Assembly: GCF_030160295.1 (NCBI RefSeq)
Contig: NZ_BSOB01000025.1
Span: forward strand, 158,305-222,304
Reading direction: 5' to 3'
Length of the DNA stretch: 64,000 nt
DNA from: Dyella acidisoli
GTDB lineage: Bacteria > Pseudomonadota > Gammaproteobacteria > Xanthomonadales > Rhodanobacteraceae
Below are positions 1-64,000 of the stretch, piece after piece. Made by a program: the position numbers and the translations under genes. The notes beneath the pieces were generated by a model. The model searched no databases. It was not told the DNA's origin and saw only the letters and a list, made by a program, of their open reading frames with translations. Positions within the stretch are counted from its first letter, which is position 1. Every line of letters begins with the position of its first letter.

Positions 1-456
1 GGAGCAAGGCGAATGCAAGGCTTCACCTTGCTCGAAATGCTCTCCGTCATCATCCTGATCGGCATCGCTGCTGCGGCGGTATCGATCTCGGTAGCACATG
101 GTTTGGCCAGTGCGCGCATCAACGCTGCAGCCAACGAACTTGCGGCCTCTTTGCGTACCACGCGCACGCAGGCAATCGTGAAAGGCCAGCAGAGCCTGTT
201 CGAATTGGATACGCGTAGTGAGCTATATCGCGGTGCGGACAAGCGTGACGTGAAATTGCCGAAAGGTCTGGAATTGTCTGTCACCAGTGCCGCCAGTGAT
301 CAATCCGGCGGCGAGATCGCACGCATCCGCTTCTTTCCCGACGGCAGTTCCACCGGCGGACGCATCACGCTGCGCAGCGGTCAGCGTGAATGGCATGTCA
401 ACGTGTCGTGGCTGACTGGTGCGATCACCATCTTCGATACGGCCAAGCACTCGTGA
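1..456 (+). CDS. gspH: Type II secretion minor pseudopilin GspH (5' end uncertain)
   Basis: GspH is a minor pseudopilin of the type II secretion pseudopilus, made as a prepilin and processed by the prepilin peptidase. The processing motif is visible: residues G^FTLLEML precede a hydrophobic helix (VIILIGIAAAAVSI), with the usual Glu at position +5. The first ATG in the window is at 13, but it would leave a leader of only three residues. The frame is open to the left edge and encodes G-A-R-R just before it, the positive charge expected in a leader, so the true start is probably outside the window. A GGAG at 1-4 keeps ATG 13 possible. The next gene starts at an overlapping GTG. The order H-I-J-K-L-M-N-D matches the Xanthomonas xps operon, so E, F and G should lie to the left. 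Confidence 0.85.
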   Translation, partial: GARRMQGFTLLEMLSVIILIGIAAAAVSISVAHGLASARINAAANELAASLRTTRTQAIVKGQQSLFELDTRSELYRGADKRDVKLPKGLELSVTSAASDQSGGEIARIRFFPDGSSTGGRITLRSGQREWHVNVSWLTGAITIFDTAKHS

Positions 457-1073
457 ACACGTCGAGGAGGAGTCTGCTGGACTTTGGATGGCCGGGCTGC
501 AAATCCTCGCTCCTCAAAGCTGAGTCCGTCCATGGACTCTCCCCGCGTGCCGCCTACGTGGTCCATATGTCCGTCGCCTCGCCGGCCCATAGAACCACTA
601 TGGGCCGGCGAAGCGCCGAACATCTGTCCTCACGTAGTCAGATTTTCGCCTCGACCACCAAAGCCCAGCAGACTCCTAGCCACGCACGCGGCTTCAGCCT
701 GCTGGAAGTGATCGCTGCAATCATGCTGCTGGCGCTCGCGTTCGGCGCGTTGATGCAAGTGGCGGGTGGTTCGATTCGGCTTTCGCAAAAAGCTTCCGAC
801 TATACGCAGGCAGCGTTGTGGGCGCGCTCGAAACTCGATTCCAGTTTCGTATTGGAGCCACTGCAGCCCGGCATGACCCAAGGCAATTTCGACAACCGTT
901 TTAGCTGGCGCATGCAGGTCACACCGTGGGCCGTGCCAGATACCGCACCGCCCGGCACACCGTATGCGTTTCGCATGTACAAGCTGGATCTGGATGTGAT
1001 CTGGGGCTCGGCGCCGTTCGAGCACACCGCGCGGTTCAGTACGTTGCGGGTTAGTGGTGGTACTGGGTCATGA
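453..1073 (+). CDS. gspI: Type II secretion minor pseudopilin GspI with an inserted leader
   Basis: Minor pseudopilin of the pseudopilus tip complex with GspJ and GspK. The mature part is normal: processing site R-G^FSLLEVIAAIML followed by a hydrophobic helix and a globular domain of about 120 residues. The N-terminal leader is not normal. A GTG at 453 overlaps the gspH stop, the expected coupled start, but about 80 residues separate it from the cleavage site. Most of that is encoded by a 210-bp (70-codon) inverted-repeat element at 468-677. Joining 467 directly to 678 gives MNTSRSHARG^FSLLE, an ordinary 9-residue leader. Translation may instead start inside the element at ATG 567 or ATG 600. 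The frame is open throughout, so the gene may still work. Confidence 0.85.
   Translation: MNTSRRSLLDFGWPGCKSSLLKAESVHGLSPRAAYVVHMSVASPAHRTTMGRRSAEHLSSRSQIFASTTKAQQTPSHARGFSLLEVIAAIMLLALAFGALMQVAGGSIRLSQKASDYTQAALWARSKLDSSFVLEPLQPGMTQGNFDNRFSWRMQVTPWAVPDTAPPGTPYAFRMYKLDLDVIWGSAPFEHTARFSTLRVSGGTGS
468..677. mobile_element. 210-bp inverted-repeat (MITE-like) element inside the gspI leader
   Basis: The ends carry a 20-bp terminal inverted repeat, left AGGAGTCTGCTGGACTTTGG at 468-487 and its complement at 658-677 with one mismatch. Inside are a hairpin with stem GAGTCC/GGACTC near 523-540 and a long hairpin around 581-615 (arms TCGCCGGCCCATAG / CTATGGGCCGGCGA). Bases near 504-550 resemble the core of the elements at 50276-50589 and 63033-63239. 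It encodes no transposase. Its length is a multiple of three and it has no stop in the gspI frame. I see no clear target-site duplication. Confidence 0.75.
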
Positions 1074-1810
1074 ATGACATCGCTGGCCCGGGCGCGAAAA
1101 AGCTACACCCCTCTCCCTTCGGGAGAGGGGTGCCAAGCACTAATCCGAAGCATGTTTCCGGCTTCACGCTGCTCGAAGTGCTCGGTGCCATCGTGTTGCT
1201 CGCCTTGCTGTTACTCGGCGTGTACTCCGGCGTGCGCTCTGCCACGCACACTGTGCAAGCGGGCTCGGTAAAAATCGAGCAACTTGATGAAGTGCGTTCC
1301 GCACAGCAGTTCCTGCGCCGGGAGCTGGCGCAGGCCATGGCGCAATCCATGGGCATGGATTCGAATGGCAATGGCATCTTCTTCGTCGGCGCAGCCGATT
1401 CGATGCGTTTCGTCGCACCTTTGCCAGGCTATCTCGGACGCATGGGGCCGCAGCTGATCGAAGTGAAACTGGTCAAAGGCGAGCACGGCAAGCAGTTGGT
1501 CGCAAGCCTGGCCGTGCTGCCGCCGAACGGCGACAAGCCGAAACCGCTGGGCGATCCGCAGGTGCTGCTCGATGGCGTGATCGACGGCAGCTTCAGCTAT
1601 CGCGGTGTGAATCAGCAAGGCCAGCCGACGGATTGGCAGGACGGCTGGAACACGGCTGCAACGATGCCGAACCTCGTCGTCATCAAACTGGCGCTCAGCA
1701 AAGACCGTGCATGGCCGATGCTGAGCGTACCGTTGCGCGTGAATGCCGCGGCATTGCAAGGGCCAGGCAATCTGCTGCGCGGCTTGCGTGGACCGGGAGT
1801 GGGGCCATGA
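1070..1810 (+). CDS. gspJ: Type II secretion minor pseudopilin GspJ
   Basis: Minor pseudopilin that forms the pseudopilus tip with GspI and GspK. The prepilin site S-G^FTLLEVLGAIVLLALLLLG starts about 31 residues after ATG 1070, and the mature protein has the usual GspJ size of about 215 residues. The ATG overlaps the gspI stop, so translation is probably coupled. The leader is unusually long because a 27-bp perfect palindrome (1106-1132) lies within it, encoding H-P-S-P-F-G-R-G-V. A GTG at 1130 would give an 11-residue leader, MPSTNPKHVSG, and is a credible alternative start, although its purine-rich upstream stretch lies very close. The gene overlaps gspK at ATGA. Confidence 0.87.
   Translation: MNDIAGPGAKKLHPSPFGRGVPSTNPKHVSGFTLLEVLGAIVLLALLLLGVYSGVRSATHTVQAGSVKIEQLDEVRSAQQFLRRELAQAMAQSMGMDSNGNGIFFVGAADSMRFVAPLPGYLGRMGPQLIEVKLVKGEHGKQLVASLAVLPPNGDKPKPLGDPQVLLDGVIDGSFSYRGVNQQGQPTDWQDGWNTAATMPNLVVIKLALSKDRAWPMLSVPLRVNAAALQGPGNLLRGLRGPGVGP
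1106..1132. repeat. 27-bp perfect palindrome within the gspJ leader codons
   Basis: Two 12-base arms (CACCCCTCTCCC and its complement) flank a TTC loop. It is nine codons long and in frame with gspJ. Short palindromes of this CTCTCCC/GGGAGAG type look like mobile repeats; their presence in a secretion leader is unusual. Confidence 0.7.
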
Positions 1811-2682
1811 TGCGCTCGCTCCGGCGCAAGCAACGCGGTGTCGCCTTGCTGCTGGTGATGTGGGCGTGCACCTTGCTTGCCATTCTGCTTGGCGGCTACG
1901 CAATCCTGGCGCACACCGAAGGTCTGCAAGCGAATTACCAGTTCCAGCAGGCGCGTGCGCATTACGCAGCAGAAGCCGGTGTGATGCGCGCGATCTATGC
2001 GCTGCAGGCGCCCAGCATCAATGATCGCTGGGTCGCCGACGGGCGCATGTACCCCATGCAGTTCGATCAGGCCAAGGTCGGTGTATCCGCGACAGCGGAA
2101 AGCGGCAAGGTGGATCTCAACGCGGCCACGCCCGACGTGCTGACCAATCTGTTCCGCAACGCTGGCGTCGATCCCGTCCGCGCAAGTCAGATCACGCAGG
2201 CAATCGTCGACTGGCGCAGTTTTCCGGTCTCGCAACAACAGGTGTCGCAACGCAATGCTGCGTATTCGGCGGCGGGTCGTGATTACGGTCCGCGTAACGG
2301 TCCGTTCGCCAGCGTGGAGGAGTTGCAGATGGTGCTCGGCATGACGCCGGACTTGTACGCGAAAGTTGCGCCCTACGTCACGATCTGGTCGGGCCGTGCC
2401 AGTCCGGACCCGAATACCGCACCTTTGCTTGCGTTAGCCTCGGTGCCTGGCATGGATCTGCAACGCGCCGCTGCCATCATCGCCGCGCGTCCGGCGGCGG
2501 CAGGTGCCACGGCTGCTTCGGGGCTGGTCGCCAATAACGGCATCACGCATAGTATCCGTTCGGAAGCCGTGCTTGCCGACGGCACGCGCGCAATCTTGCG
2601 CGCCACGGTACGCTTGCAAGGATATCGGCCCGGCGCGCAGGCTTTTGCGGTGTTGCGCTGGCAAGAGGGAGATGGGGAGTGA
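1807..2682 (+). CDS. gspK: Type II secretion minor pseudopilin GspK
   Basis: GspK caps the pseudopilus. The start is an ATG at 1807 overlapping the gspJ stop, giving 291 residues. The N-terminus MMRSLRRKQRG^VALLLVMWACTL is a basic prepilin leader and hydrophobic helix. The +5 residue is not Glu, which is characteristic of GspK and no other pseudopilin. From about residue 100 the sequence GKVDLNAATPDVLTNLF begins the helix-hairpin-helix-like region of the family, and a second such segment (PNTAPLLALASVPGM) follows near residue 205. The GTG start of gspL overlaps its stop codon. Confidence 0.9.
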   Translation: MMRSLRRKQRGVALLLVMWACTLLAILLGGYAILAHTEGLQANYQFQQARAHYAAEAGVMRAIYALQAPSINDRWVADGRMYPMQFDQAKVGVSATAESGKVDLNAATPDVLTNLFRNAGVDPVRASQITQAIVDWRSFPVSQQQVSQRNAAYSAAGRDYGPRNGPFASVEELQMVLGMTPDLYAKVAPYVTIWSGRASPDPNTAPLLALASVPGMDLQRAAAIIAARPAAAGATAASGLVANNGITHSIRSEAVLADGTRAILRATVRLQGYRPGAQAFAVLRWQEGDGE

Positions 2683-3842
2683 ATTCCGCTACGCAGACAC
2701 TGCGACCGCAGCTTGAGCGCGCACGCCGCGCATGGCGTGGTTCGCCCTTGCCAGCTTTCTTCACCTGGTGGTGGGGCGAGCTGCGTACGCTGCTGCCTGC
2801 GCGCTGGCAGGCTTTCTTCGGCGGCGGCAATGTGTGGTGCCTGCTGCATCATCAGGACAGCCAATGGTCGGTGCGGCGCAGTGGACAGCCGCAAACCTCG
2901 ACTCCCTGGAGCGATGCGCTCGATGCGCCCGAGCAGCAAGCCCTGTTGAATGCGGCCGTGGCGGACGTGGATCGCCAGGACTTGCGGCTCGCGTTGTGCC
3001 TGCCACACGAGGCTGTGCTGCGCCGCCGCCTGCTGCTGCCGGAAGCGGCACGCGACAATCTGCGCCAGATCGGCACCTTCGAGATGGATCGGCAGACACC
3101 GTTCCGCACTGACCAGGTGTACTACGACCTGCGCGAATTGCCGGGACCTGCGCCAGCCGGTCGCATAGCCGCCGAACTGGTGGTGGCCCCGCGCGCCGCG
3201 GTGGATGCCAAGCTCGAACATCTGCGCAATGCCGGTATCGCCATCGACGCCGTGGATCTGTGCGACGGCGATGCAAGGCTCGGCGTGAACCTGTTGCCGC
3301 CGGATATGGCGCGCGCGCATCGCGATCCGCGGCGCCGGCTCAATCTCGCGCTCGCTGTTGCTGCCGTACTGTTGCTGGTGCTGTGCCTCGGGCAATACCT
3401 GCACAATCGCCAGGAAGCGCTGGCTGCCATGCAGACGCAGGTCGATGACATGCGTGCCGATGCGCAGAAGATCGCGCAATTGCGCAAGCAACTGGACGAT
3501 AGCACCGGCGCGGCTGGCTTCCTGGCCAAGCGCAAAACCGATTCCGTTGCCATCGTCGATGTGCTGCAGGACCTTACCGCACGCATCCCGGATGACACCT
3601 GGCTGGAGCGCTTCACCGTCGAAAGCAGCGGTGGTCGCGTAGGCATACAAGGCCAGAGCGCGAAAGCTGCTTCGCTGATCGATGTCCTGCAGGGCAGCAA
3701 GCTGCTTACCGGTGCCAATTTCCAAGGTGTGATCCAGCGCGATCCGGCCACCAACAAGGAACGCTTCTACATGGATGCGCAGTTGCGCACGCCCACGGCC
3801 AGCAAGCCTGCCGCGAGCAGCACTGCAGGAGCGGCCAAATGA
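2679..3842 (+). CDS. gspL: Type II secretion inner-membrane platform protein GspL
   Basis: GspL recruits the ATPase GspE to the inner membrane and pairs with GspM. The 387-residue protein has a cytoplasmic N-terminal part of about 215 residues, one membrane helix near residues 217-237 (LALAVAAVLLLVLCLG), then a periplasmic PilN-like part that begins as a coiled coil (EALAAMQTQVDDMRADAQKI). The start is GTG 2679, overlapping the gspK stop; the next gene overlaps its own stop by four bases. Assignment rests on this architecture and on position between gspK and gspM, because GspL sequences diverge strongly. Confidence 0.85.
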   Translation: MNSATQTLRPQLERARRAWRGSPLPAFFTWWWGELRTLLPARWQAFFGGGNVWCLLHHQDSQWSVRRSGQPQTSTPWSDALDAPEQQALLNAAVADVDRQDLRLALCLPHEAVLRRRLLLPEAARDNLRQIGTFEMDRQTPFRTDQVYYDLRELPGPAPAGRIAAELVVAPRAAVDAKLEHLRNAGIAIDAVDLCDGDARLGVNLLPPDMARAHRDPRRRLNLALAVAAVLLLVLCLGQYLHNRQEALAAMQTQVDDMRADAQKIAQLRKQLDDSTGAAGFLAKRKTDSVAIVDVLQDLTARIPDDTWLERFTVESSGGRVGIQGQSAKAASLIDVLQGSKLLTGANFQGVIQRDPATNKERFYMDAQLRTPTASKPAASSTAGAAK

Positions 3843-4501
3843 AGATGAGGACCATGAAACCGGCAGAAAGCCGCATGGCCGCGATCGGTTTGCTGCTGCT
3901 CGTGCTGGTGCTGGCGTATTTCCTGCTGCTGCACTGGTGGTTTGTGGCGCCGCTGCGCGACATCGACAGCCAGATGGACGATCTGCGCGATACGCAAAGC
4001 CGTTACGCCGCCGCCATTGCCGAGAAACCGCAACTACTCAAGCGCATTGCCGAACTCGGTCATGCGCAAACCGATAGCAGCACCTTCCTCACCGAAGCCG
4101 ATCCCAATGCGGCATCTGCATCGCTGATGCAGCGCGTGGTGGATGATGCCGCCGCGCACTCGCAGGAAGGCAGCTGCGAAGTCAGTCAGAAGATGCCGGT
4201 GAACAATCCGGGCAGCTCGTCGAACGATCCGTATCAGAAAGTGGTGGTCAGCATCAGCCTGCATTGCGACATGCAGCCGCTGATGGGACTGTTGTACACG
4301 CTCGAAAAAGGCAAGCCGTATCTGTTCGTGCAGGATTTCAGCGTGTACCGCAATCCGCTGGTCAACACGCAGAAGAACGTCGCGCCGCTGGAAGTGCAGT
4401 TCACGCTGGCCGGCTATGTGCATGCCTCGGGTGCGCCCGCTGGAGCTTCCGCGAACGCGGCAGGAGCGACCACGCAGACGCCGGGAGGGGACGACGAATG
4501 A
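3839..4501 (+). CDS. gspM: Type II secretion inner-membrane protein GspM
   Basis: Bitopic partner of GspL in the inner-membrane platform. The 220-residue protein has a short cytoplasmic N-terminus, a strong membrane helix at about residues 13-35 (AIGLLLLVLVLAYFLLLHWW), a coiled-coil linker (DIDSQMDDLRDTQSRYAAAI) and a PilO-like periplasmic domain. Its C-terminal tail is Ala/Gly/Thr-rich. It overlaps gspL and gspN by four bases on either side, so it belongs to one translationally coupled unit. Confidence 0.82.
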   Translation: MKMRTMKPAESRMAAIGLLLLVLVLAYFLLLHWWFVAPLRDIDSQMDDLRDTQSRYAAAIAEKPQLLKRIAELGHAQTDSSTFLTEADPNAASASLMQRVVDDAAAHSQEGSCEVSQKMPVNNPGSSSNDPYQKVVVSISLHCDMQPLMGLLYTLEKGKPYLFVQDFSVYRNPLVNTQKNVAPLEVQFTLAGYVHASGAPAGASANAAGATTQTPGGDDE

Positions 4502-5226
4502 ACGCTGCCGCCCAGCGCCGTCTAACCCCTATGGCTGGCGCCGCCGCAGCCGTGTTCGGCGTGGCGCTGCTCTCGCTGTTGTTCGGTGCAGGACGCGGCG
4601 TGAGCTGGGATCCGCCACGCCCAGTGCCGCCTTTGCCGGCCGCGCATGCCGTAACGCTACCCACGCCGCCACCGCTGCAAAGCTTTGCGCAAACGTGGGA
4701 ACACCCGCTGTTCAGTGCTGACCGCAAGCCGATCGTCACGCAAAGCGGCGGCAGCGAAGGCGTGAGTCTGGGCGACCTGCAGCTCACCGGCATCATCCTC
4801 ACGCCGGGCTTGCATATGGCCTTGCTCGGCCCCGTGAACAGCAAGGGCGGCGACGAAGACAAACAGGTCAGCGTACGTGAAGGGTCGACCTTGCCCGATA
4901 GCAACTGGAAGCTGATCCAGGTATTACCGCGTTCGGCGATTTTTGCTTCACCCAGCGGCCGCACGGAACTGAAGCTGCCTGCCGGGGCTCCTATAGACCA
5001 GAAGCAGTCGGCGAACGCGCCGGAAGGCGCAGTACCGATGAACCCGCCGCCAGGGCCGGGGCCAGGAACGCCTCAGCCACCCAATGGCGGCATGCTTATG
5101 CAGCCGGTACCACCACCGCCGCCGGCTCAACCCAATGATGCGCAGGCGGAGCGCTTGCAAAAACTAAGAGCTGCCATTCTTAAGCAGCGTTCCCAGCACC
5201 AAACAGGGAATCAGGGAGATCACTGA
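4498..5226 (+). CDS. gspN: Type II secretion protein GspN (XpsN-like)
   Basis: The start ATG 4498 overlaps the gspM stop and gives 242 residues. A membrane helix lies at about residues 13-33, followed by a Pro-rich stretch. A GspC-like homology region spans about residues 55-165 (FAQTWEHPLFSADRKP, then LGDLQLTGIILTPG), and the C-terminus is rich in Pro and Gln. Xanthomonas-type systems lack gspC; XpsN is thought to link the inner-membrane platform to the secretin, and the adjacency to gspD here fits that. Assignment combines the domain pattern with operon position. Confidence 0.8.
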   Translation: MNAAAQRRLTPMAGAAAAVFGVALLSLLFGAGRGVSWDPPRPVPPLPAAHAVTLPTPPPLQSFAQTWEHPLFSADRKPIVTQSGGSEGVSLGDLQLTGIILTPGLHMALLGPVNSKGGDEDKQVSVREGSTLPDSNWKLIQVLPRSAIFASPSGRTELKLPAGAPIDQKQSANAPEGAVPMNPPPGPGPGTPQPPNGGMLMQPVPPPPPAQPNDAQAERLQKLRAAILKQRSQHQTGNQGDH

Positions 5227-5229
5227 TAC

Positions 5230-7629
5230 ATGTCACACACGCGCATGCAATCCTACCCACGCATCGGCCTGCGCATCGGCGCGATCGCGTTGGCGGTCTT
5301 CCTGAGCGGCTGTGCGGCCAACAAGCCGCTGGTCCCCGAAAACCATGATCTGGAACGCGAGGCGGTAGCCGGCACGGAAAAACCCGCGCCGCAGCCGCAA
5401 CCGCTGAACACCAATCTCAGCAACACGCAGGCAGCGCCTCCCGTAGCCAGCATCACGCAGGGCAGCGGCCAGTTCGTGCGGCCGACTGGGCCGGCTGCGC
5501 CACATCGTCCCGCCTCGGGCGCTGGCGCGGTCACCTTCAACTTTGAAAACCAGCCAGTACAAGCGGTGGTGAAGGCGATCCTCGGCGACCTGCTGCACGA
5601 GAACTACACCATCGTGCCGGGTGTGCAGGGCAACATTTCCTTCTCCACCTCCGAGCCAGTGGACAGCAGCCAGGCCATGCCGATCCTGGAAACGCTGCTG
5701 TCGTGGACGCACAACGCGCTGGTGAAAACCGACGGCCGTTATGTCGTGATGCCGGAAAAGGATGCCGTGGCAGGCAATGTTGCGCCGAGCCTTGGCGCGG
5801 CGGCGCCGGCCGGTGGCTTGCAGGCGCGCTTGTTCCCGCTGCACTACGTTGCGGCGGACCAGATGCAGAAATTGCTCAAGCCGTTCGCGCGCCCCGATTC
5901 GATCCTGCTGGTCGACAACGCGCGCAACGTGATCGTGGTGTCCGGCACACCGGATGAAATCGACAACTACAACCGCACGATCCGTACCTTCGACGTGGAC
6001 TGGCTGCGTGGCACGTCGGTAGGCGTGTTCAATTTGCAGCATGCAACGGTCGAAGACTTGATGCCGCAGCTTGACGGCATGTTCGGAGCGAAAGGTGATA
6101 CGCCACTGGCTGGCATGTTCCGTTTCATTCCGATCAAGCGCACCAACGCGCTGGTGGTGATCAGCACGCAGCCGAGCTACCTCAACGAGATCGGCAACTG
6201 GATCGCCAAGATTGATCTCGGTGGCGGTAACGAACCGCAGCTCTATGTGTATGACGTGCGCAACGTCGGCGCGGCGGACTTGGCGCATTACCTTTCGCAG
6301 ATCTATACCGACGGTGGCGGCGGCTCTTCCGATCGCGGCGGCAGTGTTGCGCCCGGCGCGGGTGGTGCGACCACGCTCGGCGTAGGCAACAACGCCAGCG
6401 GCAATAGCAGCGGCATCGGCAGCACGGCGGGCGGCTTCGGCAGCTCCACCACTGGTGGTACGGGCGGGACTTCTGGTGGCCTTTCCAGCGGTATAGGCGG
6501 CACGGGTGGCAGCTCGTATGGCGGCTTGGGGTCGTCCTCATCCAACACCGGTGGCATTGGCGGTAATACCGCTGTTGGCGGCGTCGGCATGAATGGTGGC
6601 TTGGCCAACACGCAAAACCAGGACCAGGGCTACAGCTCCAAGGACGGCAGCATCCGCATCGGCTCGGTCAGTGCCAACAACCAGTTGCTTGTGCGTGCAC
6701 GTCCCGCGCAGTGGCAGGAGATTCTTGGCGTAATTCGGCAGCTTGATAAACCACCGCTGCAAGTGCAGATCGAAACGAAAGTCTTCGAAGTGGATCTTAC
6801 GGGTGACTTCCAGTTTGGCGTGCAGTGGTATCTGCAAGGCTTGGCCGGAACGACGGACAACAACGGCACTATTACCCCCGGTAACCCCTATGCGCATCGC
6901 ATGGCTGGCTTGGGAGGCGGTATCGGTAACCAGAACACCTATGGCGGCAATAGTTACAGCGGGCAGCCTTTCTTCTATTCCTTCCTGAGCTCGAACGGGA
7001 AATTCCAGGTCGCAGTCAACGCACTTGAGACCAATCAAAACACCAAGAATCTCTCTGCGCCGTCGCTGGTCGTACTCAACAATCAGGTGGCGCATATCGC
7101 GGTGGGTGACCAGGTGCCGGTGAATCAGACCTATTACACGGGGCTAGGCACAGGAACGGGCACCACCGTGGGTGAAGTGCAATACATCCCTACAGGCGTG
7201 ATTCTCGACGTGCAGCCGCGCGTAAATCCGGGTGGTCTGATTTATCTCAATATCGATCAGCAGGTCAGTGCCACGAACGGACAGAATTCGCAGGGCAATT
7301 ACACGATTTCACAGCGCCAGATCGCCACTCAGCTTGGCGTGCAGAATGGTCAGACTGTCTTGCTCGGTGGATTGATCACGCAAAAAGACGTCGGTGGCAA
7401 TACCGGTGTGCCGGGCCTGAACCGCATTCCCATCCTGGGTAAGCTTTTCGGTAGCACTAATAAGAGCAAGACCCGCACAGAACTGATTGTGCTGATCACT
7501 CCCCGCGTCATTACGAGCAGCGAAGACGCCAAGCAGATTACCGACGAGTACCAGGAGAAGTTCCAGTCACTGGCGCCGCTGCGCGGCGGTAAGGAAGCTC
7601 CTCCGCTGGAGTATCCGTTGCGGCGGTAA
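5230..7629 (+). CDS. gspD: Type II secretion outer-membrane secretin GspD
   Basis: GspD forms the outer-membrane channel. The 799-residue protein starts with a lipoprotein signal whose lipobox LSGC puts the acylated Cys at about residue 28. The N0 domain begins near residue 100 (VTFNFENQPVQAVVKAIL), followed by N1, N2 and N3. The secretin domain occupies about residues 510-770 and carries VPGLNRIPILGKLFGS near 727-742 and TELIVLITPRVI. The N3 region is interrupted by about 100 residues, roughly 360-460, that are almost entirely Gly, Ser and Thr. It is the last gene of the operon and is followed by a repeat element. The lipobox suggests self-targeting or pilotin-independent insertion, an inference. 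Confidence 0.95.
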   Translation: MSHTRMQSYPRIGLRIGAIALAVFLSGCAANKPLVPENHDLEREAVAGTEKPAPQPQPLNTNLSNTQAAPPVASITQGSGQFVRPTGPAAPHRPASGAGAVTFNFENQPVQAVVKAILGDLLHENYTIVPGVQGNISFSTSEPVDSSQAMPILETLLSWTHNALVKTDGRYVVMPEKDAVAGNVAPSLGAAAPAGGLQARLFPLHYVAADQMQKLLKPFARPDSILLVDNARNVIVVSGTPDEIDNYNRTIRTFDVDWLRGTSVGVFNLQHATVEDLMPQLDGMFGAKGDTPLAGMFRFIPIKRTNALVVISTQPSYLNEIGNWIAKIDLGGGNEPQLYVYDVRNVGAADLAHYLSQIYTDGGGGSSDRGGSVAPGAGGATTLGVGNNASGNSSGIGSTAGGFGSSTTGGTGGTSGGLSSGIGGTGGSSYGGLGSSSSNTGGIGGNTAVGGVGMNGGLANTQNQDQGYSSKDGSIRIGSVSANNQLLVRARPAQWQEILGVIRQLDKPPLQVQIETKVFEVDLTGDFQFGVQWYLQGLAGTTDNNGTITPGNPYAHRMAGLGGGIGNQNTYGGNSYSGQPFFYSFLSSNGKFQVAVNALETNQNTKNLSAPSLVVLNNQVAHIAVGDQVPVNQTYYTGLGTGTGTTVGEVQYIPTGVILDVQPRVNPGGLIYLNIDQQVSATNGQNSQGNYTISQRQIATQLGVQNGQTVLLGGLITQKDVGGNTGVPGLNRIPILGKLFGSTNKSKTRTELIVLITPRVITSSEDAKQITDEYQEKFQSLAPLRGGKEAPPLEYPLRR

Positions 7630-7630
7630 C

Positions 7631-7703
7631 ATAGGTTGGGGTGCAAACCCCAACATCGAGATGCACATCGATGGCACTGCTGGGGTTGGTACTCCAGCCT
7701 ACG
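7631..7703. repeat. GTAGGTTGG-family inverted repeat (copy 1)
   Basis: It starts TAGGTTGGGGTGCAAACCCC and ends with a partly complementary ...GGGGTTGGTACTCCAGCCTACG. It lies immediately after the gspD stop, a usual position for this family, and could end transcription of the secretion operon. Confidence 0.65.
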
Positions 7704-7751
7704 CGCCTTTGCTGTTGGGCTGGGGTTGACTCGGCCACTATCATCGTGCGC

Positions 7752-10253
7752 ATGAATGCGCCTTTGTTTCCGATCACCCCATTACTGCCTGACATCCGCG
7801 CCTCACTGGCCGCACAGCCACGCCTGGTGTTGGAAGCCCCGCCCGGTGCCGGCAAAACTACGCAGGTACCGCTGGCGTTGTGCAACGAAGCGTGGCTCGA
7901 AGGCAAGAAAATCGTGATGCTGGAACCGCGCCGCATCGCCGCGCGCGCAGCGGCGCAGTTCATGGCGCAGCAGTTGGGCGAGCAGGTTGGCCAAACGGTG
8001 GGTTATCGGATCCGCTTCGAATCACGCGTGAGTGCAGCCACGCGCATCGAAGTGGTGACCGAAGGCATTCTCACACGGTTGATCCAGGACGACCCCGAAC
8101 TCACCGGCATCGGTGCGATCCTGTTCGACGAATTCCATGAGCGGCATCTGGCCGGTGACCTTGGTGCTGCGTTAGCACTGGATATCCAGCACACCTTGCG
8201 ACCGGATCTGCGCATCGTGGTGATGTCGGCCACGCTCGATGGCGAACGCATTGCGCAATGGTTGGATGCGCCGCGTATCAGCAGTCCGGGGCGAAGCTTT
8301 CCGGTACGCATTGAATATCCACCTGCGCGTACGCAGGAAAGCACGGAGCAGCATCTGGTGCGCGTTGCACGACAGGCGCTGGAAGAAAATCCAGGCGATG
8401 TGCTCGCGTTCTTGCCAGGCCGCCGCGAAATTGCGCGTGTGCAAGGCATGATGCAGGCGCTGCAACGCGATGATCTTGAGGTCGTCGCGCTGCACGGCGA
8501 GCTCTCACTGGCCGAGCAGCAGCTTGCGTTGGCGCCAGCAGAAGAGGGCATGCGTCGCATCGTGCTGGCCACCAACGTGGCCGAATCCAGCGTGACGTTG
8601 CCAGGTATCCGTGCCGTGATCGATACGGGTTTGGCGCGAGAGCCACGCTTTGATCCGAACTCCGGCTTCACACGGTTAGAGGCGGTGAACATTTCGCAGG
8701 CCTCCGCTGATCAACGCGCAGGACGTGCGGGACGTGTCGCGGAAGGTGCGGCTTACCGTCTATGGCCGCAAAGCCGTCGCTTGGATGCTTCACGCACGGC
8801 GGAAATCATGCAGGCGGAATTGTCGGGACTTGCATTGGAGTTGGCGGCATGGGGCAGCGCAGAGTTGCCTTGGCTCGATCCACCGCCTGCCGGCGCCCTG
8901 GCGCAAGCGCGCGAATTGCTGGTGCGGCTTGGTGCACTCGATGCGCAAGGTCGCATTACTGCATTGGGCCGCCGCATGCTGGAACTCGGCGCAACGCCGC
9001 GTCTTGGCGCTGCTGCACTGCGCGCGCCGGAAACCTTGCATGCGCTGGTGGCGGATTTGCTCGCGCTGATGGAAGCTCGTTCCCCGCTGCGCGGCGAGCA
9101 AGCGCGTATCGATGATTTTCGCGCGCGTGTTACGGCGCTGCATGCATGGCGGGACCGGCGCAGTGCGACCGGTTCCAGCTATGGCGCGGATGCAGGTGCA
9201 CTGGCTGCTGTTGAACAAGCCAGCAAAGGCTGGCGTCAGCGGCTGGGTGTGCGCAGCTCCGCTAGCGGTGTACCGCACAGTCATGCTGTCGGCGATCTGT
9301 TGTTGCATGCCTTTCCCGATCGCATCGCGCGTCAGGATGAAAGCAATCCGTTGCGCTACACCCTCGCCAACGGCCGCGGCGCGCGTTTGCACGAACAGAC
9401 TGCACTGCTGGGTGAGCCGTGGCTGGTCGTGCTGGATCTTCGACATGAAGCACGCGACAGCTTGATATTCGCCGCGGCGCCGCTCGATCCACGTGTGTTG
9501 GAAGAAGACTATTCCGGACAATTCCAGCGCGTGCGCAACGTGCGTTGGAACGAAGAGCGCGCTGCAGTGGAAGCCTTCGAGGAAAGACGCTTCGCCGCCA
9601 TCGTGTTGGAGCGCCGCAGCGTTCCGGTGCAGCCGGAAGATGCCGTCCCTGCCTTGCTTGCTGCGGTTCGCCAACGCGGTCTCGACGCACTGCCTTGGAG
9701 CGAATCTGCGCGCCGCCTTCGCTTGCGCATGCAATCGCTGCGCGCGTGGATGCCAGAACTTGGGCTGCCGGATGTATCAGACACGCATTTGCTGGAAACC
9801 CTGGAAAACTGGCTGGCACCGTATCTACAAACCAAGCGCAAACTCGATGCGCTGTCGGAAGATGAGCTTTCCCAGGCACTCGCCGCCTTGTTCGACTACG
9901 AGCAGCGTAAGCACCTCGATGCCCAGGCGCCTGACAGCTTGACCGTGCCTAGCGGACAAACGCGCCGCCTCGAATACAGCCCAGGCGAGCCGCCAGTGCT
10001 GGCCGTGAAGCTGCAGGAACTGTTCGGCCTGGCCGACACGCCACGTGTGGCTGGAGGACGCGTTCCGGTCACGCTGCACCTGTTGTCGCCCGCGGGGCGT
10101 CCGATCCAGGTTACGCAGGATCTGCACGGATTCTGGGAGCGTACGTATCCGGAAGTGAAGAAGGAGCTGAAAGGGCGTTACCCCAAACATCCGTGGCCGG
10201 ACGATCCCTGGACTGCTACGCCGACGCATCGCGCGAAGCCAAGAGGAACATAG
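7752..10253 (+). CDS. hrpB: ATP-dependent helicase HrpB
   Basis: HrpB is a DEAH/RHA-family helicase found across Proteobacteria; its cellular role is poorly defined. ATG 7752 gives 833 residues, a normal length. The frame is open upstream but that part runs through a repeat, so I chose the start just before the conserved sequence. Walker A (APPGAGKTT, residues 29-37), motif II DEFH near residue 126 and motif III SATLDGE are present, as is the QRAGRAGR motif of helicase domain 2 near residue 320. The C-terminal HrpB domain ends in FWERTYPEVKKELKGRYPKH. It appears monocistronic, ending at a strong inverted repeat. Confidence 0.93.
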   Translation: MNAPLFPITPLLPDIRASLAAQPRLVLEAPPGAGKTTQVPLALCNEAWLEGKKIVMLEPRRIAARAAAQFMAQQLGEQVGQTVGYRIRFESRVSAATRIEVVTEGILTRLIQDDPELTGIGAILFDEFHERHLAGDLGAALALDIQHTLRPDLRIVVMSATLDGERIAQWLDAPRISSPGRSFPVRIEYPPARTQESTEQHLVRVARQALEENPGDVLAFLPGRREIARVQGMMQALQRDDLEVVALHGELSLAEQQLALAPAEEGMRRIVLATNVAESSVTLPGIRAVIDTGLAREPRFDPNSGFTRLEAVNISQASADQRAGRAGRVAEGAAYRLWPQSRRLDASRTAEIMQAELSGLALELAAWGSAELPWLDPPPAGALAQARELLVRLGALDAQGRITALGRRMLELGATPRLGAAALRAPETLHALVADLLALMEARSPLRGEQARIDDFRARVTALHAWRDRRSATGSSYGADAGALAAVEQASKGWRQRLGVRSSASGVPHSHAVGDLLLHAFPDRIARQDESNPLRYTLANGRGARLHEQTALLGEPWLVVLDLRHEARDSLIFAAAPLDPRVLEEDYSGQFQRVRNVRWNEERAAVEAFEERRFAAIVLERRSVPVQPEDAVPALLAAVRQRGLDALPWSESARRLRLRMQSLRAWMPELGLPDVSDTHLLETLENWLAPYLQTKRKLDALSEDELSQALAALFDYEQRKHLDAQAPDSLTVPSGQTRRLEYSPGEPPVLAVKLQELFGLADTPRVAGGRVPVTLHLLSPAGRPIQVTQDLHGFWERTYPEVKKELKGRYPKHPWPDDPWTATPTHRAKPRGT

Positions 10254-10256
10254 TTC

Positions 10257-10299
10257 GTTGGGTTACCCCCGGATCAAGTCCGGGGTAACCCAACCTACG
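10257..10299. repeat. Long hairpin repeat between convergent genes
   Basis: GTTGGGTTACCCC and its complement flank a centre reading GGATCAAGTCC; the right end extends into ACCTACG, linking it to the GTAGGTTGG family. It lies between the 3' ends of hrpB and the epimerase and could terminate both, although no T-tract follows. Confidence 0.65.
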
Positions 10300-10318
10300 A
10301 ATTGCGGCAAAGATGGAG

Positions 10319-11266
10319 TCACTTCACACAACCAAGACCGACCAACGTCGCGTGCAACGCCTTATCAATCGGCGTGTAAGGTTGCTCACCGAGAAACGCC
10401 ACCAACTTGGCATCATCCAGCTGGACCGTTTCTTTCCATAGATAACGCATCTTGCGCAGCTCGCGCAGCGTTTCCATGAACGGCGCGGCCAGTGCAGTCA
10501 GCCACCAGGGGAAGCGGCCAAGCGCGATGCGCGGGTTGTTGGTCGCGCGGCGAACTGCATCTGCCATCGCATGGCCATCCACCCAATAGCCACCGAAGTT
10601 GTAGACGTCGAAATCGGCCAGCGCATGCTCACGCCCAAGTAGCTTGGCGATTGTTTCCGCTACATCGGGCAGATAAGCCCATGCATGATGATGCGCGTAA
10701 TCCGCAGGGTAGCGAAGCGTCGTGACTGGCTTGCCGGGTTGCACCAAACCTTGCCCGAACCAGTTGTTGCCCGCGTGCGGCCCGATGAAGTCACCGCAAC
10801 GTAGGATCAGCGTGCGCACGCCGACATGTGTGGCCTCGGCCAGACGACGCTCCATTTCTGCGCGAATCTCACCCTTGCGCGTCTGAGGATGCTGCGGTGA
10901 ATCCTCACGTACCAATGGAAACGCATCGGGACCAAAGTTGTAGACCGTGCCCGGTAACACGATGCGTGCGTGGGCTGTCTTGGCGGCTTCGATCGTGTTG
11001 TCCAGCATTGGCAGCACAAGCGTGTCCCAATCGCGATAGCCGGGCGGATTCACCGCGTGCACGATCACGTCCACGCCGCTGGCGGCTGCGAGCACATCCG
11101 CACGCTGCATCGCATCGCCCTGGATCCAGGTGATGCCGTGTTGCTCGGTTGGCACGTTTCGCACCAGGGCACGCACCTGCCAGCCATGCCTTTTCAATGC
11201 CAGGCAGGTTTCACGGCCGATGCCGCCGTTGGCGCCAATCACTAATACTGTTCGAGATGTATGCAT
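10319..11266 (-). CDS. NAD(P)-dependent epimerase/dehydratase family protein
   Basis: A 315-residue short-chain/extended dehydrogenase. ATG 11266 is placed directly before the Rossmann fold; the N-terminus TVLVIGANGGIGRETCLAL has the dinucleotide-binding glycine motif GANGGIG. A hydrophobic strand IVLPGTVYNFG (about residue 100) marks the substrate half, with the Tyr in a YNFG context rather than a clear YxxxK, so catalytic class is uncertain. The substrate is unknown. It is divergent from a LysR-type regulator 90 bp away, which suggests that regulator controls it. Confidence 0.75.
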   Translation of the reverse strand: MHTSRTVLVIGANGGIGRETCLALKRHGWQVRALVRNVPTEQHGITWIQGDAMQRADVLAAASGVDVIVHAVNPPGYRDWDTLVLPMLDNTIEAAKTAHARIVLPGTVYNFGPDAFPLVREDSPQHPQTRKGEIRAEMERRLAEATHVGVRTLILRCGDFIGPHAGNNWFGQGLVQPGKPVTTLRYPADYAHHHAWAYLPDVAETIAKLLGREHALADFDVYNFGGYWVDGHAMADAVRRATNNPRIALGRFPWWLTALAAPFMETLRELRKMRYLWKETVQLDDAKLVAFLGEQPYTPIDKALHATLVGLGCVK

Positions 11267-11308
11267 GACTTCGACCTCCGTGGGATGGAGAAAGTCTGGC
11301 CCTGCTCC

Positions 11309-11358
11309 AGGCAAAAGAAAATTGCCTAATGATGTAGATCTGCTATACAAATATGTAT
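11309..11358. promoter_or_regulatory. Candidate LysR-type operator region
   Basis: Two inverted repeats lie in the 90-bp divergent spacer. AGGCAA-N7-TTGCCT at 11309-11327 has the LysR-box form (interrupted dyad with a T-N11-A frame). ATACA-N4-TGTAT at 11345-11358 overlaps the lysR start codon, as in negative autoregulation. Binding is inferred. Confidence 0.5.
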
Positions 11359-12307
11359 GGCTACCCAAGAACCCGGCTGGGAGTTGTACCGGTCCTTCCT
11401 TGCGGTCATGCGCGAAGGAAGCCTGTCTGGCGCGGCGCGCATGCTGGGCATGACGCAGCCCAGCCTGGGGCGGCATATCCGCGAGCTGGAAGAAACGCTG
11501 GGCGTATCGCTATTCGCCCGCTCACCGCAGGGCCTGTCGCCTACCGACCTGGCGCATGCCTTGCTGCCGCATGCGCAAGCGATGGCATCGGCGTCAGCCG
11601 CGCTGAAGCGTGCAGCGGCCACGCGCCACGACACGATCTCCGGCGTGGTACGCATTGCCGCCAGCGACATGATGGGCGTGGAGGTTCTGCCGCCCATGCT
11701 TGCGGCATTCCGTCAGGCGCATCCCGATGTAGTGATCGAACTCTCCCTTTCCAATCAAATGGAAAACCTGCTTCGTCGCGACGCTGACATCGCCATCCGC
11801 ATGGGCCGCCCTACCCAGGATGCGCTGGTTGCAAGAAACATCGGCAAGATCGCGATGGGCATGTATGCGCACAAGAGCTATGTGGCAACGCACGGACGTC
11901 CAAAAGCGTTGGCGGATCTCGCTGAGCACACGCTGATCGGTTTCGACCGTGAAACGGCCTATATCCGCAGCATGCGGCCGGCAAGCTTGCCCTATACACG
12001 TGAGCACTTTGCATTGCGCACGGACAACGATCTTGCCGCGTTGGCCGCGCTGCGCGCAGGTTACGGACTCGCCATTTGCCAGTGCGGCATCGCGCAGCGC
12101 GATCCCGCATTGCTCCGCGTATTGGCAGACAGCTTTGAATTGCATATGGATACATGGGTGGCCATGCATGAGGACTTGCGTCGTAGCGCGCTTATGCGTG
12201 CGCTGTACGACCATCTCGCCACGGCGCTGATCGACTACGCCACGTCCGCCGTGTCGACCAAGAAGCGAGCTCAAGCACGCTCGCTTCGAGCGCCAACGAA
12301 ACGTTGA
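11357..12307 (+). CDS. LysR-family transcriptional regulator
   Basis: A 316-residue LysR-type regulator. The N-terminal winged helix-turn-helix occupies about residues 8-65 (REGSLSGAARMLGMTQPSLGRHIRELEETLGVSLF), with Gly in place of the more usual Ser after SL. The effector-binding domain starts near residue 95 (GVVRIAASDMMGVEVLPPMLAAF). The C-terminus is Lys/Arg-rich. It is transcribed away from the epimerase gene, so autoregulation and control of that neighbour are likely. The effector cannot be deduced. Confidence 0.88.
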   Translation: MATQEPGWELYRSFLAVMREGSLSGAARMLGMTQPSLGRHIRELEETLGVSLFARSPQGLSPTDLAHALLPHAQAMASASAALKRAAATRHDTISGVVRIAASDMMGVEVLPPMLAAFRQAHPDVVIELSLSNQMENLLRRDADIAIRMGRPTQDALVARNIGKIAMGMYAHKSYVATHGRPKALADLAEHTLIGFDRETAYIRSMRPASLPYTREHFALRTDNDLAALAALRAGYGLAICQCGIAQRDPALLRVLADSFELHMDTWVAMHEDLRRSALMRALYDHLATALIDYATSAVSTKKRAQARSLRAPTKR

Positions 12308-12333
12308 CGATACATGGCAGCTAGACTGTGCCC

Positions 12334-13032
12334 ATGAACGATGCAAGCCCGCTCAACCGTTACCAGTTGGCTGAATTGGGCGCGATGCTGGCCGAGCCGG
12401 CGCGCGCTGCGATTCTGCTTGCGCTGATGGATGGCACGATGCGCCCAGCTGGTGAACTGGCCGAAATTGCAGGGGTGAGCGCCGCAACGGCCAGTGCGCA
12501 CCTGAAGCGGCTGCTCGATGGCGGCTTGCTTGGCCTGCACGAACAGGGGCGTCACCGCTATTTCCGCTTGGCCAACGACGATGTGGCGGCATGGTTGGAA
12601 GCCATGGCTTTGCCACATGCCACTCGCGTGACACCCAAGACCGCTCCACGAGACCCCATGCTGTGCCGTGCACGCACCTGTTATCGCCATCTCGCTGGAC
12701 AACTCGGTGTTGCGCTGTGCGAAGCGTGGCTGCATCGCGGATGGTTGCGTGCAAACAGCGATGGCATGTGTCTGCTTCCCGAGGCTGCTGACGCCTTGGT
12801 GCACGCCGGTTGGCAAGCAGCATCGACGCAACAGTTGCTGCATCTGCATGGACGCGGCTGCCTGGATTGGACGGAGCGTCGCCTGCATTTGGGCGGCGCA
12901 CTGGGTGTTGCCATCACCAGCGCCATGCTCGATGCGGGTTGGTTGCGACGTGCGCCACGCAATCGCGCCTTGCTGCCGACGCCGGATGGCTTGCGCAGAC
13001 TCGCCGCACTCGGTGTGCGTATCGATCCGTGA
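12334..13032 (+). CDS. ArsR-family helix-turn-helix regulator
   Basis: About 232 residues. The N-terminal 80 form an ArsR-type winged helix (ELGAMLAEPARAAILLALMDG, then AGELAEIAGVSAATASAHLKRLLDGGLL). The remaining 150 are not metal-site sequence: they form an additional domain with several Cys and His residues (MLCRARTCYRHLAGQLGVAL) found in longer ArsR-like proteins of Proteobacteria. A GTG at 12328, better spaced from the GGCAG upstream, is an alternative start. It follows lysR by 26 bases and could be cotranscribed with it. The ligand is unknown. Confidence 0.8.
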   Translation: MNDASPLNRYQLAELGAMLAEPARAAILLALMDGTMRPAGELAEIAGVSAATASAHLKRLLDGGLLGLHEQGRHRYFRLANDDVAAWLEAMALPHATRVTPKTAPRDPMLCRARTCYRHLAGQLGVALCEAWLHRGWLRANSDGMCLLPEAADALVHAGWQAASTQQLLHLHGRGCLDWTERRLHLGGALGVAITSAMLDAGWLRRAPRNRALLPTPDGLRRLAALGVRIDP

Positions 13033-13707
13033 ATGTTCATGCGTTAGCGGGCATTCATGCTTGTAAGTGCGTGTTTCACACGTGTGATGGAACAAACAAC
13101 AAATTGGATCGTGCAAACGTGAAGAAACAGTGCACATATTTCCGCAAATAGTTGCAGCGCGGTGACATAAGGGCGTGCAACGATTAGTCCTGTTTATGGC
13201 GTGAATCGATGTGCTGGGAAGATTTTGCACGCACAGTCCGGCGGAAGGAGTGCAATGCAGAGCCTGCTTGTCGGCTCCGATAGAGGTTTCTTTGATAGCC
13301 GCGCAATGAAACGCAGATGTCCTCAGGCGAAGCAGGCGAGTTCAAACGATAGAGAAAGCATATCGAGTATGGTGAATTTCGCGTATGCACGCTTTCTGCG
13401 ATGCAGTTCCACCTCGTCTGCTTGACGCTGAATTTTTCGCTCGATACTTTCGAAAACATTCGCTGCATGGAATGAGCGGCGAATGATTCCGTAGCGATGC
13501 GGGCTTTCTTGGGGATGCATCGCTTGAGCGCTGCAATCGGCACTGCCCGCAACGGGAGCGCAGGGGGAGCAGCAGCACGCCGGTGCTCGGGGATCGCAAG
13601 CGCAGCATTGTTCCAACGGCGTCGCGTATGAGCGCGACATTCACTGTCATGAGGTACGCGCGACCTCAGAAGGTTCGCTCGTGCTCAACAATCCTGGGGA
13701 GTGAGAT
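13033..13707. other. 675-bp gap upstream of the S53 protease
   Basis: No convincing gene. The sequence is visibly less GC-rich than its surroundings. It holds a perfect 12-bp palindrome TCACACGTGTGA (13076-13087) and a hairpin with arms GCGATGC/GCATCGC (about 13494-13525). Short open frames on the minus strand have no recognisable protein character. It probably contains the protease promoter and 5' leader and perhaps decayed sequence. Confidence 0.4.
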
Positions 13708-16137
13708 ATGTTTAGCCGTTTTCGTCACAAGGCCATGCTTGTTGCATTGGGTCTGGTTGCGGTCAACGCTGTTTACGTGCAGGCGAAGCCACTACCGGAC
13801 GCAGGCAACATCGCAGCGGCGAGCACTGCCGCCATGGTCAACCTCCATCCCGCCGTCAGCTTGCGTAGCACCGATCGCGTTGTGGGGGCTTTGGAGTTTT
13901 CGCATCCGATGCACGCGGTGGTTACGCTGAAACTGCGTAACGAGCAGCAACTCGACAGCTACATTGCAAAGCCCGGCTTCAAGCCACTGACCTCCGAGCA
14001 ATTCAATGCGCAATACGCACCCACGGCGGAGCAGGCGCAAGCAGTGGCCGATTACCTGACCAAGGCCGGCTTTACCAATGTAAAGATCGCACCCAATCGT
14101 GCGTTGGTGGAGGCCGACGGGCACGCGGATAGCGCGCAGGCCGCCTTCAATACCACCTTCGTGCATGTGAAAACACAAGAAGGCCGGGATGCCTTTGCCA
14201 ATAACAGCCCCGTACAGATTCCCAGCAATCTGCAAGGTATCGTCAAATCGGTGCTAGGCATGCAGAACGTGCACATGGCACATGTGTTTGCGAAGCGGCT
14301 CAATCCCAACGTCGTGCACGGCAATAACGTACATCCGCTGGCGTCGGGCTCGGCGGTTGGACACGCACCCTCCGATTTCCCAGCGGACTACGGCGCCAGC
14401 GGTATGGCAAACGTAACGTCCGTAGCAGTCGGTTCGGTGTCTTCGGGCAGCATGAGCAATATCACAAGCGATCTGGCTGCAACGTATCCGAGCGTCGCGG
14501 TGACGTACAAAGGCAGCACCAGTGGCACCAGCACCAGCGGCGATGGCGAATGGGATCTGGATAGCCAGGACATCATCGCGTTCACCGGTGTGTCGAAGTA
14601 CTACTTCTACGTCGCTACTGATCTGACCGATGCCAGTCTGCAAACCGACTACAACCTGGTCGTTTCGGACAATCTTCTCAAGGCCATCGACGTCTCGCTT
14701 GGCGAGTGTGAAACCTCTGCGCAGTCGAGCGGTGCTGCCGCCTCGAACGACACCACCTTCAAGCAGGCGGTCGCGCAGGGCCAGACATTCTTCGTTTCGT
14801 CGGGCGACTCCGGCGCGGATGAATGCGGCAACGGCGGCGTCACACCAAGCTGGCCGGCCAGTTCGGCCTATGTCACCGCGGTGGGCGGTACCGAGCTGTT
14901 CACAAGCCCGAATACCACCTGGCAGAACGAAACAGTGTGGAATGAGCTCGCCTCGAACGAAGGCGCGACCGGCGGCAGCCCTAGCACGTTCGAGCCGATT
15001 CCGAGCTGGCAGCAGGGCGTGGCCGGCATCACCAACCAAACGTATCGTGGCGTGCCCGACATTGCCTTCGACGCCGATCCGAACAGCGGCGCGCTGGTCT
15101 ACGTGGACGGCCAGGCTAACCAGCAAATCGGCGGCACCAGCCTTGCCGCTCCGCTGGCGGTAGGTATGTGGGCGCATGTGTTGCAAGCCAACGGCACCAG
15201 CCTGGGCTTTGCGGCACCGGTGCTTTACAAGGTTGCGCAGTCGTCATCGAGCAACTACGCCGCTGCGTTCCACGATGTGACCTCGGGCAACAACAGTGGC
15301 GAAACCGCCGGCACCGGTTGGGACTACACCACTGGCTGGGGTAGCGTGAACGTCAGCCAGTTCAGCAGCCTGGCGGGTGGTGGATCGTCGGGCGGCGGCA
15401 GCCCTGTTGCCAGCTTCACGGACAGCGTGAGCGGTCTGACGGCGACTTTCACCAACACGTCCACGGATAGCGGCGGCACCATCAACGCATACTCCTGGAC
15501 CTTTGGTGATGGCGGCACGTCGACCACGGCCAGCCCCAGCCATACCTATACCGCGGCTGGTACCTACACCGTAACGCTGAAGGTGACCGATAACACCGGT
15601 GCCAGCAACAGCAGCAGCCAGTCGGTAACGGTAAGCAGCGGCGGTGGTGGCTCCGTGCAGGTGATCGCCAATCCGGACTTCACCAACGGCACGTCATGGA
15701 CGGCGAGCTCGGGCGTACTCTGCAGCAGCCAAAGCAGCAGTGCCGACTACTGCACGGGCGAGAGTCCGTACACCGGCAATTGGTTCATGTGGCTGGATGG
15801 CTATAGCGTCGCGCATACGGATACCTTGTCGCAGTCCGTGACCATTCCGTCCGGACATACGACGGCGACGTTGACCTATCAGTTGCACATCGATACTTCG
15901 CAGACCTCATCGTCGGCCATCGATACATTGAAGGTGCAGGCGATCAGCGGCAGTACCACCACCACGCTTGCCACGTATTCCAACCTCAATGCCAATTCGG
16001 GATACGCGTCCCATTCGGTGAACGTCAGCTCGCTGATCGGCAAGACCTTCACCTTGAAGTTCACGGGTACGCAGAAAGGGACCAACGGCAACGAAACCTC
16101 ATTCGTGGTGGGTGAGGTCAAGTTGAACGCGCAGTAA
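13708..16137 (+). CDS. Secreted S53 (sedolisin-type) serine-carboxyl peptidase with PKD domain
   Basis: An acid-active extracellular endopeptidase by family. The 809-residue protein has a signal peptide (residues 1-26, ending VQA), a prodomain (about 45-190) and the S53 catalytic domain (about 215-560). Visible catalytic residues are the Glu/Asp pair in GEWDLDSQ (near 280 and 284), SGDSGAD (near 364, oxyanion-hole Asp) and the nucleophile in GGTSLAAPL (near 477). A PKD domain follows (about 562-645, YSWTFGDGGTSTTASPSHTY), then a 150-residue domain beginning VIANPDFTNGTSW that resembles C-terminal binding domains of secreted peptidases. A GGGGAG precedes ATG 13708. It is a plausible substrate of the type II system, an inference. 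Confidence 0.93.
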   Translation: MFSRFRHKAMLVALGLVAVNAVYVQAKPLPDAGNIAAASTAAMVNLHPAVSLRSTDRVVGALEFSHPMHAVVTLKLRNEQQLDSYIAKPGFKPLTSEQFNAQYAPTAEQAQAVADYLTKAGFTNVKIAPNRALVEADGHADSAQAAFNTTFVHVKTQEGRDAFANNSPVQIPSNLQGIVKSVLGMQNVHMAHVFAKRLNPNVVHGNNVHPLASGSAVGHAPSDFPADYGASGMANVTSVAVGSVSSGSMSNITSDLAATYPSVAVTYKGSTSGTSTSGDGEWDLDSQDIIAFTGVSKYYFYVATDLTDASLQTDYNLVVSDNLLKAIDVSLGECETSAQSSGAAASNDTTFKQAVAQGQTFFVSSGDSGADECGNGGVTPSWPASSAYVTAVGGTELFTSPNTTWQNETVWNELASNEGATGGSPSTFEPIPSWQQGVAGITNQTYRGVPDIAFDADPNSGALVYVDGQANQQIGGTSLAAPLAVGMWAHVLQANGTSLGFAAPVLYKVAQSSSSNYAAAFHDVTSGNNSGETAGTGWDYTTGWGSVNVSQFSSLAGGGSSGGGSPVASFTDSVSGLTATFTNTSTDSGGTINAYSWTFGDGGTSTTASPSHTYTAAGTYTVTLKVTDNTGASNSSSQSVTVSSGGGGSVQVIANPDFTNGTSWTASSGVLCSSQSSSADYCTGESPYTGNWFMWLDGYSVAHTDTLSQSVTIPSGHTTATLTYQLHIDTSQTSSSAIDTLKVQAISGSTTTTLATYSNLNANSGYASHSVNVSSLIGKTFTLKFTGTQKGTNGNETSFVVGEVKLNAQ

Positions 16138-16178
16138 GTGCTTAAAGGGGCGTGCAAGGATGCACGTTGTGGGCGGGC

Positions 16179-16201
16179 AGGGCTGTCGTAACGGCAGCCC
16201 T
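16179..16201. terminator. Possible hairpin terminator between convergent genes
   Basis: AGGGCTGTCG-TAA-CGGCAGCCCT forms a 10-bp stem with one wobble pair, 40 bases after the protease stop. There is no T-tract on either strand, so termination would be weak or factor-assisted. Confidence 0.35.
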
Positions 16202-16272
16202 GCTATAAGAGCCTGCTCCATATCTCTCAGCGGCTATGCGAACCACGCTTAGATATCGAACAGATTCTTACG

Positions 16273-17586
16273 TCAGAACGCAATGCTGGTCTTCAGGCCA
16301 AGCACGAATGCGTTACGGTTTTGCGTGACGCCACCAGGGTTGACCACGTATTGCAGATTCGGTCGTACGCTGAGCGAAGGAATGCGCTGCCAGTCGTAGA
16401 ACACTTCGGTGGCGAGTTCGTAAGTGTCCGCCACAGGCGTCGGCGCATCGGGATGAAGTACGTTATATAGCCGTGCATAGCGAACCAGCTCGTTGCTGCC
16501 GCGCGTGGTACCTATGGCAACACCGATCCTATCTTTGGCCCGATTGAACGGGCCATTGAACATCGCGCCCAGCGCGAACTGCCGATCAACCGGTGACGTG
16601 CTGCTGTCTGCCATGGTGGCGTTGAAGAACAGGCTAAGACCCTTCCCACCCGCTTCGCCGGTGACCTGCTGCTGCAACGAAACGTAGCCACCGTGGCGCG
16701 CGCTTTCCTGCAAGGGGGCTTCGCCTGTGAGCGCAATCGGCTGGTTATTCACGTCGTAATAGAGATGTTCGCCACCGGCATTGTTGTACCAGCCGCCGAG
16801 CTTGTAGCTGCCTGGCAGGCCATTGATGGCTGGCGTCCAGCCGAATTCGAGTGGCAATAGGACACCGGTGGTGCCGCCAGGGAAGCTGAGTTTCCAGCCA
16901 TTGCTGCGCGCCCAGGTGTTGTCGACATAGCGCGGATTGAGCTGATACGCGCCCAGCTTCACGTAGGTCTGGTCGGTGGTGTTCCACTTCAGCGTAGTGG
17001 TCCATTGACTCACCGGCCAGTTGATCCAGTAGTCACCCACGATATTGCCGGGTTGGGAACCGCAAAAGGTGAGGTTTTGGAAGTCGCAGTTGAGGCTGTC
17101 GAAATCGGTACCGACCGGCAGTCGGCCCGCGCGCCATTCAAGTTTGTCGTCGAAGAATTTCTGCGTGAGCGCAAAAATGGTCAGATGCCAGGTCTGGCCG
17201 CGGCCATACACCTCCTGCACCTGCTGGTAAACGCCAAGGCCGGCATCATCACTGAGATTGCGGCCGTTGCGATTAGTGACGACAAGTTGGAATTCACCCC
17301 CTTGCCAACCCCACAGCTTGTTCAGATCGAGTGTGCTGCCGAACGACCATTGATCGGAGTAGCGCGTGATCTGCTTTTTGCCGCCACTGAAGTTGTGCGC
17401 GGCTTCGCCCGTGTAACCAAAATCGAAGGTGATGCCTCGTTCGGCGAGACGTGTGCGTTCACCGTTCCAGTCACCGAACAGATACGGCGAATCATTCGTG
17501 GCGAAAGCGGGTGCGGCGGCAAATCCAAGCAGGGCGGTGAGAATACGGACAGCAGATGCTGTCTTCGAACGATGCGGCATTTCCAT
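16273..17586 (-). CDS. OprB-family carbohydrate-selective porin
   Basis: An outer-membrane 16-stranded porin for sugars by family. ATG 17586, preceded by GGAG, gives 437 residues with a signal peptide ending AAPAFA. The mature start DSPYLFGDWNGERTRLAERGITFDFGYTGE is typical of OprB, as are NGRNLSDDAGLG, LGGWYNNAG and the C-terminal strand ending in Phe (VLGLKTSIAF). It lies downstream of iolA on the same strand, across a repeat element, so it may have its own promoter. A role in outer-membrane uptake of inositol is suggested only by location. Confidence 0.88.
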   Translation of the reverse strand: MEMPHRSKTASAVRILTALLGFAAAPAFATNDSPYLFGDWNGERTRLAERGITFDFGYTGEAAHNFSGGKKQITRYSDQWSFGSTLDLNKLWGWQGGEFQLVVTNRNGRNLSDDAGLGVYQQVQEVYGRGQTWHLTIFALTQKFFDDKLEWRAGRLPVGTDFDSLNCDFQNLTFCGSQPGNIVGDYWINWPVSQWTTTLKWNTTDQTYVKLGAYQLNPRYVDNTWARSNGWKLSFPGGTTGVLLPLEFGWTPAINGLPGSYKLGGWYNNAGGEHLYYDVNNQPIALTGEAPLQESARHGGYVSLQQQVTGEAGGKGLSLFFNATMADSSTSPVDRQFALGAMFNGPFNRAKDRIGVAIGTTRGSNELVRYARLYNVLHPDAPTPVADTYELATEVFYDWQRIPSLSVRPNLQYVVNPGGVTQNRNAFVLGLKTSIAF

Positions 17587-17728
17587 TGCGGACTCCAGCA
17601 GAAATGATGGGGACGACTTAGGTCTTGGAGTTCCCATTTTTCCGAGGGCTTTGGTGCAATGCTTTCAGACATATACGAAAAAGGCGCTATGCGTGGTGTA
17701 AGCACATGCCTACCGAACTCACACTGAT

Positions 17729-17812
17729 TCGTCGCCCCGGCGAAGGCCGGGGCCCAGTGCCTTTTGGTGATACGTAAGTCGCTGGGTCCCGGCCTTCGCC
17801 GGGACGACGAAG
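17729..17812. repeat. CCCGGCGAAGG-type inverted repeat (copy 1)
   Basis: Left arm GTCGCCCCGGCGAAGGCCGG and a complementary right arm ending CCGGCCTTCGCCGGGACGAC surround the conserved CCCAGTG...AAGTCGCTGGG centre. A second copy is at 30099-30174. It lies between iolA and the porin gene and may separate their transcripts. Confidence 0.75.
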
Positions 17813-17868
17813 CGTGATCATCGACGCGATTTGGATGGATGCAGTTACGGCACCACCGAAGCACACAT

Positions 17869-19392
17869 TCAATGCGTCGGCATCGCAAACTCCGGCCCGC
17901 GGCTGCCTTCACTAACCAACCAGCGCTGCGTCACAGCTTTCTGCCGCGTATAAAAGCGCACGGCTTCAGGGCCATGGGCGTGATGATCGCCGAACAGGCT
18001 CTTCTTCCAACCACCGAAACTGTGAAACGCCATCGGCACGGGAATCGGCACGTTGATGCCGATCATGCCCACCTGCACACGATGCGCGAATTCGCGCGCC
18101 ACCTGGCCGTCGCGCGTGAAGATGGCGGTGCCGTTGCCGTATTCATGCTCGTTGACCAGCTTGAGCGCGTTGGCAAAATCCGGTGCGCGCACCACGCATA
18201 GCACGGGACCGAAGATTTCTTCCTTGTAGATGCGCATGTCCGGCGTGACGCGGTCGAACAGCGAGCCGCCAAGGAAGAAGCCTTGCTCGCAACCGGCGAC
18301 GCGGTGACCGCGGCCATCGACGACCAGTTTTGCGCCGGCCGTGATGCCGTCTTCAATGTAGGCGGTGATCTTGTCCCGATGCTGCGCAGTAATGACTGGC
18401 CCCATATCCACTTGCGCATTCATGCCATCGCCGATGCGCAGCGCGTGCACCTTTGGCGCGAGCTTCGCCATCAGCGCATCTGCTGTGGCATCACCCACAG
18501 CGACGGCGACGGAAATAGCCATGCAGCGTTCGCCTGCCGCGCCATAACCGGCACCAATCAACGCGTCCGCAGCTTTCTCGATATCGGCATCGGGCATCAC
18601 GATCATGTGATTCTTTGCGCCGCCCAGTGCCTGCACGCGCTTGCCGTTCGCGGTGCCGCGCGAGTAGATGTATTGGGCGATCGGCGTAGAGCCGACAAAA
18701 CTCATGGCGCGCACGTTGGGATGATCCAGCAGCGCATCCACCGCCACCTTGTCACCCTGCACGACATTGAAAACGCCGTTGGGGAGGCCTGCTTCCTTCA
18801 GCAACTCGGCCAGCATAAGCGACACGGAAGGATCGCGTTCCGAAGGCTTGAGTACAAACGTATTGCCGCAAGCGATGGCCATCGGGAACATCCACATGGG
18901 CACCATTGCCGGAAAGTTGAATGGCGTGATGCCCGCGCACACACCCAGCGGTTGGCGCATGGTCCATGCGTCGATGTCATTGGCGATCTGCTCGGTGTAT
19001 TCGCCCTTCAATAATTCGGGAATGCCACAGGCGTACTCGACTACCTCCAGTCCGCGTACCACTTCGCCCTTGGCATCAGAAAATACCTTGCCGTGCTCGC
19101 GTGTGATCACGGCGGCAAGTTTGTCCATGTCGCGTTCGATCAGTTCCTTGAAGCGGAACATCACGCGTGCGCGCTTCAGTGGCGGCGTTTGCGACCAATC
19201 ATGGAATGCCGCTTCGGCTGCTTGCACCGCAGCGTGGACGTCGGCGGGCGTGGCCATGGCCACCGCGCCGATCACCGCGCCAGTCGCAGGGTTGTAAGAC
19301 GGCAGGCTGCTACCGCTACCGTTGTGAAGTTGGCCGTTGATGTAATGGCCGATGGCGTGCAGCGCGGTGTGTTCGGAAGGTTGTGCAGACAT
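17869..19392 (-). CDS. iolA: (Methyl)malonate-semialdehyde dehydrogenase (CoA-acylating), inositol pathway
   Basis: Converts malonate semialdehyde from inositol breakdown to acetyl-CoA and CO2, and methylmalonate semialdehyde to propionyl-CoA. The 507-residue protein has the full aldehyde dehydrogenase fold: [20 protein letters not shown] near residue 140, NAD-site [15 protein letters not shown] near 235, and catalytic Cys in [11 protein letters not shown] near 287. It is also known as MmsA. It is the last gene of the iol run, 24 bases after iolB. The neighbours decide the name iolA over a valine-catabolic mmsA. Confidence 0.92.
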
Positions 19393-19416
19393 GAGGTAGT
19401 CCTCTTTGATTCCATC

Positions 19417-20214
19417 TCAGCGCGGCATTAGCCAGTCGTGCGCCGGGTCGTTCTTGAAATGCCACTCGCGATGCGGGCCTGCCATCACATTGAGGTAGTA
19501 GCCGCGGTAGCCATGCGGCATCACCACCGGGTGATAGCCGCGCGGCACCATCACGACGTCGTGATCGCAGACAGCCATGGATTCATCCAGGTCGCGTTCG
19601 TCGGTATACACGCGCTGGAAGGCGAAGCCCTGGGGTGGGTCGATACGGTGGTAATAGGTTTCCTCCAGTGAGCTTTCCACTGGCAGGTTATCGGTATCGT
19701 GCTTGTGCGGTGGATAGCTGGAGGAGTGCGCGGACGGTGTCACCACTTCCACTACCAATAGCGATTCCGCAGGCTCCGTTTCCGGAAGGATGTCGCACAC
19801 GTAGCGCGTGTTGGTACCTTTACCGCGGACTGAACGTTTCATGCTCGTGCCGGGAATCAAACGTACCGAATGCTCTCCCTTCGCGGGAGCGGTCGCTAAG
19901 GCCAGTTCCACTGCATCGTGTGCTGTGACATCAAACGACGCCCAGGGTGGCGCGTACACGGCATCTGGCGAACGTTCGTCGAACACGCTGGCGCGGCCAC
20001 CAAGATTGTCGAACGATTCGCTGCCTACGTGGATATTCGCGCGGCCGGTAAGTACCACTAAGCAGCCTTCGCGATCCTTGGGCAAGATGATGCGAATGCT
20101 TTCACCCGGCGAAAGCCGGAAGGCTTCGAAGCCGACGTGTTTCCAGCCGGCGGATTCAGGCGTCACCTTTACAATTTCTCGCCCTTTCGAACGTCCTTTG
20201 ACTAGCAGGCTCAT
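19417..20214 (-). CDS. iolB: 5-deoxy-glucuronate isomerase
   Basis: Isomerises 5-deoxy-D-glucuronate to 2-deoxy-5-keto-D-gluconate, the kinase substrate of IolC. The 265-residue protein is a two-cupin enzyme; the metal-site region SSYPPHKHDTDNLPVESSLEE (about residues 165-185) carries the His and Glu ligands, and the C-terminal cupin holds YHPVVMPHGYRGYYLNVMAG. The ATG overlaps the iolE stop by four bases. Length and the gene order iolE-iolB-iolA agree with the family. Confidence 0.93.
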   Translation of the reverse strand: MSLLVKGRSKGREIVKVTPESAGWKHVGFEAFRLSPGESIRIILPKDREGCLVVLTGRANIHVGSESFDNLGGRASVFDERSPDAVYAPPWASFDVTAHDAVELALATAPAKGEHSVRLIPGTSMKRSVRGKGTNTRYVCDILPETEPAESLLVVEVVTPSAHSSSYPPHKHDTDNLPVESSLEETYYHRIDPPQGFAFQRVYTDERDLDESMAVCDHDVVMVPRGYHPVVMPHGYRGYYLNVMAGPHREWHFKNDPAHDWLMPR

Positions 20215-21128
20215 GCGACCTCCCGCAGCGACGCATCGTCGACCAATGCGCGCAACGTGCGATAGCCCTTGCTGGCGCAGGCGTAGCTTGGCGCTACTGC
20301 AGGATCCTGCTCAGCTTCCACCACCAGCCAGCCCCGATAGCCATGCGCTCGCAGCGTGGCGACGATAGGGCCAAATTCGATTCCGCCATCGCCGGGGACG
20401 GTAAACACGCCGTTCAACACGGCATCGAGAAAGCTCCATTGCCGATTGCGCGCATGGCGCACGATGGCTGGCCGCACATCCTTGCAGTGCACGTGACACA
20501 CGCGGCGGATGTGCTTGGTGAGGATGGTCAATGGATCGCCGCCGCCGAAATAAGCGTGACCGCTATCGAACAGCAGGCCAACGTCGTCACCGGTGTAGGC
20601 CAGCAAGCGATCGATATCGTCCGGTGCTTCGACGTAAGCACCCATGTGGTGGTGATAAGCCAGCCGAACACCGTGGTTCAGCAGGTGCTTGCCGAATGCG
20701 GTGAGCCGCTCACCGTAGCGTTTGAACGCATCCTCGTTGCGGAAGCGCGGCCGCTTGTAGAGCGGTGCAGAGCGGTCGCCCTGGATCGAGCCAGCTATTT
20801 CGCCGTAGACCATCACTTTGCAGCCATTCTCGGCAAGCAGATGCAGATGTGATTCAACCGCGGCGATTTCTTGCTGCACGGAGCACTCGACAAGGCGACC
20901 CGAATACCAGCCGGAAACGACGTCTAACCCATAACCCGCCATCAGTTCGCGCAGCGCGGCGGGCTCGCGCGGAAACTTGTTGCCCAGTTCGAAACCCTGG
21001 TAGCCGATCTCGCGACCTTCGGTAAGCGCTGTGTAAAGCGATGTTTCGCCACCTAGCGAAGGGAGATCGTCATTGCTCCAGCTGATCGGGTTGATGCCGA
21101 TCTTTACATTGAACGTATCAGTTGCCAT
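20211..21128 (-). CDS. iolE: myo-inosose-2 dehydratase
   Basis: Dehydrates 2-keto-myo-inositol (scyllo-inosose) to the diketone hydrolysed by IolD. ATG 21128 gives 305 residues starting FNVKIGINPISWSNDDLPSLGG, the standard IolE N-terminus. It is a TIM-barrel of the xylose-isomerase-like superfamily, with metal-ligand regions LAYHHHMGAYVEAPDDIDRLL and LLFDSGHAYFGGGD, and the terminal VVEAEQDP. The start lies 11 bases inside the end of iolD, indicating coupled translation. An upstream in-frame ATG at 21185 would lie wholly inside iolD and lacks family similarity. Confidence 0.93.
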   Translation of the reverse strand: MATDTFNVKIGINPISWSNDDLPSLGGETSLYTALTEGREIGYQGFELGNKFPREPAALRELMAGYGLDVVSGWYSGRLVECSVQQEIAAVESHLHLLAENGCKVMVYGEIAGSIQGDRSAPLYKRPRFRNEDAFKRYGERLTAFGKHLLNHGVRLAYHHHMGAYVEAPDDIDRLLAYTGDDVGLLFDSGHAYFGGGDPLTILTKHIRRVCHVHCKDVRPAIVRHARNRQWSFLDAVLNGVFTVPGDGGIEFGPIVATLRAHGYRGWLVVEAEQDPAVAPSYACASKGYRTLRALVDDASLREVA

Positions 21129-23013
21129 GGGGCTTGCCTGGTGCTGAATGGGGTCGCTGGTTTTCTTTGGCGAGTTCGTAATCATGTCGTGCAGCTCGCA
21201 CGGATTCGCGCTCAGACACCTCGGGTACCGCCACTTCCCACCAGCAGCCGCCGGCTTCGGTAGTACGGCGATGATCGGTGTCTATCGCTATGAGATACGT
21301 GCGTTTGGACGCGCGCGCACGCGCAAGCGCCTGTTCGAGTTCGGCAATGCTGTGCACGTGTTCGGCTTCCGCGCCCATGGCGCGGGCATGTGCGGCGAAA
21401 TCGATGGAAGGAACACCATCGGGGCCATGCAGACAATCGTCGAGCATGTTGTTGAACGGCGCACCTCCGCATGCCTGCTGCAGGCGGTTGATGCAGCCAA
21501 AGCCACGGTTATCCTGCACGATCACGATGAGCTTTTGACCCAGCATGACGGAAGTGGCAATTTCCGAGTTGAGCATCAGATAGCTGCCATCGCCCAGCAT
21601 CACGATTACTTCGCGATCGGGTTTAGCCATCTTCACGCCCAGGCCACCGGCAATCTCATAGCCCATGCAGGAATAGCCGTACTCCATGTGGTAGCCGCCG
21701 GGCGTTTCGGTGCGCCACAGCTTTTCCAACTCCGCAGGAAGTGTGCCTGCGGCGCACACCACAATGTCGTCGCGCATGGACTCGGCGTGCGAGCGCTGCA
21801 CGGCGCCGATGATTTCGCCATCGTACGGTAACGTGCCTGTGGGTAGTTCCCGTTGCGAGGTGATGTCGTCGACGATGCCGCGCCACTCCTTCGCAAGCCG
21901 CTCGGCGCGCACGCGCCATACCTGGTCGGCATGCCATGTGCCGAGTTCGCGGGATAGCGCATCGAGGCCAAGCCGGGCATCAGCCAGCACTTGGACGTCG
22001 CCACCTTTCAGCGCGTCGTAACCGTTGACGTTGAGCGTGATGATACGTGCGTGGTGGTAGAGCGCGTTGGAGCCCGTGGTGAAATCCTGCAGGCGTGTGC
22101 CCACGGCCAGCACCACGTCGGCATCAGCCAGAAGGCCATTGGCTGCAGTCGAACCGCACACACCTGCGGGACCCAGTTGCAAAGGATGATTCCAGGCCAG
22201 AGTACCCTTACCGGCCTGCGTTTCGGCTACTGGTACGCCATGGGTTTCGGCGAAGCTGCGCAACGCATCGCTCGCCTTTGCGTACAGCGCGCCGCCGCCG
22301 ACCACCAGCACCGGATGCTTCGCATGGCGCAACGCTTCGGTTGCTGCGGCGACGTCTTCCTGCACAGGCGGCAAACGACGGAAGGTATGCACGCGCTCGG
22401 CGAAGAAGCTTTCCGGCCAGTCGTAGGCTTCGGTCTGCACGTCTTGCGGCAGCGCGAGCGTAACAGGCCCGCACAACGCAGCGTCGGTAAGCATGTGCAT
22501 AGCGCGAGGCAGGGCAGTGAGCAACTGTTCCGGCTTCACGATGCGATCGAAATAACGTGATACCGGACGGAAGCAATCGTTGACGCTGACGGTTCCGTCG
22601 CCAAAATCTTCGATTTGCTGCAGAACCGGATCGGGTGCGCGCGACACGAAGATGTCGCCTGGCAACAGCAGCACAGGCAAACGGTTGACGTGTGCCAGTG
22701 CAGCTGAGGTGAGCAGGTTGGTGGCGCCGGGGCCGATCGACGTGGTCACCGCCATCATGCGCCGGCGCATGTGCGCTTTCGCATAAGCAATGGCGGCATT
22801 CGCCATCGCTTGCTCGTTGTGCGCACGATACGTGGGCAATTGCTGGCGATGCTGATAAAGCGCTTCGCCCAGCCCGGCGACATTGCCGTGGCCGAAGATA
22901 GCGAATACGCCGCCGAACATCGGCAGCAGTTCGCCGCTGTCCTCATCGCGCACTTTTTGTGCAGTGAGGTAGCGTACCAACGCCTGCGACATGGTGAGCC
23001 GCACGGTACTCAT
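21118..23013 (-). CDS. iolD: 3D-(3,5/4)-trihydroxycyclohexane-1,2-dione hydrolase (ThDP-dependent)
   Basis: Opens the inositol ring to 5-deoxy-glucuronate. ATG 23013, overlapping the iolC stop at ATGA, gives 631 residues (MSTVRLTMSQALVRYLTAQK). It has the three-domain acetolactate-synthase fold: N-terminal Pyr domain with GHGNVAGLGEAL near residue 40, central domain, and C-terminal ThDP site GDGSYLMLNSEIATSV near 465 with QDNRGFGCINRLQ. The C-terminus WWEVAVPEVSERESV is characteristic of IolD. Confidence 0.95.
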   Translation of the reverse strand: MSTVRLTMSQALVRYLTAQKVRDEDSGELLPMFGGVFAIFGHGNVAGLGEALYQHRQQLPTYRAHNEQAMANAAIAYAKAHMRRRMMAVTTSIGPGATNLLTSAALAHVNRLPVLLLPGDIFVSRAPDPVLQQIEDFGDGTVSVNDCFRPVSRYFDRIVKPEQLLTALPRAMHMLTDAALCGPVTLALPQDVQTEAYDWPESFFAERVHTFRRLPPVQEDVAAATEALRHAKHPVLVVGGGALYAKASDALRSFAETHGVPVAETQAGKGTLAWNHPLQLGPAGVCGSTAANGLLADADVVLAVGTRLQDFTTGSNALYHHARIITLNVNGYDALKGGDVQVLADARLGLDALSRELGTWHADQVWRVRAERLAKEWRGIVDDITSQRELPTGTLPYDGEIIGAVQRSHAESMRDDIVVCAAGTLPAELEKLWRTETPGGYHMEYGYSCMGYEIAGGLGVKMAKPDREVIVMLGDGSYLMLNSEIATSVMLGQKLIVIVQDNRGFGCINRLQQACGGAPFNNMLDDCLHGPDGVPSIDFAAHARAMGAEAEHVHSIAELEQALARARASKRTYLIAIDTDHRRTTEAGGCWWEVAVPEVSERESVRAARHDYELAKENQRPHSAPGKPHGN

Positions 23014-24959
23014 GCGGCCACTCCCGTCGTGGTGCTGCCGCGACGTGACTGCTGCCACAGCGCGACCAGTTTCGCGAACTGCTGTGCAGCGCGGTCAATC
23101 AACGTGTTGTCATCGATCTCGTTGCGAAGCCAGGCGTCGGAAGGCTCCAGGAACAGGCTGCGACCCACAGCAAAGCCTCTGCAGCTTGTGCTGTGCGCGG
23201 CCGCCGCAAAGCCTTCTGCCAGCTCGGCGAATGGTGCGTTGAGACCCAGCAGCACCACGCCGCGGCAGTAGGGGTCGCGCTCGGCGATCAGTGCGTCGAT
23301 GGCTTTCCAGTCATTCGCAGACAACGGCTTCAGCTTCCACCATTCCGGGCGAATACCAAGGTTGTAGATGCGTTTCATCGCGCGCAGCACGCGTTCGCCC
23401 TGCGTATCGCTGACGATTGGGTTTGCGGGGGGAATCACCTCCAGCAGCAATTCGTGGCCGCTTTGTTTTACGGCGTCATGCAACGTACGCAGTTGTGTTT
23501 CCTGTTCAAGGCGCGATTCAGCACTGCCATCCGGATCGAACTGCACCAGACACTTCACGATGTGTTCGCGCGGCCACTGCACGAGTTGACTACCGATTGA
23601 GCGGCCGTATTCGAATTCCAGCGGGTTGGAACCGGGTGTTTCTACGGGGCGACCGATCCACCAGCCACGTCCTGTTGCTGCGTTGAGTGCGTCCTGGCCA
23701 TAGCGCTGATCGATCAGTACACCTACTCGATGTGCAAGGCCCAGTTCGCATTCAACTTTTGCCACCGCCTCGACAAGCAACTGCTTCAGGCGCGGAAGAC
23801 GCGATTCATCCGCACCACACTCGCACGCCAGGTCGTAGAACTGGCTGCGATGGTCGAAGGCGAAGATATGCAGATCATCCCAAGTCGGTCGCGCCACGCT
23901 GACGCGATGCAGATGCGCCAGTTCTTCGTCCTGGTCAGGACGTTGCAGGCGATCCGCGTGAGCGAGGAAGTACTCAAGCTCCGCGCGGCTTGGCATGGCC
24001 GGCGCGCAACCGTGGCGTGATACCACGATGGCGCCGCATGCATTCGCGTAGGCACAACTTTGTTCGATGCTCTCGTTGCGCAGCCAGCCGTACAGAAAGC
24101 CAGCCATAAAGGCATCGCCAGCACCCAGTACATTGAGCACTTCCACGCGTGTGCCGTGGTACGTGGGCGCTTTATCCATGCTGCCGGGAATCGCGCTTTC
24201 AATCACGCTGCAACCCAGCGCACCGCGTTTCACTAGGAGCGTGGCTTTGGTCACTGTGCGTACGGCGTGCAGGGCCGTGATCAGATCACTGCTGCCACCG
24301 GCGATATGGAATTCCTCTTCGGTACCGACGACCAGATCGAAGTGCGGCAGTATGGCTTGCAAATGGGTTGTTACACCCGTGTCGGCGATGAAGCGTGTTT
24401 CGCCATCGCCGCGCCCGGTGAGGCCCCACAGCACGGGCCGGTAATCGATATCCAGCACGGTGCGCACGCCGTGCTTTCGCGCAAACGCCAACGCCATGCT
24501 GCTCGCGGCATGCACGCGCGACGTGGAGAAGTGGGTGCCGGTAATCGCCAGCGCGCGGCTGGATGCGATGAAGGCTTCGTCGACGTCGGCCTCGTCGATG
24601 GCCATGTCCGCACAGTTTTCGCGATAGAAGATCAACGGGAAGGTGTCGCGATCCTTGATGCCAAGCAGTACCAACGCGGTAAGCTGTTCATGATCAATGC
24701 TTACGTGGCTGACATCACAACCTTCGTGAGCGAGCGTTTCGAGCAGGAAGCGGCCCATGTGATCGTCGCCAACACGACTGAGCATGGCGGTGCGCAGGCC
24801 AAGACGCGTAGCGCCAAAGGCGGCATTGGCCGAAGAGCCCCCGAGATATTTGGCGAAGCTGGAGGCATCTTCCAGGCGCGCGCCGGGTTGCTGCGCGTAA
24901 AGGTCCACGGCGAGGCGGCCGAGACAGATGAGGTCGTAAGTGCGTTCGTTCATCGTCAT
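23010..24959 (-). CDS. iolC: Bifunctional 5-dehydro-2-deoxygluconokinase / DUF2090 aldolase-like protein
   Basis: Phosphorylates 2-deoxy-5-keto-gluconate and probably also cleaves the product. The N-terminal 320 residues are a PfkB-type sugar kinase (YLGGSSANAAFGATRLG near residue 38, and NVLGAGDAFMAGFLYGW near 275). The remaining 310 residues are a DUF2090 domain with a TIM-barrel character (IFAFDHRSQFYDLA, VGVLIDQRYGQDAL, LLEVIPPANP). Fusions of this kind are annotated as kinase plus 5-dehydro-2-deoxyphosphogluconate aldolase, and no separate iolJ occurs in the locus, which supports that reading. An ATG two codons later (24953) is equally possible. It overlaps iolD by four bases. Confidence 0.92.
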   Translation of the reverse strand: MTMNERTYDLICLGRLAVDLYAQQPGARLEDASSFAKYLGGSSANAAFGATRLGLRTAMLSRVGDDHMGRFLLETLAHEGCDVSHVSIDHEQLTALVLLGIKDRDTFPLIFYRENCADMAIDEADVDEAFIASSRALAITGTHFSTSRVHAASSMALAFARKHGVRTVLDIDYRPVLWGLTGRGDGETRFIADTGVTTHLQAILPHFDLVVGTEEEFHIAGGSSDLITALHAVRTVTKATLLVKRGALGCSVIESAIPGSMDKAPTYHGTRVEVLNVLGAGDAFMAGFLYGWLRNESIEQSCAYANACGAIVVSRHGCAPAMPSRAELEYFLAHADRLQRPDQDEELAHLHRVSVARPTWDDLHIFAFDHRSQFYDLACECGADESRLPRLKQLLVEAVAKVECELGLAHRVGVLIDQRYGQDALNAATGRGWWIGRPVETPGSNPLEFEYGRSIGSQLVQWPREHIVKCLVQFDPDGSAESRLEQETQLRTLHDAVKQSGHELLLEVIPPANPIVSDTQGERVLRAMKRIYNLGIRPEWWKLKPLSANDWKAIDALIAERDPYCRGVVLLGLNAPFAELAEGFAAAAHSTSCRGFAVGRSLFLEPSDAWLRNEIDDNTLIDRAAQQFAKLVALWQQSRRGSTTTGVAA

Positions 24960-24972
24960 GCTCGTGGCTTGT

Positions 24973-25770
24973 TCATGCTGCAGCGCGTCCTTCCAGTTCG
25001 GCGACGAGGCTCTGGATCTCTGCGCCGCCGGCCATCATGTCCAGCAGTTTTTCCTTGCTGAGCTCATCCTTCGTGAACGTGCCCATGGATTGACCGCGAT
25101 TGAGCAGGGTGAAGCTGTCGCCGATCGGATAAGCGTGATGCACGTTGTGCGTGATGAAGATCACCGAGATACCGCGTGCACGCGCGGTATGGATAAGCTT
25201 GAGCACATTGCAGCTTTGCTTCACGCCGAGTGCGGCGGTGGGTTCGTCCAGAATCAGCACTTTCGCGCCAAAATGGATCGCACGCGCGATCGCCAGGCAT
25301 TGGCGCTCACCACCGGACATGGTGCCGACCGCCTGATGCGGCGAGCGAACGTGAATGCCCATCTCTGCCAATTTTTCTTCAGAAACCCGTGCGGCATGCT
25401 CGATATCCATCACGGGAATCAGGCCGAACAATTTGCGCATGGGTTCGCGTCCGGCAAAGAAGTTGCGTGCCACGCTCATCAGCGGCACCAATGCCAGATC
25501 CTGGTACACCGTGGCGATGCCGTGATCCAGTGCTTCGCGCGGTGACTTGAAGTGCACCTCCTGGCCTTCCACCAGATAGTGGCCGCTACTGGGTTCGTGC
25601 ACGCCTGCCAGCGTCTTGATCAGCGTGGATTTGCCTGCGCCGTTGTCGCCAAGCAGGCAGTGCACTTCGCCGCGACGCAGACGCAGCGTGACGTCTTGCA
25701 ACGCAATCACCGTGCCGAAGAACTTGCTGACGTTCTCCAATCGAATGATGTAATCGTCGTTGCCGGTCAT
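24973..25770 (-). CDS. iatA: Inositol ABC transporter ATP-binding protein
   Basis: Energises uptake of the sugar bound by IbpA. The 265-residue protein has one nucleotide-binding domain: Walker [10 protein letters not shown] near residue 40, signature MSGGERQ near 150, Walker [14 protein letters not shown] near 165 and switch His in FITHNVHH. Most importers of this class (RbsA, AraG) use a tandem ATPase of about 500 residues; a single-domain FrcA-like ATPase is the less common form. It lies 10 bases after iatP and 13 bases before iolC in the same transcript. Substrate is inferred from context. Confidence 0.88.
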
Positions 25771-25780
25771 GGCGATACCC

Positions 25781-26926
25781 TCATTTGCTGCGGGTCGCGT
25801 GCAAGCGCACGTAGTGGTTGAACAGCACCGCGAGCAACAGCATGGCGCCGAGAAACACGCGGTACCAATCCGAATCGAACGTGGTGTAGGAAATGCCGAT
25901 CTGCACGACGCCGAAGATCAACGCGCCGAAGCAGGAGCCGAGCACGGAACCGTAGCCGCCCGTGAGCAGCGCGCCACCGATGACGGCCGCGATGATGGCC
26001 TCGAATTCCTTTTGCAAGCCGCGATCTGCCGCAGCGGAGCCAACGTCGGCCACCTGCAGCACGCCGAACAGGCAAGCGCAGAATGCGGTGAAGACGAACA
26101 GGCTGATCTTCACGCGACGCACAGGGACACCCACGTTTTGAGCTGCTGCCGCATCGCCGCCGACGGTGAAGATCCAGTTGCCGAAGCGCGTGCGAGAAAG
26201 CACGAATCCAGCGCCCATGGCCATCACCAGCCACCACAGCAATACTTTCGGAATGCCGGCGACGATGGGCTCTCCATCAGGCAGCTTGTCGATGAGGCCA
26301 ATCTGCGCCAGCCATGTAAACAAGCCGTGCAGCGTGCTGCCTTGAAAGAGCGTGCTCACTACGGGATCGCTGCTTACTTTGTCACCCACGCCGCTGACAA
26401 TAGTGCTGTTGGAAAAATACGTGGACAGCACCAGGGTCAAGCCGCGCAGGATGAACATGAAGGCCAGCGTGACGATGAAGCTGGGTAGCTTGGTACGCAT
26501 GACCAGATAACCGTTCAGCCAGCCCAGCGCCATGCAGCCGGCGAAAGCGAACAGCACCGATAGCCACATCGGCCAATGCATGAACATCGACGGTACCGCC
26601 ATCATCATGCCGGCGAAGCCGATCATCGAACCGATGGAGAGGTCGAATTCCCCCGCGATCATCAACAGGCATGCGCCCACCGCGATAACGCCGAGATAGG
26701 CGGCAACCTGAGCCCAGTTCATCACGCCGTCGAGATGAAACATGCCCGAGTCGCCGGCAAAGATGCCGAACAACGCAAATACCAGCACCGTGCCAGCGAT
26801 GGAGCCAAATTCCGGGCGGCTGATGAAGCCGCGCCAGGGCGAGAGGCGTCGTACGCGCTCATCGGTTTGCACGGCTGCCTTGCTCTCCGGTGTAGTTGCC
26901 TGCATGGGGGAAGTCGTCGCGCTCAT
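25781..26926 (-). CDS. iatP: Inositol ABC transporter permease
   Basis: Inner-membrane channel of the IbpA/IatA importer. The 381-residue protein belongs to the ribose-type (RbsC-like) permeases: about ten hydrophobic segments, the signature [20 protein letters not shown] near residue 100 and [19 protein letters not shown] near 275, the coupling segment contacting the ATPase. It starts with about 30 hydrophilic residues. The gene follows ibpA after 15 bases. A polar N-terminus rich in Thr, Gln and Arg is slightly longer than usual. Confidence 0.88.
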
Positions 26927-26941
26927 GAAGCATCTCCGTCA

Positions 26942-27982
26942 TCAACGGTACTGGCCCGCGTATTTAGCGACCGTATCGACGTTGTCCTTGGTGACGAAAG
27001 CAGGGCCCGAGCTGACCCCATCCTTGGTGTAGACCGGATCAAGACCGTAATCCTTCAGGCGTGCCTGGAACTTCGGATTGGCCTTCAGCGTGGTGATGAT
27101 GGCGGCGGCATCGCGCGTGTTGTCCCCGTGCGCGATCACCAACGCAGCGATCGACATATAGCCCTGCAAATACGGCTGCTGATCGATCGCAAAGTTAATG
27201 TAACCCTTGCGAATGCCGTCGATGATCACGCTGGAAAGATCAAAGGTGGCAAAATAGACCTTGCCGGCCAAACCCATCCGCTGCAATGCCTGCAAGCTGG
27301 GTTCTGCTGAGTTGGGACCCAGAGCCAGGATGGCCTGCGTGCCTGGATTGTTGCGCAGATATGCGCTCACCTTGCTCGCCACGACGGTCGGATCCACGCC
27401 GGAATCGATCATCGACTTGCGCGCGTCGACGCCGAGTGCATCCGCAAAACCCTTGCAACGCTCAAAGGATGCGGCGTTGGTGGAATAGTGATTGACGCAT
27501 ACGAACGATTTGACACCCGCCACCTTGGCGCGTTCGCCTGCTTCCTTACCTGCTTCGTATTCCGGCTGGCCGATATGCATGATCGCGCCGAGCTTCTGGC
27601 TTTCCTGTGCGGTGCCGGAATTGATGGTGATCAAGGGAATGCGCTTGGCGGTAACGTGCATCGCAGGCTTGGACAGTACGTCGAAATCGGCGATGTCGAA
27701 GGCGACGCCATCATAGTTGCGTGCAGCGGCCTGCTCGACCAAGCGCGCCATATCGGCCAGGTCGCCGTTGGGTGGATTGCGATAATCGACCTGTACGCCG
27801 AAATCATCGGCTGCCTGCTTGATAGCGTTCTTCACCGTGTTCCACCACACGTCCGAGTCGGCCGCGTGGCTGATCAGCACGTACCGTTCGCTCGCTTGTG
27901 GCCCGCTGGCTGCCAATGCGTGAGTCGCCGTGGCGGCAGTCAGCACACCGGCCAGCAAAGTCGAGATCCATCGCGTACGCAT
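26942..27982 (-). CDS. ibpA: Periplasmic sugar (inositol)-binding protein
   Basis: Captures inositol in the periplasm for IatA-IatP. The 346-residue protein starts with a signal peptide (residues 1-25, ending ALA) and then a type I periplasmic binding fold: RYVLISHAADSDVWWNTVKNAIKQAADDFGVQ, AARNYDGVAFDIADFDVL and INFAIDQQPYLQGYMSI. GGAG is six bases from ATG 27982. It is the first gene of the leftward arm, immediately downstream of the GGAA-N6-TTCC operator, so binding-protein expression responds first. The ligand assignment follows from the iol genes. Confidence 0.87.
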   Translation of the reverse strand: MRTRWISTLLAGVLTAATATHALAASGPQASERYVLISHAADSDVWWNTVKNAIKQAADDFGVQVDYRNPPNGDLADMARLVEQAAARNYDGVAFDIADFDVLSKPAMHVTAKRIPLITINSGTAQESQKLGAIMHIGQPEYEAGKEAGERAKVAGVKSFVCVNHYSTNAASFERCKGFADALGVDARKSMIDSGVDPTVVASKVSAYLRNNPGTQAILALGPNSAEPSLQALQRMGLAGKVYFATFDLSSVIIDGIRKGYINFAIDQQPYLQGYMSIAALVIAHGDNTRDAAAIITTLKANPKFQARLKDYGLDPVYTKDGVSSGPAFVTKDNVDTVAKYAGQYR

Positions 27983-28113
27983 AGCATCTCCAGGTTTTTA
28001 CGACCGGCGCAGCGCGTCAGCCGGAAAGGAACATGCGCCGAGGGCTGGCGCCGGTTGCCGAGCATAGGAACGCCGTTTCCCGTATTGCAACTTGCATTGC
28101 ACAATAAAAAAAT

Positions 28114-28131
28114 ATGGAAATAATTTTCCAT
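28114..28131. promoter_or_regulatory. Candidate RpiR/IolR operator (GGAA-N6-TTCC)
   Basis: ATGGAAATAATTTTCCAT is a perfect dyad (7-bp arms, 4-bp centre) matching the GGAA-N6-TTCC motif reported for the inositol regulator IolR of rhizobia. It lies in the 190-bp divergent spacer between ibpA and the regulator gene. A promoter-like TTGCAC (28097) with AATAAT (28119) 16 bases on overlaps it on the plus strand, so bound repressor could block transcription. Function is inferred. Confidence 0.65.
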
Positions 28132-28173
28132 GCGGCGCTACGATGGAGCTCAGACATCCATCGGACGGCCTGC

Positions 28174-29040
28174 ATGGGCACACTGAGCGCAGTCGACGAG
28201 CTGCTGCAGCGCATAGCGAGCGAATTCGAAACCCTGCCGCGACAACTGCAGAACGTGGCCAGCTATCTGGAGAAGCAGCGGGCCAACATCATGGTCCAGC
28301 GCATCAACGAAATCGCGTCGGGCTGCGATGTGCACCCGTCGGCGGTGGTGCGTTTTGCGCAGCGTTTCGGCTATTCCGGTTTCAGCGAGATGCAGGCGGT
28401 GTTCCGCCACGACTACACCGAAGGTGTGACAACCGCGCGCAGTTATCAGCAGCGCATCCGCAAGGTGATCGCTGAGGGCGATGGCAACCTGCCTACATCG
28501 CACATGGCGTTGCGCTTTATTGATGCCAGCCGCGTGGGACTCGATGAGTTGGCCAAATCGTTGGATGCGGAGCAGTTCGAGGCAGCTGTCGACCTGCTGG
28601 TGAAGGCCGAGAACATTTACGTGGTAGCCGTGCGCCGCACCTTCAGCATCGCCAGCTATATCGTCTACGCGCTGCAGCACACGCATAAGCGTGTGCATCT
28701 GGTGAGCGGTCTGGGCGGCATGTATCGCGAGCAGATCCGCAGCATCGGCAAGAACGACGTGCTGATTGCCATCAGCTATCCGCCTTATGGCAAGGAAACG
28801 CTGTACTGCAGCCGCATCGCACATCAGCACAAGGCGAAGGTCTTGGCGATCACCGATAGCGCGCTGGGTGCGTTGGGGCGTGAGGCGCACATTACCTTGC
28901 TGGTGAATGAAGGCAGCGCGTTCGCATTTCGCGCGCTCACCAGCACCATTTGCCTATGCCAGGCGCTGTTTGTCGCGCTGGCTTACAAGCTTGAGTTGAA
29001 AGTCGAAGAGACCATTCATCCCGGAGAATACGATGATTGA
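28174..29040 (+). CDS. iolR: RpiR-family regulator of inositol catabolism
   Basis: A 288-residue RpiR-type regulator. ATG 28174 begins MGTLSAVDELLQRIASEFE. The N-terminal helix-turn-helix spans about residues 20-75 (LPRQLQNVASYLEKQ, then GCDVHPSAVVRFAQRFGYSGFSEMQ). The C-terminal SIS domain (about 120-260) binds a phosphorylated sugar in this family and includes IYVVAVRRTFSIASYIVYALQ and DVLIAISYPPYGKET. It is divergent from the ibpA arm and overlaps iolG by eight bases. The likely inducer is an IolC product, as known for rhizobial IolR; here that is inference. Confidence 0.88.
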   Translation: MGTLSAVDELLQRIASEFETLPRQLQNVASYLEKQRANIMVQRINEIASGCDVHPSAVVRFAQRFGYSGFSEMQAVFRHDYTEGVTTARSYQQRIRKVIAEGDGNLPTSHMALRFIDASRVGLDELAKSLDAEQFEAAVDLLVKAENIYVVAVRRTFSIASYIVYALQHTHKRVHLVSGLGGMYREQIRSIGKNDVLIAISYPPYGKETLYCSRIAHQHKAKVLAITDSALGALGREAHITLLVNEGSAFAFRALTSTICLCQALFVALAYKLELKVEETIHPGEYDD

Positions 29041-30040
29041 TAAAAGCTGCATCGGCGTCGCGCTGTTTGGCGCCGGACGTATCGGCAACATCCATGCCGC
29101 CAATCTCGTCCGGCACCCACGCGCGCAATTGCGCTATGTGGTGGACGTGCATCAGCCCTCTGCCGAGGCACTGGCGGGGAAACACGGCGCTAAGGTTGCG
29201 ACGGTGGAGCAGGTGCTAGCCGATCCAGCTATCGGTGCGGTGGTGATTGGTTCGAGCACCGATACGCATGCCGATCTGATCATGCGCGCTGCGGCAGCAG
29301 GCAAAGCCATCTTCTGTGAAAAGCCGGTGGATCTGGACGTGCAGCGAGCACGGTTCTGCGCGGAGGCCGTGAGGAAAGCAGGCGTTATCTGCATGATCGG
29401 TTTTCAGCGTCGTTTCGATCCTACGTTTGCAGCGCTCAAACAGCGGTTGGACGCAGGCGAGATCGGTACACCGGAAGTATTGATCGTGACCAGCCGCGAT
29501 CCCGCGCCGCCGCCGGCCGCATACATCGCGCACTCGGGCGGTGTGTTCAAGGACATGCTGATTCACGACTTCGATATCTTCCGTTGGATTCTCGGCGGTG
29601 AAGCAGTCAGCGTGCATGCCACTGGCGGCTGCCCGAACATGCCGGACGTCGCTGCAGCAGGCGATATTTCGCACGCGGCTGTCACGTTGCGTACGCGCGA
29701 TGGTGCGCTATGCCAGATCAACACTTCGCGTCGTGCTGCGTACGGCTACGATCAACGTTTTGAGGTGCTCGGCAGCAAGGGTCTATTGCAGGCCGGTAAT
29801 GTGCGTCCTACGGAAGTCGTCGTATGGAACGATAACGTCATCAGTAGCGACAAGCCGGAAGCATTTTTCCTGGAGCGCTATCGCTCGGCCTATGCGCTGG
29901 AGATTGAGCATTTCTTTGACGCAGTGGTAAACGGCACATCGGTGCGTACCACCATCGAGGATGGCATCAAGGCATTGGAGCTTGCTGAGGTGGCTACGCA
30001 GTCGTGGCGTGAGGGCAGGGCTATCGAGTGTTCGATTTAG
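29033..30040 (+). CDS. iolG: myo-inositol 2-dehydrogenase
   Basis: First enzyme of the pathway: NAD-dependent oxidation of myo-inositol to 2-keto-myo-inositol. The 335-residue protein is of the GFO/IDH/MocA family, with the Rossmann motif VALFGAGRIGNIHAANLV near residue 10, the EKP motif (IFCEKPVDLD, Lys near 98) and the His in MLIHDFDIFRWILGGE near 178. The start overlaps the regulator gene, so regulator and dehydrogenase are cotranscribed while the other enzymes lie on the opposite arm. Confidence 0.93.
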   Translation: MIDKSCIGVALFGAGRIGNIHAANLVRHPRAQLRYVVDVHQPSAEALAGKHGAKVATVEQVLADPAIGAVVIGSSTDTHADLIMRAAAAGKAIFCEKPVDLDVQRARFCAEAVRKAGVICMIGFQRRFDPTFAALKQRLDAGEIGTPEVLIVTSRDPAPPPAAYIAHSGGVFKDMLIHDFDIFRWILGGEAVSVHATGGCPNMPDVAAAGDISHAAVTLRTRDGALCQINTSRRAAYGYDQRFEVLGSKGLLQAGNVRPTEVVVWNDNVISSDKPEAFFLERYRSAYALEIEHFFDAVVNGTSVRTTIEDGIKALELAEVATQSWREGRAIECSI

Positions 30041-30098
30041 GTTCGATGCGCCGACCTGGTTAGTGTCGAATCTTAGAAATGCTGATTGTTTTGAATTC

Positions 30099-30174
30099 GT
30101 CGTCCCGGCGAAGGCCGGGACCCAGTGACTTTCAACCTCAAGTCGCTAGGCCCCGGCTTTCGCTGGGGCGACGA
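30099..30174. repeat. CCCGGCGAAGG-type inverted repeat (copy 2)
   Basis: Left arm GTCGTCCCGGCGAAGGCCGG, centre CCCAGTGACTT...AAGTCGCTAGG, right arm CCCCGGCTTTCGCTGGGGCGAC. Same family as 17729-17812 with a few changes. It sits about 60 bases after the iolG stop. Confidence 0.75.
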
Positions 30175-30202
30175 GTGGAATGAGGCTCGTCGCTAGTCAA
30201 TG

Positions 30203-30277
30203 CGTAGGGTCGGGTGCAAATCCCAACATTGGGATCCACACGTGCATGAAATGTTGGGGTTTGCACCCCAACCTACG
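30203..30277. repeat. GTAGGTTGG-family inverted repeat (copy 3)
   Basis: CGTAGGGTCGGGTGCAAATC on the left pairs with GGTTTGCACCCCAACCTACG on the right. Its right end contains the TAG stop codon of the TetR-type gene (30273-30275). Confidence 0.7.
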
Positions 30278-30974
30278 CCACGCTCACCCCGCGCGCCAGC
30301 AATGCGATCGCATGCCGAGCGATGTCTTCCGGGTTGAACTTGTGCTTCATCGGATCGTTGTTCCACGTTTTCGAAGCGATCAACGGCACCACGACAAGGC
30401 CGAAGATCGATATGAATAGCAGGGTGGGTTCGATATGCGGATTGACCTTGCCCTGTGCCTGCCATTGCCGAATGCGATCGACGGCGCCCTCGTAATGCAC
30501 CTTGCCGTGGCGTTCGATGACGCGCTGGCGGAGCATGCCGTTGTCGCTGATGATCTCGCGCATCCATAGCGCGGGAAACCATGGATGCTCCGCGCAGGTT
30601 TGCATGAGGTGTTCCGCAACATGCGTGATCACGGTGACCGGGTCACGGGCATTCGAGTTGAACATTTCGCCGAGTGCGGCGCGGCGCGGCTGAATGCGCT
30701 CGTCGATCAGTGCATCCAGCAATTGATCGCGTGAGTTGAAGTAGTAGTGCATCAACGCTGGCGTAACGCCTGCTTCGCGCGCGATGGCGGAAAGCGGAGT
30801 CTCGGCGATGCCTTGCTCGGCGAACAGCTTCATCGCTGTATCGAGCAGGCGACTGCGCTGCTCCTGTTTGTTCGCCGATCCGGACGGACGGCCCGGACGA
30901 CGCGGTTCGGCTTTCTGCTTGCCAGCGGTTTTCGGCTTACGTGCGGAAGGTTTGTCAGTGGTCCGCGCGACCAT
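30273..30974 (-). CDS. TetR/AcrR-family regulator
   Basis: ATG 30974, with GGAGG nine bases upstream, gives 233 residues. A Lys/Arg/Pro-rich tail of about 45 residues (GKQKAEPRRPGRPSGSANKQ) precedes the helix-turn-helix domain (about 46-95: LLDTAMKLFAEQGIAETPLSAIAREAGVTPALMHYYFNSRDQLLDALI). The ligand domain follows. It is divergent from an EmrB-type efflux gene with 77 bases between the start codons, the standard arrangement of a repressor and its exporter. Its stop codon lies in a repeat element. Confidence 0.88.
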   Translation of the reverse strand: MVARTTDKPSARKPKTAGKQKAEPRRPGRPSGSANKQEQRSRLLDTAMKLFAEQGIAETPLSAIAREAGVTPALMHYYFNSRDQLLDALIDERIQPRRAALGEMFNSNARDPVTVITHVAEHLMQTCAEHPWFPALWMREIISDNGMLRQRVIERHGKVHYEGAVDRIRQWQAQGKVNPHIEPTLLFISIFGLVVVPLIASKTWNNDPMKHKFNPEDIARHAIALLARGVSVA

Positions 30975-31013
30975 CGGTTCGCCTCCTTGACTGAACTGCG
31001 GAGTACACTTTAT

Positions 31014-32602
<1,589 letters not shown>

Positions 32603-32635
32603 TAAATGCAAAGACGCAGCGTGTACGCACGAAAC

Positions 32636-33355
32636 TTACCATTGGGTGCGATGGGGCAGCAGCCCTTTTAATTCCGCATCGGTGAGATTACGCCATTGCC
32701 CCGGCTTCAAGTGGCCGAGCTTGACGTTGATGATGCGTACCCGGCGAAGCTGGGTTACGCGGTAGCCGAACTCAGCAGCCATCAAGCGAATCTGTCGGTT
32801 CAGGCCTTGGGTGAGTACGATGGCGAAGCCGAACTTGGCGATCTTGCGCGTGCGGCACGGCTTGGTCATCTGGCCGTGAATACGAACACCTTTGGCCATG
32901 GCTGCGAGGAATTCATCAGTAACCGGTTTGTTCACCGCGACGAGATATTCCTTTTCGTGATGGTTTTCCGCGCGCAGGATCTCATTGACGATGTCGCCGT
33001 TGCTGGTCAGCAGAATCAGCCCTTCTGAATCCTTGTCCAGCCGTCCAATCGGGAAGATGCGCTCCTGATGGTCGACGAAATCGACGATGTTGCCGCTTAC
33101 GCTTTGATCGGTGGTGCAGGTGATTCCGACTGGCTTGTTCAGCGCAATGTAGATCGCACGTTTGGCGGCTGGCGTGCTGGCAAGGATGCGGGCGCGGACG
33201 ATCTCGCCATCGACGCGCACCTCGTCACCTTCCAAAGCCTTGGCGCCCGTGGTGACAACTTCACCATTGATGGTGACGCGGCCTGCCAACAGCAGTTCGT
33301 CCGCTTCGCGGCGAGAGCAGAGGCCGGCTTCGCTTATGTATTTGTTGACGCGCAT
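32636..33355 (-). CDS. rluF: 23S rRNA pseudouridine synthase RluF-like
   Basis: Isomerises uridine to pseudouridine in 23S rRNA (U2604 in E. coli) and, in E. coli, also in tRNA-Tyr. The 239-residue protein has an N-terminal S4 RNA-binding domain (MRVNKYISEAGLCSRREADELL) and the RsuA/RluB/E/F catalytic domain, with nucleophilic Asp in GRLDKDSEGLILLTSNGD near residue 102. The segments HEKEYLVAVNKPVTDEFL and LTQGLNRQIRLMAAEFGY resemble RluF more than RluB. It converges on the MFS gene with only 33 bases between stops. Confidence 0.88.
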   Translation of the reverse strand: MRVNKYISEAGLCSRREADELLLAGRVTINGEVVTTGAKALEGDEVRVDGEIVRARILASTPAAKRAIYIALNKPVGITCTTDQSVSGNIVDFVDHQERIFPIGRLDKDSEGLILLTSNGDIVNEILRAENHHEKEYLVAVNKPVTDEFLAAMAKGVRIHGQMTKPCRTRKIAKFGFAIVLTQGLNRQIRLMAAEFGYRVTQLRRVRIINVKLGHLKPGQWRNLTDAELKGLLPHRTQW

Positions 33356-33384
33356 GATTCGAATGGTGTCGCCGCATTGCGGGT

Positions 33385-33419
33385 TGGAGTTTCCCCGGAT
33401 CAGGCCCGCGGAAACTCCA
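33385..33419. repeat. Hairpin repeat after the ABC permease gene
   Basis: TGGAGTTTCC and its exact complement flank a CCGGATCAGGCCCGC centre that resembles the hairpin at 10257-10299. No T-tract follows on the minus strand, so a repeat is more likely than an intrinsic terminator. Confidence 0.5.
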
Positions 33420-33427
33420 GCTTATTG

Positions 33428-34207
33428 TTACGAACGCAGCCCCACGCCGCGCTTGAGCAAATTCAGCGCAATCCAAGACAGCCCGATCACGAACAGCAGC
33501 ATCACCCCGAACGCCACGCCGATGTGCACGTCGCTGATGCCGAGCACCCCAAAGCGGAACGCATTGACCATGTATAGAATCGGGTTGATGCGCGAAATCG
33601 CCTGCCAAGGTTCGCTGAGCATGTTCACCGAGTAAAACACGCCACCCAGATACGTGAGTGGAGTGAGCACAAAGGTGGGGACCAGGGCGATGTCGTCGAA
33701 CTTCTTGGCGTAGATCGCGTTGACGAAACCGGCCAGCGAAAAGATCGTGGCCCCGAACAGCACCGAAAGCAATGTGACGAAAATATGCGCCACCTGCAGA
33801 TGGGTGAAGAACAGCGCGATCAACAGCACTAGAAGGCCCACCACAAGGCCGCGTGCAACGGCACCGGTCACGTAGCCGAGCAAGATCACCCAGTTCGGCA
33901 TCGGCGATACCAGCATCTCTTCCACCGAGCGCTGGAATTTGGCGCCAAAGAATGAGCTGGAGATATTGCCGTAGCTATTAGTGATGATGCTCATCATCAC
34001 CAGGCCAGGCACGATGTATTGCATGTAGCTGAATTCGCCCTGGATGTTGCCGATGCGGCTGCCAATCAGCTTGCCGAAGATCACAAAGTACAGGGTCATG
34101 GTGATCGCAGGCGGAATCAGCGTCTGCGTCCAGATGCGCATGATGCGCACGATCTCGCGTCGCACGATGGTATGCAGTGCGACCATGTTGCCGGACATGA
34201 TGCTCAT
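33428..34207 (-). CDS. yadH: ABC-2 type permease (YadH-like)
   Basis: Membrane half of an export-type ABC transporter. The 259-residue protein has six hydrophobic segments and the ABC-2 pattern: MRIWTQTLIPPAITMTLYFVIFGKLIGSRIG, then QYIVPGLVMMSIITNSYGNISSSFFGAKFQRSVEEMLVSP, LVPTFVLTPLTYLGGVFYS and the C-terminal GVGLRS. These segments closely resemble E. coli YadH. It overlaps the ATPase gene by four bases. The substrate of YadGH is not established. Confidence 0.87.
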   Translation of the reverse strand: MSIMSGNMVALHTIVRREIVRIMRIWTQTLIPPAITMTLYFVIFGKLIGSRIGNIQGEFSYMQYIVPGLVMMSIITNSYGNISSSFFGAKFQRSVEEMLVSPMPNWVILLGYVTGAVARGLVVGLLVLLIALFFTHLQVAHIFVTLLSVLFGATIFSLAGFVNAIYAKKFDDIALVPTFVLTPLTYLGGVFYSVNMLSEPWQAISRINPILYMVNAFRFGVLGISDVHIGVAFGVMLLFVIGLSWIALNLLKRGVGLRS

Positions 34208-35154
34208 GCCACCTTCTCCTTCGGTTGTTCTTGGCGACCGTTTTCTACCAGACGCACGAACAGCTCTTCCAGGCGATTGGTCTTGTTGCGCATTGAGAGC
34301 ACGGTGATGCCGTGCGTGGTGAGCGCATCGAACAGCGCGTTCATCGCCTGTGTACGCGGCATCTCCGCTTCCAAGGTGTGATCGTCGACCCGACGGAACG
34401 TAATGCCAGGGAGATTCGGCAACTGTGCCGGCATGTTATTCACGTCGAACACGAAGGTTTCCACGTCCAGCTTCGACAACAGCAACTTCATCGATGTGTT
34501 TTCCACAATGGTGCCGTGATCGATGATGGCGATGTTGCGGCAGAGCTGTTCGGCTTCTTCCAGGTAATGCGTGGTGAGAATCACCGTGGTGCCCGCCGCA
34601 TTGATGCCGCTGACGAACTGCCACATGGAGCGACGGATTTCGATATCCACGCCTGCGGTAGGTTCGTCCAGAATCAGCAGGCGTGGTTCGTTCATCATGG
34701 CGCGCGCAATCATCAAGCGGCGCTTCATGCCGCCCGACAGCGTGCGCGCCTGCTCCTGCGCTTTATCCCACAGGCGCAGTTCCTTCAGATACTTCTCGGC
34801 GCGCTCGGCGGCGAGTTTGCGCGGAATGCCGTAGAAGCCGGCCTCGTTCACGCAGATGTCGAACGGCTTTTCGAACTGATTGAAATTGATCTCCTGCGGA
34901 ACCAGGCCGATCAGCTTCATCGCTTCGTTGCGTTGCTTGTTCACCGACACGCCGAAGATGCGCGCATCGCCCTCGGTGGAATTCACCAGCGAGGAAAGAA
35001 TGCCGATCAGCGTGGACTTGCCGGCGCCGTTAGGGCCTAGCAAGGCGAAGAAATCGCCAGGTTGTACCGTGAGATTGATGCCTTTGAGGGCCTGGACGCC
35101 GTTACCGTAGGTCTTGCGCAGGTTTTCGACAACGAGTGCTGGGGTGGGGGACAT
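34204..35154 (-). CDS. yadG: ABC transporter ATP-binding protein (YadG-like)
   Basis: ATP-hydrolysing half of the YadGH-type exporter. ATG 35154 gives 316 residues starting just before the conserved domain; longer open sequence upstream would run through the intergenic region. Walker A GPNGAGKST is near residue 39, signature LSGGMKRRLMIARAMM near 140, Walker [21 protein letters not shown] and H-loop LTTHYLEEAEQLCRN. The C-terminal 90 residues match the YadG extension (LSMRNKTNRLEELFVRLVE). Divergent from fpr, 99 bases away. Confidence 0.88.
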   Translation of the reverse strand: MSPTPALVVENLRKTYGNGVQALKGINLTVQPGDFFALLGPNGAGKSTLIGILSSLVNSTEGDARIFGVSVNKQRNEAMKLIGLVPQEINFNQFEKPFDICVNEAGFYGIPRKLAAERAEKYLKELRLWDKAQEQARTLSGGMKRRLMIARAMMNEPRLLILDEPTAGVDIEIRRSMWQFVSGINAAGTTVILTTHYLEEAEQLCRNIAIIDHGTIVENTSMKLLLSKLDVETFVFDVNNMPAQLPNLPGITFRRVDDHTLEAEMPRTQAMNALFDALTTHGITVLSMRNKTNRLEELFVRLVENGRQEQPKEKVA

Positions 35155-35253
35155 GGGCTGCACCGTGGGGTCTAAGCCCCGTATTATAGCGGGCCTTGTC
35201 CGGACGACCTGTTCGGCCGGACGTACTGACTGTTTCTCTGGTGGATATCCTGC

Positions 35254-36000
35254 ATGGCCGAACACTTCACTCTGCGCCTCGTCGAAAGCCACATGCTTGC
35301 GCCCGCCGTGCGCCACCTGGGCTTCGAACGCGCCGACGGACAGCCGCTTGCCCTCATTCCCGGCCAATTCCTGCAGATCCACTTCCACTATGACGACGGC
35401 ACGGCCACCAAGCGCAGCTATTCCGTCGCCACCGTGGGCGACGGCCATTCGCCCGTGCAGCGCATCGAGATCGCGGTCAGCTACGTGGACGGCGGTGCAG
35501 CTACCAAGCTACTCAGCGGGTTGAATATCGGCGACACCATCGAAGCGAGCGGTCCCTATGGGCGCTTCTGCCTGCAAGACGCCGATACGCACCCGCGTTA
35601 CCTGTTGCTGGCTACTGGCACGGGCGTAACGCCCTATCGGGCCATGTTGCCCGCGTTCGAAAAACTGCTGGCGAAAGGCGATCGCGAAGTCGTGTTGCTG
35701 TATGGCGCGCGCAACGAAACCGAGCTGCTCTACGGCGAAGAATTCGAAGCGTTCGCGCAGACACATCCGGGCTTCTCGTTCTACGGCTGCCTCAGCCGTC
35801 AGCCACGTACGGTGCCGCGTCCCAACGATCGGCCGGGACACGTGCAAAGCGTGCTCGCCGAGCTGCAGCCCTCCGCCACTCGCGACATCGCCTACCTGTG
35901 CGGCAATCCCAACATGGTCGATGCCGGATTCAATGCGCTGAAGGAATTCGGTTTGCCGATTCCGCAGATCCGTCGTGAGAAGTACATCTCGTCGCGCTGA
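35254..36000 (+). CDS. fpr: Ferredoxin--NADP(+) reductase
   Basis: FAD enzyme exchanging electrons between NADPH and ferredoxin or flavodoxin. The 248-residue protein has the FAD-binding motif KRSYSVATV (RxYS, residues about 48-56), GPYGRFCL near 98, the NADP region LLLATGTGVTPYRAMLP near 115, and CGNPNMVDAGFNAL near 218. The C-terminus EKYISSR differs from plant-type enzymes and fits the bacterial Fpr subclass. It is transcribed alone; TATTATAG at about 35182 is a possible -10 element. Confidence 0.9.
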   Translation: MAEHFTLRLVESHMLAPAVRHLGFERADGQPLALIPGQFLQIHFHYDDGTATKRSYSVATVGDGHSPVQRIEIAVSYVDGGAATKLLSGLNIGDTIEASGPYGRFCLQDADTHPRYLLLATGTGVTPYRAMLPAFEKLLAKGDREVVLLYGARNETELLYGEEFEAFAQTHPGFSFYGCLSRQPRTVPRPNDRPGHVQSVLAELQPSATRDIAYLCGNPNMVDAGFNALKEFGLPIPQIRREKYISSR

Positions 36001-36435
36001 TCGCACGCAAAAAATTTTCACGCAATAGCTAAAGCGCGTCGGATTCTTGCCGATAAAGCTACTGCGAGGATGAAGCGCACCGCGCAAACGTCATAGTCAT
36101 GACGTTTCCGAGCCCTAAGGCGTTACTTGCACAACCGTCCAATGCCCTCTGGACGGTGAAGCAGCGCGCACAGCGGCCAGTTTCCTCGCGACGAAAAGCC
36201 AACGCCCGCAAATAGCCACTCAACCATCTGTTTTACAAAGAATTCACGCCATCTACACATTTGCCGTCATGAAGCACTCGCGTGGGCTTTTTGGCGGCCA
36301 GATCGCATAACTTATGTGATGGCGTTGGCATTTTCATAACGTGACTAGGCGGACGCTCTCAAGCGCAGATACATCGCAGCCGATGGTGCTTTCAGGTACG
36401 CGCGACTTGCGCAGATACCGGTGGAGGGCAGCGTT
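36001..36435. other. 435-bp intergenic region with hairpins
   Basis: No gene seen. It holds two perfect inverted repeats: AAACGTCAT-AGTC-ATGACGTTT (36086-36107) and CCGTCCA...TGGACGG (36135-36156), either of which could end the fpr transcript, but neither has a T-tract. The right half should contain the promoter of the small fimbrial gene. I compared it with the c-di-GMP-I riboswitch pattern and saw no match. Confidence 0.4.
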
Positions 36436-36834
36436 ATGCGTGGTGCGCGTTGGCTTGTTCTGGTGGGTTGTTCCGTGGCGATGGTGTTCGCAGCACCTGT
36501 CGTGAGGGCAGGTGGCGGTGGAACTATCGAGGGCGGAACGATCACGTTCGTTGGCGCCGTCGTGGAACCAACCTGCAGTGTTGCGGATACGGCTGGCGAC
36601 CTGAATCTGGTGGTCAGCGCTGCTCAGATTGGTCCATCGCTTCAACGAAGCTGCTCTAACGCCGCGACTACAGCTGCAACAACAAGTGCGAACGTGTCTC
36701 GCCCTTACGAGGTAGATGTCGTGCATCTGTCCGGTTCGGAATCCGACCGCGTGCTCAACTACTTCGCCAATTATGTCCGCGCTGCCCAGCCTGGCTCGGC
36801 GAATCCCATGTTGGTAACACAAACCTACGAGTAG
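36436..36834 (+). CDS. Small fimbrial-type protein
   Basis: ATG 36436, preceded by GGAGGG, gives 132 residues. A signal peptide ends near VVRA, followed by GGGGTIEGGTITFVGAVVEPTCSVADTAG, the start of a type 1 pilin (Gly-Ile/Ile-Thr-Phe-x-Gly-x-Val-x-x-x-x-Cys). One more Cys (QRSCSN, residue about 75) could close the usual pilin disulphide. The C-terminus QTYE lacks a clear donor-strand penultimate aromatic. It is shorter than standard pilins (150-180 residues) and is convergent to the fimbrial operon; it could be an extra pilus component, an assembly terminator or a decaying copy. Confidence 0.6.
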   Translation: MRGARWLVLVGCSVAMVFAAPVVRAGGGGTIEGGTITFVGAVVEPTCSVADTAGDLNLVVSAAQIGPSLQRSCSNAATTAATTSANVSRPYEVDVVHLSGSESDRVLNYFANYVRAAQPGSANPMLVTQTYE

Positions 36835-36913
36835 CACTCCAGATTTATCGGCAGGTGGCACGCAAAAGTTGAGCCCTAATTTGCGTGCGTATCCAGCCTG
36901 CTGTGTCGAACGT

Positions 36914-38023
36914 TCACTGATAAGACATCGTAAACGTGGCAGTGCCGCAGACTTGACCTGCGCCAATGGGCGAGCTGGTTGCGTAGTACTGCGCGTAGTA
37001 AGTGAGATTGAGCGTGCCGTTGGGCGAGTTACCGACCGACTGTGCGGTATTGAATTGCACGGGCTGCTGATTGCTTTGCAGCAATTGAATGCCGACATTC
37101 GAGGCGGGTGTGCCTGCAGAGCAAGTTGCAGATGGCGCGATCACGCCAGTCGCCGATGCAGGATTGGTTGTGCTCATGGTCATGTAGAGCGCCCAACCTG
37201 ACGGGCAGGTGTATTGGATGGGAAAAGATTTCTTGCCTGCCACGGAGCCAGTGGTCGGCAATGCGTTGAGGTCAATAGTTGGCAATGTGACGCTGAGATT
37301 GACAGAGCCTGCTGCGACATTGCAGGTACTCATGGACACGGTCACCGGCTTCAACGTGAGCGTGCCGAATGAAGATGAAGCGCCACTGTAGAAAATCGTA
37401 CCTTGCCATCCTGCGGGTGGGGTGGCAACCGTGTCGGTTTCGAAAATCTGCAGCAGATTAAGGCTTGTTATCGTGCCAGGCGAAACCGGTCCGGTTTTGT
37501 AGAGCTGCGCTGTGAACGTTGCGGAAACTGGATTTGGAGTGCAGGTTTCAATGCCATTGTTGAAATTGCAGTTGATCGTTCCTATGGACCAACCGGGAGT
37601 TCCATTGGGGCCATTATTTCCGCTGCTCGCTTGAACAGTCTGTGCAGTCAGAAGGACGTCAATTCCAGGGACATTGGTCTGGAAAAGGATGCCTTTCCCA
37701 CCGAGAGGGGAATTGGTTGAATCGAGAGCTGCCAGCTGACCGGTTTGTGCATTGAAGCTATCGTAATAATTAGGCGTGTTGGCATAAGCCTGTTGGCAAT
37801 CAACGCTAATGGTTGCCTGCGCTGCCGAACCAATGGGGCCATTGCTTTGCCCAGGCGTAATGGCAACGGTCGGTATGGTGATCGTTTGGCTCGTGGGTGA
37901 CGCGGTGCATGTGGGGGACTGGGTCGCTTCCGCGGGGCGCATAGCCATCAACAGCAGACCAACGACGAGCAGTAACGCCGACATGCCCCTGGTTGCATAT
38001 GAGGTCAGTAGATCGTGTCTCAT
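36914..38023 (-). CDS. Fimbrial tip adhesin-like protein
   Basis: Last gene of the chaperone-usher operon. ATG 38023, with GAAGGAG upstream, gives 369 residues; a TTG at 38038 overlapping the usher stop is less likely. After a signal peptide (ending AEA), an N-terminal domain of about 190 residues carries paired Cys residues (INCNFNNGIETCTPNP), then a C-terminal pilin domain (VSMSTCNVAAGSVNLSVTLPTIDLNALP... ending FTMSYQ). This two-domain plan and its position after the usher match tip adhesins of type 1-like pili. The receptor is unknown. Confidence 0.8.
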   Translation of the reverse strand: MRHDLLTSYATRGMSALLLVVGLLLMAMRPAEATQSPTCTASPTSQTITIPTVAITPGQSNGPIGSAAQATISVDCQQAYANTPNYYDSFNAQTGQLAALDSTNSPLGGKGILFQTNVPGIDVLLTAQTVQASSGNNGPNGTPGWSIGTINCNFNNGIETCTPNPVSATFTAQLYKTGPVSPGTITSLNLLQIFETDTVATPPAGWQGTIFYSGASSSFGTLTLKPVTVSMSTCNVAAGSVNLSVTLPTIDLNALPTTGSVAGKKSFPIQYTCPSGWALYMTMSTTNPASATGVIAPSATCSAGTPASNVGIQLLQSNQQPVQFNTAQSVGNSPNGTLNLTYYAQYYATSSPIGAGQVCGTATFTMSYQ

Positions 38024-38034
38024 GCGTCGCTCCT

Positions 38035-40812
38035 TCAATGGTACGCGGCGGCGACAGTCATCGCGCAGACGGTAGTGAACTGCTCGTATTGCTTTGAGGT
38101 TTGCTTCTGCTTGTCTTTTGAGTCAAGCCGATAATCGAATGAGCACGATTGTTGCGTTCCCTTGTCGTCCTGCCAGCGTGCGGTCAGTCGCCCGGCTTGA
38201 TCGACGCCGCGCAATAGAATCTGTCCAGCCTGACCCACCACGCCCAACGAGAGGCCTTTCTCGTTGAACACTTCCGCGCCGAACGGCAATGCCTGGCCGT
38301 CCTTCAGGCTGGCTTGGACGATGAGCGTGCGACCGTTCTCAGTCTTGAATTTCAGCATGACCACCGCGCCGGCATAGGGTACGACTTGCGCGCTCGTGGC
38401 ATCGAGTTGCACGTCCAGAGGCAATCCCTTGGGATCAATCTGGATGGTATTGAGCTGGTAAGGCGTCAGGTATGGCACCACCGCATAGCCGAAGTGATCG
38501 ACCCGTGCACCAGGAGCATTGGCTATGCGCGCACCGGCGGCGTTCGGCAAATACACAATGCCGACCGTGTCGCCGAGCGGTTGGCCGAATGTGACGCCAC
38601 CCGGATGTGCGATCACGGAGCCGCTCACGTTCAACGATGCCTGCGAATAGCCGCTGCCGTCGCCGTAACTGGCATTGAACACTGCATACGGGCTGCGATA
38701 ACCCACGCTCGCCGAGCCGGCGTTGCCGCCAGTATTGCTGCTGTGCGTCGCTGTGGCGCTGTAATTGAACTGGTTATCGCTGCCCAGCGTGCCAGTGAGC
38801 ATCCCCTGAGTCTGTGAGCCGGTCTGCTGATCGTGATTGAAGTTCAGCGTAAAGCTAGGCGAGTGCGTGTTGTGGCCCAGCGGCAACGTGAAGCTCACGA
38901 AGTACGCGTTGTCGTAGTGGCCCAGCGGATCCACCGAACGTGTCGCGGAGATGCTATAGCTAAGCTGGCGAAAGTGGTTGTTGTAGCCGACCTGGAACTG
39001 CGTGTTGTTGCCGCGCCGATTCCAATAGTCGCTGACAGCAACGTTGGCGTAGATCGAACCACCGGTGTGTCCCAGCGGCTGATTGAGTGACAGCGTGAAA
39101 TTGCTGCGCTGCCGTTCCACGCCAGTAGAGGAGATAATCGGATTGGTGGTGAACGCGCTTCCTGTGAGAGCCGCTTGCTGGGCTGGCGTCAAGACACTCT
39201 GTACCGGAACGCCATCGATCGTCTGCACGACCGGCTGTGTTGTGACATTGAAGGCGTTGATGCCCTGGCGCGCGTAACTGCGAGCTTCTTCCGCTTGAGT
39301 CAGGCTGAGAAAGCCGCCAGTGGAATAGCGATAAGTGGCGACCGACAGAGTCGTCTGTGTCGATGGGATGATCTTGCTGTAAGTCAGGCGCACACTTTGG
39401 CCTGACTGCGTCGAATAACCCGGGATATGGGCGTTGGCCTGGGTGACGTCCATCGCGAATGCGCCATAGCGCGTATTGATCGCAGCACCCGCCAGCAGTG
39501 CACCGTAGCCTTGTGAGCCTGCCAAGCCGGCATATCCCGTCAGCAGATTATTGAAGCCACGCTGCACCGTAGCTTGGAGCACGGCCGGCTTGTCGTGGAT
39601 CGTTGCATCGCGCAGCTCGCCGACAGCGATGTCGAAACGGGTGATGCCGGGGCGCAACAACTGCGCCACTGAGGCGTACGGGACAGAGAAGGTGCTCACA
39701 TGGCCGTCAGCTTCCGTCACCGTTACCTGCAAGTTGCCGCCATAACCGGTTGGATAGAGATCGCTGAGCGAGAACGGACCGGGTGACACGGTGGTTTCGT
39801 AGATCACCATACCGTTCTGACGTACGGTGATCTTGGCATTGGTCTGCGCGACTCCGCGCACCATGGGCGCATACCCTTGCAACGACTGCGGCAGCATGCG
39901 GTCGTCGGTACCCAGCTGTACGCCGCGGATGCCGTAGCTATCGAAGACTGCGCCATCCGTAAAGCTATCGCCGACCGTCAGTTGCGCGCGCAGTGAAGAC
40001 AGGTTGCGCTGAACGTAGGTATTGATGTTTTGCCACTGACGGCGGGATGGTGTACTGGCAGTTGCCGATTGCCAGTTGGCAGTGGCGTCTTCGCGAAAAT
40101 GCCAGGGGCCGAGATTGAGACCGCTATTCAACCCCAGATACGAGGTGGTCTGTGTTTGGCCCTGGCTGCTGTTGCGGTAGGTGTTGAAGTTGTAGTTCAA
40201 CAGCGCGGCCGGTACGCCGGCGTCCCAGTATTCCGGGTTGACGTAGCCGCGCGCCGCCTGCCCCAGGTAAGCCTGAGGCACAGTAATGTCGATACGCAGC
40301 TGCGTCATGTCAAACGTCGCGGTCGCGCCTGTGATCAGACTGCCCATGCTCACACAGGCCTTCGAATCGCTCAGGTTTGCAAGGGTCTCAGCGGGCAGTT
40401 TTGCCGGGTGCAGACCCAATTGGTCCAGGAACTTCCGATCGATGCACGGTGTAGCGCTGACGTTCGCGGAAGGGGCTGCGAAGCGTACGTCGCTGCGGCC
40501 AACCCAGACATTATTGAGGTACACGTCTGTGTTGTAGCTGCCCGGAAGCACAGGGTTGCCGTGCTCGAAGCGAGCCAGGTCCGTGGTGTTCTGTCCGGCG
40601 CCGGCCAGCAGGCTGCGATCGAAGTCGGCGTAGCCACTGCTGGCACTGGCGTCCGCGCCACTGGCAGCGGCGGATGCATCGGGTGATGCAGCGGCGGGAG
40701 CGGCGTAGGCGCTCGTCCAACTGCTTAGTGCAGCGGCAATTCCCGCGCAAAGCAAAATCTGGCGGCACACCCCATGTGTGGACACATGAAATGTGTGCCG
40801 ACGACGGATCAC
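38035..40812 (-). CDS. Fimbrial outer-membrane usher (FimD/PapC family)
   Basis: Outer-membrane pore that catalyses pilus polymerisation. The 925-residue protein has a signal peptide (about residues 1-37), an N-terminal periplasmic chaperone-binding domain (FDRSLLAGAGQNTTDLARFEHGNPVLPGSYNTDVYLNN near 63-100), a beta-barrel with the plug (DRMLPQSLQGYAPMVRGVAQTNAKITVRQNG near 305) and two C-terminal domains (GRTLIVQASLKDGQALPFGAEVFNEKG). It overlaps the chaperone gene by four bases. Length is somewhat above the 830-880 typical, owing to an Ala/Ser-rich stretch after the signal peptide. Confidence 0.93.
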   Translation of the reverse strand: MIRRRHTFHVSTHGVCRQILLCAGIAAALSSWTSAYAAPAAASPDASAAASGADASASSGYADFDRSLLAGAGQNTTDLARFEHGNPVLPGSYNTDVYLNNVWVGRSDVRFAAPSANVSATPCIDRKFLDQLGLHPAKLPAETLANLSDSKACVSMGSLITGATATFDMTQLRIDITVPQAYLGQAARGYVNPEYWDAGVPAALLNYNFNTYRNSSQGQTQTTSYLGLNSGLNLGPWHFREDATANWQSATASTPSRRQWQNINTYVQRNLSSLRAQLTVGDSFTDGAVFDSYGIRGVQLGTDDRMLPQSLQGYAPMVRGVAQTNAKITVRQNGMVIYETTVSPGPFSLSDLYPTGYGGNLQVTVTEADGHVSTFSVPYASVAQLLRPGITRFDIAVGELRDATIHDKPAVLQATVQRGFNNLLTGYAGLAGSQGYGALLAGAAINTRYGAFAMDVTQANAHIPGYSTQSGQSVRLTYSKIIPSTQTTLSVATYRYSTGGFLSLTQAEEARSYARQGINAFNVTTQPVVQTIDGVPVQSVLTPAQQAALTGSAFTTNPIISSTGVERQRSNFTLSLNQPLGHTGGSIYANVAVSDYWNRRGNNTQFQVGYNNHFRQLSYSISATRSVDPLGHYDNAYFVSFTLPLGHNTHSPSFTLNFNHDQQTGSQTQGMLTGTLGSDNQFNYSATATHSSNTGGNAGSASVGYRSPYAVFNASYGDGSGYSQASLNVSGSVIAHPGGVTFGQPLGDTVGIVYLPNAAGARIANAPGARVDHFGYAVVPYLTPYQLNTIQIDPKGLPLDVQLDATSAQVVPYAGAVVMLKFKTENGRTLIVQASLKDGQALPFGAEVFNEKGLSLGVVGQAGQILLRGVDQAGRLTARWQDDKGTQQSCSFDYRLDSKDKQKQTSKQYEQFTTVCAMTVAAAYH

Positions 40813-41552
40813 GGCGAGACGCTGCCCTTGAAGGAAGCGGTTGCGCCGTAATCGTTGACGATGTCATAGGCGACGGACGAACCCGACGCCGGTGACGTCG
40901 TCAGTCCCTTGATCTTGAGGCGCAGCGAGCCAAGCGGATCGACCATGCCGATGTCGGCGCTGTAAGGTTTGCCATCGACATCCACCGACAATTTGACGAT
41001 GGTGACGTGGTAGGGCGTGGGATTGTGCACTTCCAGGGCGTAGCCCTGGTCATCGGCGACAGCCTTCCAGGTCACTTTCCCGGGTGCCGTCTGCGCATCG
41101 CCAGGGAGATGTGCAGGACGGTAGAAAAGCTTGAGCCGCGAGCGGATCGCGAACTGCAATAGGTTCTTGCCAGCTGACTCTTGTGCGCTGGGCTTGGGCG
41201 GTATTTCCAGCACGTTGAGCCAGAACAACGACTCACGGTCACTCGGCAATTGAGCGGGTGTGGAAATGATGCGCAGGTCCTGATCCTTGTGCGCCTCCAT
41301 GCGGAACAGCGGAGGCGTGATCAGAAACGGCACGGTGACCTTGTCCGGTGTGGACTTGGGGTCGCCGTTGTCGATCCACGCTTCGACCAGCGCTGGATGA
41401 GCGTTGTCATTGGTCAGCCGTACGGTGACTTCGCCATCCTGGGCCGGGAACACCACGCGCGTTCCGGTGATCAGCACGCTGGCATTCGCAGCACCTGCGA
41501 AAAGGCACATGGCTAGCAGACCCACGCGGGCAGCGCGGATAAGGGTATTCAT
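40809..41552 (-). CDS. Periplasmic fimbrial chaperone (PapD/FimC family)
   Basis: Holds pilin subunits by donor-strand complementation before the usher. ATG 41552 gives 247 residues: signal peptide to about 24 (AANA), then two Ig-like domains with ITGTRVVFPAQDGEVTVRLTN, the FxMEAHKDQDLRI segment and the binding strand ESLFWLNVLEIPPKPSA (about residues 102-118). The Arg/Lys pair that anchors the subunit C-terminus appears as TRVVFP and RLKLFYRP. It follows the major-subunit gene after a hairpin and overlaps the usher. Confidence 0.92.
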   Translation of the reverse strand: MNTLIRAARVGLLAMCLFAGAANASVLITGTRVVFPAQDGEVTVRLTNDNAHPALVEAWIDNGDPKSTPDKVTVPFLITPPLFRMEAHKDQDLRIISTPAQLPSDRESLFWLNVLEIPPKPSAQESAGKNLLQFAIRSRLKLFYRPAHLPGDAQTAPGKVTWKAVADDQGYALEVHNPTPYHVTIVKLSVDVDGKPYSADIGMVDPLGSLRLKIKGLTTSPASGSSVAYDIVNDYGATASFKGSVSP

Positions 41553-41596
41553 GGACAGACTCTCGAGGATCAACGAATGGCGGGCGCGCAGGAACT

Positions 41597-41629
41597 ACGC
41601 TGCGGCAGCAATTGCTCTCGCCGCAGCGT
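41597..41629 (-). other. Intercistronic hairpin between pilin and chaperone genes
   Basis: ACGCTGCGGC and its exact complement (10 bp) flank a 13-base loop, 20 bases after the pilin stop and 45 before the chaperone ATG. No T-tract follows. It may protect the upstream pilin message so that pilin is made in excess, as in pap and fim operons. Confidence 0.5.
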
Positions 41630-41647
41630 GTCCGTTCTGCGATTTTT

Positions 41648-42178
41648 TTATTGGTACTGCGTCGTGTACGTTACGGTCGTGCTCACCAAGCCCGAGGTAG
41701 CGGCGGCAGTGGCGTAGTACTGGGCCTGGAAGTTCAGCGTCACGGCGCCGCCAGAGAGCGTTCCTACCGGTGAGTTGGTACCGGTGCTGAGATTCATGAC
41801 CGTGCCGGCGCCAGTGCCGGCGAGCAGCTGCACTTCGACATTGTTGCCGGAAGCGGTGTTCTTGAGATTGCCGGTTGTGGCATCGATGTTGGAGCCGCCG
41901 AATTGTTCCTGGACGCTGGTGAGGTTCGAATCGCAACCGGTCACCGCGATGGTGAACGGGGTCTTCCCGGCAACGGCGCCGGCTGCATTCAAGGCTGTCG
42001 TAAAGACTACGGGCAACTGAACGGTGCTGCTGGCGCTGCCGCTGCCATTGACGTTGAACGTGCAAGTGTTGGCGACAACCTTGCCGGTGATCGTGATGGT
42101 GCCATCCGACGCAAAGGCCGGAGCAACTGCCAAGCTGCAAACAGCCAACAGCGCGGCGGTGAGGAAAGTCTTCTTCAT
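41648..42178 (-). CDS. fimA: Major fimbrial subunit (type 1-like pilin)
   Basis: Main shaft subunit of the pilus. ATG 42178, near GGAAAAATTGC upstream, gives 176 residues with signal peptide MKKTFLTAALLAVCSLAVAPAFA. The mature protein begins DGTITITGKVVANTCTF, carries the pilin Cys pair (ANTCTF and VTGCDSN) and ends VTYTTQYQ, with the penultimate-region Tyr typical of chaperone recognition. Being first in the operon fits its high required abundance. The upstream leader has a CRP-like site and a hairpin with T-tract. Proximal ATGs in the longer frame lie in the leader. Confidence 0.87.
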   Translation of the reverse strand: MKKTFLTAALLAVCSLAVAPAFASDGTITITGKVVANTCTFNVNGSGSASSTVQLPVVFTTALNAAGAVAGKTPFTIAVTGCDSNLTSVQEQFGGSNIDATTGNLKNTASGNNVEVQLLAGTGAGTVMNLSTGTNSPVGTLSGGAVTLNFQAQYYATAAATSGLVSTTVTYTTQYQ

Positions 42179-42238
42179 TGCAATTTTTCCTGGGTATTGT
42201 TTGAGTTGCGTGTGTAGGACTAGGTGCAGCGTTTCGGT

Positions 42239-42295
42239 AAAAAAAGCGCTTACGGTGGGCCGGGCGTTTTCCCGCCCCCTCACGGGCAGGCCCAC
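42239..42295 (-). promoter_or_regulatory. Structured 5' leader of the fimbrial operon
   Basis: On the minus strand, GTGGGCC (from 42295) pairs with GGCCCAC (42261-42255) and encloses an inner stem GGGCG/CGCCC. Nine bases later follows a run of seven T (42245-42239). The arrangement resembles an attenuator 60 bases before the pilin start codon, though the T-run is further from the stem than in a standard terminator. Confidence 0.4.
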
Positions 42296-42329
42296 GCCTC
42301 GTGTGGACTCAGCAACAATCAAGCCAAAG

Positions 42330-42345
42330 CGTGACCCCTATCACA
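42330..42345. promoter_or_regulatory. Candidate CRP/Clp site upstream of fimA
   Basis: CGTGACCCCTATCACA matches TGTGA-N6-TCACA at 9 of 10 conserved positions (read on the minus strand TGTGATAGGGGTCACG). It lies about 150 bases upstream of the pilin start codon. Clp is the CRP-like global regulator in Xanthomonadales; control here is inferred. Confidence 0.5.
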
Positions 42346-42531
42346 TTGTCCGGGAAAACCGGCTGATTTCCTACACATGCCTTACACATTTCGCGGCTTT
42401 TTCCTACGGGCTGTCAGGAAAAAATGTGAACTGCATCTCCTGATTGGCAGGGGCTTGGTCAAAAAGTGACACGGGGTGTCAACAGGACTACGCGACCCAC
42501 GCGGAAATTACGGCGAACTTGTAAAGCACCC

Positions 42532-42580
42532 TTGACATAGCCCTGGTGTGTGCCTAGGCTATGTAAAGCGTGCTTTACAT
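42532..42580 (+). promoter_or_regulatory. Promoter and palindromic operator of the XRE/ABC cassette
   Basis: A consensus -35 TTGACA (42532-42537) is followed after 17 bases by TAGGCT (42555-42560). Directly downstream lies the 20-bp perfect dyad ATGTAAAGC-GT-GCTTTACAT (42561-42580), covering the expected start point. A half-site TGTAAAGC (42520-42527) sits just upstream of the -35. This is a classic repressor layout; the XRE protein encoded in the operon is the obvious candidate. Confidence 0.7.
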
Positions 42581-42689
42581 GCATTAGGGGAAGTGGATGA
42601 TGCGCCGTTACAGCGAGATTCTTTTCGGTCGGGGTCCTGTCGCTCGTACTTGGCCGTTGCGCCGAGTGGCAGCTTGAGGGAGAGCGGCC

Positions 42690-43292
42690 ATGCCTCGGTT
42701 TTCATTGAAGCAATACCAGCCGCGAGTGTTGATCGCGATGGCGATCTATACCGTTTTCATCATGTTCGTCTGGCCGCTGGTGAGCAAGACGACGAGCTTG
42801 CCGCTCAAGGTTCTGCTGGCGGTGGCGCCCACGGTGCCGGTGCTCTACGTCATCGCTCAAATGGCGCGGCTCATCCGCAACAGCGATGAACTGGAGCGTC
42901 ACACACATTTGGTTGCGTTAAGTACGGCGACGGCGGTGGTCAGCGCGCTGACATTCGTGGCGGGTTTTCTGGTTACCGCAGGTGTGGTGAAACTGGATGG
43001 ATCGAGCTTGCTCTGGGTGTATCCGGCGATGGTGTTCTGCTACGGCTTGGTGCGCTGGCGACTGATACGCAGTTACGGAGGAAGCATGTATTGCGACGAG
43101 GAGCTCAGCATCAAGCCGTACGTGTTCTTGATGCTGTTTGGCGTCGTCCTGCTTTTCGCTGGCGTGCCGCTTACGGGCCATGTAAACGAACGTGAACTGG
43201 GATTCGTGTATGGAACCGGCGGTGCCTTCATCGTATGCGGTCTCCTGTTTATGGCCGTGCATTGGTACAAGCGCAAATATCGCAGCGAATAA
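42690..43292 (+). CDS. Polytopic membrane protein of unknown function
   Basis: A 200-residue protein with about six hydrophobic segments in three pairs: residues 13-32 (VLIAMAIYTVFIMFVWPLV), 38-60, 78-100 (TATAVVSALTFVAGFLVTAGVV), 105-120, 140-160 (PYVFLMLFGVVLLFAGVPL) and 172-192. A short polar segment MARLIRNSDELERHTHLVAL lies between the second and third; similar IxxxDELE motifs occur in small membrane proteins paired with short XRE regulators. I do not recognise its activity. It is the first gene of the cassette, 110 bases after the operator, and the XRE gene starts five bases after its stop. Confidence 0.75.
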   Translation: MPRFSLKQYQPRVLIAMAIYTVFIMFVWPLVSKTTSLPLKVLLAVAPTVPVLYVIAQMARLIRNSDELERHTHLVALSTATAVVSALTFVAGFLVTAGVVKLDGSSLLWVYPAMVFCYGLVRWRLIRSYGGSMYCDEELSIKPYVFLMLFGVVLLFAGVPLTGHVNERELGFVYGTGGAFIVCGLLFMAVHWYKRKYRSE

Positions 43293-43297
43293 TCGTC

Positions 43298-43495
43298 ATG
43301 AATAACCTTGTGCGTGATTTGCGCACCGAGCGCGGCTGGTCGCAGGCCGAGCTCGCGCAGAAGCTGGATGTATCGCGACAAACCATCAATGCCATCGAGA
43401 CCGGAAAATACGATCCGAGTCTACCGCTGGCGTTCAAGGTCGCACGCCTGTTCGGCATGCCGATCGAAATGATTTTTGTGCCCGAAGAGGAGTGA
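43298..43495 (+). CDS. Small XRE-family (Cro/CI-type) regulator
   Basis: ATG 43298 gives 65 residues, almost only a helix-turn-helix: NNLVRDLRTERGWSQAELAQKLDVSRQTINAIETGKYDPS, then LAFKVARLFGMPIEMIFVPEE. This is the short YozG/SinR-like type that lacks a ligand domain. It lies five bases after the membrane protein gene and seven before the hydrolase gene, in the same transcript. A perfect 20-bp dyad at the operon promoter suggests autorepression. How a regulator without a sensor is controlled is unknown; contact with the membrane protein is one possibility. Confidence 0.88.
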   Translation: MNNLVRDLRTERGWSQAELAQKLDVSRQTINAIETGKYDPSLPLAFKVARLFGMPIEMIFVPEEE

Positions 43496-43502
43496 GGGAG
43501 AC

Positions 43503-45083
43503 ATGGCCTTGAAGGCGAGAACTGTTTTTCGCATCGTTGTTGCAGCAGCGGCAGTGGGCGTGCTGGCTTATCAGCATTGGCATCATGAGGAGCCTGCCGC
43601 CACGTCTTCGGCGGACTCAGCACCTATCACCACGCAGACCGAGACGAAGGAACCATCGCAGCCTGCGCGCACATGGCAGCGCGGAACGCTTACGTTCAAG
43701 CCGTGCGAGCTTGGCCGTCCGGGTAGTGGCGCACGGGCGCAGGCGTGGTGCACCACGTTCGACGTGCCAGAGAATCGCGATGATCCGCACAGCCGCCGCA
43801 TTGGGCTGAACCTGGCCATTGCACGCAGCGATGCACAGGTGCCTGCACCCGATATGGCGACGCTGCTCGCGGGTGGGCCCGGTGAAGCCGCGACCGAGGG
43901 ATGGGTGATTTTAGCTCCTGCATTTGCGGAGGTACGCAAGCATCACGATGTGCTGCTATTGGATCAGCGCGGCACGGGCCATTCGAATCCGCTGAGTTGC
44001 AAGAATGCGGAGGAGGCTTCGTCCGAAGACAATGCATTCACGTTGGACCTGGACAAGGTGCGCAAGAGCGTCACCGCATGCCTTGATGAAGTGCGTCAGA
44101 AGGCCGATCCGCGGTACTACACCACGACCATCGCGGCACAAGATCTTGAGGATGTGCGCAAGGCACTGGGATCGCCGCAGCTCGATCTGATCGGTGTGTC
44201 TTACGGTACGCGCATGGCACAGCAATACTTGAAGCGCTATCCGGACAGCGTGCGTAGCGTGGTGCTGGATTCGGTAGTGCCCAACCAGTTGGTGCTCGGT
44301 CAAGATTTCGCGCGCGATCTTGATGACGCGCTCAAGAAGAATTTCGCCAACTGCACGGCCGTCCCTGCATGCAAGCAACGGTTCGGTGATTCCATGCAGA
44401 CGCTTTATCAGCTGCGTGATGCCCTGCGCGCGAATCCCCACAAGGTCAGCTTTCGCGATCCCGAAACGTACGAAACCGTGGAGCGTCCTTTGAGCGAATT
44501 CTCGCTTGCCAGCGTGGTGCGCATGTTTGCGTATCAGCCGGAGACCGCAGCACTGTTGCCGCTATCGATCAATGCCGCGGCACATGGCGACGTCGGTCCG
44601 TTGCTGGGGCAGGCGAAGATTCTCAACGGTGATCTAAGCGGTGACATGAACAACGGCATGTCCATGAGCGTGATCTGCAGCGAAGATGCCGATCTGTTGC
44701 AACCGCAACCGCAGGATCAGAACACCATGCTCGGCAACCATCTGGTCGATGCGCTGAAGGCGCAGTGCGGAGTATGGCCGCATGGCACGCGCCCCACTGA
44801 TTTCCATGCGCCGCTGAAGAGCGACAAGCCCATCCTGCTGCTGTCCGGTGAGTTCGATCCGGTTACGCCACCCCGCTACGGCGAGCAGATTTTGCCGGGC
44901 CTCACCGATGGACGACAGCTGATCTTCAAGGGCCAGGGCCACTCTTTGCTCAGTCGTGGCTGCATGCCACAGCTGCTCGGCAAGTTCATCGACAAGCCCG
45001 ATCCCAAACTGCTGGACGCCCGGTGCCTGGACAAATTGGGCAGCACGCCAGCATTCATCGATTTCAATGGAGCGTCGCCATGA
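43503..45083 (+). CDS. TAP-like alpha/beta hydrolase (exported peptidase family)
   Basis: ATG 43503 gives 526 residues. A signal-anchor (FRIVVAAAAVGVLAYQHW, about residues 8-25) and a Thr/Pro-rich linker precede an alpha/beta hydrolase of the tripeptidyl-aminopeptidase (TAP) class: LLAGGPGEAATEG (oxyanion region), DVLLLDQRGTGHSNPL near 160, nucleophile GVSYGTR near 232, acid Asp in LSGEFDPVTPP near 451 and His in KGQGHSLL near 478. It probably acts in the periplasm. The stop overlaps the ABC ATPase start by four bases, linking it to export. Substrate unknown; it may process or destroy a peptide or antibiotic. Confidence 0.85.
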   Translation: MALKARTVFRIVVAAAAVGVLAYQHWHHEEPAATSSADSAPITTQTETKEPSQPARTWQRGTLTFKPCELGRPGSGARAQAWCTTFDVPENRDDPHSRRIGLNLAIARSDAQVPAPDMATLLAGGPGEAATEGWVILAPAFAEVRKHHDVLLLDQRGTGHSNPLSCKNAEEASSEDNAFTLDLDKVRKSVTACLDEVRQKADPRYYTTTIAAQDLEDVRKALGSPQLDLIGVSYGTRMAQQYLKRYPDSVRSVVLDSVVPNQLVLGQDFARDLDDALKKNFANCTAVPACKQRFGDSMQTLYQLRDALRANPHKVSFRDPETYETVERPLSEFSLASVVRMFAYQPETAALLPLSINAAAHGDVGPLLGQAKILNGDLSGDMNNGMSMSVICSEDADLLQPQPQDQNTMLGNHLVDALKAQCGVWPHGTRPTDFHAPLKSDKPILLLSGEFDPVTPPRYGEQILPGLTDGRQLIFKGQGHSLLSRGCMPQLLGKFIDKPDPKLLDARCLDKLGSTPAFIDFNGASP

Positions 45084-45814
45084 TCGAAGTGAAGGATCTG
45101 CACAAGCATTTCGGTGAAGTGAAGGCCGTAGACGGCGTTAGCTTCGTCGCGCGTGATGGTGAAATCACTGGTTTGCTTGGTCCGAATGGCGCTGGCAAGA
45201 CCACCACCTTGCGCATGCTCTACACACTGATGCAGCCCAATCACGGGCAGGTGCTGGTTGATGGCATCGATGTCGCACGCGATGCCGAAGCCGTGCGCCG
45301 CCGACTCGGTGTGTTGCCCGATGCGCGTGGGTTGTACAAGCGCCTTACTGCGCGCGAAAACATCGATTACTTCGCGCGACTGCAAGGCATGGAAGAATCA
45401 TTGATCCGCACACGGCGTGAACAGTTGATCAAGGCGCTGGACATGGAGGATATCGCCGACCGGCGTACCGAAGGTTTTTCACAAGGCCAGCGCGTGAAAA
45501 CGGCCATCGCGCGTGCGCTGATACACGATCCTAAGAACGTGATTCTGGACGAACCTACGAATGGCCTCGACGTCATGGCTACTCGCAGCATGCGGCAGTT
45601 CATGCATCGCTTGAGGGATGAAGGGCGTTGCGTGCTCTTCTCCAGTCACATCATGCAGGAGGTGGCGGCGCTATGCGATCGCATCGTGGTGATTGCGCAC
45701 GGCCGCGTCGTGGCCGATGACACGCCCGACGCGCTGCGCACGCAAACCGGCGAAGCCAATCTGGAGGATGCCTTCGTGAAGATCATCGGCAGTGAAGAGG
45801 GGTTGGCGGCATGA
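45080..45814 (+). CDS. ABC transporter ATP-binding protein (NatA-like)
   Basis: The 244-residue ATPase starts MIEVKDLHKHFGEVKAVDGVSFVARDGEITGLLGPNGAGKTTTL, with Walker A near residue 38. The signature reads FSQGQRVKTAIARALIHDP rather than LSGGQ, as in NatA of Bacillus, followed by Walker B NVILDEPTNGLD and SSHIMQEVAALCDR. ATG 45080 overlaps the hydrolase stop and the 3' end overlaps the permease. NatA-NatB exports sodium in B. subtilis; the closest analogues also export other compounds, so the substrate stays open. Confidence 0.87.
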   Translation: MIEVKDLHKHFGEVKAVDGVSFVARDGEITGLLGPNGAGKTTTLRMLYTLMQPNHGQVLVDGIDVARDAEAVRRRLGVLPDARGLYKRLTARENIDYFARLQGMEESLIRTRREQLIKALDMEDIADRRTEGFSQGQRVKTAIARALIHDPKNVILDEPTNGLDVMATRSMRQFMHRLRDEGRCVLFSSHIMQEVAALCDRIVVIAHGRVVADDTPDALRTQTGEANLEDAFVKIIGSEEGLAA

Positions 45815-46986
45815 AAACCACGCTTACCGTCTTCTTCAAGGAAGTAAAGGAAAATTTGCGCGATCGGCGCACGGTTCTCAGTGCGCTGATCTTCGGTCCA
45901 CTGCTGGGGCCGTTCCTGTTTATGATGGTCACGAACACCGCGCTTACGCGTGAGCTAAACAAGGCTGATCAGCCCATCAAGGTGCCCGTGATCGGCGCGC
46001 AATATGCGCCAAACCTGATTGCGGCACTCAGGCAGCAAGGTTTGGTGCCGTTGCAGGCCATCGACGATCCTGAAACAGCCGTACGCAACCGCGACGCCGA
46101 TGCGGTGCTGCGCATCCCCCAGGGTTTTGGTACATCTTGGCGCAAGGGCGAGACGTCCCAGGTTGAATTGATCTACGACTCTTCGCAAAGAGACAGCGAT
46201 AGCTCGGTTGGGCGGCTAAAGTCCATGCTGGAAAGTTACAGCCGACGCGAAGGGGTGATGCGACTGGTGGCGCGCGGTCTTTCGCCCACCATGATGGCGC
46301 CGTTATCGGTTGACGAGCGCGACCAGTCCACGCCGCAATCCCGTGCGATCGTGATATTTGGATTTCTGCCTTACTTCTTCGTGCTTGCCGTACTCGTAGG
46401 GGGCATGTCCCTGGCGAACGATCTGACTGCCGGTGAGCGTGAGCGGCAGTCGCTGGAGCCGTTGTTTGCCAATCCTGTCGCGCGCTGGAAGATTTTGCTC
46501 GGCAAGCTTGGTGCCATAGGTACGTTCTCGCTGATGAGCCTGTTCATCAGCGTGGCCGCATTTGCTGTATCCGGCAAGTTGATGCCGGCCGAGCGTTTGG
46601 GCATGGTCATTGACCTGGGATTTTCCTTCGCCTGGCGGGTAGTGTTGATGATGCTGCCATTGGTGATGCTGCTTGCTGCATTGCAAACCCTGGTGGCGGC
46701 CTTTGCGAAAAGCTATCGCGAGGCACAGACCTATCAAAGCATCCTGATGATGGTGCCGATCATTCCGACCATGCTGCTGTCCATCATGCCTGTAAAGGTT
46801 GCCGACTGGATGTATGACATACCTTTGCTTGGGCAGCAGGTGGGCATCATGCGCCTGCTGCGCGGTGAGTCTGTATCGGCGATGCAGATGTCGCACTGCG
46901 TGGTTGCAGGTGTGGTCGTGGCGATGCTGGTGATCTTGATTACGGCGTGGGTCTATCGCTCGGAGCGTTTGGCTATTTCAGCGTAA
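45811..46986 (+). CDS. ABC-2 type permease (NatB-like)
   Basis: A 391-residue membrane subunit. It begins TLTVFFKEVKENLRDRRTVLSALIFGPLLGPFLFMMV (first helix about 23-42), then a large extracytoplasmic domain of about 130 residues (VPVIGAQYAPNLIAALRQQGL...). Five helices fill residues 180-385, including YFFVLAVLVGGMSLANDLTAGERERQSLEPLFANPV. This matches the NatB/YhaP-type ABC-2 architecture. It is the last gene of the cassette and is followed within 10 bases by a repeat element. Confidence 0.86.
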   Translation: MKTTLTVFFKEVKENLRDRRTVLSALIFGPLLGPFLFMMVTNTALTRELNKADQPIKVPVIGAQYAPNLIAALRQQGLVPLQAIDDPETAVRNRDADAVLRIPQGFGTSWRKGETSQVELIYDSSQRDSDSSVGRLKSMLESYSRREGVMRLVARGLSPTMMAPLSVDERDQSTPQSRAIVIFGFLPYFFVLAVLVGGMSLANDLTAGERERQSLEPLFANPVARWKILLGKLGAIGTFSLMSLFISVAAFAVSGKLMPAERLGMVIDLGFSFAWRVVLMMLPLVMLLAALQTLVAAFAKSYREAQTYQSILMMVPIIPTMLLSIMPVKVADWMYDIPLLGQQVGIMRLLRGESVSAMQMSHCVVAGVVVAMLVILITAWVYRSERLAISA

Positions 46987-46993
46987 ACGGTGT

Positions 46994-47067
46994 TGTAGGT
47001 TGGGTTGGCGCAGCGTAACCCAACAGATTCGAGGCGGCATTGTTGGGTTACGCTGCGCTAACCCAAC
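46994..47067. repeat. GTAGGTTGG-family inverted repeat (copy 4)
   Basis: GTAGGTTGGGTTGGCGCAGC on the left faces ...TGTTGGGTTACGCTGCGCTAACCCAAC on the right, forming a long GGGTTNNCGCAGCGTAACCC hairpin pair. It lies between the ABC permease and a convergent hydrolase; its right end supplies that gene's last codons and TAG stop. Confidence 0.75.
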
Positions 47068-47918
47068 GATTGCTCGAGCAGCCATGCGGCCACGTCGTCC
47101 GGACGCTCCAGATGCAGATGATGTCCGCCATCCATGTATGACGTGACGATACGTGGTACTTGCTGTGCACGTACTTCCATCATCGCGCTTGGCAGATACG
47201 GCGTAACCGGTCTGGATAGCAAGAGTGCAGTAGGTGCTTCGATGCCGGCGATAAGTGCTCGGATCTGCGCTTCTGCCAGGCGCACTGCGCTAGGTCGCGT
47301 CAGGCGCGAATCGCTGCGCCAGCGATAGACGCCATCGACTGCAGCAATGCCGCGCTCCACGATGGGACGCGCCAGATCTGTACGCAGACCGCTGGCCACG
47401 GTGCGTGCGCTGATCGCTTGCTCCACGCTCGTAAACACTCGCAGCGATTTGCCGCTCGTGGCTGGTGCGGTGTAGGCATCGCGAAAGCGCTGCAAGGTAT
47501 GGGAGCCATCGTCGCCCAATGGGCCGAGCCCTTCGATCAGAAACAGGCGGTCGATGCGTTGCGGCGTGGCAGCTGCCGCCAGCGAGGCGATCCCCGCGCC
47601 CAGCGAATGGCCGAGCAAGGTGTAGCGCTCAAGTCCCAGTGCATCGGCTGCATTGATCACCGCGCTGACGTAATCGACGAAGTGATAGCTGATGCCTGCC
47701 GGCAAATGACTGGAATGCCCGTGGCCAGGCAATTCCAGCGCGATGAAGCGGAATCGCTCGGCCAGCTTCGGCGCGAGAAGAGCGAAGCTGCCAGCGTTGT
47801 CGAGCCAGCCATGCAAGGCCAGCAGTGGCGGCGCATCGGCTGCGCCCCAGATCTGCGCGGTAAGCGCAAGGTGATGGGAAAGAGTAATGCGTTGCTCTAT
47901 CGGAGCGTGTGCCTTCAT
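47058..47918 (-). CDS. Alpha/beta hydrolase
   Basis: ATG 47918 gives 286 residues. Hydrolase features: oxyanion HGWLDNAGSF (about 40-50), GHGHSSHLPAG, nucleophile elbow LLGHSLGAGIASLAA with Ser near 107, a cap, and the His in YMDGGHHLHLERPDDVAAWL near 263. It resembles small esterases or haloalkane-type hydrolases of unknown substrate. The start overlaps the hemH stop, so it is cotranscribed with ferrochelatase. The final residues S-L-G and the stop codon are encoded by a repeat element, so the original C-terminus may have been slightly different. Confidence 0.82.
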   Translation of the reverse strand: MKAHAPIEQRITLSHHLALTAQIWGAADAPPLLALHGWLDNAGSFALLAPKLAERFRFIALELPGHGHSSHLPAGISYHFVDYVSAVINAADALGLERYTLLGHSLGAGIASLAAAATPQRIDRLFLIEGLGPLGDDGSHTLQRFRDAYTAPATSGKSLRVFTSVEQAISARTVASGLRTDLARPIVERGIAAVDGVYRWRSDSRLTRPSAVRLAEAQIRALIAGIEAPTALLLSRPVTPYLPSAMMEVRAQQVPRIVTSYMDGGHHLHLERPDDVAAWLLEQSLG

Positions 47919-48973
47919 CAGGTCTTCCCGCCTGGCAAAAATTCGGGCCATCCCTGGGCGTGGCGCAACACCAGGGATGCCAGGCTGCCCACCTGTTCGT
48001 CGCTGTCATTGAGCGCTGGGATGTAACGCAACGCCTCGCCGCCGGCCGCGGTGAAGAACTCGCTGTTCTGCATGGCGATTTCCTCCAGCGTTTCCAAGCA
48101 ATCCACGGCGAAGCCAGGGCAGGCAACATCCAATCGCTTGATGCCTTCTCGCGCGAGACGTTTCACGGTTTCGTCTGTGTAGGGATGCAGCCAAGGCTCG
48201 CGTCCTACGCGTGACTGAAAGCTCAGAACGAGCTGCGATTCATCCAGTCCGAGCCGCTTGCGCAAGCTTTGTGCGGTGGCATTGCACTGGTGGAAATAGG
48301 GGTCGCCGGCATCGACGTAACGCTGCGGAATGCCATGAAACGACAGCAGCAGCTTGTCACCGCGGCCGTGCTGGGCCCACCAGCGTTCGATAGATTGCGC
48401 AAGCGCTTCGATGTGGCCGTCGTCGTCATGGTAATCGTTGACGATGCGCAGTTCCGGCGGCCAGCGCAGCTGCTTGATTGTGTCAGCCACTGCATCGATC
48501 ACCGAGCCGGTCGATGTGCCCGAATATTGCGGATACAGCGGCAGCACCAGCAGACGGCGTACCCCATCGCGCTGCATCTGCTCGATTTGCTTGCGTACCG
48601 ATGGTTCGCCATAACGCATGGCCAATCTCACCCGGATCGGGCCCTGTGCGAGCTGACGCAACTTGACCTGTAAAGCGGCGGCGAGCTTTTCCGAACCCGC
48701 TCGTAGCGGCGAACCTTCCGGCGTCCAGATCCGTGCGTAAGCATGCGCGGAGCGTGCTGGTCGAATGCGCAGGATCACACCATGCAAAATCAGCCACCAC
48801 AGCCAGCGCGGATATTCGATGACGCGTGGGTCGCCCAGAAATTCGGCCAGATACGGTCGCAGCGCGCGTGCCGTGGGGGCGTCCGGTGTGCCGAGGTTCA
48901 CAAGTAATACGCCAGCCTGGGCAGGTTGGTCGTAGGATGGGCCGGCAAGGCCGGTATAGTGGCTGCGTGGCAT
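47918..48973 (-). CDS. hemH: Ferrochelatase
   Basis: Inserts Fe2+ into protoporphyrin IX, the last step of protohaem synthesis. ATG 48973 gives 351 residues, normal length; a longer frame upstream would cross a repeat element. Motifs: GVLLVNLGTPDAPTARALRPYLAEFLGDPRVIEYPRW, PLYPQYSGTSTGSV near 145, catalytic His in LLLSFHGIPQRYVDAGDPY near 210, LSFQSRVGREPWLHPYTDE near 245 and CPGFAVDCLETLEEI. It overlaps the downstream hydrolase by one base. Confidence 0.95.
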   Translation of the reverse strand: MPRSHYTGLAGPSYDQPAQAGVLLVNLGTPDAPTARALRPYLAEFLGDPRVIEYPRWLWWLILHGVILRIRPARSAHAYARIWTPEGSPLRAGSEKLAAALQVKLRQLAQGPIRVRLAMRYGEPSVRKQIEQMQRDGVRRLLVLPLYPQYSGTSTGSVIDAVADTIKQLRWPPELRIVNDYHDDDGHIEALAQSIERWWAQHGRGDKLLLSFHGIPQRYVDAGDPYFHQCNATAQSLRKRLGLDESQLVLSFQSRVGREPWLHPYTDETVKRLAREGIKRLDVACPGFAVDCLETLEEIAMQNSEFFTAAGGEALRYIPALNDSDEQVGSLASLVLRHAQGWPEFLPGGKT

Positions 48974-49015
48974 CGAAGGCGATAGCGGCGGAATAGCCGA
49001 TCCAGTCTGCCACAA

Positions 49016-49175
49016 GAGCCTGTTTACGATCCCTGCGCAGCCCGCGTTGCGCTTGAGCGGTCGCCATGCGGCGGCGCGCGGCTTGACCAGACAGGCAGTC
49101 TGGCGCTGCGCCACGCGCCACCACCTGACAACCGCTCAAGCACAACGCGAACCACACAGGAATCGTAAATAGGCT
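49016..49175. mobile_element. 160-bp inverted-repeat (MITE-like) element
   Basis: Arms of about 50 bp: GAGCCTGTTTACGATCCCTG from 49016 and its imperfect complement ending at 49175, extending inward to CTTGAGCGG / CCGCTCAAG. The centre carries an inner hairpin CCAGAC-AGGCA-GTCTGG. No coding sequence. It lies between hemH and the SYLF gene and may carry or separate their promoters. Confidence 0.75.
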
Positions 49176-49244
49176 CTAGTGTTTCGTGCGAAGCCGGTAT
49201 CATCGCCCCGATCACGATCCAGTTATCAGAATCCGGAGCTGCCC

Positions 49245-49931
49245 ATGTTCAAAGTACTGCGTCGTCTATCGTTTGTTGCCCTTGCGCTGCTGCCTGCGGT
49301 TGCCGCGCATGCTGCGGACGATACGCCGGACCAGCGCGCACAAAGTGCCGTGCGCGTGCTCAACGAGATCGAGCAGGCACCAGACAAATCCATCCCGACC
49401 GATCTGCTGCGCAATGCCCGCGCCATCGCCGTCATTCCCGACGTGCTGAAGGTCGGCTTCGTATTCGGCGGCCGTCGCGGCGAAGGTCTGATCTCGGTGA
49501 AGAATCCGGACGGCACCTGGTCCAATCCCAGCTTCATCTCCTTTGGCGGTGGCAGCGTGGGTTTCCAGATCGGCGTGTCCAAGACCGATGTGGTGCTGGT
49601 GTTCCGCACGCAGCGCGGCGTGGATAACATCGTCAACGGCAAGTTCACGCTAGGCGCGGATGCCTCCGCGGCAGCGGGTCCGGTAGGCCGCACAGCATCG
49701 GCCGCCACGGACCAGCAGCTGAAGGCGGAGATCTACTCCTATTCGCGCGCCCGCGGCCTGTTTGCAGGCGTGGCGCTGGATGGTTCGGTGATCAAGATCG
49801 ACTACGACGCCAACGCACAGGTCTATGGCCAGGGCATCACCCCGCGGCGCATCTTCGAAGGCGGGGTAGGTAACGTTCCGGCGGCGGTCGTGCATTTCCG
49901 TGACGCCCTGGAGGAGTACACTTCGAAGTAG
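49245..49931 (+). CDS. SYLF (YSC84) domain lipid-binding protein, secreted
   Basis: ATG 49245, with CCGGAGC upstream, gives 228 residues. The signal peptide ends AAHA (residue about 21). The SYLF domain covers most of the rest: [72 protein letters not shown] and [20 protein letters not shown]. In eukaryotes the domain binds phosphoinositides; in bacteria related proteins are periplasmic and often stress-induced. No operon partner is evident, since tatA is about 90 bases away. Confidence 0.87.
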
Positions 49932-50020
49932 GACTGCGCGACGCGCGCCCTTCACATTACGGAAGGCCGGCGCCTGCACTCCCGCAGGCGCAGATGGCAG
50001 GACTCCGCAACGAGGTTCTC

Positions 50021-50272
50021 ATGGGTTTGGACAGCATTTGGCATTGGGCGATCCTGCTCGTCATCATTCTGCTGGTATTCGGTACCGGCAAGCTGACGCG
50101 GGTCGGCTCCGACCTCGGTAACGCCGTGCGCGGCTTCAAGAAGGCCATGCAGGGCGACGAGGACGAGGAAAAGCGCAAGGCGCAGGAGAAGGAGAAGCTG
50201 CAGGCCGATCCGCCGCTCGGCACCGGTAGCTCGACCGGTCAGCAGCAGCGCGATTCCAGCGAAACCAAGTAA
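50021..50272 (+). CDS. tatA: Sec-independent translocase subunit TatA
   Basis: Forms the pore of the twin-arginine pathway. ATG 50021, with GAGG upstream, gives 83 residues: membrane helix [25 protein letters not shown], then the amphipathic helix [18 protein letters not shown] and an acidic/basic tail [13 protein letters not shown], ending in a Ser/Gln-rich stretch. In most relatives tatB follows closely; here a 314-bp repeat element starts four bases after the stop. Confidence 0.93.
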
Positions 50273-50275
50273 GTA

Positions 50276-50589
50276 GGGATGCTCTGACCAATTCTGCGTG
50301 GGTGGCATGATGACCAGAAGGCTCGCAGGGTGCGTTGCGCGGCGCAGGGAAGACTGGCCGTCTTTTCAAGCTGCGCGACGCAGCATGCGGGCCTTCTGGT
50401 CATCACCCTCCGGGCCGTTCCTGTCTGTCCGCATCTCTTCGGTCCATCGTCTCGACAGACGGCCAGTCTGCCTTCCTCGCTCCTCAAAGCCAGGTACATC
50501 CATGTACCCTCCCCGCGTGCGCCGATGGCCCTGTGATCTGCGAACAGACAGGAACGGTGACGCCTACGTAGAATTGGTCAGAGCATCCC
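50276..50589. mobile_element. 314-bp inverted-repeat element between tatA and tatB
   Basis: The two 29-bp ends (50276-50304 and 50561-50589; left end begins GGGATGCTCTGACCAATTCT) are inverted repeats with three mismatches. Inside lie a second pair (CTGTCTGTCCGCA / CTGCGAACAGACAG), the hairpin CAGACGGCCAGTCTG, and GGTACA-TCCA-TGTACC in the shared core. A 98-bp element is nested at 50308-50405. The family also occurs at 63033-63239 without the nested part. Confidence 0.8.
50308..50405. mobile_element. 98-bp nested inverted-repeat element
   Basis: Ends TGATGACCAGAAGGCTCGCA (50308-50327) and the complement of TGATGACCAGAAGGCCCGCA (50386-50405), one mismatch in 20. The centre holds AAGAC-TGGCC-GTCTT. 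It is absent at the corresponding position of the 63033 copy, which shows it as a later insertion or the other as a deletion derivative. Confidence 0.65.
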
Positions 50590-50602
50590 AAGGATTGTCT
50601 TC

Positions 50603-50965
50603 ATGATCGAGATCAGCCTCGGCAAGCTGATGTTGCTGGCGTTGATCGCGCTGATCGTGCTCGGCCCCGAAAAACTTCCGCAGGCTGCGCGCACGGCAGG
50701 CGCTTTGATGCGCCGACTGCGCTCGGGCTGGGAGAGCGTGCGCGCCGAAGTGGAGCGTGAACTGGAAATCGAAGAACTCAAGCGCACTGCGCGCGAGGCG
50801 GCAGCGCGTGCCGAAGCCATGCAGGCCGAGATGAACAAAGCCGCTCGCGATACGCGCGAACAAGTTGCCGCCACGACTACGGAAGTGCGTGACAGCATCG
50901 CTGACGTGCAAAAGGAACTCGCGTCCGCCGATGCGACCAAGGAAACACCTCATGGCGACGCCTGA
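50603..50965 (+). CDS. tatB: Sec-independent translocase subunit TatB
   Basis: Forms the substrate receptor with TatC. The 120-residue protein begins MIEISLGKLMLLALIALIVLGPEKLPQAARTAGALMRRLR, the short TatB helix with the conserved Glu and the LGPEKLP hinge, followed by a long amphipathic/coiled-coil region (REAAARAEAMQAEMNKAARDTREQVAATTTEVRDS). Its end overlaps tatC by 14 bases. It is 330 bases from tatA because of the intervening element, so it might need read-through or its own promoter. Confidence 0.93.
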   Translation: MIEISLGKLMLLALIALIVLGPEKLPQAARTAGALMRRLRSGWESVRAEVERELEIEELKRTAREAAARAEAMQAEMNKAARDTREQVAATTTEVRDSIADVQKELASADATKETPHGDA

Positions 50966-51713
50966 TTCCGAAACAAATTTGCAGGAAGGCCTGTTCTCGC
51001 ACCTGCTCGAGCTGCGTTCGCGCTTGATCAAGGCGATTCTTGCGCTAGCCATCGTGTTGGCTGCGCTGGTGCCGTTTGCGAACCGTCTTTATGCATGGCT
51101 CGCGGCACCGTTGGTTTCGCGTTTGCCGGAAGGCGCGCACTTGATCGCCACCGAAGTCGCCAGCCCGTTCATCACTCCACTGAAGCTGGCTTTCTACGCG
51201 GCGCTGTTTATCAGCATGCCGGTGATCCTGTATCAGTTGTGGGCGTTCGTGAGCCCCGGTCTCTATAAACACGAAAAGCGCCTGGCGCGACCATTGCTGG
51301 TGGCAGCGCTGATCCTGTTCTACATCGGCGGTGCGTTTGCGTATTTCCTGGTGTTGCCAGCAGCGTTCCGCTTCCTGACGGCGGTCACGCCGCAAGGCGT
51401 GGAAATGATGACGGACATCACGCATTACCTTGATTTCGTGATGCTGATGTTCTTCGCCTTCGGCCTGTGTTTCGAAGTACCGGTAGCTGTTGTGGTGCTG
51501 GCGGCCGTGGGTGTCGTCGATCTCGACAAGTTGCGCAAGGGGCGGCGCTACGCGGTCGTCGGTGCGTTTGCCATCGCTGCCGTGGTTACACCGCCGGATA
51601 TCACCTCGATGATCATGCTGGCCATTCCCATGTGCCTGCTTTACGAAATCGGCATTCTCGCCGTGCGTTGGCTGCTGAAGCCGAATGCGGCGGATGCGCC
51701 GTCCCATCCATGA
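50952..51713 (+). CDS. tatC: Sec-independent translocase subunit TatC
   Basis: Core receptor of the twin-arginine translocase, with six membrane helices. ATG 50952 lies inside the end of tatB and gives 253 residues. The family signatures are FSHLLELRSRLIKAILALAIV (Glu near 19), YQLWAFVSPGLYKHEKRLARPLL and FGLCFEVPVAVVVLAAVGVVDLDKLRKGRRYAVVGAFAIAAVVTPPDITSMIMLAIP. It overlaps the methyltransferase gene by four bases. Confidence 0.95.
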   Translation: MATPDSETNLQEGLFSHLLELRSRLIKAILALAIVLAALVPFANRLYAWLAAPLVSRLPEGAHLIATEVASPFITPLKLAFYAALFISMPVILYQLWAFVSPGLYKHEKRLARPLLVAALILFYIGGAFAYFLVLPAAFRFLTAVTPQGVEMMTDITHYLDFVMLMFFAFGLCFEVPVAVVVLAAVGVVDLDKLRKGRRYAVVGAFAIAAVVTPPDITSMIMLAIPMCLLYEIGILAVRWLLKPNAADAPSHP

Positions 51714-52918
51714 TGAATCCCTCTAAGACGTCCCGTCTTCCTGAGCCGGCTGCTGACGAGCTCGCCCATTCCGAACGCCTTCTGCAGCACTTGCGTGAAA
51801 CGATCGCCGCACACGGCCCGATGCCGTTTTCGCAGTACATGGAGCGCTGTTTGTATGCGCCTGGGCTCGGTTACTACAGTGCCGGCAAGACTAAGTTCGG
51901 TGAGGCTGGCGATTTTGTTACCGCGCCGGAGTTAGGTGATCTGTTTGCGCGCTGCGTCGCCCATGCCGTGCAGCCCGTGCTGGCCATGTTGGGCGGCGAC
52001 GCGGATTTCCTCGAACTTGGTGGCGGTAGTGGTGCCTTTGCCGAGGCCGCATTGCTGGCGCTATCGGAAAACGATGCGCTACCGCGCCGCTATTTGATTC
52101 TGGAGCCGAGCGCCGATCTGCGCGAACGCCAGCGCGAGCGTCTCGGTGCAGTGCTGCCAGCAGACGTCATGGCGCGCGTTGCATGGATCGACCGTCCGCC
52201 TGAAGAGAATTGGCGCGGCATCCTGTTCGCCAATGAAGTGATCGATGCATTGCCGACTACGCGTTTCGTGATCCGCCACGGCGAGATTTACGAAGAGCAT
52301 GTGGCACTCGACGGCGAAGCACGTTTGTTGCGCGTGGATCGACCCGCTGATGCACTGGTAGCCAGCGCGGTACGTCATGTCGAACGTGATCTCGGTCGGG
52401 AATTCGAGGACGGCTATCGCTCGGAAATTCTCCCGCAGCTGCCCTATTGGATGCAGGCCATCGCCGGGTCGCTCGAAGCGGGGTTGATGCTTTTCATCGA
52501 CTACGGCTATGTCCGTCGTGAGTTTTATCTGCCGGAACGACAAGACGGCACATTGATGGCGCATTACCGCCATCGCGCGCACAACGATCCGCTGTTCCTT
52601 CCGGGCCTTAACGATCTCACCGCGTCCGTCGACTTCACTGCATTAGCTGAAGCAGGCAACAGCGCCGGTTTCGACGTGGCAGCGTATCTGTCTCAAGCAC
52701 AATTCCTGATCAGCGCTGGTTTGCAGGATGTCTTCGAGCGCGCTTATGAGCAGGCCGCCGACGATACCACCCGTCATCACCTCGCACAGCAAGTTCGAAA
52801 ACTCACTATGCCCGATCAGATGGGCGACCGTTTCCAGGCGATGTTGTTCGCGCGTGGGTTGGCGGCCTTGCCGTTGCCTGTCGATCTTCTGGCGGCGGAC
52901 CAGGGCGGACGTTTGTAG
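51710..52918 (+). CDS. MidA/NDUFAF7-type SAM-dependent methyltransferase
   Basis: ATG 51710 overlaps the tatC stop and gives 402 residues. N-terminal part: MPFSQYMERCLYAPGLGYYSAGKTKFGEAGDFVTAPELGDLFARCVA, the conserved MidA start, then the SAM site DFLELGGGSGAFAEAALLAL near residue 103 and LFANEVIDALPTTRF near 167. In mitochondria the homologue methylates an Arg of a complex I subunit. In bacteria the target is not settled. The C-terminus contains GLQDVFERAYEQA and MPDQMGDRFQAMLFARGL. Convergent with cca. Confidence 0.88.
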   Translation: MMNPSKTSRLPEPAADELAHSERLLQHLRETIAAHGPMPFSQYMERCLYAPGLGYYSAGKTKFGEAGDFVTAPELGDLFARCVAHAVQPVLAMLGGDADFLELGGGSGAFAEAALLALSENDALPRRYLILEPSADLRERQRERLGAVLPADVMARVAWIDRPPEENWRGILFANEVIDALPTTRFVIRHGEIYEEHVALDGEARLLRVDRPADALVASAVRHVERDLGREFEDGYRSEILPQLPYWMQAIAGSLEAGLMLFIDYGYVRREFYLPERQDGTLMAHYRHRAHNDPLFLPGLNDLTASVDFTALAEAGNSAGFDVAAYLSQAQFLISAGLQDVFERAYEQAADDTTRHHLAQQVRKLTMPDQMGDRFQAMLFARGLAALPLPVDLLAADQGGRL

Positions 52919-52958
52919 CGCTTAAATAATTCACGCGTGTTGCTTCATTGGACTGCCG

Positions 52959-54185
52959 TCAGCGGCTTGTTTTCGTCTCTGCAATCACCTGCACGCGCGC
53001 CTTCTCCATGGCTGCTCCTATTGCGGGACCTTGCAGCCCTTCCGCTACAAACGGCGCAGACGTGACGGACGCAGCCGCGTCGCGTGCAAGACGCAGATAC
53101 GCTGCTTGGGGATAGTCGTCTTGCTCGTGACCCAGCCTTCCGCGCTTGTCAGCCAAGCAGGTCGTTAGGAAGGTTTGCAGACGTTCCGGTCGGCGTAGCG
53201 CGTCGAGTGCCGTCAGCAGTTTCAGCACCGTCGCAGGTTTGAGTTCGAACGCACGGTGACAGTTGAGGTGCTCGCGGCACACCAGTTCGGCGAGTTCGGC
53301 GTATTCAGTGGGTACTTTCAAGCGCGCGGCCAGGGCGCGCAGTGGTTTTACGCCGCGATGTTCGTGACCGACGTGGCGGGGCAGTTCTTCCTTCGGCGTG
53401 AGCGCTTTGCCGAGATCGTGGGTGAGTGCGCAGAAGCCGATCAGGTCGTTGCCAGGCGCCAGTTTGGCTGCTGCATCCAACACCATTTCCTGATGGATGC
53501 CGGTATCGATTTCGGGATGGAATTCGGCGCGTTGCGGTACGCCGTACAGCGCATCGATTTCCGGAAACAGTACCGCCAGTGCGCCAGCCTCGCGCAACAC
53601 GCGTAAATAAGCAGAAGGCTGTGCTTCGCCGAGCGCTTTGCGCGTTTCCGCCCATACGCGCTCGGGCACGAGATGATCGACCTCGCCGTTGCGCACCATC
53701 TGCTGCAGCAGAGTCATGGTCTCGTCGGCAACCGTGAAACCGAGTGGTGCGAAACGCGCTGCGAAACGCGCCACGCGCAGCAGACGCACAGGGTCTTCCA
53801 CGAAGGCGGGGGAAACATGCCGCAAAATGCGCAGTTCGATGTCACGCGCACCGCCGTAAGGGTCGACCAACTTGCCTTGCTCGTCTTCCGCGATCGCGTT
53901 GATGGTGAGGTCGCGCCGGGCGAGGTCTTGCTCCAGCGTGACCTCGGGATCGGCGTGGAAGGTGAAGCCATGGTAGCCGCGCCCTATCTTGCGCTCGGTA
54001 CGGGCGAGTGCGAATTCCTCGTTGGTTTCGGGGTGCAGGAAGACCGGGAAATCCTTGCCCACGGGTCGATAGCCGAGGGCCAGCATATCTTCCGGACGCG
54101 CACCAACTACGACGTGGTCGTGGTCGATCACGGGGCGTCCCAGCAGTTTGTCACGGACCGCGCCGCCGACCAGGTAAGTACGCAT
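52959..54185 (-). CDS. cca: Multifunctional CCA tRNA nucleotidyltransferase
   Basis: Adds or repairs the 3' CCA of tRNAs; proteins of this type may also have phosphohydrolase activity. The 408-residue protein starts [29 protein letters not shown], a class II nucleotidyltransferase with the DxD motif (DHDHVV). [23 protein letters not shown] and the Arg/Asp template region follow ([17 protein letters not shown]). The C-terminal HD domain is visible as [29 protein letters not shown]. Length matches E. coli Cca (412). No overlapping gene on either side; its start is 22 bases from the epimerase stop. Confidence 0.93.
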
Positions 54186-54207
54186 GCCTTATTGTGCCAT
54201 GGCCGCT

Positions 54208-55158
54208 TTATGCACCTCGATGGCGGAAGGTTTGTCGTGCTGAGTCCAGCCGCTGCTGGCGCGGCGTGCCCTGGATGATTCGCGGCAGCGAGCGAACGAA
54301 TGGCTGCGGTGTAACACCGAGCGCGGCATACCCGTCCACCATGCCGACCGAATCAGTGCCGAGGGAAAGGAAATTGTCCGGCGAAAACGGCTTGCCGGGC
54401 AGCATGCCGGCAACGTGCGCTTGCAGGCGGCCCAGGCTGTCGGGTAGCGAGATAATCGGTGTGCGAAGTCCGGCGGTATCTCGTATGGCACGTACGATGT
54501 CGCCCAGCGTGAGCACATCGGGGCCATACAATTCGAAACTGCGACGCGAGGACAGTTTTTCATCCGCTACGCAGCGCGCGATGGCTTCGGTGACGTCGCC
54601 CACGTACGTGGGTGCCATGCGCGAGGTTGCGCGTGCCAGAGGAAGCGCAGGCATGCTGCGCAACAGCTTGGCGAAACGGGTGACGAGTCCATCACCGATA
54701 CCAAAGATCACGCTCGGCTCGTAGATCGTCCAGTTCAGTGGCGAGCTCTTTACCAGCATTTCGGCTTCACCGCGCGTTTTCAGGTATTGCGATTGGCCTT
54801 GCCCAGCTTTTAACGAGCTCATCTGATGCAAGCGCTGCACGCCAGCCGTCTTGCAGATGTCGATCAGGCGTCGCGCCATCTCCACGTGCGCGCGCTGGAA
54901 CGTATGACGGCCGCTGGCGTTGAGGATGCCGATGAGATTGATCACCGCATCGGCACCTTCGCAGTGATGCCTCAAGACAGCGTCGTCATAGACGTCCGCG
55001 CTGTGGATGGAAACGCTGGGCAACACCGCGAGCGTGCGATGCAGTTCGCGATTGCGCGAGAGTAGAGCAATACGATGCCCGTCGGCGGCAAGGCGAGGCA
55101 CCAGATAGCTGCCAACAAAGCCGGTCCCGCCGAGGATGACGATATGTTGGGTGGTCAT
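54208..55158 (-). CDS. Complex I NDUFA9-like NAD(P)H-binding protein
   Basis: ATG 55158 gives 316 residues, an atypical short-chain dehydrogenase: TQHIVILGGTGFVGSYLVPRLAADGHRI has the nucleotide-binding GGTGFVGS (about residues 8-16), then DAVINLIGIL near 75 and LKTRGEAEMLVKSSPLNWTIYEPSVIFG near 130, the NDUFA9 pattern. The YxxxK catalytic motif is replaced by LKTRGEAE, so enzymatic activity is doubtful. Its role in bacteria, possibly assembly of NADH dehydrogenase, is not known. It may be cotranscribed with cca. Confidence 0.82.
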   Translation of the reverse strand: MTTQHIVILGGTGFVGSYLVPRLAADGHRIALLSRNRELHRTLAVLPSVSIHSADVYDDAVLRHHCEGADAVINLIGILNASGRHTFQRAHVEMARRLIDICKTAGVQRLHQMSSLKAGQGQSQYLKTRGEAEMLVKSSPLNWTIYEPSVIFGIGDGLVTRFAKLLRSMPALPLARATSRMAPTYVGDVTEAIARCVADEKLSSRRSFELYGPDVLTLGDIVRAIRDTAGLRTPIISLPDSLGRLQAHVAGMLPGKPFSPDNFLSLGTDSVGMVDGYAALGVTPQPFVRSLPRIIQGTPRQQRLDSARQTFRHRGA

Positions 55159-55289
55159 GGCGAAAATCCTCCTGGCTGCGGTAGGCCAGCTCCCTCTCGC
55201 CATCTATGAATCAAAAACGGGAGAGAGAGTCGAGGTGAGAGGTCACCTGGGGAAGATGTTACTCACTTCCGGGCAGGAGGGATGCGCAG

Positions 55290-57383
55290 TTAGTGCACTT
55301 TGTCCTTGGCCGGTGCGCTGTGCGTCGATGTCGTTGCCGCGGGGGCGGCTGCAGCAGGCGCTGGGGCGGACGATGCAGCCACCACCTTGGGCGCGGGGCA
55401 GGTCAGGTCTTTCCGTGCGTCCGGCGGATCCAGACGGCTATACGGCTGGCCGATGGGCAGCATGCGGGTGGAGAGTGGCGCGGCGGTGCCGTGCAGGCGC
55501 CAGTCGTAGATCACGCTGTAGTACATCACGCGCGCCACGTACTCGCGGGTTTCCTTGAAGGGGATGGTGGCGACGAAAAGATCGGGTGGCAGCTGGCTGC
55601 GTGCATCGACCCATTGATTCACCCGTGCTGCGCCGGCGTTGTAGGCGGCGCTGGCCAGCCAAGGTGAACCATCGAAACGTTCGGCCATCTGCGCCAGATA
55701 GCGTGTGCCCAGCGCGATGTTGACGGCGGGATCGTACAGGCTGTCACCGCCATTCCATGCAAGGCCGTTGCGGCGTGCCACGGTGGCCGCTGTGCTGGGC
55801 AGCAATTGCATGAGTCCGCGTGCATCCGCGCCCGATTGCGCATCGGTCATCCAGGCGCTTTCCACGCGCAGAATGCCGTAGGCCCAGGAAGGATCGATGC
55901 CGGCCTGCTGAGCCTGCGGCACTACACCGTCCTGGCTGGCGAGCGGAAAACGCAGCGTGTAGAAGTGCAAGGCGTCGCCGTTGTTGAACGCGAATACCGC
56001 GCGGTCGTACCAGCCGCGTTCGTTGGCCAGGATTACCGCCTGACGGATGGTCTGTGCGTCTGCATTGGCCAGCGCCTGGCTCCATTCACGGCGTGCCTGC
56101 TTGGGCATGTCTACGGCGAACAGTTCGAACGCGCGCTGCATACCGGGTGTCGCCAGCACTGCTTGTTGTGCTTGTTCATTCGCAGCCAACTGCGTACTGC
56201 ACAACGCGTACGGTGCGCTTTCGCGATCCGCCGCCAGATAACCGAAGTAGCTGGATTGCTCGGCCACGCTGGCGAATGCGCGCTGCGCTTCTTCGCTGCG
56301 GCCGAGTTCGCTGAGCGCGCGTGCGCGGAAATATTGCCATTCGTCATCATCCCGCTGCGTCGGTGACAAAGCAGCGATGGCGTCCAGGACGGCTTGCCAG
56401 TTCTTTTCGGCCAAGGCCACGCGAACGCGCCATTCGCGGCTCGCAGGCGTTTGGGCGGAAGCGGGCAGATTGATGAGTCGTGCAAGCGCGTTGTCGTCGA
56501 AATCCGTGGCGTGGAAGAGCGCCAGCGCATTCAGGACGCGATCGCGCTGCTCGGGCGAGAAATGAAAGCGACCTTGCAAGGTTTGCCAGGCGGTGTCGGC
56601 CGTATTCGACTGGCGATGTGCCAGCCGTGCCAGCGCGAGCGTGACAGCCTGGCGTGTGCGTGACGTATCCGGCCATTGCTTGGCGGCAGTCACGGCGGCG
56701 GCTGGATCATTGAGCGCAAGAACCAACTTCTGCGCCGTCTGAGCGTCTTCCGGCGACAACCATTTGGCCATGCTGGAAATCGTGCCAGGCTTGCCGGCAT
56801 CGACAGCCGCATCGATGCGCGCCCAGATGCGTGCGGGCGTCAGCAAGCCTTGATCGTACGCAGTCTGCAACACCGGATCGCAGGCTGAAGGCAACGCGGG
56901 CGTCGCCCACAGTGTGGCCAGGTCGCGGTTGAAATCCAGCTTGGCGCTGCCCGCAAGTTGTGCCTGCAGTGCGTCGCAGCTCAGCGCATCGCCGAGTCCC
57001 GGCTGGTACATCGCAACGAAGTTGGTCCAGTCCTGCCGGCGCGCCAATTCCTGCAGGAAATCACGGCGCAGGTCGTTAGCCGGAATCAGATCTGGGTATT
57101 GCCGCAGATAGGCGTCTACGGTTGCGCGATCCACTTGCTGCAGATCGTGTTCCAGCGAGGCCGCTTGCAGATAGGGATAAAGCGGGTAGTCCTGCAGATT
57201 CCCTGCGAGTGAGCGCCAGCCATCGCCACCCTGGCTGGCGGCGGCGTAAGCCTGCTTGAAGGCGGCGCGTTGCGCTTCCAACGAAGCGCTATCCGACTGT
57301 GCAGCGACCGCGCCGGCCAGCATTCCGCCGGTGATGACGGTCAACAGATAACGGCCGAGGCGCGATACGGCTAGCGAGGCCAT
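55290..57383 (-). CDS. slt: Soluble lytic murein transglycosylase (Slt70-type)
   Basis: Cleaves peptidoglycan with formation of 1,6-anhydro-MurNAc. ATG 57383 gives 697 residues with a signal peptide ending GAVAAQ. The first 450 residues form the alpha-helical U and L rings of repeated helices. The catalytic domain starts near 505: WAYGILRVESAWMTDAQSGADARGLMQLLPSTAATVARRNGL, with catalytic Glu in RVESAW, and continues GTRYLAQMAERFDGSPWLASAAYNAGAARVNQW. The C-terminus is Ala/Ser-rich. Divergent from the GH17 gene by 163 bases. Confidence 0.9.
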   Translation of the reverse strand: MASLAVSRLGRYLLTVITGGMLAGAVAAQSDSASLEAQRAAFKQAYAAASQGGDGWRSLAGNLQDYPLYPYLQAASLEHDLQQVDRATVDAYLRQYPDLIPANDLRRDFLQELARRQDWTNFVAMYQPGLGDALSCDALQAQLAGSAKLDFNRDLATLWATPALPSACDPVLQTAYDQGLLTPARIWARIDAAVDAGKPGTISSMAKWLSPEDAQTAQKLVLALNDPAAAVTAAKQWPDTSRTRQAVTLALARLAHRQSNTADTAWQTLQGRFHFSPEQRDRVLNALALFHATDFDDNALARLINLPASAQTPASREWRVRVALAEKNWQAVLDAIAALSPTQRDDDEWQYFRARALSELGRSEEAQRAFASVAEQSSYFGYLAADRESAPYALCSTQLAANEQAQQAVLATPGMQRAFELFAVDMPKQARREWSQALANADAQTIRQAVILANERGWYDRAVFAFNNGDALHFYTLRFPLASQDGVVPQAQQAGIDPSWAYGILRVESAWMTDAQSGADARGLMQLLPSTAATVARRNGLAWNGGDSLYDPAVNIALGTRYLAQMAERFDGSPWLASAAYNAGAARVNQWVDARSQLPPDLFVATIPFKETREYVARVMYYSVIYDWRLHGTAAPLSTRMLPIGQPYSRLDPPDARKDLTCPAPKVVAASSAPAPAAAAPAATTSTHSAPAKDKVH

Positions 57384-57546
57384 GGGAGCTCCAGATCCTG
57401 CGGATAATCCTTGGCAAGTGTAGCGGATGGGTTTTCCGTGTCCTGAACGCTTCCTCACAGCGTAAGGCCCCTCTGGATATGCGCTGCGTAGTGTTCCTCG
57501 CTGCTAAGCTTTCGCGTTTCGGCCGCAGCACGCCTACAGGACCCGC

Positions 57547-59145
57547 ATGCCGTCTCCGTCCAAGAACGCAGCTCATTACGGACTCGCCTGGCTGGCGTTG
57601 ATCCTGGCCACGGTGGCTGGCCTTGCGTGGTGGTGGCAGATCGGCCGTGCGGTCCCTTTGCCGGATGCGCCATCCGCACGCATTGCCTGCGTGTCTTACG
57701 CGCCGTTTCGCCGGCCGGGTGAAACACCTTATGACATTCACTTCGTGATGACGCCGGAGCGCATCGACGAAGACTTGCGCGCGCTGTCGCAACGCTTCGA
57801 CTGTGTGCGCACGTATTCGCAGGGCAATGGCCTTGCGGCGGTTCCGGCGATTGCTGCGCGCTATCACATGCAAGTGTTGATGGGCATCTGGCTGGGTGGC
57901 TCTCCGAAGCAGAACGAGAAGGAGATCGAGCTGGGCATCGCCACGGCCAATGCGAATGCCAAGACGATTCGCGGCATCGTTGTCGGCAACGAAGTGCTGC
58001 TGCGCGGGGATCTTTCACCCAAGCGGTTGACCGAATACATCCAGCGCGTACGCGCGGCAGTGCCGTCGATGATTCCGGTGACGTATGCCGACGTGTGGGA
58101 AAACTGGTTGCGCTATCCGCAAATGGCGAGCGTGGTGGATTTCGTCACCATCCACATTCTGCCGTACTGGGAAAACAATCCGGTGCCGGCCATCGATGCC
58201 GTGCATCATGTGGAAGACGTGTATACGCGCATGCAGCACGTGTTTCCCGGCAAGCAATTGATGATCGGCGAAACCGGCTGGCCTAGTGCGGGGCGTCTTC
58301 GTCGTTCTGCCGAACCGAGCGTGGTGGATGAAGCGCTGTACCTCCGCGCGTTCCTGCGTTATGCCGCCGATGTGCACATGCCCTACAACGTGATCGAAGC
58401 CTTCGATCAGCCGTGGAAGCGTGCGCAGGAAGGTACGGTCGGTGGCTATTGGGGCATCTTCGATTCGGATGCACAGCCGAAATTCCCGATGCTTGGGCCG
58501 GTCACCGAGGAGCCGCATTGGTGGCTGGGTTGGCTGGCTGGTGCAGTGTGTGCCCTGGCGTTTGCCGTGGTTGGCACTTGGCATCGCAGCTGGCGTGGGA
58601 TCAGGGGATGGTTGGCTTTGCTGATGGCCGGCTTTGCTGCCGGCACATCAGCGGCATGGCAACTGCGGCAGATGATGTTTGCATGCGAAGGATGGTGGCA
58701 GTGGTTGCTGTCGGCATTGTGCCTGGCCGGCGGGCTTGCCATTGCAACGGCGTTGTCGCGGCGCATCGCTGCGCATCTGGCGGATCATCACGACCACTCC
58801 GAACCGGCGCAGTGGTGGCGCTTCGGCGCGTTGTTCGCGCTGGTGCTGTACGACATCCTGCTCGCCTTTGACGGCCGCTATATGGATTTTCCGATGGGCC
58901 TGTTCCTGCTTCCTTGCGTTGCATACGGCGTGTTTGGCCTGCTCACGCATGAGCTGCGCATGCCGTCGGCAGAGCAACGTTTTATGGCGTGTGTGGGCCC
59001 CGTGCTCGCGATCATGCCTGTGCTGGACGAAGCCGGCATGAGCAAAGTGACCTGGCTATGGTTGGGCCTGAATCTGGCGATTGCCGTGCCTGTCTGGGTG
59101 GCTTGGCGCTGTCATGCGGTTAGCTTGCAATCGCAAGAGGCGTAG
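57547..59145 (+). CDS. Membrane-anchored GH17-type glucanase / glucan synthase-like protein
   Basis: A 532-residue protein. Helix 1 at about 12-31 (LAWLALILATVAGLAWWW) exports a GH17-like domain of about 290 residues: ARIACVSYAPFRRPGE, GIWLGGSPKQNEKEIELG, RGIVVGNEVLLRGDLS with the acid/base Glu in GNEVL (near 152), and the nucleophile in GETGWPSAGRL near 242. The remaining 190 residues have about seven helices (WWLGWLAGAVCALAFAVVG, LLSALCLAGGLAIATALS, FGALFALVLYDILLAF). Bradyrhizobium NdvC, needed for beta-1,6 linkages of cyclic glucans, has this plan. Function in glucan remodelling is inferred. Confidence 0.82.
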   Translation: MPSPSKNAAHYGLAWLALILATVAGLAWWWQIGRAVPLPDAPSARIACVSYAPFRRPGETPYDIHFVMTPERIDEDLRALSQRFDCVRTYSQGNGLAAVPAIAARYHMQVLMGIWLGGSPKQNEKEIELGIATANANAKTIRGIVVGNEVLLRGDLSPKRLTEYIQRVRAAVPSMIPVTYADVWENWLRYPQMASVVDFVTIHILPYWENNPVPAIDAVHHVEDVYTRMQHVFPGKQLMIGETGWPSAGRLRRSAEPSVVDEALYLRAFLRYAADVHMPYNVIEAFDQPWKRAQEGTVGGYWGIFDSDAQPKFPMLGPVTEEPHWWLGWLAGAVCALAFAVVGTWHRSWRGIRGWLALLMAGFAAGTSAAWQLRQMMFACEGWWQWLLSALCLAGGLAIATALSRRIAAHLADHHDHSEPAQWWRFGALFALVLYDILLAFDGRYMDFPMGLFLLPCVAYGVFGLLTHELRMPSAEQRFMACVGPVLAIMPVLDEAGMSKVTWLWLGLNLAIAVPVWVAWRCHAVSLQSQEA

Positions 59146-59481
59146 GCAGCCGATCAACAATGCGATAGCGCCGGCGTAGTAGCAGTAAAGGATAAGAGCG
59201 ATCGCACCGATTGCTGCGGCCAGCGCTGCGAGCCATGGCTTTTTCCCGATCATCGCCAACACGGTAGCGATGATCGCTGCGATGCCATAGCCGTAACTGT
59301 TGAAGCCGATCACGATCAGCTCGCGAGCCCAACACCAGCTGGGAGGATTGCCATCTTCGCAAACATGCCCCAGCGCACGTGACTCGATGAAGCCATACCG
59401 CAACCATGTGGCCAACAAGCCGAAGATCACGATCAGCAGCCAAGGCAGTGCAACGGGAATGAAACGCTTTTTTGCAGTCAT
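59056..59481 (-). CDS. Small membrane protein of unknown function
   Basis: ATG 59481 gives 141 residues with three hydrophobic segments: VALPWLLIVIFGLLATWLRY, YGYGIAAIIATVLAMIG and LAALAAAIGAIALILYCYYAGAIALLIG. A short Cys-bearing loop (GHVCEDGNPPSWCWARE) lies between the first two. The ATG overlaps the stop of the phosphatase-family gene upstream, so they form one transcript. Its last 30 codons overlap the 3' end of the convergent GH17 gene by 90 bases; the tail there is polar and may not be conserved. Function unknown. Confidence 0.65.
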   Translation of the reverse strand: MTAKKRFIPVALPWLLIVIFGLLATWLRYGFIESRALGHVCEDGNPPSWCWARELIVIGFNSYGYGIAAIIATVLAMIGKKPWLAALAAAIGAIALILYCYYAGAIALLIGCLRLLRLQANRMTAPSHPDRHGNRQIQAQP

Positions 59482-60260
59482 CGATGCGTTTTGATGGAAG
59501 CGGAGGGAAGCTGGATTTCTGCAGCCAATGCCAGATGATCGGAAAACGCCTGCGGCAATGTCCACATTTTTTCGATGCGGATGTCCGATGACACCAGAAT
59601 ATGATCGAGCGCGCGCCGCGGCTTCCAGCTCGGAAAGGTCGGCACAGGGTGTTCGGGCGGTTGCAGGCTCGAATGTGCGAACAGGTGACGCATCTCCGGG
59701 CTATGCGGGTCGGTATTGAGATCACCCATCAGCACCGCGTGTGGATGGTCCTGGAGCACTTCGGCGATGAAGGCAAGTTGTTTGGCGCGTGCCTGCGCGC
59801 TGAGCGAAAGATGCGCCACAACCACCGCTAGCCCGTGCGCATCGTCGCCGAAGTGCGCCACGAGCGCACCGCGTCCGGGAATGCGGCTAGGCAGGGGATA
59901 GTCGATCACCCGCAACGGTTCCAAGCGGGAAATCAAGCCGTTCGCCGTGTGCGAAATCTGCGCCAGCGGCCGATTGGGCTGATGACTCCAGTACGGCATG
60001 CCGGAGGTTTCGGCGAGATAGCGTGTCTGATTGAGAAAGCCGGAACGCAGGCTGCCCGCATCGGTTTCTTGCAAGCCGACCACGTCGAACTGTGGGAGCA
60101 GTTCGGCCAAGCGGTCGAGATTATCCAGTTTGCTGCGTGCCGGCAGCACCGCGTTGATGCTGCGCGTGACGTACTGGCGGTAACGCTGCACGCTGGCTCC
60201 CGCCAGAATATTGCAGCTGAGGAGGCGCAGCCGTTGATGCTTGGCGGGGGCGCGGGTCAT
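59478..60260 (-). CDS. Endonuclease/exonuclease/phosphatase family protein
   Basis: A 260-residue DNase I-like metal-dependent hydrolase. Characteristic segments are LRLLSCNILAG near residue 12, VVGLQETDAGSLRSGF with the metal-binding Glu near 59, VVVAHLSLSAQARAKQ, the Asp-Asn pair in VLMGDLNTDPHSPEM near 195 and the final RALDHILVSSDIRIE with catalytic His near 234. The family includes phosphodiesterases and nucleases, and the exact substrate cannot be told from sequence. It is cotranscribed with the small membrane protein. Confidence 0.85.
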   Translation of the reverse strand: MTRAPAKHQRLRLLSCNILAGASVQRYRQYVTRSINAVLPARSKLDNLDRLAELLPQFDVVGLQETDAGSLRSGFLNQTRYLAETSGMPYWSHQPNRPLAQISHTANGLISRLEPLRVIDYPLPSRIPGRGALVAHFGDDAHGLAVVVAHLSLSAQARAKQLAFIAEVLQDHPHAVLMGDLNTDPHSPEMRHLFAHSSLQPPEHPVPTFPSWKPRRALDHILVSSDIRIEKMWTLPQAFSDHLALAAEIQLPSASIKTHR

Positions 60261-60273
60261 GGTCCTGCGTAGG

Positions 60274-60368
60274 GGCCGCTCTGAAAAGATCAGCGCATCC
60301 TAAAGGTTCTCGATGCGGCGGTTGTGAAAGCCGCATTGCAGGATGCTCTGAAAAGGATCAGAGCATCC
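60274..60368. repeat. Pair of short palindromes related to the GGATGCTCTGA element ends
   Basis: A perfect GGATGCTCTGA-AAAGGA-TCAGAGCATCC hairpin at 60341-60368 and a degenerate copy at 60274-60300 flank a hairpin ATGCGGC-N10-GCCGCAT (60313-60336). The arms match the terminal repeats of the elements at 50276 and 63033, so these look like internally deleted remnants. They lie between dsbA and the phosphatase-family gene. Confidence 0.65.
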
Positions 60369-60380
60369 CATCTCAGGCGA

Positions 60381-61040
60381 TTACTTCTGCTTGGCGCTCA
60401 GTTCTTGCTGCACCAGGAACTTGGTGAGATCCACCAGCTCGGGGAAGCTCTTGATGTTGGCGCTGCGGTACTTGCCGTCGACGACGATGGTCGGCGTACC
60501 GTCCACACCCCACGTCTGGATCAGTGCGAGATCTTTCTTGATCTGTGCATCCACTTCGGGCGAGTTGGCGATCTTCAGAAACTGCTCGCGGTTTGCGCCG
60601 TGCTGAGCGTAGAAATCGGCGATCTCGTCCATGGAGTTGATCGGGTACTGCTCCTTGAACTTCGCCTTGAATAGTTCATCGTGCGTCTGTTCCAGCAGCC
60701 CCAGCTTCTTGGAGGCGTAATAAGCGCGTGCGAACGGCACCCAGGCGTCGTTGAACGGTGCTGGCACCAACTTGAATTCCACGCCTTTGGGCAGCGACTT
60801 GCGTAGCTCGTCGGCATAGGTGGAGAACTCGGCGCAGTGAATGCACGCGTAGGAAAACACTTCCACTACTTCGACCTTGCCGCTGCTGTTGTCGCGCTGA
60901 TAAGGCGCCGGCAGGGTGACGTATTGGTTACCGTCGGTGAAAGGCGCGGACGCGGCATCGGGGCCGGCGGCGCTGCAAGCGGTGGTCAACAGCAAACCGC
61001 AAAGCAGGGCGGTGATGCGGTATCGGGCGGTCTTGAACAT
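60381..61040 (-). CDS. dsbA: Thiol:disulfide interchange protein DsbA-like (CIHC)
   Basis: Periplasmic oxidant that introduces disulphides into exported proteins. The 219-residue protein has a hydrophobic N-terminus ending TTACSAAG, which could be a signal peptide or a weak lipobox, then the thioredoxin fold with the active site VFSYACIHCAEFS (Cys at about 66 and 69; most DsbAs have CPHC). The cis-Pro loop is GVDGTPTIVVDGKY near 185. It lies downstream of a second dsbA gene, separated from it by an intrinsic terminator, so it probably has its own promoter. Confidence 0.9.
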   Translation of the reverse strand: MFKTARYRITALLCGLLLTTACSAAGPDAASAPFTDGNQYVTLPAPYQRDNSSGKVEVVEVFSYACIHCAEFSTYADELRKSLPKGVEFKLVPAPFNDAWVPFARAYYASKKLGLLEQTHDELFKAKFKEQYPINSMDEIADFYAQHGANREQFLKIANSPEVDAQIKKDLALIQTWGVDGTPTIVVDGKYRSANIKSFPELVDLTKFLVQQELSAKQK

Positions 61041-61088
61041 GTTTTTACCTGTGCAATGACAAGGTTCGTCAACGATTTTTTTTGAGAT

Positions 61089-61119
61089 TAAACAAAAAGC
61101 GCCCGGCGGATCGGGCGCT
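61089..61119 (-). terminator. Rho-independent terminator after the upstream dsbA gene
   Basis: Read on the minus strand: AGCGCCCG, loop ATCCGC, CGGGCGCT, then TTTTTGTTT. An 8-bp GC-rich stem followed by a T-tract, 13 bases after the stop of the gene at 61132-62031. Confidence 0.88.
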
Positions 61120-61131
61120 GTGCATTCGTGC

Positions 61132-62031
61132 TTACTTGCCTGCGGCTTCTTTGGCGACGAGCCATTTGGTCAGCTCGATCGACTGCGCGTAGCCGCCAGC
61201 GCTGCCGGGCGTGAAGCGATACTTGCCATTGACGATGATGCTGGGCGTGCCATCCACACCGTATGCCTTCACCATGTCGTCGGCGCGCTTCATCTGCGTG
61301 TTGATGCTGAAGGAGTTGGCCACCGCAACGAACTGCGTGGGATCGACGCCGTACTTGGCATAGAACTTCGCCACGTTGTCGATCGTCGGCCATGCGGACT
61401 GCGGTTTCGGACGGCCGGTGGCGAGATCGTCGGAAGCCAGTTCGCCGCTCTTCCACACTGCGTCGTAGATGGCGTCATGCGCCTTCTCGACCACACCCAA
61501 TGCCTTGGCGGTGAAATAGGCGCGCTGGAACAACGGGAAGTTTTCATCCGGACGGAACGATACCGGCAAATAAGTCATCACCGCATTCGACGGCAAGCTC
61601 TTCTCGAGCTGATCGGCCGTGGTGTGGAACGCATTGCAAGCGGGGCAGGCGTAGGAGAACGCTTCCGTCACCACGATCTTGTCCGGATTGCCGGTGGGCT
61701 GTTGCGGCTCGATGGTGAAGTAGTTCTTGCCTTCCACCCACTTGCCGTTGTCGACGAAGGGCTCGGCCGGCGCTGAGGGTTTCTGTGGGGCTGCGGTGGC
61801 CGTCGAAGCGGCAGCTGGTGCTGCTGCGGTGCTGGCAGAAGCCGCTGCGGTGGAGGCGGCGGCCGGTGCTTGCGTGGTGCTGGCCGGTGCCGGCTTCGCA
61901 GTCGAGGCCGGGGTGGCAGGGGCGGATGTCTGGGCCGGAGCCGGTTGCGGCGCCGAGGCATCGGTACCGTTTTGGCTGCAGGCGGCGAGCGCAATCAGCG
62001 CCGCACAAAGGAAAGACAAACGCTTCAGCAT
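61132..62031 (-). CDS. dsbA: DsbA-like lipoprotein with long Ala/Pro linker (CPAC)
   Basis: ATG 62031 gives 299 residues. A lipoprotein signal is clear (SFLCAALIALAACSQ, lipobox LAAC, Cys near 19). Residues about 30-95 are almost only Ala, Pro, Thr and Ser, a flexible tether from the membrane. The thioredoxin fold follows, with active site FSYACPACNAFH (Cys near 134 and 137) and cis-Pro GVDGTPSIIVNGKY near 260. The terminal 20 residues match the family. An intrinsic terminator follows. It is about 115 bases downstream of the cytochrome gene. Confidence 0.9.
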   Translation of the reverse strand: MLKRLSFLCAALIALAACSQNGTDASAPQPAPAQTSAPATPASTAKPAPASTTQAPAAASTAAASASTAAAPAAASTATAAPQKPSAPAEPFVDNGKWVEGKNYFTIEPQQPTGNPDKIVVTEAFSYACPACNAFHTTADQLEKSLPSNAVMTYLPVSFRPDENFPLFQRAYFTAKALGVVEKAHDAIYDAVWKSGELASDDLATGRPKPQSAWPTIDNVAKFYAKYGVDPTQFVAVANSFSINTQMKRADDMVKAYGVDGTPSIIVNGKYRFTPGSAGGYAQSIELTKWLVAKEAAGK

Positions 62032-62063
62032 GGTTGGCCTCAAAGTCGATGAATCAGGGAATG

Positions 62064-62121
62064 GGGACGCTCTGATCCATTTTACGTGGGTGTCATCGAC
62101 GGAAAATGGACCAGGGCCTCC
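62064..62121. repeat. 58-bp miniature inverted repeat, same family as 50276/63033
   Basis: GGGACGCTCTGATCCATTTT at the left and a complementary GGGAGGCCCTGGTCCATTTT read inward from the right (4 mismatches in 20). It lies between the cytochrome and dsbA genes. The arms resemble the GGGATGCTCTGATC ends of the larger elements. Confidence 0.55.
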
Positions 62122-62146
62122 CTGGGACAACGCGGCCAACAGGAAG

Positions 62147-62959
62147 TTACGGCGATGCAGCGGCCGTGCCATGGTCGGCGACGTGCAGGCCTTCGATATA
62201 GCTGGCCAGCGCCGCGATGTCCTGCGGGTCAAGGTTCTTGGCGACGGTCGGCATGATCTGGGCGTGAGCCTCGTGGCCCCAGGTCGTGCCGCTCTGGAAA
62301 TCTTTCAGCTTGGCTTCGATGTACTGTGCATGCTGGCTGGTGAGCTGCGGATACATCGCACCGGGATTGCCGCGGCCGTCGATGCTGTGGCACGCCATGC
62401 AGGCCGGAATGCCGCGATCCGGATCACCTTCGCGATAGAGTTTCTGGCCGCGTTCGACCAACGCTTGATCGGCCACGCCGGGCAGCGGCTGCTTGCCGGC
62501 GAAATAGGCCGCAATGTCGCGCATGTCCTGATCGGACAGCGGCGTGGACATGCCGAGCATGATGGCGTTCTGGCGCTCGCCGGATTTGAAGTTATGCAAC
62601 TGGTGCGCGATATACATCTCGTGCTGTCCAGCGAGCTTCGGATACTGCGGATCGGTGGAGTTACCGTCCATGCCGTGGCAGGCACCGCATGCGGCAGCCT
62701 TGCCCTGGCCGGACGTGGCGTCACCTGGTTTGGTGGACATCATCCAGTTGTCATCGTGCGCAGCTGCGGCGGTAGGCGTTGCGGCGGCCGGCGCGGTGGC
62801 TGCAGAGGCGGGTTTGGTGGTGGAGGCGGCTGCGGCCGGGGCTTTCGTGGCGGCCGGGGCTTTGGTGTTCTGCGCAAACGCGACGCTGGCGGAAAGAGCA
62901 ACAACCAGGGCTACTGCATTCAAGACAGCGGGCCGGCAACCGGCGAGCCGAAAACTCAT
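62147..62959 (-). CDS. Dihaem cytochrome c4
   Basis: Periplasmic electron carrier to terminal oxidases. The 270-residue protein has a signal peptide ending SVAFA, an Ala/Pro/Thr-rich linker of about 40 residues, then two cytochrome c domains: haem site CGACHGMDGNS near residue 90 with distal Met in GMSTPLSDQDMRDIAAYFAG, and CMACHSIDGRGN near 187 with Met in AQIMPTVAKNLDPQDIAALASYIEGL. It precedes the dsbA pair; haem attachment and thiol redox are both periplasmic, so this grouping has functional sense. ATG 62959. Confidence 0.92.
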   Translation of the reverse strand: MSFRLAGCRPAVLNAVALVVALSASVAFAQNTKAPAATKAPAAAASTTKPASAATAPAAATPTAAAAHDDNWMMSTKPGDATSGQGKAAACGACHGMDGNSTDPQYPKLAGQHEMYIAHQLHNFKSGERQNAIMLGMSTPLSDQDMRDIAAYFAGKQPLPGVADQALVERGQKLYREGDPDRGIPACMACHSIDGRGNPGAMYPQLTSQHAQYIEAKLKDFQSGTTWGHEAHAQIMPTVAKNLDPQDIAALASYIEGLHVADHGTAAASP

Positions 62960-63032
62960 ACACTTGCCTCCAGGAAATACTGCTATTGACGTACGGTGCG
63001 CACCCTCAGCGTACCGTGACTGGCAGAACTAA

Positions 63033-63239
63033 AGGATGATCTGATCCATTCTGCGTAGGCGTCACCGACCCTGTCTGTTCGCATCTCTTCGGTCCATCGT
63101 CTCGACAGACGGCCAGTCTGCCTTCCTCGCTCCTCAAGGCAGGGTACATCCATGTACCCTCCCCGCGTGCGCCGATGGCCCTGTGACCTGCGAACAGACA
63201 GGGCCGCTGCCACCTATGCAGAACGAATCAGAGCATCCT
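63033..63239. mobile_element. 207-bp inverted-repeat element with TAA target duplication
   Basis: Terminal inverted repeats begin AGGATGATCTGATCCATTCT (left) and, read inward from the right, AGGATGCTCTGATTCGTTCT. The element is flanked by TAA on both sides (63030-63032 and 63240-63242). Inside, CCCTGTCTGTTCGCA pairs with TGCGAACAGACAGGG and the core holds AGGGTACA-TCCA-TGTACCCT. It lies 40 bases upstream of engB. Confidence 0.8.
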
Positions 63240-63279
63240 TAAATTATCCCCACCCCATCCAAGCCGGTCAAACCAGTCT

Positions 63280-63936
63280 ATGCCTATCAATCCGCTGCAG
63301 GGCGCACAATTCGTGCTTGCCGCCCATCGCATCCAGCAACTACCTGCCGACGAAGGCGCCGAGGTGGCGTTCGCCGGCCGTTCCAACGCGGGCAAGTCCA
63401 GCGCATTGAATGCATTGACCGGCCAGAAGAGTCTGGCGCGCACCTCGAAAACGCCGGGGCGCACGCAGCAGATGGTCGCCTTTTCTTTGCCTGTGGTGGT
63501 GCGCGGTGAAACGTCGCAGCCACTGGAAACGCGCCTGATCGATCTGCCCGGCTACGGTTACGCCAAGGTGCCCGATGCCCTGCGGGACCACTGGCGACAT
63601 GAAATCGACAAATATTTGCACGTGCGCCGCAGCCTGCGTGGCGTGGTACTGATCGTGGACATCCGTCATCCCATGAAGGAGTTCGACCGGATGATGCTGG
63701 ACTTCTGCCTCGCCACCGTGTTGCCGTGCCATGTGCTGCTGACCAAGGCCGACAAGCTGTCGCGCAATCAGGCGAGCCAAGCGCTGACTGCACTGCGCAA
63801 TCAGATTGGCGCGAACACACCGGTGACGATGCAGGTGTTTTCAGCGCCAGACGGCACGGGTGTGGAGGAGGCGCGCGCTGCCGTCATGAATTTGCTGGAA
63901 GGCCATGAACGCGCCATCGTCGCACAGCGCGACTGA
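63280..63936 (+). CDS. engB: Ribosome-assembly GTPase EngB (YihA/YsxC)
   Basis: Essential GTP-binding protein of late large-subunit assembly. The 218-residue protein carries G1 GRSNAGKSS (near residue 33), G2-region TSKTPGRTQQM, G3 DLPGYGYAKV (near 88), G4 TKADK (near 148), and G5 near FSAPDGTG. A typical extension precedes G1. The nearest upstream feature is the 207-bp inverted-repeat element, so its promoter may lie in or just after it. Its stop is four bases before another repeat. Confidence 0.94.
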   Translation: MPINPLQGAQFVLAAHRIQQLPADEGAEVAFAGRSNAGKSSALNALTGQKSLARTSKTPGRTQQMVAFSLPVVVRGETSQPLETRLIDLPGYGYAKVPDALRDHWRHEIDKYLHVRRSLRGVVLIVDIRHPMKEFDRMMLDFCLATVLPCHVLLTKADKLSRNQASQALTALRNQIGANTPVTMQVFSAPDGTGVEEARAAVMNLLEGHERAIVAQRD

Positions 63937-63938
63937 TC

Positions 63939-64000
63939 CGTAGGTTGGAGCGCAAACTCCAACATCGCCATGTATGCGGATACGAGTGTTGGGGTTTGCA
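63939..64000. repeat. GTAGGTTGG-family inverted repeat (copy 5, cut by the window edge)
   Basis: CGTAGGTTGGAGCGCAAACT on the left, then GAGTGTTGGGGTTTGCA at the end, the start of the matching right arm. It follows the engB stop directly, as copies 1, 3 and 4 follow their neighbours. Confidence 0.65.

Follow-up and report, generated by a model that had tools for sequence, protein, structure and literature searches.

Here, we report a 210-bp in-frame insertion in the leader of a type II secretion system (T2SS) pseudopilin gene, gspI, of a Dyella genome (Rhodanobacteraceae), found in a window of 64,000 nucleotides (the whole stretch of DNA that was analysed). The insert is composite, a repeat within a repeat within a leader, with a MITE-like hairpin element enclosing a second, nested repeat. 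The same kind of insertion recurs in relatives and suggests that mobile repeats can land safely in leaders that are later cleaved off. We consider it very likely that a MITE-like element inserted here, that it is translated from a GTG coupled to the gspH stop and discarded with the leader, and that in-frame inserts of this kind are tolerated.

A composite insertion in the gspI leader

The 5' edge of the window lies inside gspH of a T2SS operon of the Xps kind, the 5' end of that gene being upstream of the window. The part of gspH/xpsH present (1–456, forward strand, as are all features below) matches Pfam GspH over the cut-off (E 1.2e-11) and NCBIfam XpsH below the curated cut-off (E 4.8e-35). 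Read directly from the sequence, the GTG start of gspI (453–455) overlaps the gspH stop TGA (454–456) as GTGA. From there gspI/xpsI runs to 1073, with 79 codons ahead of the Gly codon of the prepilin peptidase site. The first in-frame stop after 453 comes at 1071–1073, and the first-pass annotation was right in counting 70 inserted codons without a stop. The 206-aa GspI precursor carries a type III prepilin signal (G^F-x3-E plus a hydrophobic stretch), with Pfam N_methyl matching residues 77–100 of the long precursor at 22.7 bits (cut-off 21.2) and the Gly^Phe site at 690–695; the NCBIfam XpsI match begins only at residue 79 (E 8.8e-26; 90.5 bits, below the curated cut-off of 150). The gene order gspH-I-J-K-L-M-(N)-D fits an Xps-type T2SS by NCBIfam profiles, of which XpsH, XpsI, J and GspK match below their curated cut-offs and GspM and GspD above; the product of 2679–3842 is weakly PilM-like (NCBIfam), and gspL and gspN are named from their position in the operon. 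The affected gene encodes the T2SS minor pseudopilin GspI/XpsI, and the insert lies upstream of the prepilin peptidase site.

The inverted repeat that the first-pass annotation placed in this leader is real. Its terminal arms as first given (468–487 on the left and 658–677 on the right, recognised by their complementarity) are 95% complementary across 20 nt, and the RNA of 453–692 folds at -120.7 kcal/mol with a z of -8.7, beating all 200 dinucleotide shuffles. A 19-nt arm sequence has no window match beyond the two arms at up to 3 mismatches (mean of 100 shuffles, 0.00), and, with the same 3 mismatches allowed, an 18-nt version is matched nowhere else in the genome. The bounds of the element needed revision: the net insertion is indeed 210 bp, and the element proper occupies 470–675 (206 bp), with a central palindrome at 564–626 whose 29-nt arms are complementary. 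It is flanked by a putative right target-site copy, CTAG, at 676–679; the position of the left copy, 466–469, reads GGAG here and CTAG in most of the 21 sibling copies compared. A nested 45-bp REP-like hairpin unit, its ends uncertain by 1–2 nt, lies at 505–549 and is absent from the 21 aligned siblings.

The site without the insert is the common state in the genus. A search of 41 genomes turned up GspI in every one. In 15/15 other Dyella the leader consists of an NTGA start and nine codons (27 nt) followed directly by the Gly codon, with no element. Thus the start overlapping the gspH stop, proposed from the window, has a position common to all 15 relatives (GTGA in the 5 nearest, ATGA in the other 10), and the empty-site comparison, set beforehand, came out as an insertion would have it; neither a long leader lacking the repeats nor a sequence common to all relatives, the two outcomes named in advance as speaking against insertion, was seen in these 15 Dyella. 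The window gspI amounts to the flanking codons of its relatives plus 210 bp. Joining the flanks restores a normal leader as had been claimed, 27 nt ahead of the Gly codon as in relatives; at the CTAG join that leader reads VNTSTSHARG (with Gly), not MNTSRSHARG as first joined.

The element has siblings elsewhere. A search of 16 Dyella genomes matched part 45–92 of the query (the core) in 15/16, and the remainder without the core at two sites of one genome (G014), at 83% and 80% identity and both intergenic by their open reading frames. The coreless copy from G014 in turn matched in 58/233 family genomes and 10/26 genera, many matches being full-length at up to 93% identity and others partial; at most 3 candidates were scored per genome, so that copies per genome are lower bounds. 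Aligned with the window copy, 21 of these copies are 160 bp exactly in 19 cases, 159 bp in one and 161 bp in one, with ends of the GAGCCTGTC...GACAGGCTC type bearing substitutions. Of the 21, 13 have CTAG at their left end, 12 at their right end and 9 at both, a possible target-site duplication reminiscent of the IS5 group. The element therefore shows two marks of a MITE, terminal inverted repeats (the 20-nt arms, and similar GAGCCTGTC-type arms in the 21 siblings) and dispersed multiple copies (the 58 genomes, some counted through fragments). No match to the 210 bp was found in plasmid and phage collections. Rfam gave four matches on 380–1180, all far below their gathering scores and all on the palindrome, which we take as chance. 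In the source genome the element is represented only by the window copy and, on another contig, by a short fragment with two ends; on contig 53 of G000, at about 21757–21822, both ends of the 160-bp element are joined, apparently in an internal deletion derivative.

Two explanations that dispense with a genuine insertion can be weighed at this point. Ordinary divergence of a long ancestral leader might be suggested by the fact that leader length differs across the family, yet the leader is 27 nt in 15/15 Dyella relatives, and siblings of the element are scattered over unrelated sites; empty sites and siblings together contradict it, and we give it practically no weight. An assembly error that placed the repeat in gspI is very improbable. 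The genome is a draft of 64 contigs and the locus has some undetermined bases, but the closest other copy found in the 16 Dyella genomes searched is only 83% identical, so that the insert is no misplaced copy of those seen; moreover, the gspI frame is intact, and a single-contig genome (L204, 3,488,520 bases) has an insert of like kind, with long gspI and gspJ leaders.

How did an insertion come to add exactly 70 codons? The arithmetic is 160 bp of element, 45 bp of nested unit, 1 extra nt and a 4-bp duplication, making 210 bp. A bare sibling would add 164 bp (160 plus the 4-bp duplication), and one with the 45-bp unit 209 bp, both out of frame. The extra nt of the window copy is absent at that alignment position from all 21 siblings, and the frame must hence have been reached by an indel or by imprecise insertion. 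The extra nt may have preceded the insertion or followed shortly after it, being retained since it made the frame whole; alternatively, the insertion may itself have been imprecise, the left CTAG not being intact.

The nested 45-bp unit resembles REPs in its dispersal and in its covarying hairpin arms. It consists of a hairpin with jointly varying arms (GGGTACATCCATGTACCC, GAGTCCGTCCATGGACTC and others) in a conserved surround, and it occurs in 15/16 Dyella genomes, with 45 matches in one and 7 in the source genome. By eye, the unit also appears to lie within an arm of a GTCATTCCCGCGAAAGCGGGAATCC palindrome at two loci of the source genome (L007 and L008, around 1501–1550), which makes a second kind of nested repeat, and further copies lie inside longer inverted repeats with other outer arms, of the CCTGTCTGTCCGCA type (L003–L005).

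The next gene in the window, gspJ (1070–1810; ATGA start overlapping the gspI stop; NCBIfam T2SS protein J, E 5.8e-36, below the cut-off), has a lengthened leader of its own, with 86 nt between the gspI stop and its Gly codon. A second palindromic repeat lies in frame in that leader at 1109–1130. This palindrome, CCCCTCTCCC-TTC-GGGAGAGGGG, is matched 163 times across its own genome when up to 3 mismatches are allowed (85 forward and 78 reverse, the strands being pooled so that one palindrome may count on both), against 0 and 0 for a control pattern. Viewed over 1070–1160, it is a high-copy CCCCTCTCCCTTCGGGAGAGGGG palindrome in frame within the lengthened leader.

Leader length and reading frame across the family

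We expressed leader length as D, the number of nucleotides separating the stop codon of the upstream gene from the Gly codon of the prepilin site. GspI was matched in 223 family genomes; one locus each was taken from 140 of them, and 133 loci were parsed by motif. This first parse gave 123 gspI and 130 gspJ rows; it left out 8 gspI rows in which the upstream hit was not gspH (D 533–634), 2 loci lacking a gspI row, 3 lacking a gspJ row and 7 unparsed loci. Recovery of the missed rows with tblastn brought the numbers measured to 140/140 for gspI and 137 for gspJ.

D equalled 2 modulo 3 in 123/123 gspI and 130/130 gspJ rows of the first parse, and in 139/140 and 137/137 after recovery. The sole exception, the gspI of L222, has a short leader (D = 19) that starts without an overlap. 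All long leaders (D of at least 45) fell at 2 modulo 3 after recovery, 42/42 in gspI and 28/28 in gspJ, where one third in each class is expected without frame selection. As D spans two independently read frames, this value is not forced by the method. The window gspI, with D = 233, is the longest measured. An ATGA or GTGA was found at the gspI start in 122/123 rows of the first parse, including all 38 long ones, and 27 of the 28 long gspJ have an NTGA overlap, the remaining one having GTAA. No stop codon occurs inside the 66 long leaders of the first parse (38 gspI and 28 gspJ). The frame from the coupled upstream start is thus preserved, and the inserts are very probably translated.

The argument rests on the distance modulo 3, since an open frame is by itself a weak indication: the 21 gspJ leaders with D of at least 60 are open in 21, 15 and 12 cases in frames 0, 1 and 2. 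In gspH, where 57/85 of the leaders with D of at least 60 fall at 2 modulo 3, the start often lacks an overlap, and that gene is therefore not used as proof; the gspH row of the source genome, which has undetermined bases, enters the gspH counts, tree changes included. Related genomes are not independent, and a tree of 119 genomes (FastTree on mature GspG-H-I-J, with 31 weak forks; first parse only) was used to count changes. The long state (D of at least 60) changes at least 22 times in gspI and at least 9 times in gspJ, losses included, which makes many of the events independent. Order-level loci (L030–L038) mostly have short leaders by eye. Two second gspI-like genes, on contig 1 of G017 and contig 44 of G106, have an in-frame TGA and are perhaps decaying paralogues.

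These counts bear on whether the element is translated at all. The first-pass annotation had left two readings side by side, an element translated within the leader and a GspI that starts inside it, at ATG 567 or 600. In the second reading the upstream part would be untranslated or make a dead peptide. Both ATGs are in frame, with leaders of 42 and 31 residues, Gly included, and a REP survey makes the case that many REPs near the 5' ends of open reading frames may go untranslated, translation possibly starting downstream (PMC3733652). With an internal start, the frame from the coupled start would be free, and yet it is kept in all 70 long gspI and gspJ leaders; the start at the gspH stop is common to all 15 Dyella relatives, and inspection by eye shows no evident ribosome-binding site ahead of 567 or 600. 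Translation through the element is thus the favoured reading, and we consider an internal start unlikely, though conceivable for this one gene.

What the inserts are and where they occur

Leaders in neighbouring genes and genomes often hold in-frame repeats. The single case that had looked striking is real and at the same time one of many, and its element proves to be two nested repeats. Among the 53 gspI and gspJ leaders with D of at least 60 (first parse, as for all fold and codon results), 37 fold with a z below -3 (40 mononucleotide shuffles each) and 30 contain a heptad-periodic run that exceeds those of all 200 shuffles. One or the other is found in 39 and neither in 14, so not every lengthening is a palindromic repeat. 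The commonest kind of insert seen is a heptad palindrome, for instance GGGATTC repeats followed by GAATCCC repeats, read as GIRDSGF...ESRIPNP. A leader of this kind is matched 87, 99 and 56 times in three g37 genomes (judged Rhodanobacter), counts in which a palindrome may match both strands, and none in a fourth genome, of another genus. By eye, GIRDSGF- or SPFPVP-type repeats also lie in the gspG leaders of seven loci (L048, L049, L051, L052, L063, L066 and L068), so that the major pseudopilin is affected as well. The gspJ leader of L196 has a tandem MKPAVMK-like repeat and no strong hairpin, another route to the same outcome.

Among the gene junctions measured, such insertions are restricted to leaders. 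In a same-operon comparison of 29 named loci (L041–L070 less L050, many of their genomes shared with the survey), a stretch of at least 45 nt was added in gspI at 9/29 and in gspJ at 4/29; no such stretch was added in gspK, gspL or gspM (0/29 each, one gspM alignment start being misplaced) or in gspN (0/28). Like gspI and gspJ, these four genes overlap the gene before them or lie directly against it. gspK, which encodes a leader as well, shows small differences only. Of 137 N_methyl matches found across 8 genomes, 30 loci were read for other pilins, a T2SS locus among them, and no heptad repeat was seen by eye inside their leaders. Being cleaved off is therefore not enough by itself. The pattern is one of gspG–J of this operon, and we do not extend it to all prepilins.

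The inserts might instead be selected for, with hairpins of translated leaders setting the passage of ribosomes from gspH to gspI and so tuning the amounts of minor pseudopilins. The strong folds, in the window and in the 37 leaders above, are what this would predict, and gains or losses recur on the tree. Against it, palindromic mobile repeats fold well anywhere, most genomes have no gspI insert (D of at least 60 in 31/119), and unrelated repeats are used, as neutral insertion predicts. Substitutions also look unconstrained by codon position, a comparison that is blind to base pairing. In the closest pairs (L209/L214 gspH and gspI, and L210/L217 gspH; mature identity at least 0.96), leader substitutions number 14, 12 and 13 by codon position against 3, 2 and 23 in the mature part (Fisher p 1.4e-4); these three comparisons were picked once the full table was known, and one has indels. 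Over all pairs, which reuse genomes, the counts for leader versus mature part are 91, 99 and 100 versus 243, 206 and 483 in gspH, 335, 287 and 302 versus 1411, 1288 and 1846 in gspI, and 14, 15 and 15 versus 63, 51 and 63 in gspJ. The even spread in the closest pairs supports a leader that is free in sequence and constrained in frame. Selection for tuning is accordingly improbable to us, and we regard the inserts as probably neutral.

Net charge is positive in all 53 leaders, in keeping with their staying in the cytoplasm. GC-rich sequence favours Arg regardless.

Probably discarded leaders and known in-frame repeats

What might have happened at this locus? A 160-bp MITE-like hairpin would have inserted at a CTAG-like site in codons 5–6 of the GspI leader, the net gain being 210 bp (70 codons) and the 45-bp REP-like unit having been either carried by the hairpin at insertion or received later. 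Translation would start at the gspH-coupled GTG, pass through the element and give a prepilin with an 80-residue leader counting Gly. A prepilin peptidase of the GspO/PilD type would then cut Gly^Phe on the cytoplasmic side, removing the added residues and leaving mature GspI as it was. In this scheme the prepilin leader would be a dispensable stretch amid overlapping genes. Selection would remove insertions that are out of frame or bear stops, and those in frame would persist, palindromic repeats of several unrelated families thereby gathering in pseudopilin leaders.

In-frame inserts in the leader would be tolerated because prepilin peptidase removes it. This enzyme acts on the cytoplasmic side and cuts the leader at its final Gly or Ala; leaders differ in length from one system to another (PMC10191384). 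A point against the discarded leader is that long leaders might be cut poorly. A bolder version, in which T2SS pseudopilin leaders are a general in-frame landing zone whose translated hairpins have been co-opted to set minor pseudopilin dose through ribosome coupling, seems unlikely to us.

Our findings suggest a simple rule, that mobile repeats enter tight operons at peptide stretches which the cell cuts off, and they offer a clean example of mobile DNA being absorbed by genes with the mature product unchanged. The dozens of natural in-frame leader insertions are also test material for how much N-terminal excess prepilin targeting and prepilin peptidase accept. For annotation, they imply that the starts of pseudopilins with long N-termini are probably genuine.

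In-frame MITEs and REPs in proteins are already known; recurrent colonisation of prepilin leaders by repeats was not found in the literature searched (titles and abstract openings, with few subscription papers). Palindromic repeats lying in frame in proteins have been described in Rickettsia and reportedly occur in Wolbachia too.

The REPs of the GTAG and CGTC superfamilies are small palindromes that sometimes lie within genes, often near the N-terminus, and in the part of the account available they are not tied to cleaved leaders (PMC3733652). Type IVb and S. sanguinis pilins belong to working systems with leaders well above the usual length, leaders that the portion consulted does not describe as mobile repeats, unlike the gspI and gspJ inserts (PMC10191384). 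Bacterial MITEs (ERIC/RU, Correia, QMITE) are alike in being non-autonomous inverted repeats of 100–200 bp that sometimes make in-frame fusions, and in YPO1552 an RU-2 contributes to a predicted Sec signal peptide; that is one predicted Sec signal, whereas here prepilin leaders are concerned, with 70 long gspI and gspJ leaders keeping their frame (PMC2759123). By description, the Rickettsia palindromic elements (RPEs) are alike in their in-frame insertion, being short hairpin repeats in frame in conserved protein genes, as the gspI and gspJ inserts are, and probably tolerated, not useful (PMC10969869, PMC2229807). RPEs are found in many unrelated genes, and the insert reportedly stays in guanylate kinase, the one tested product, whereas the gspI and gspJ inserts gather in leaders that are cut off.
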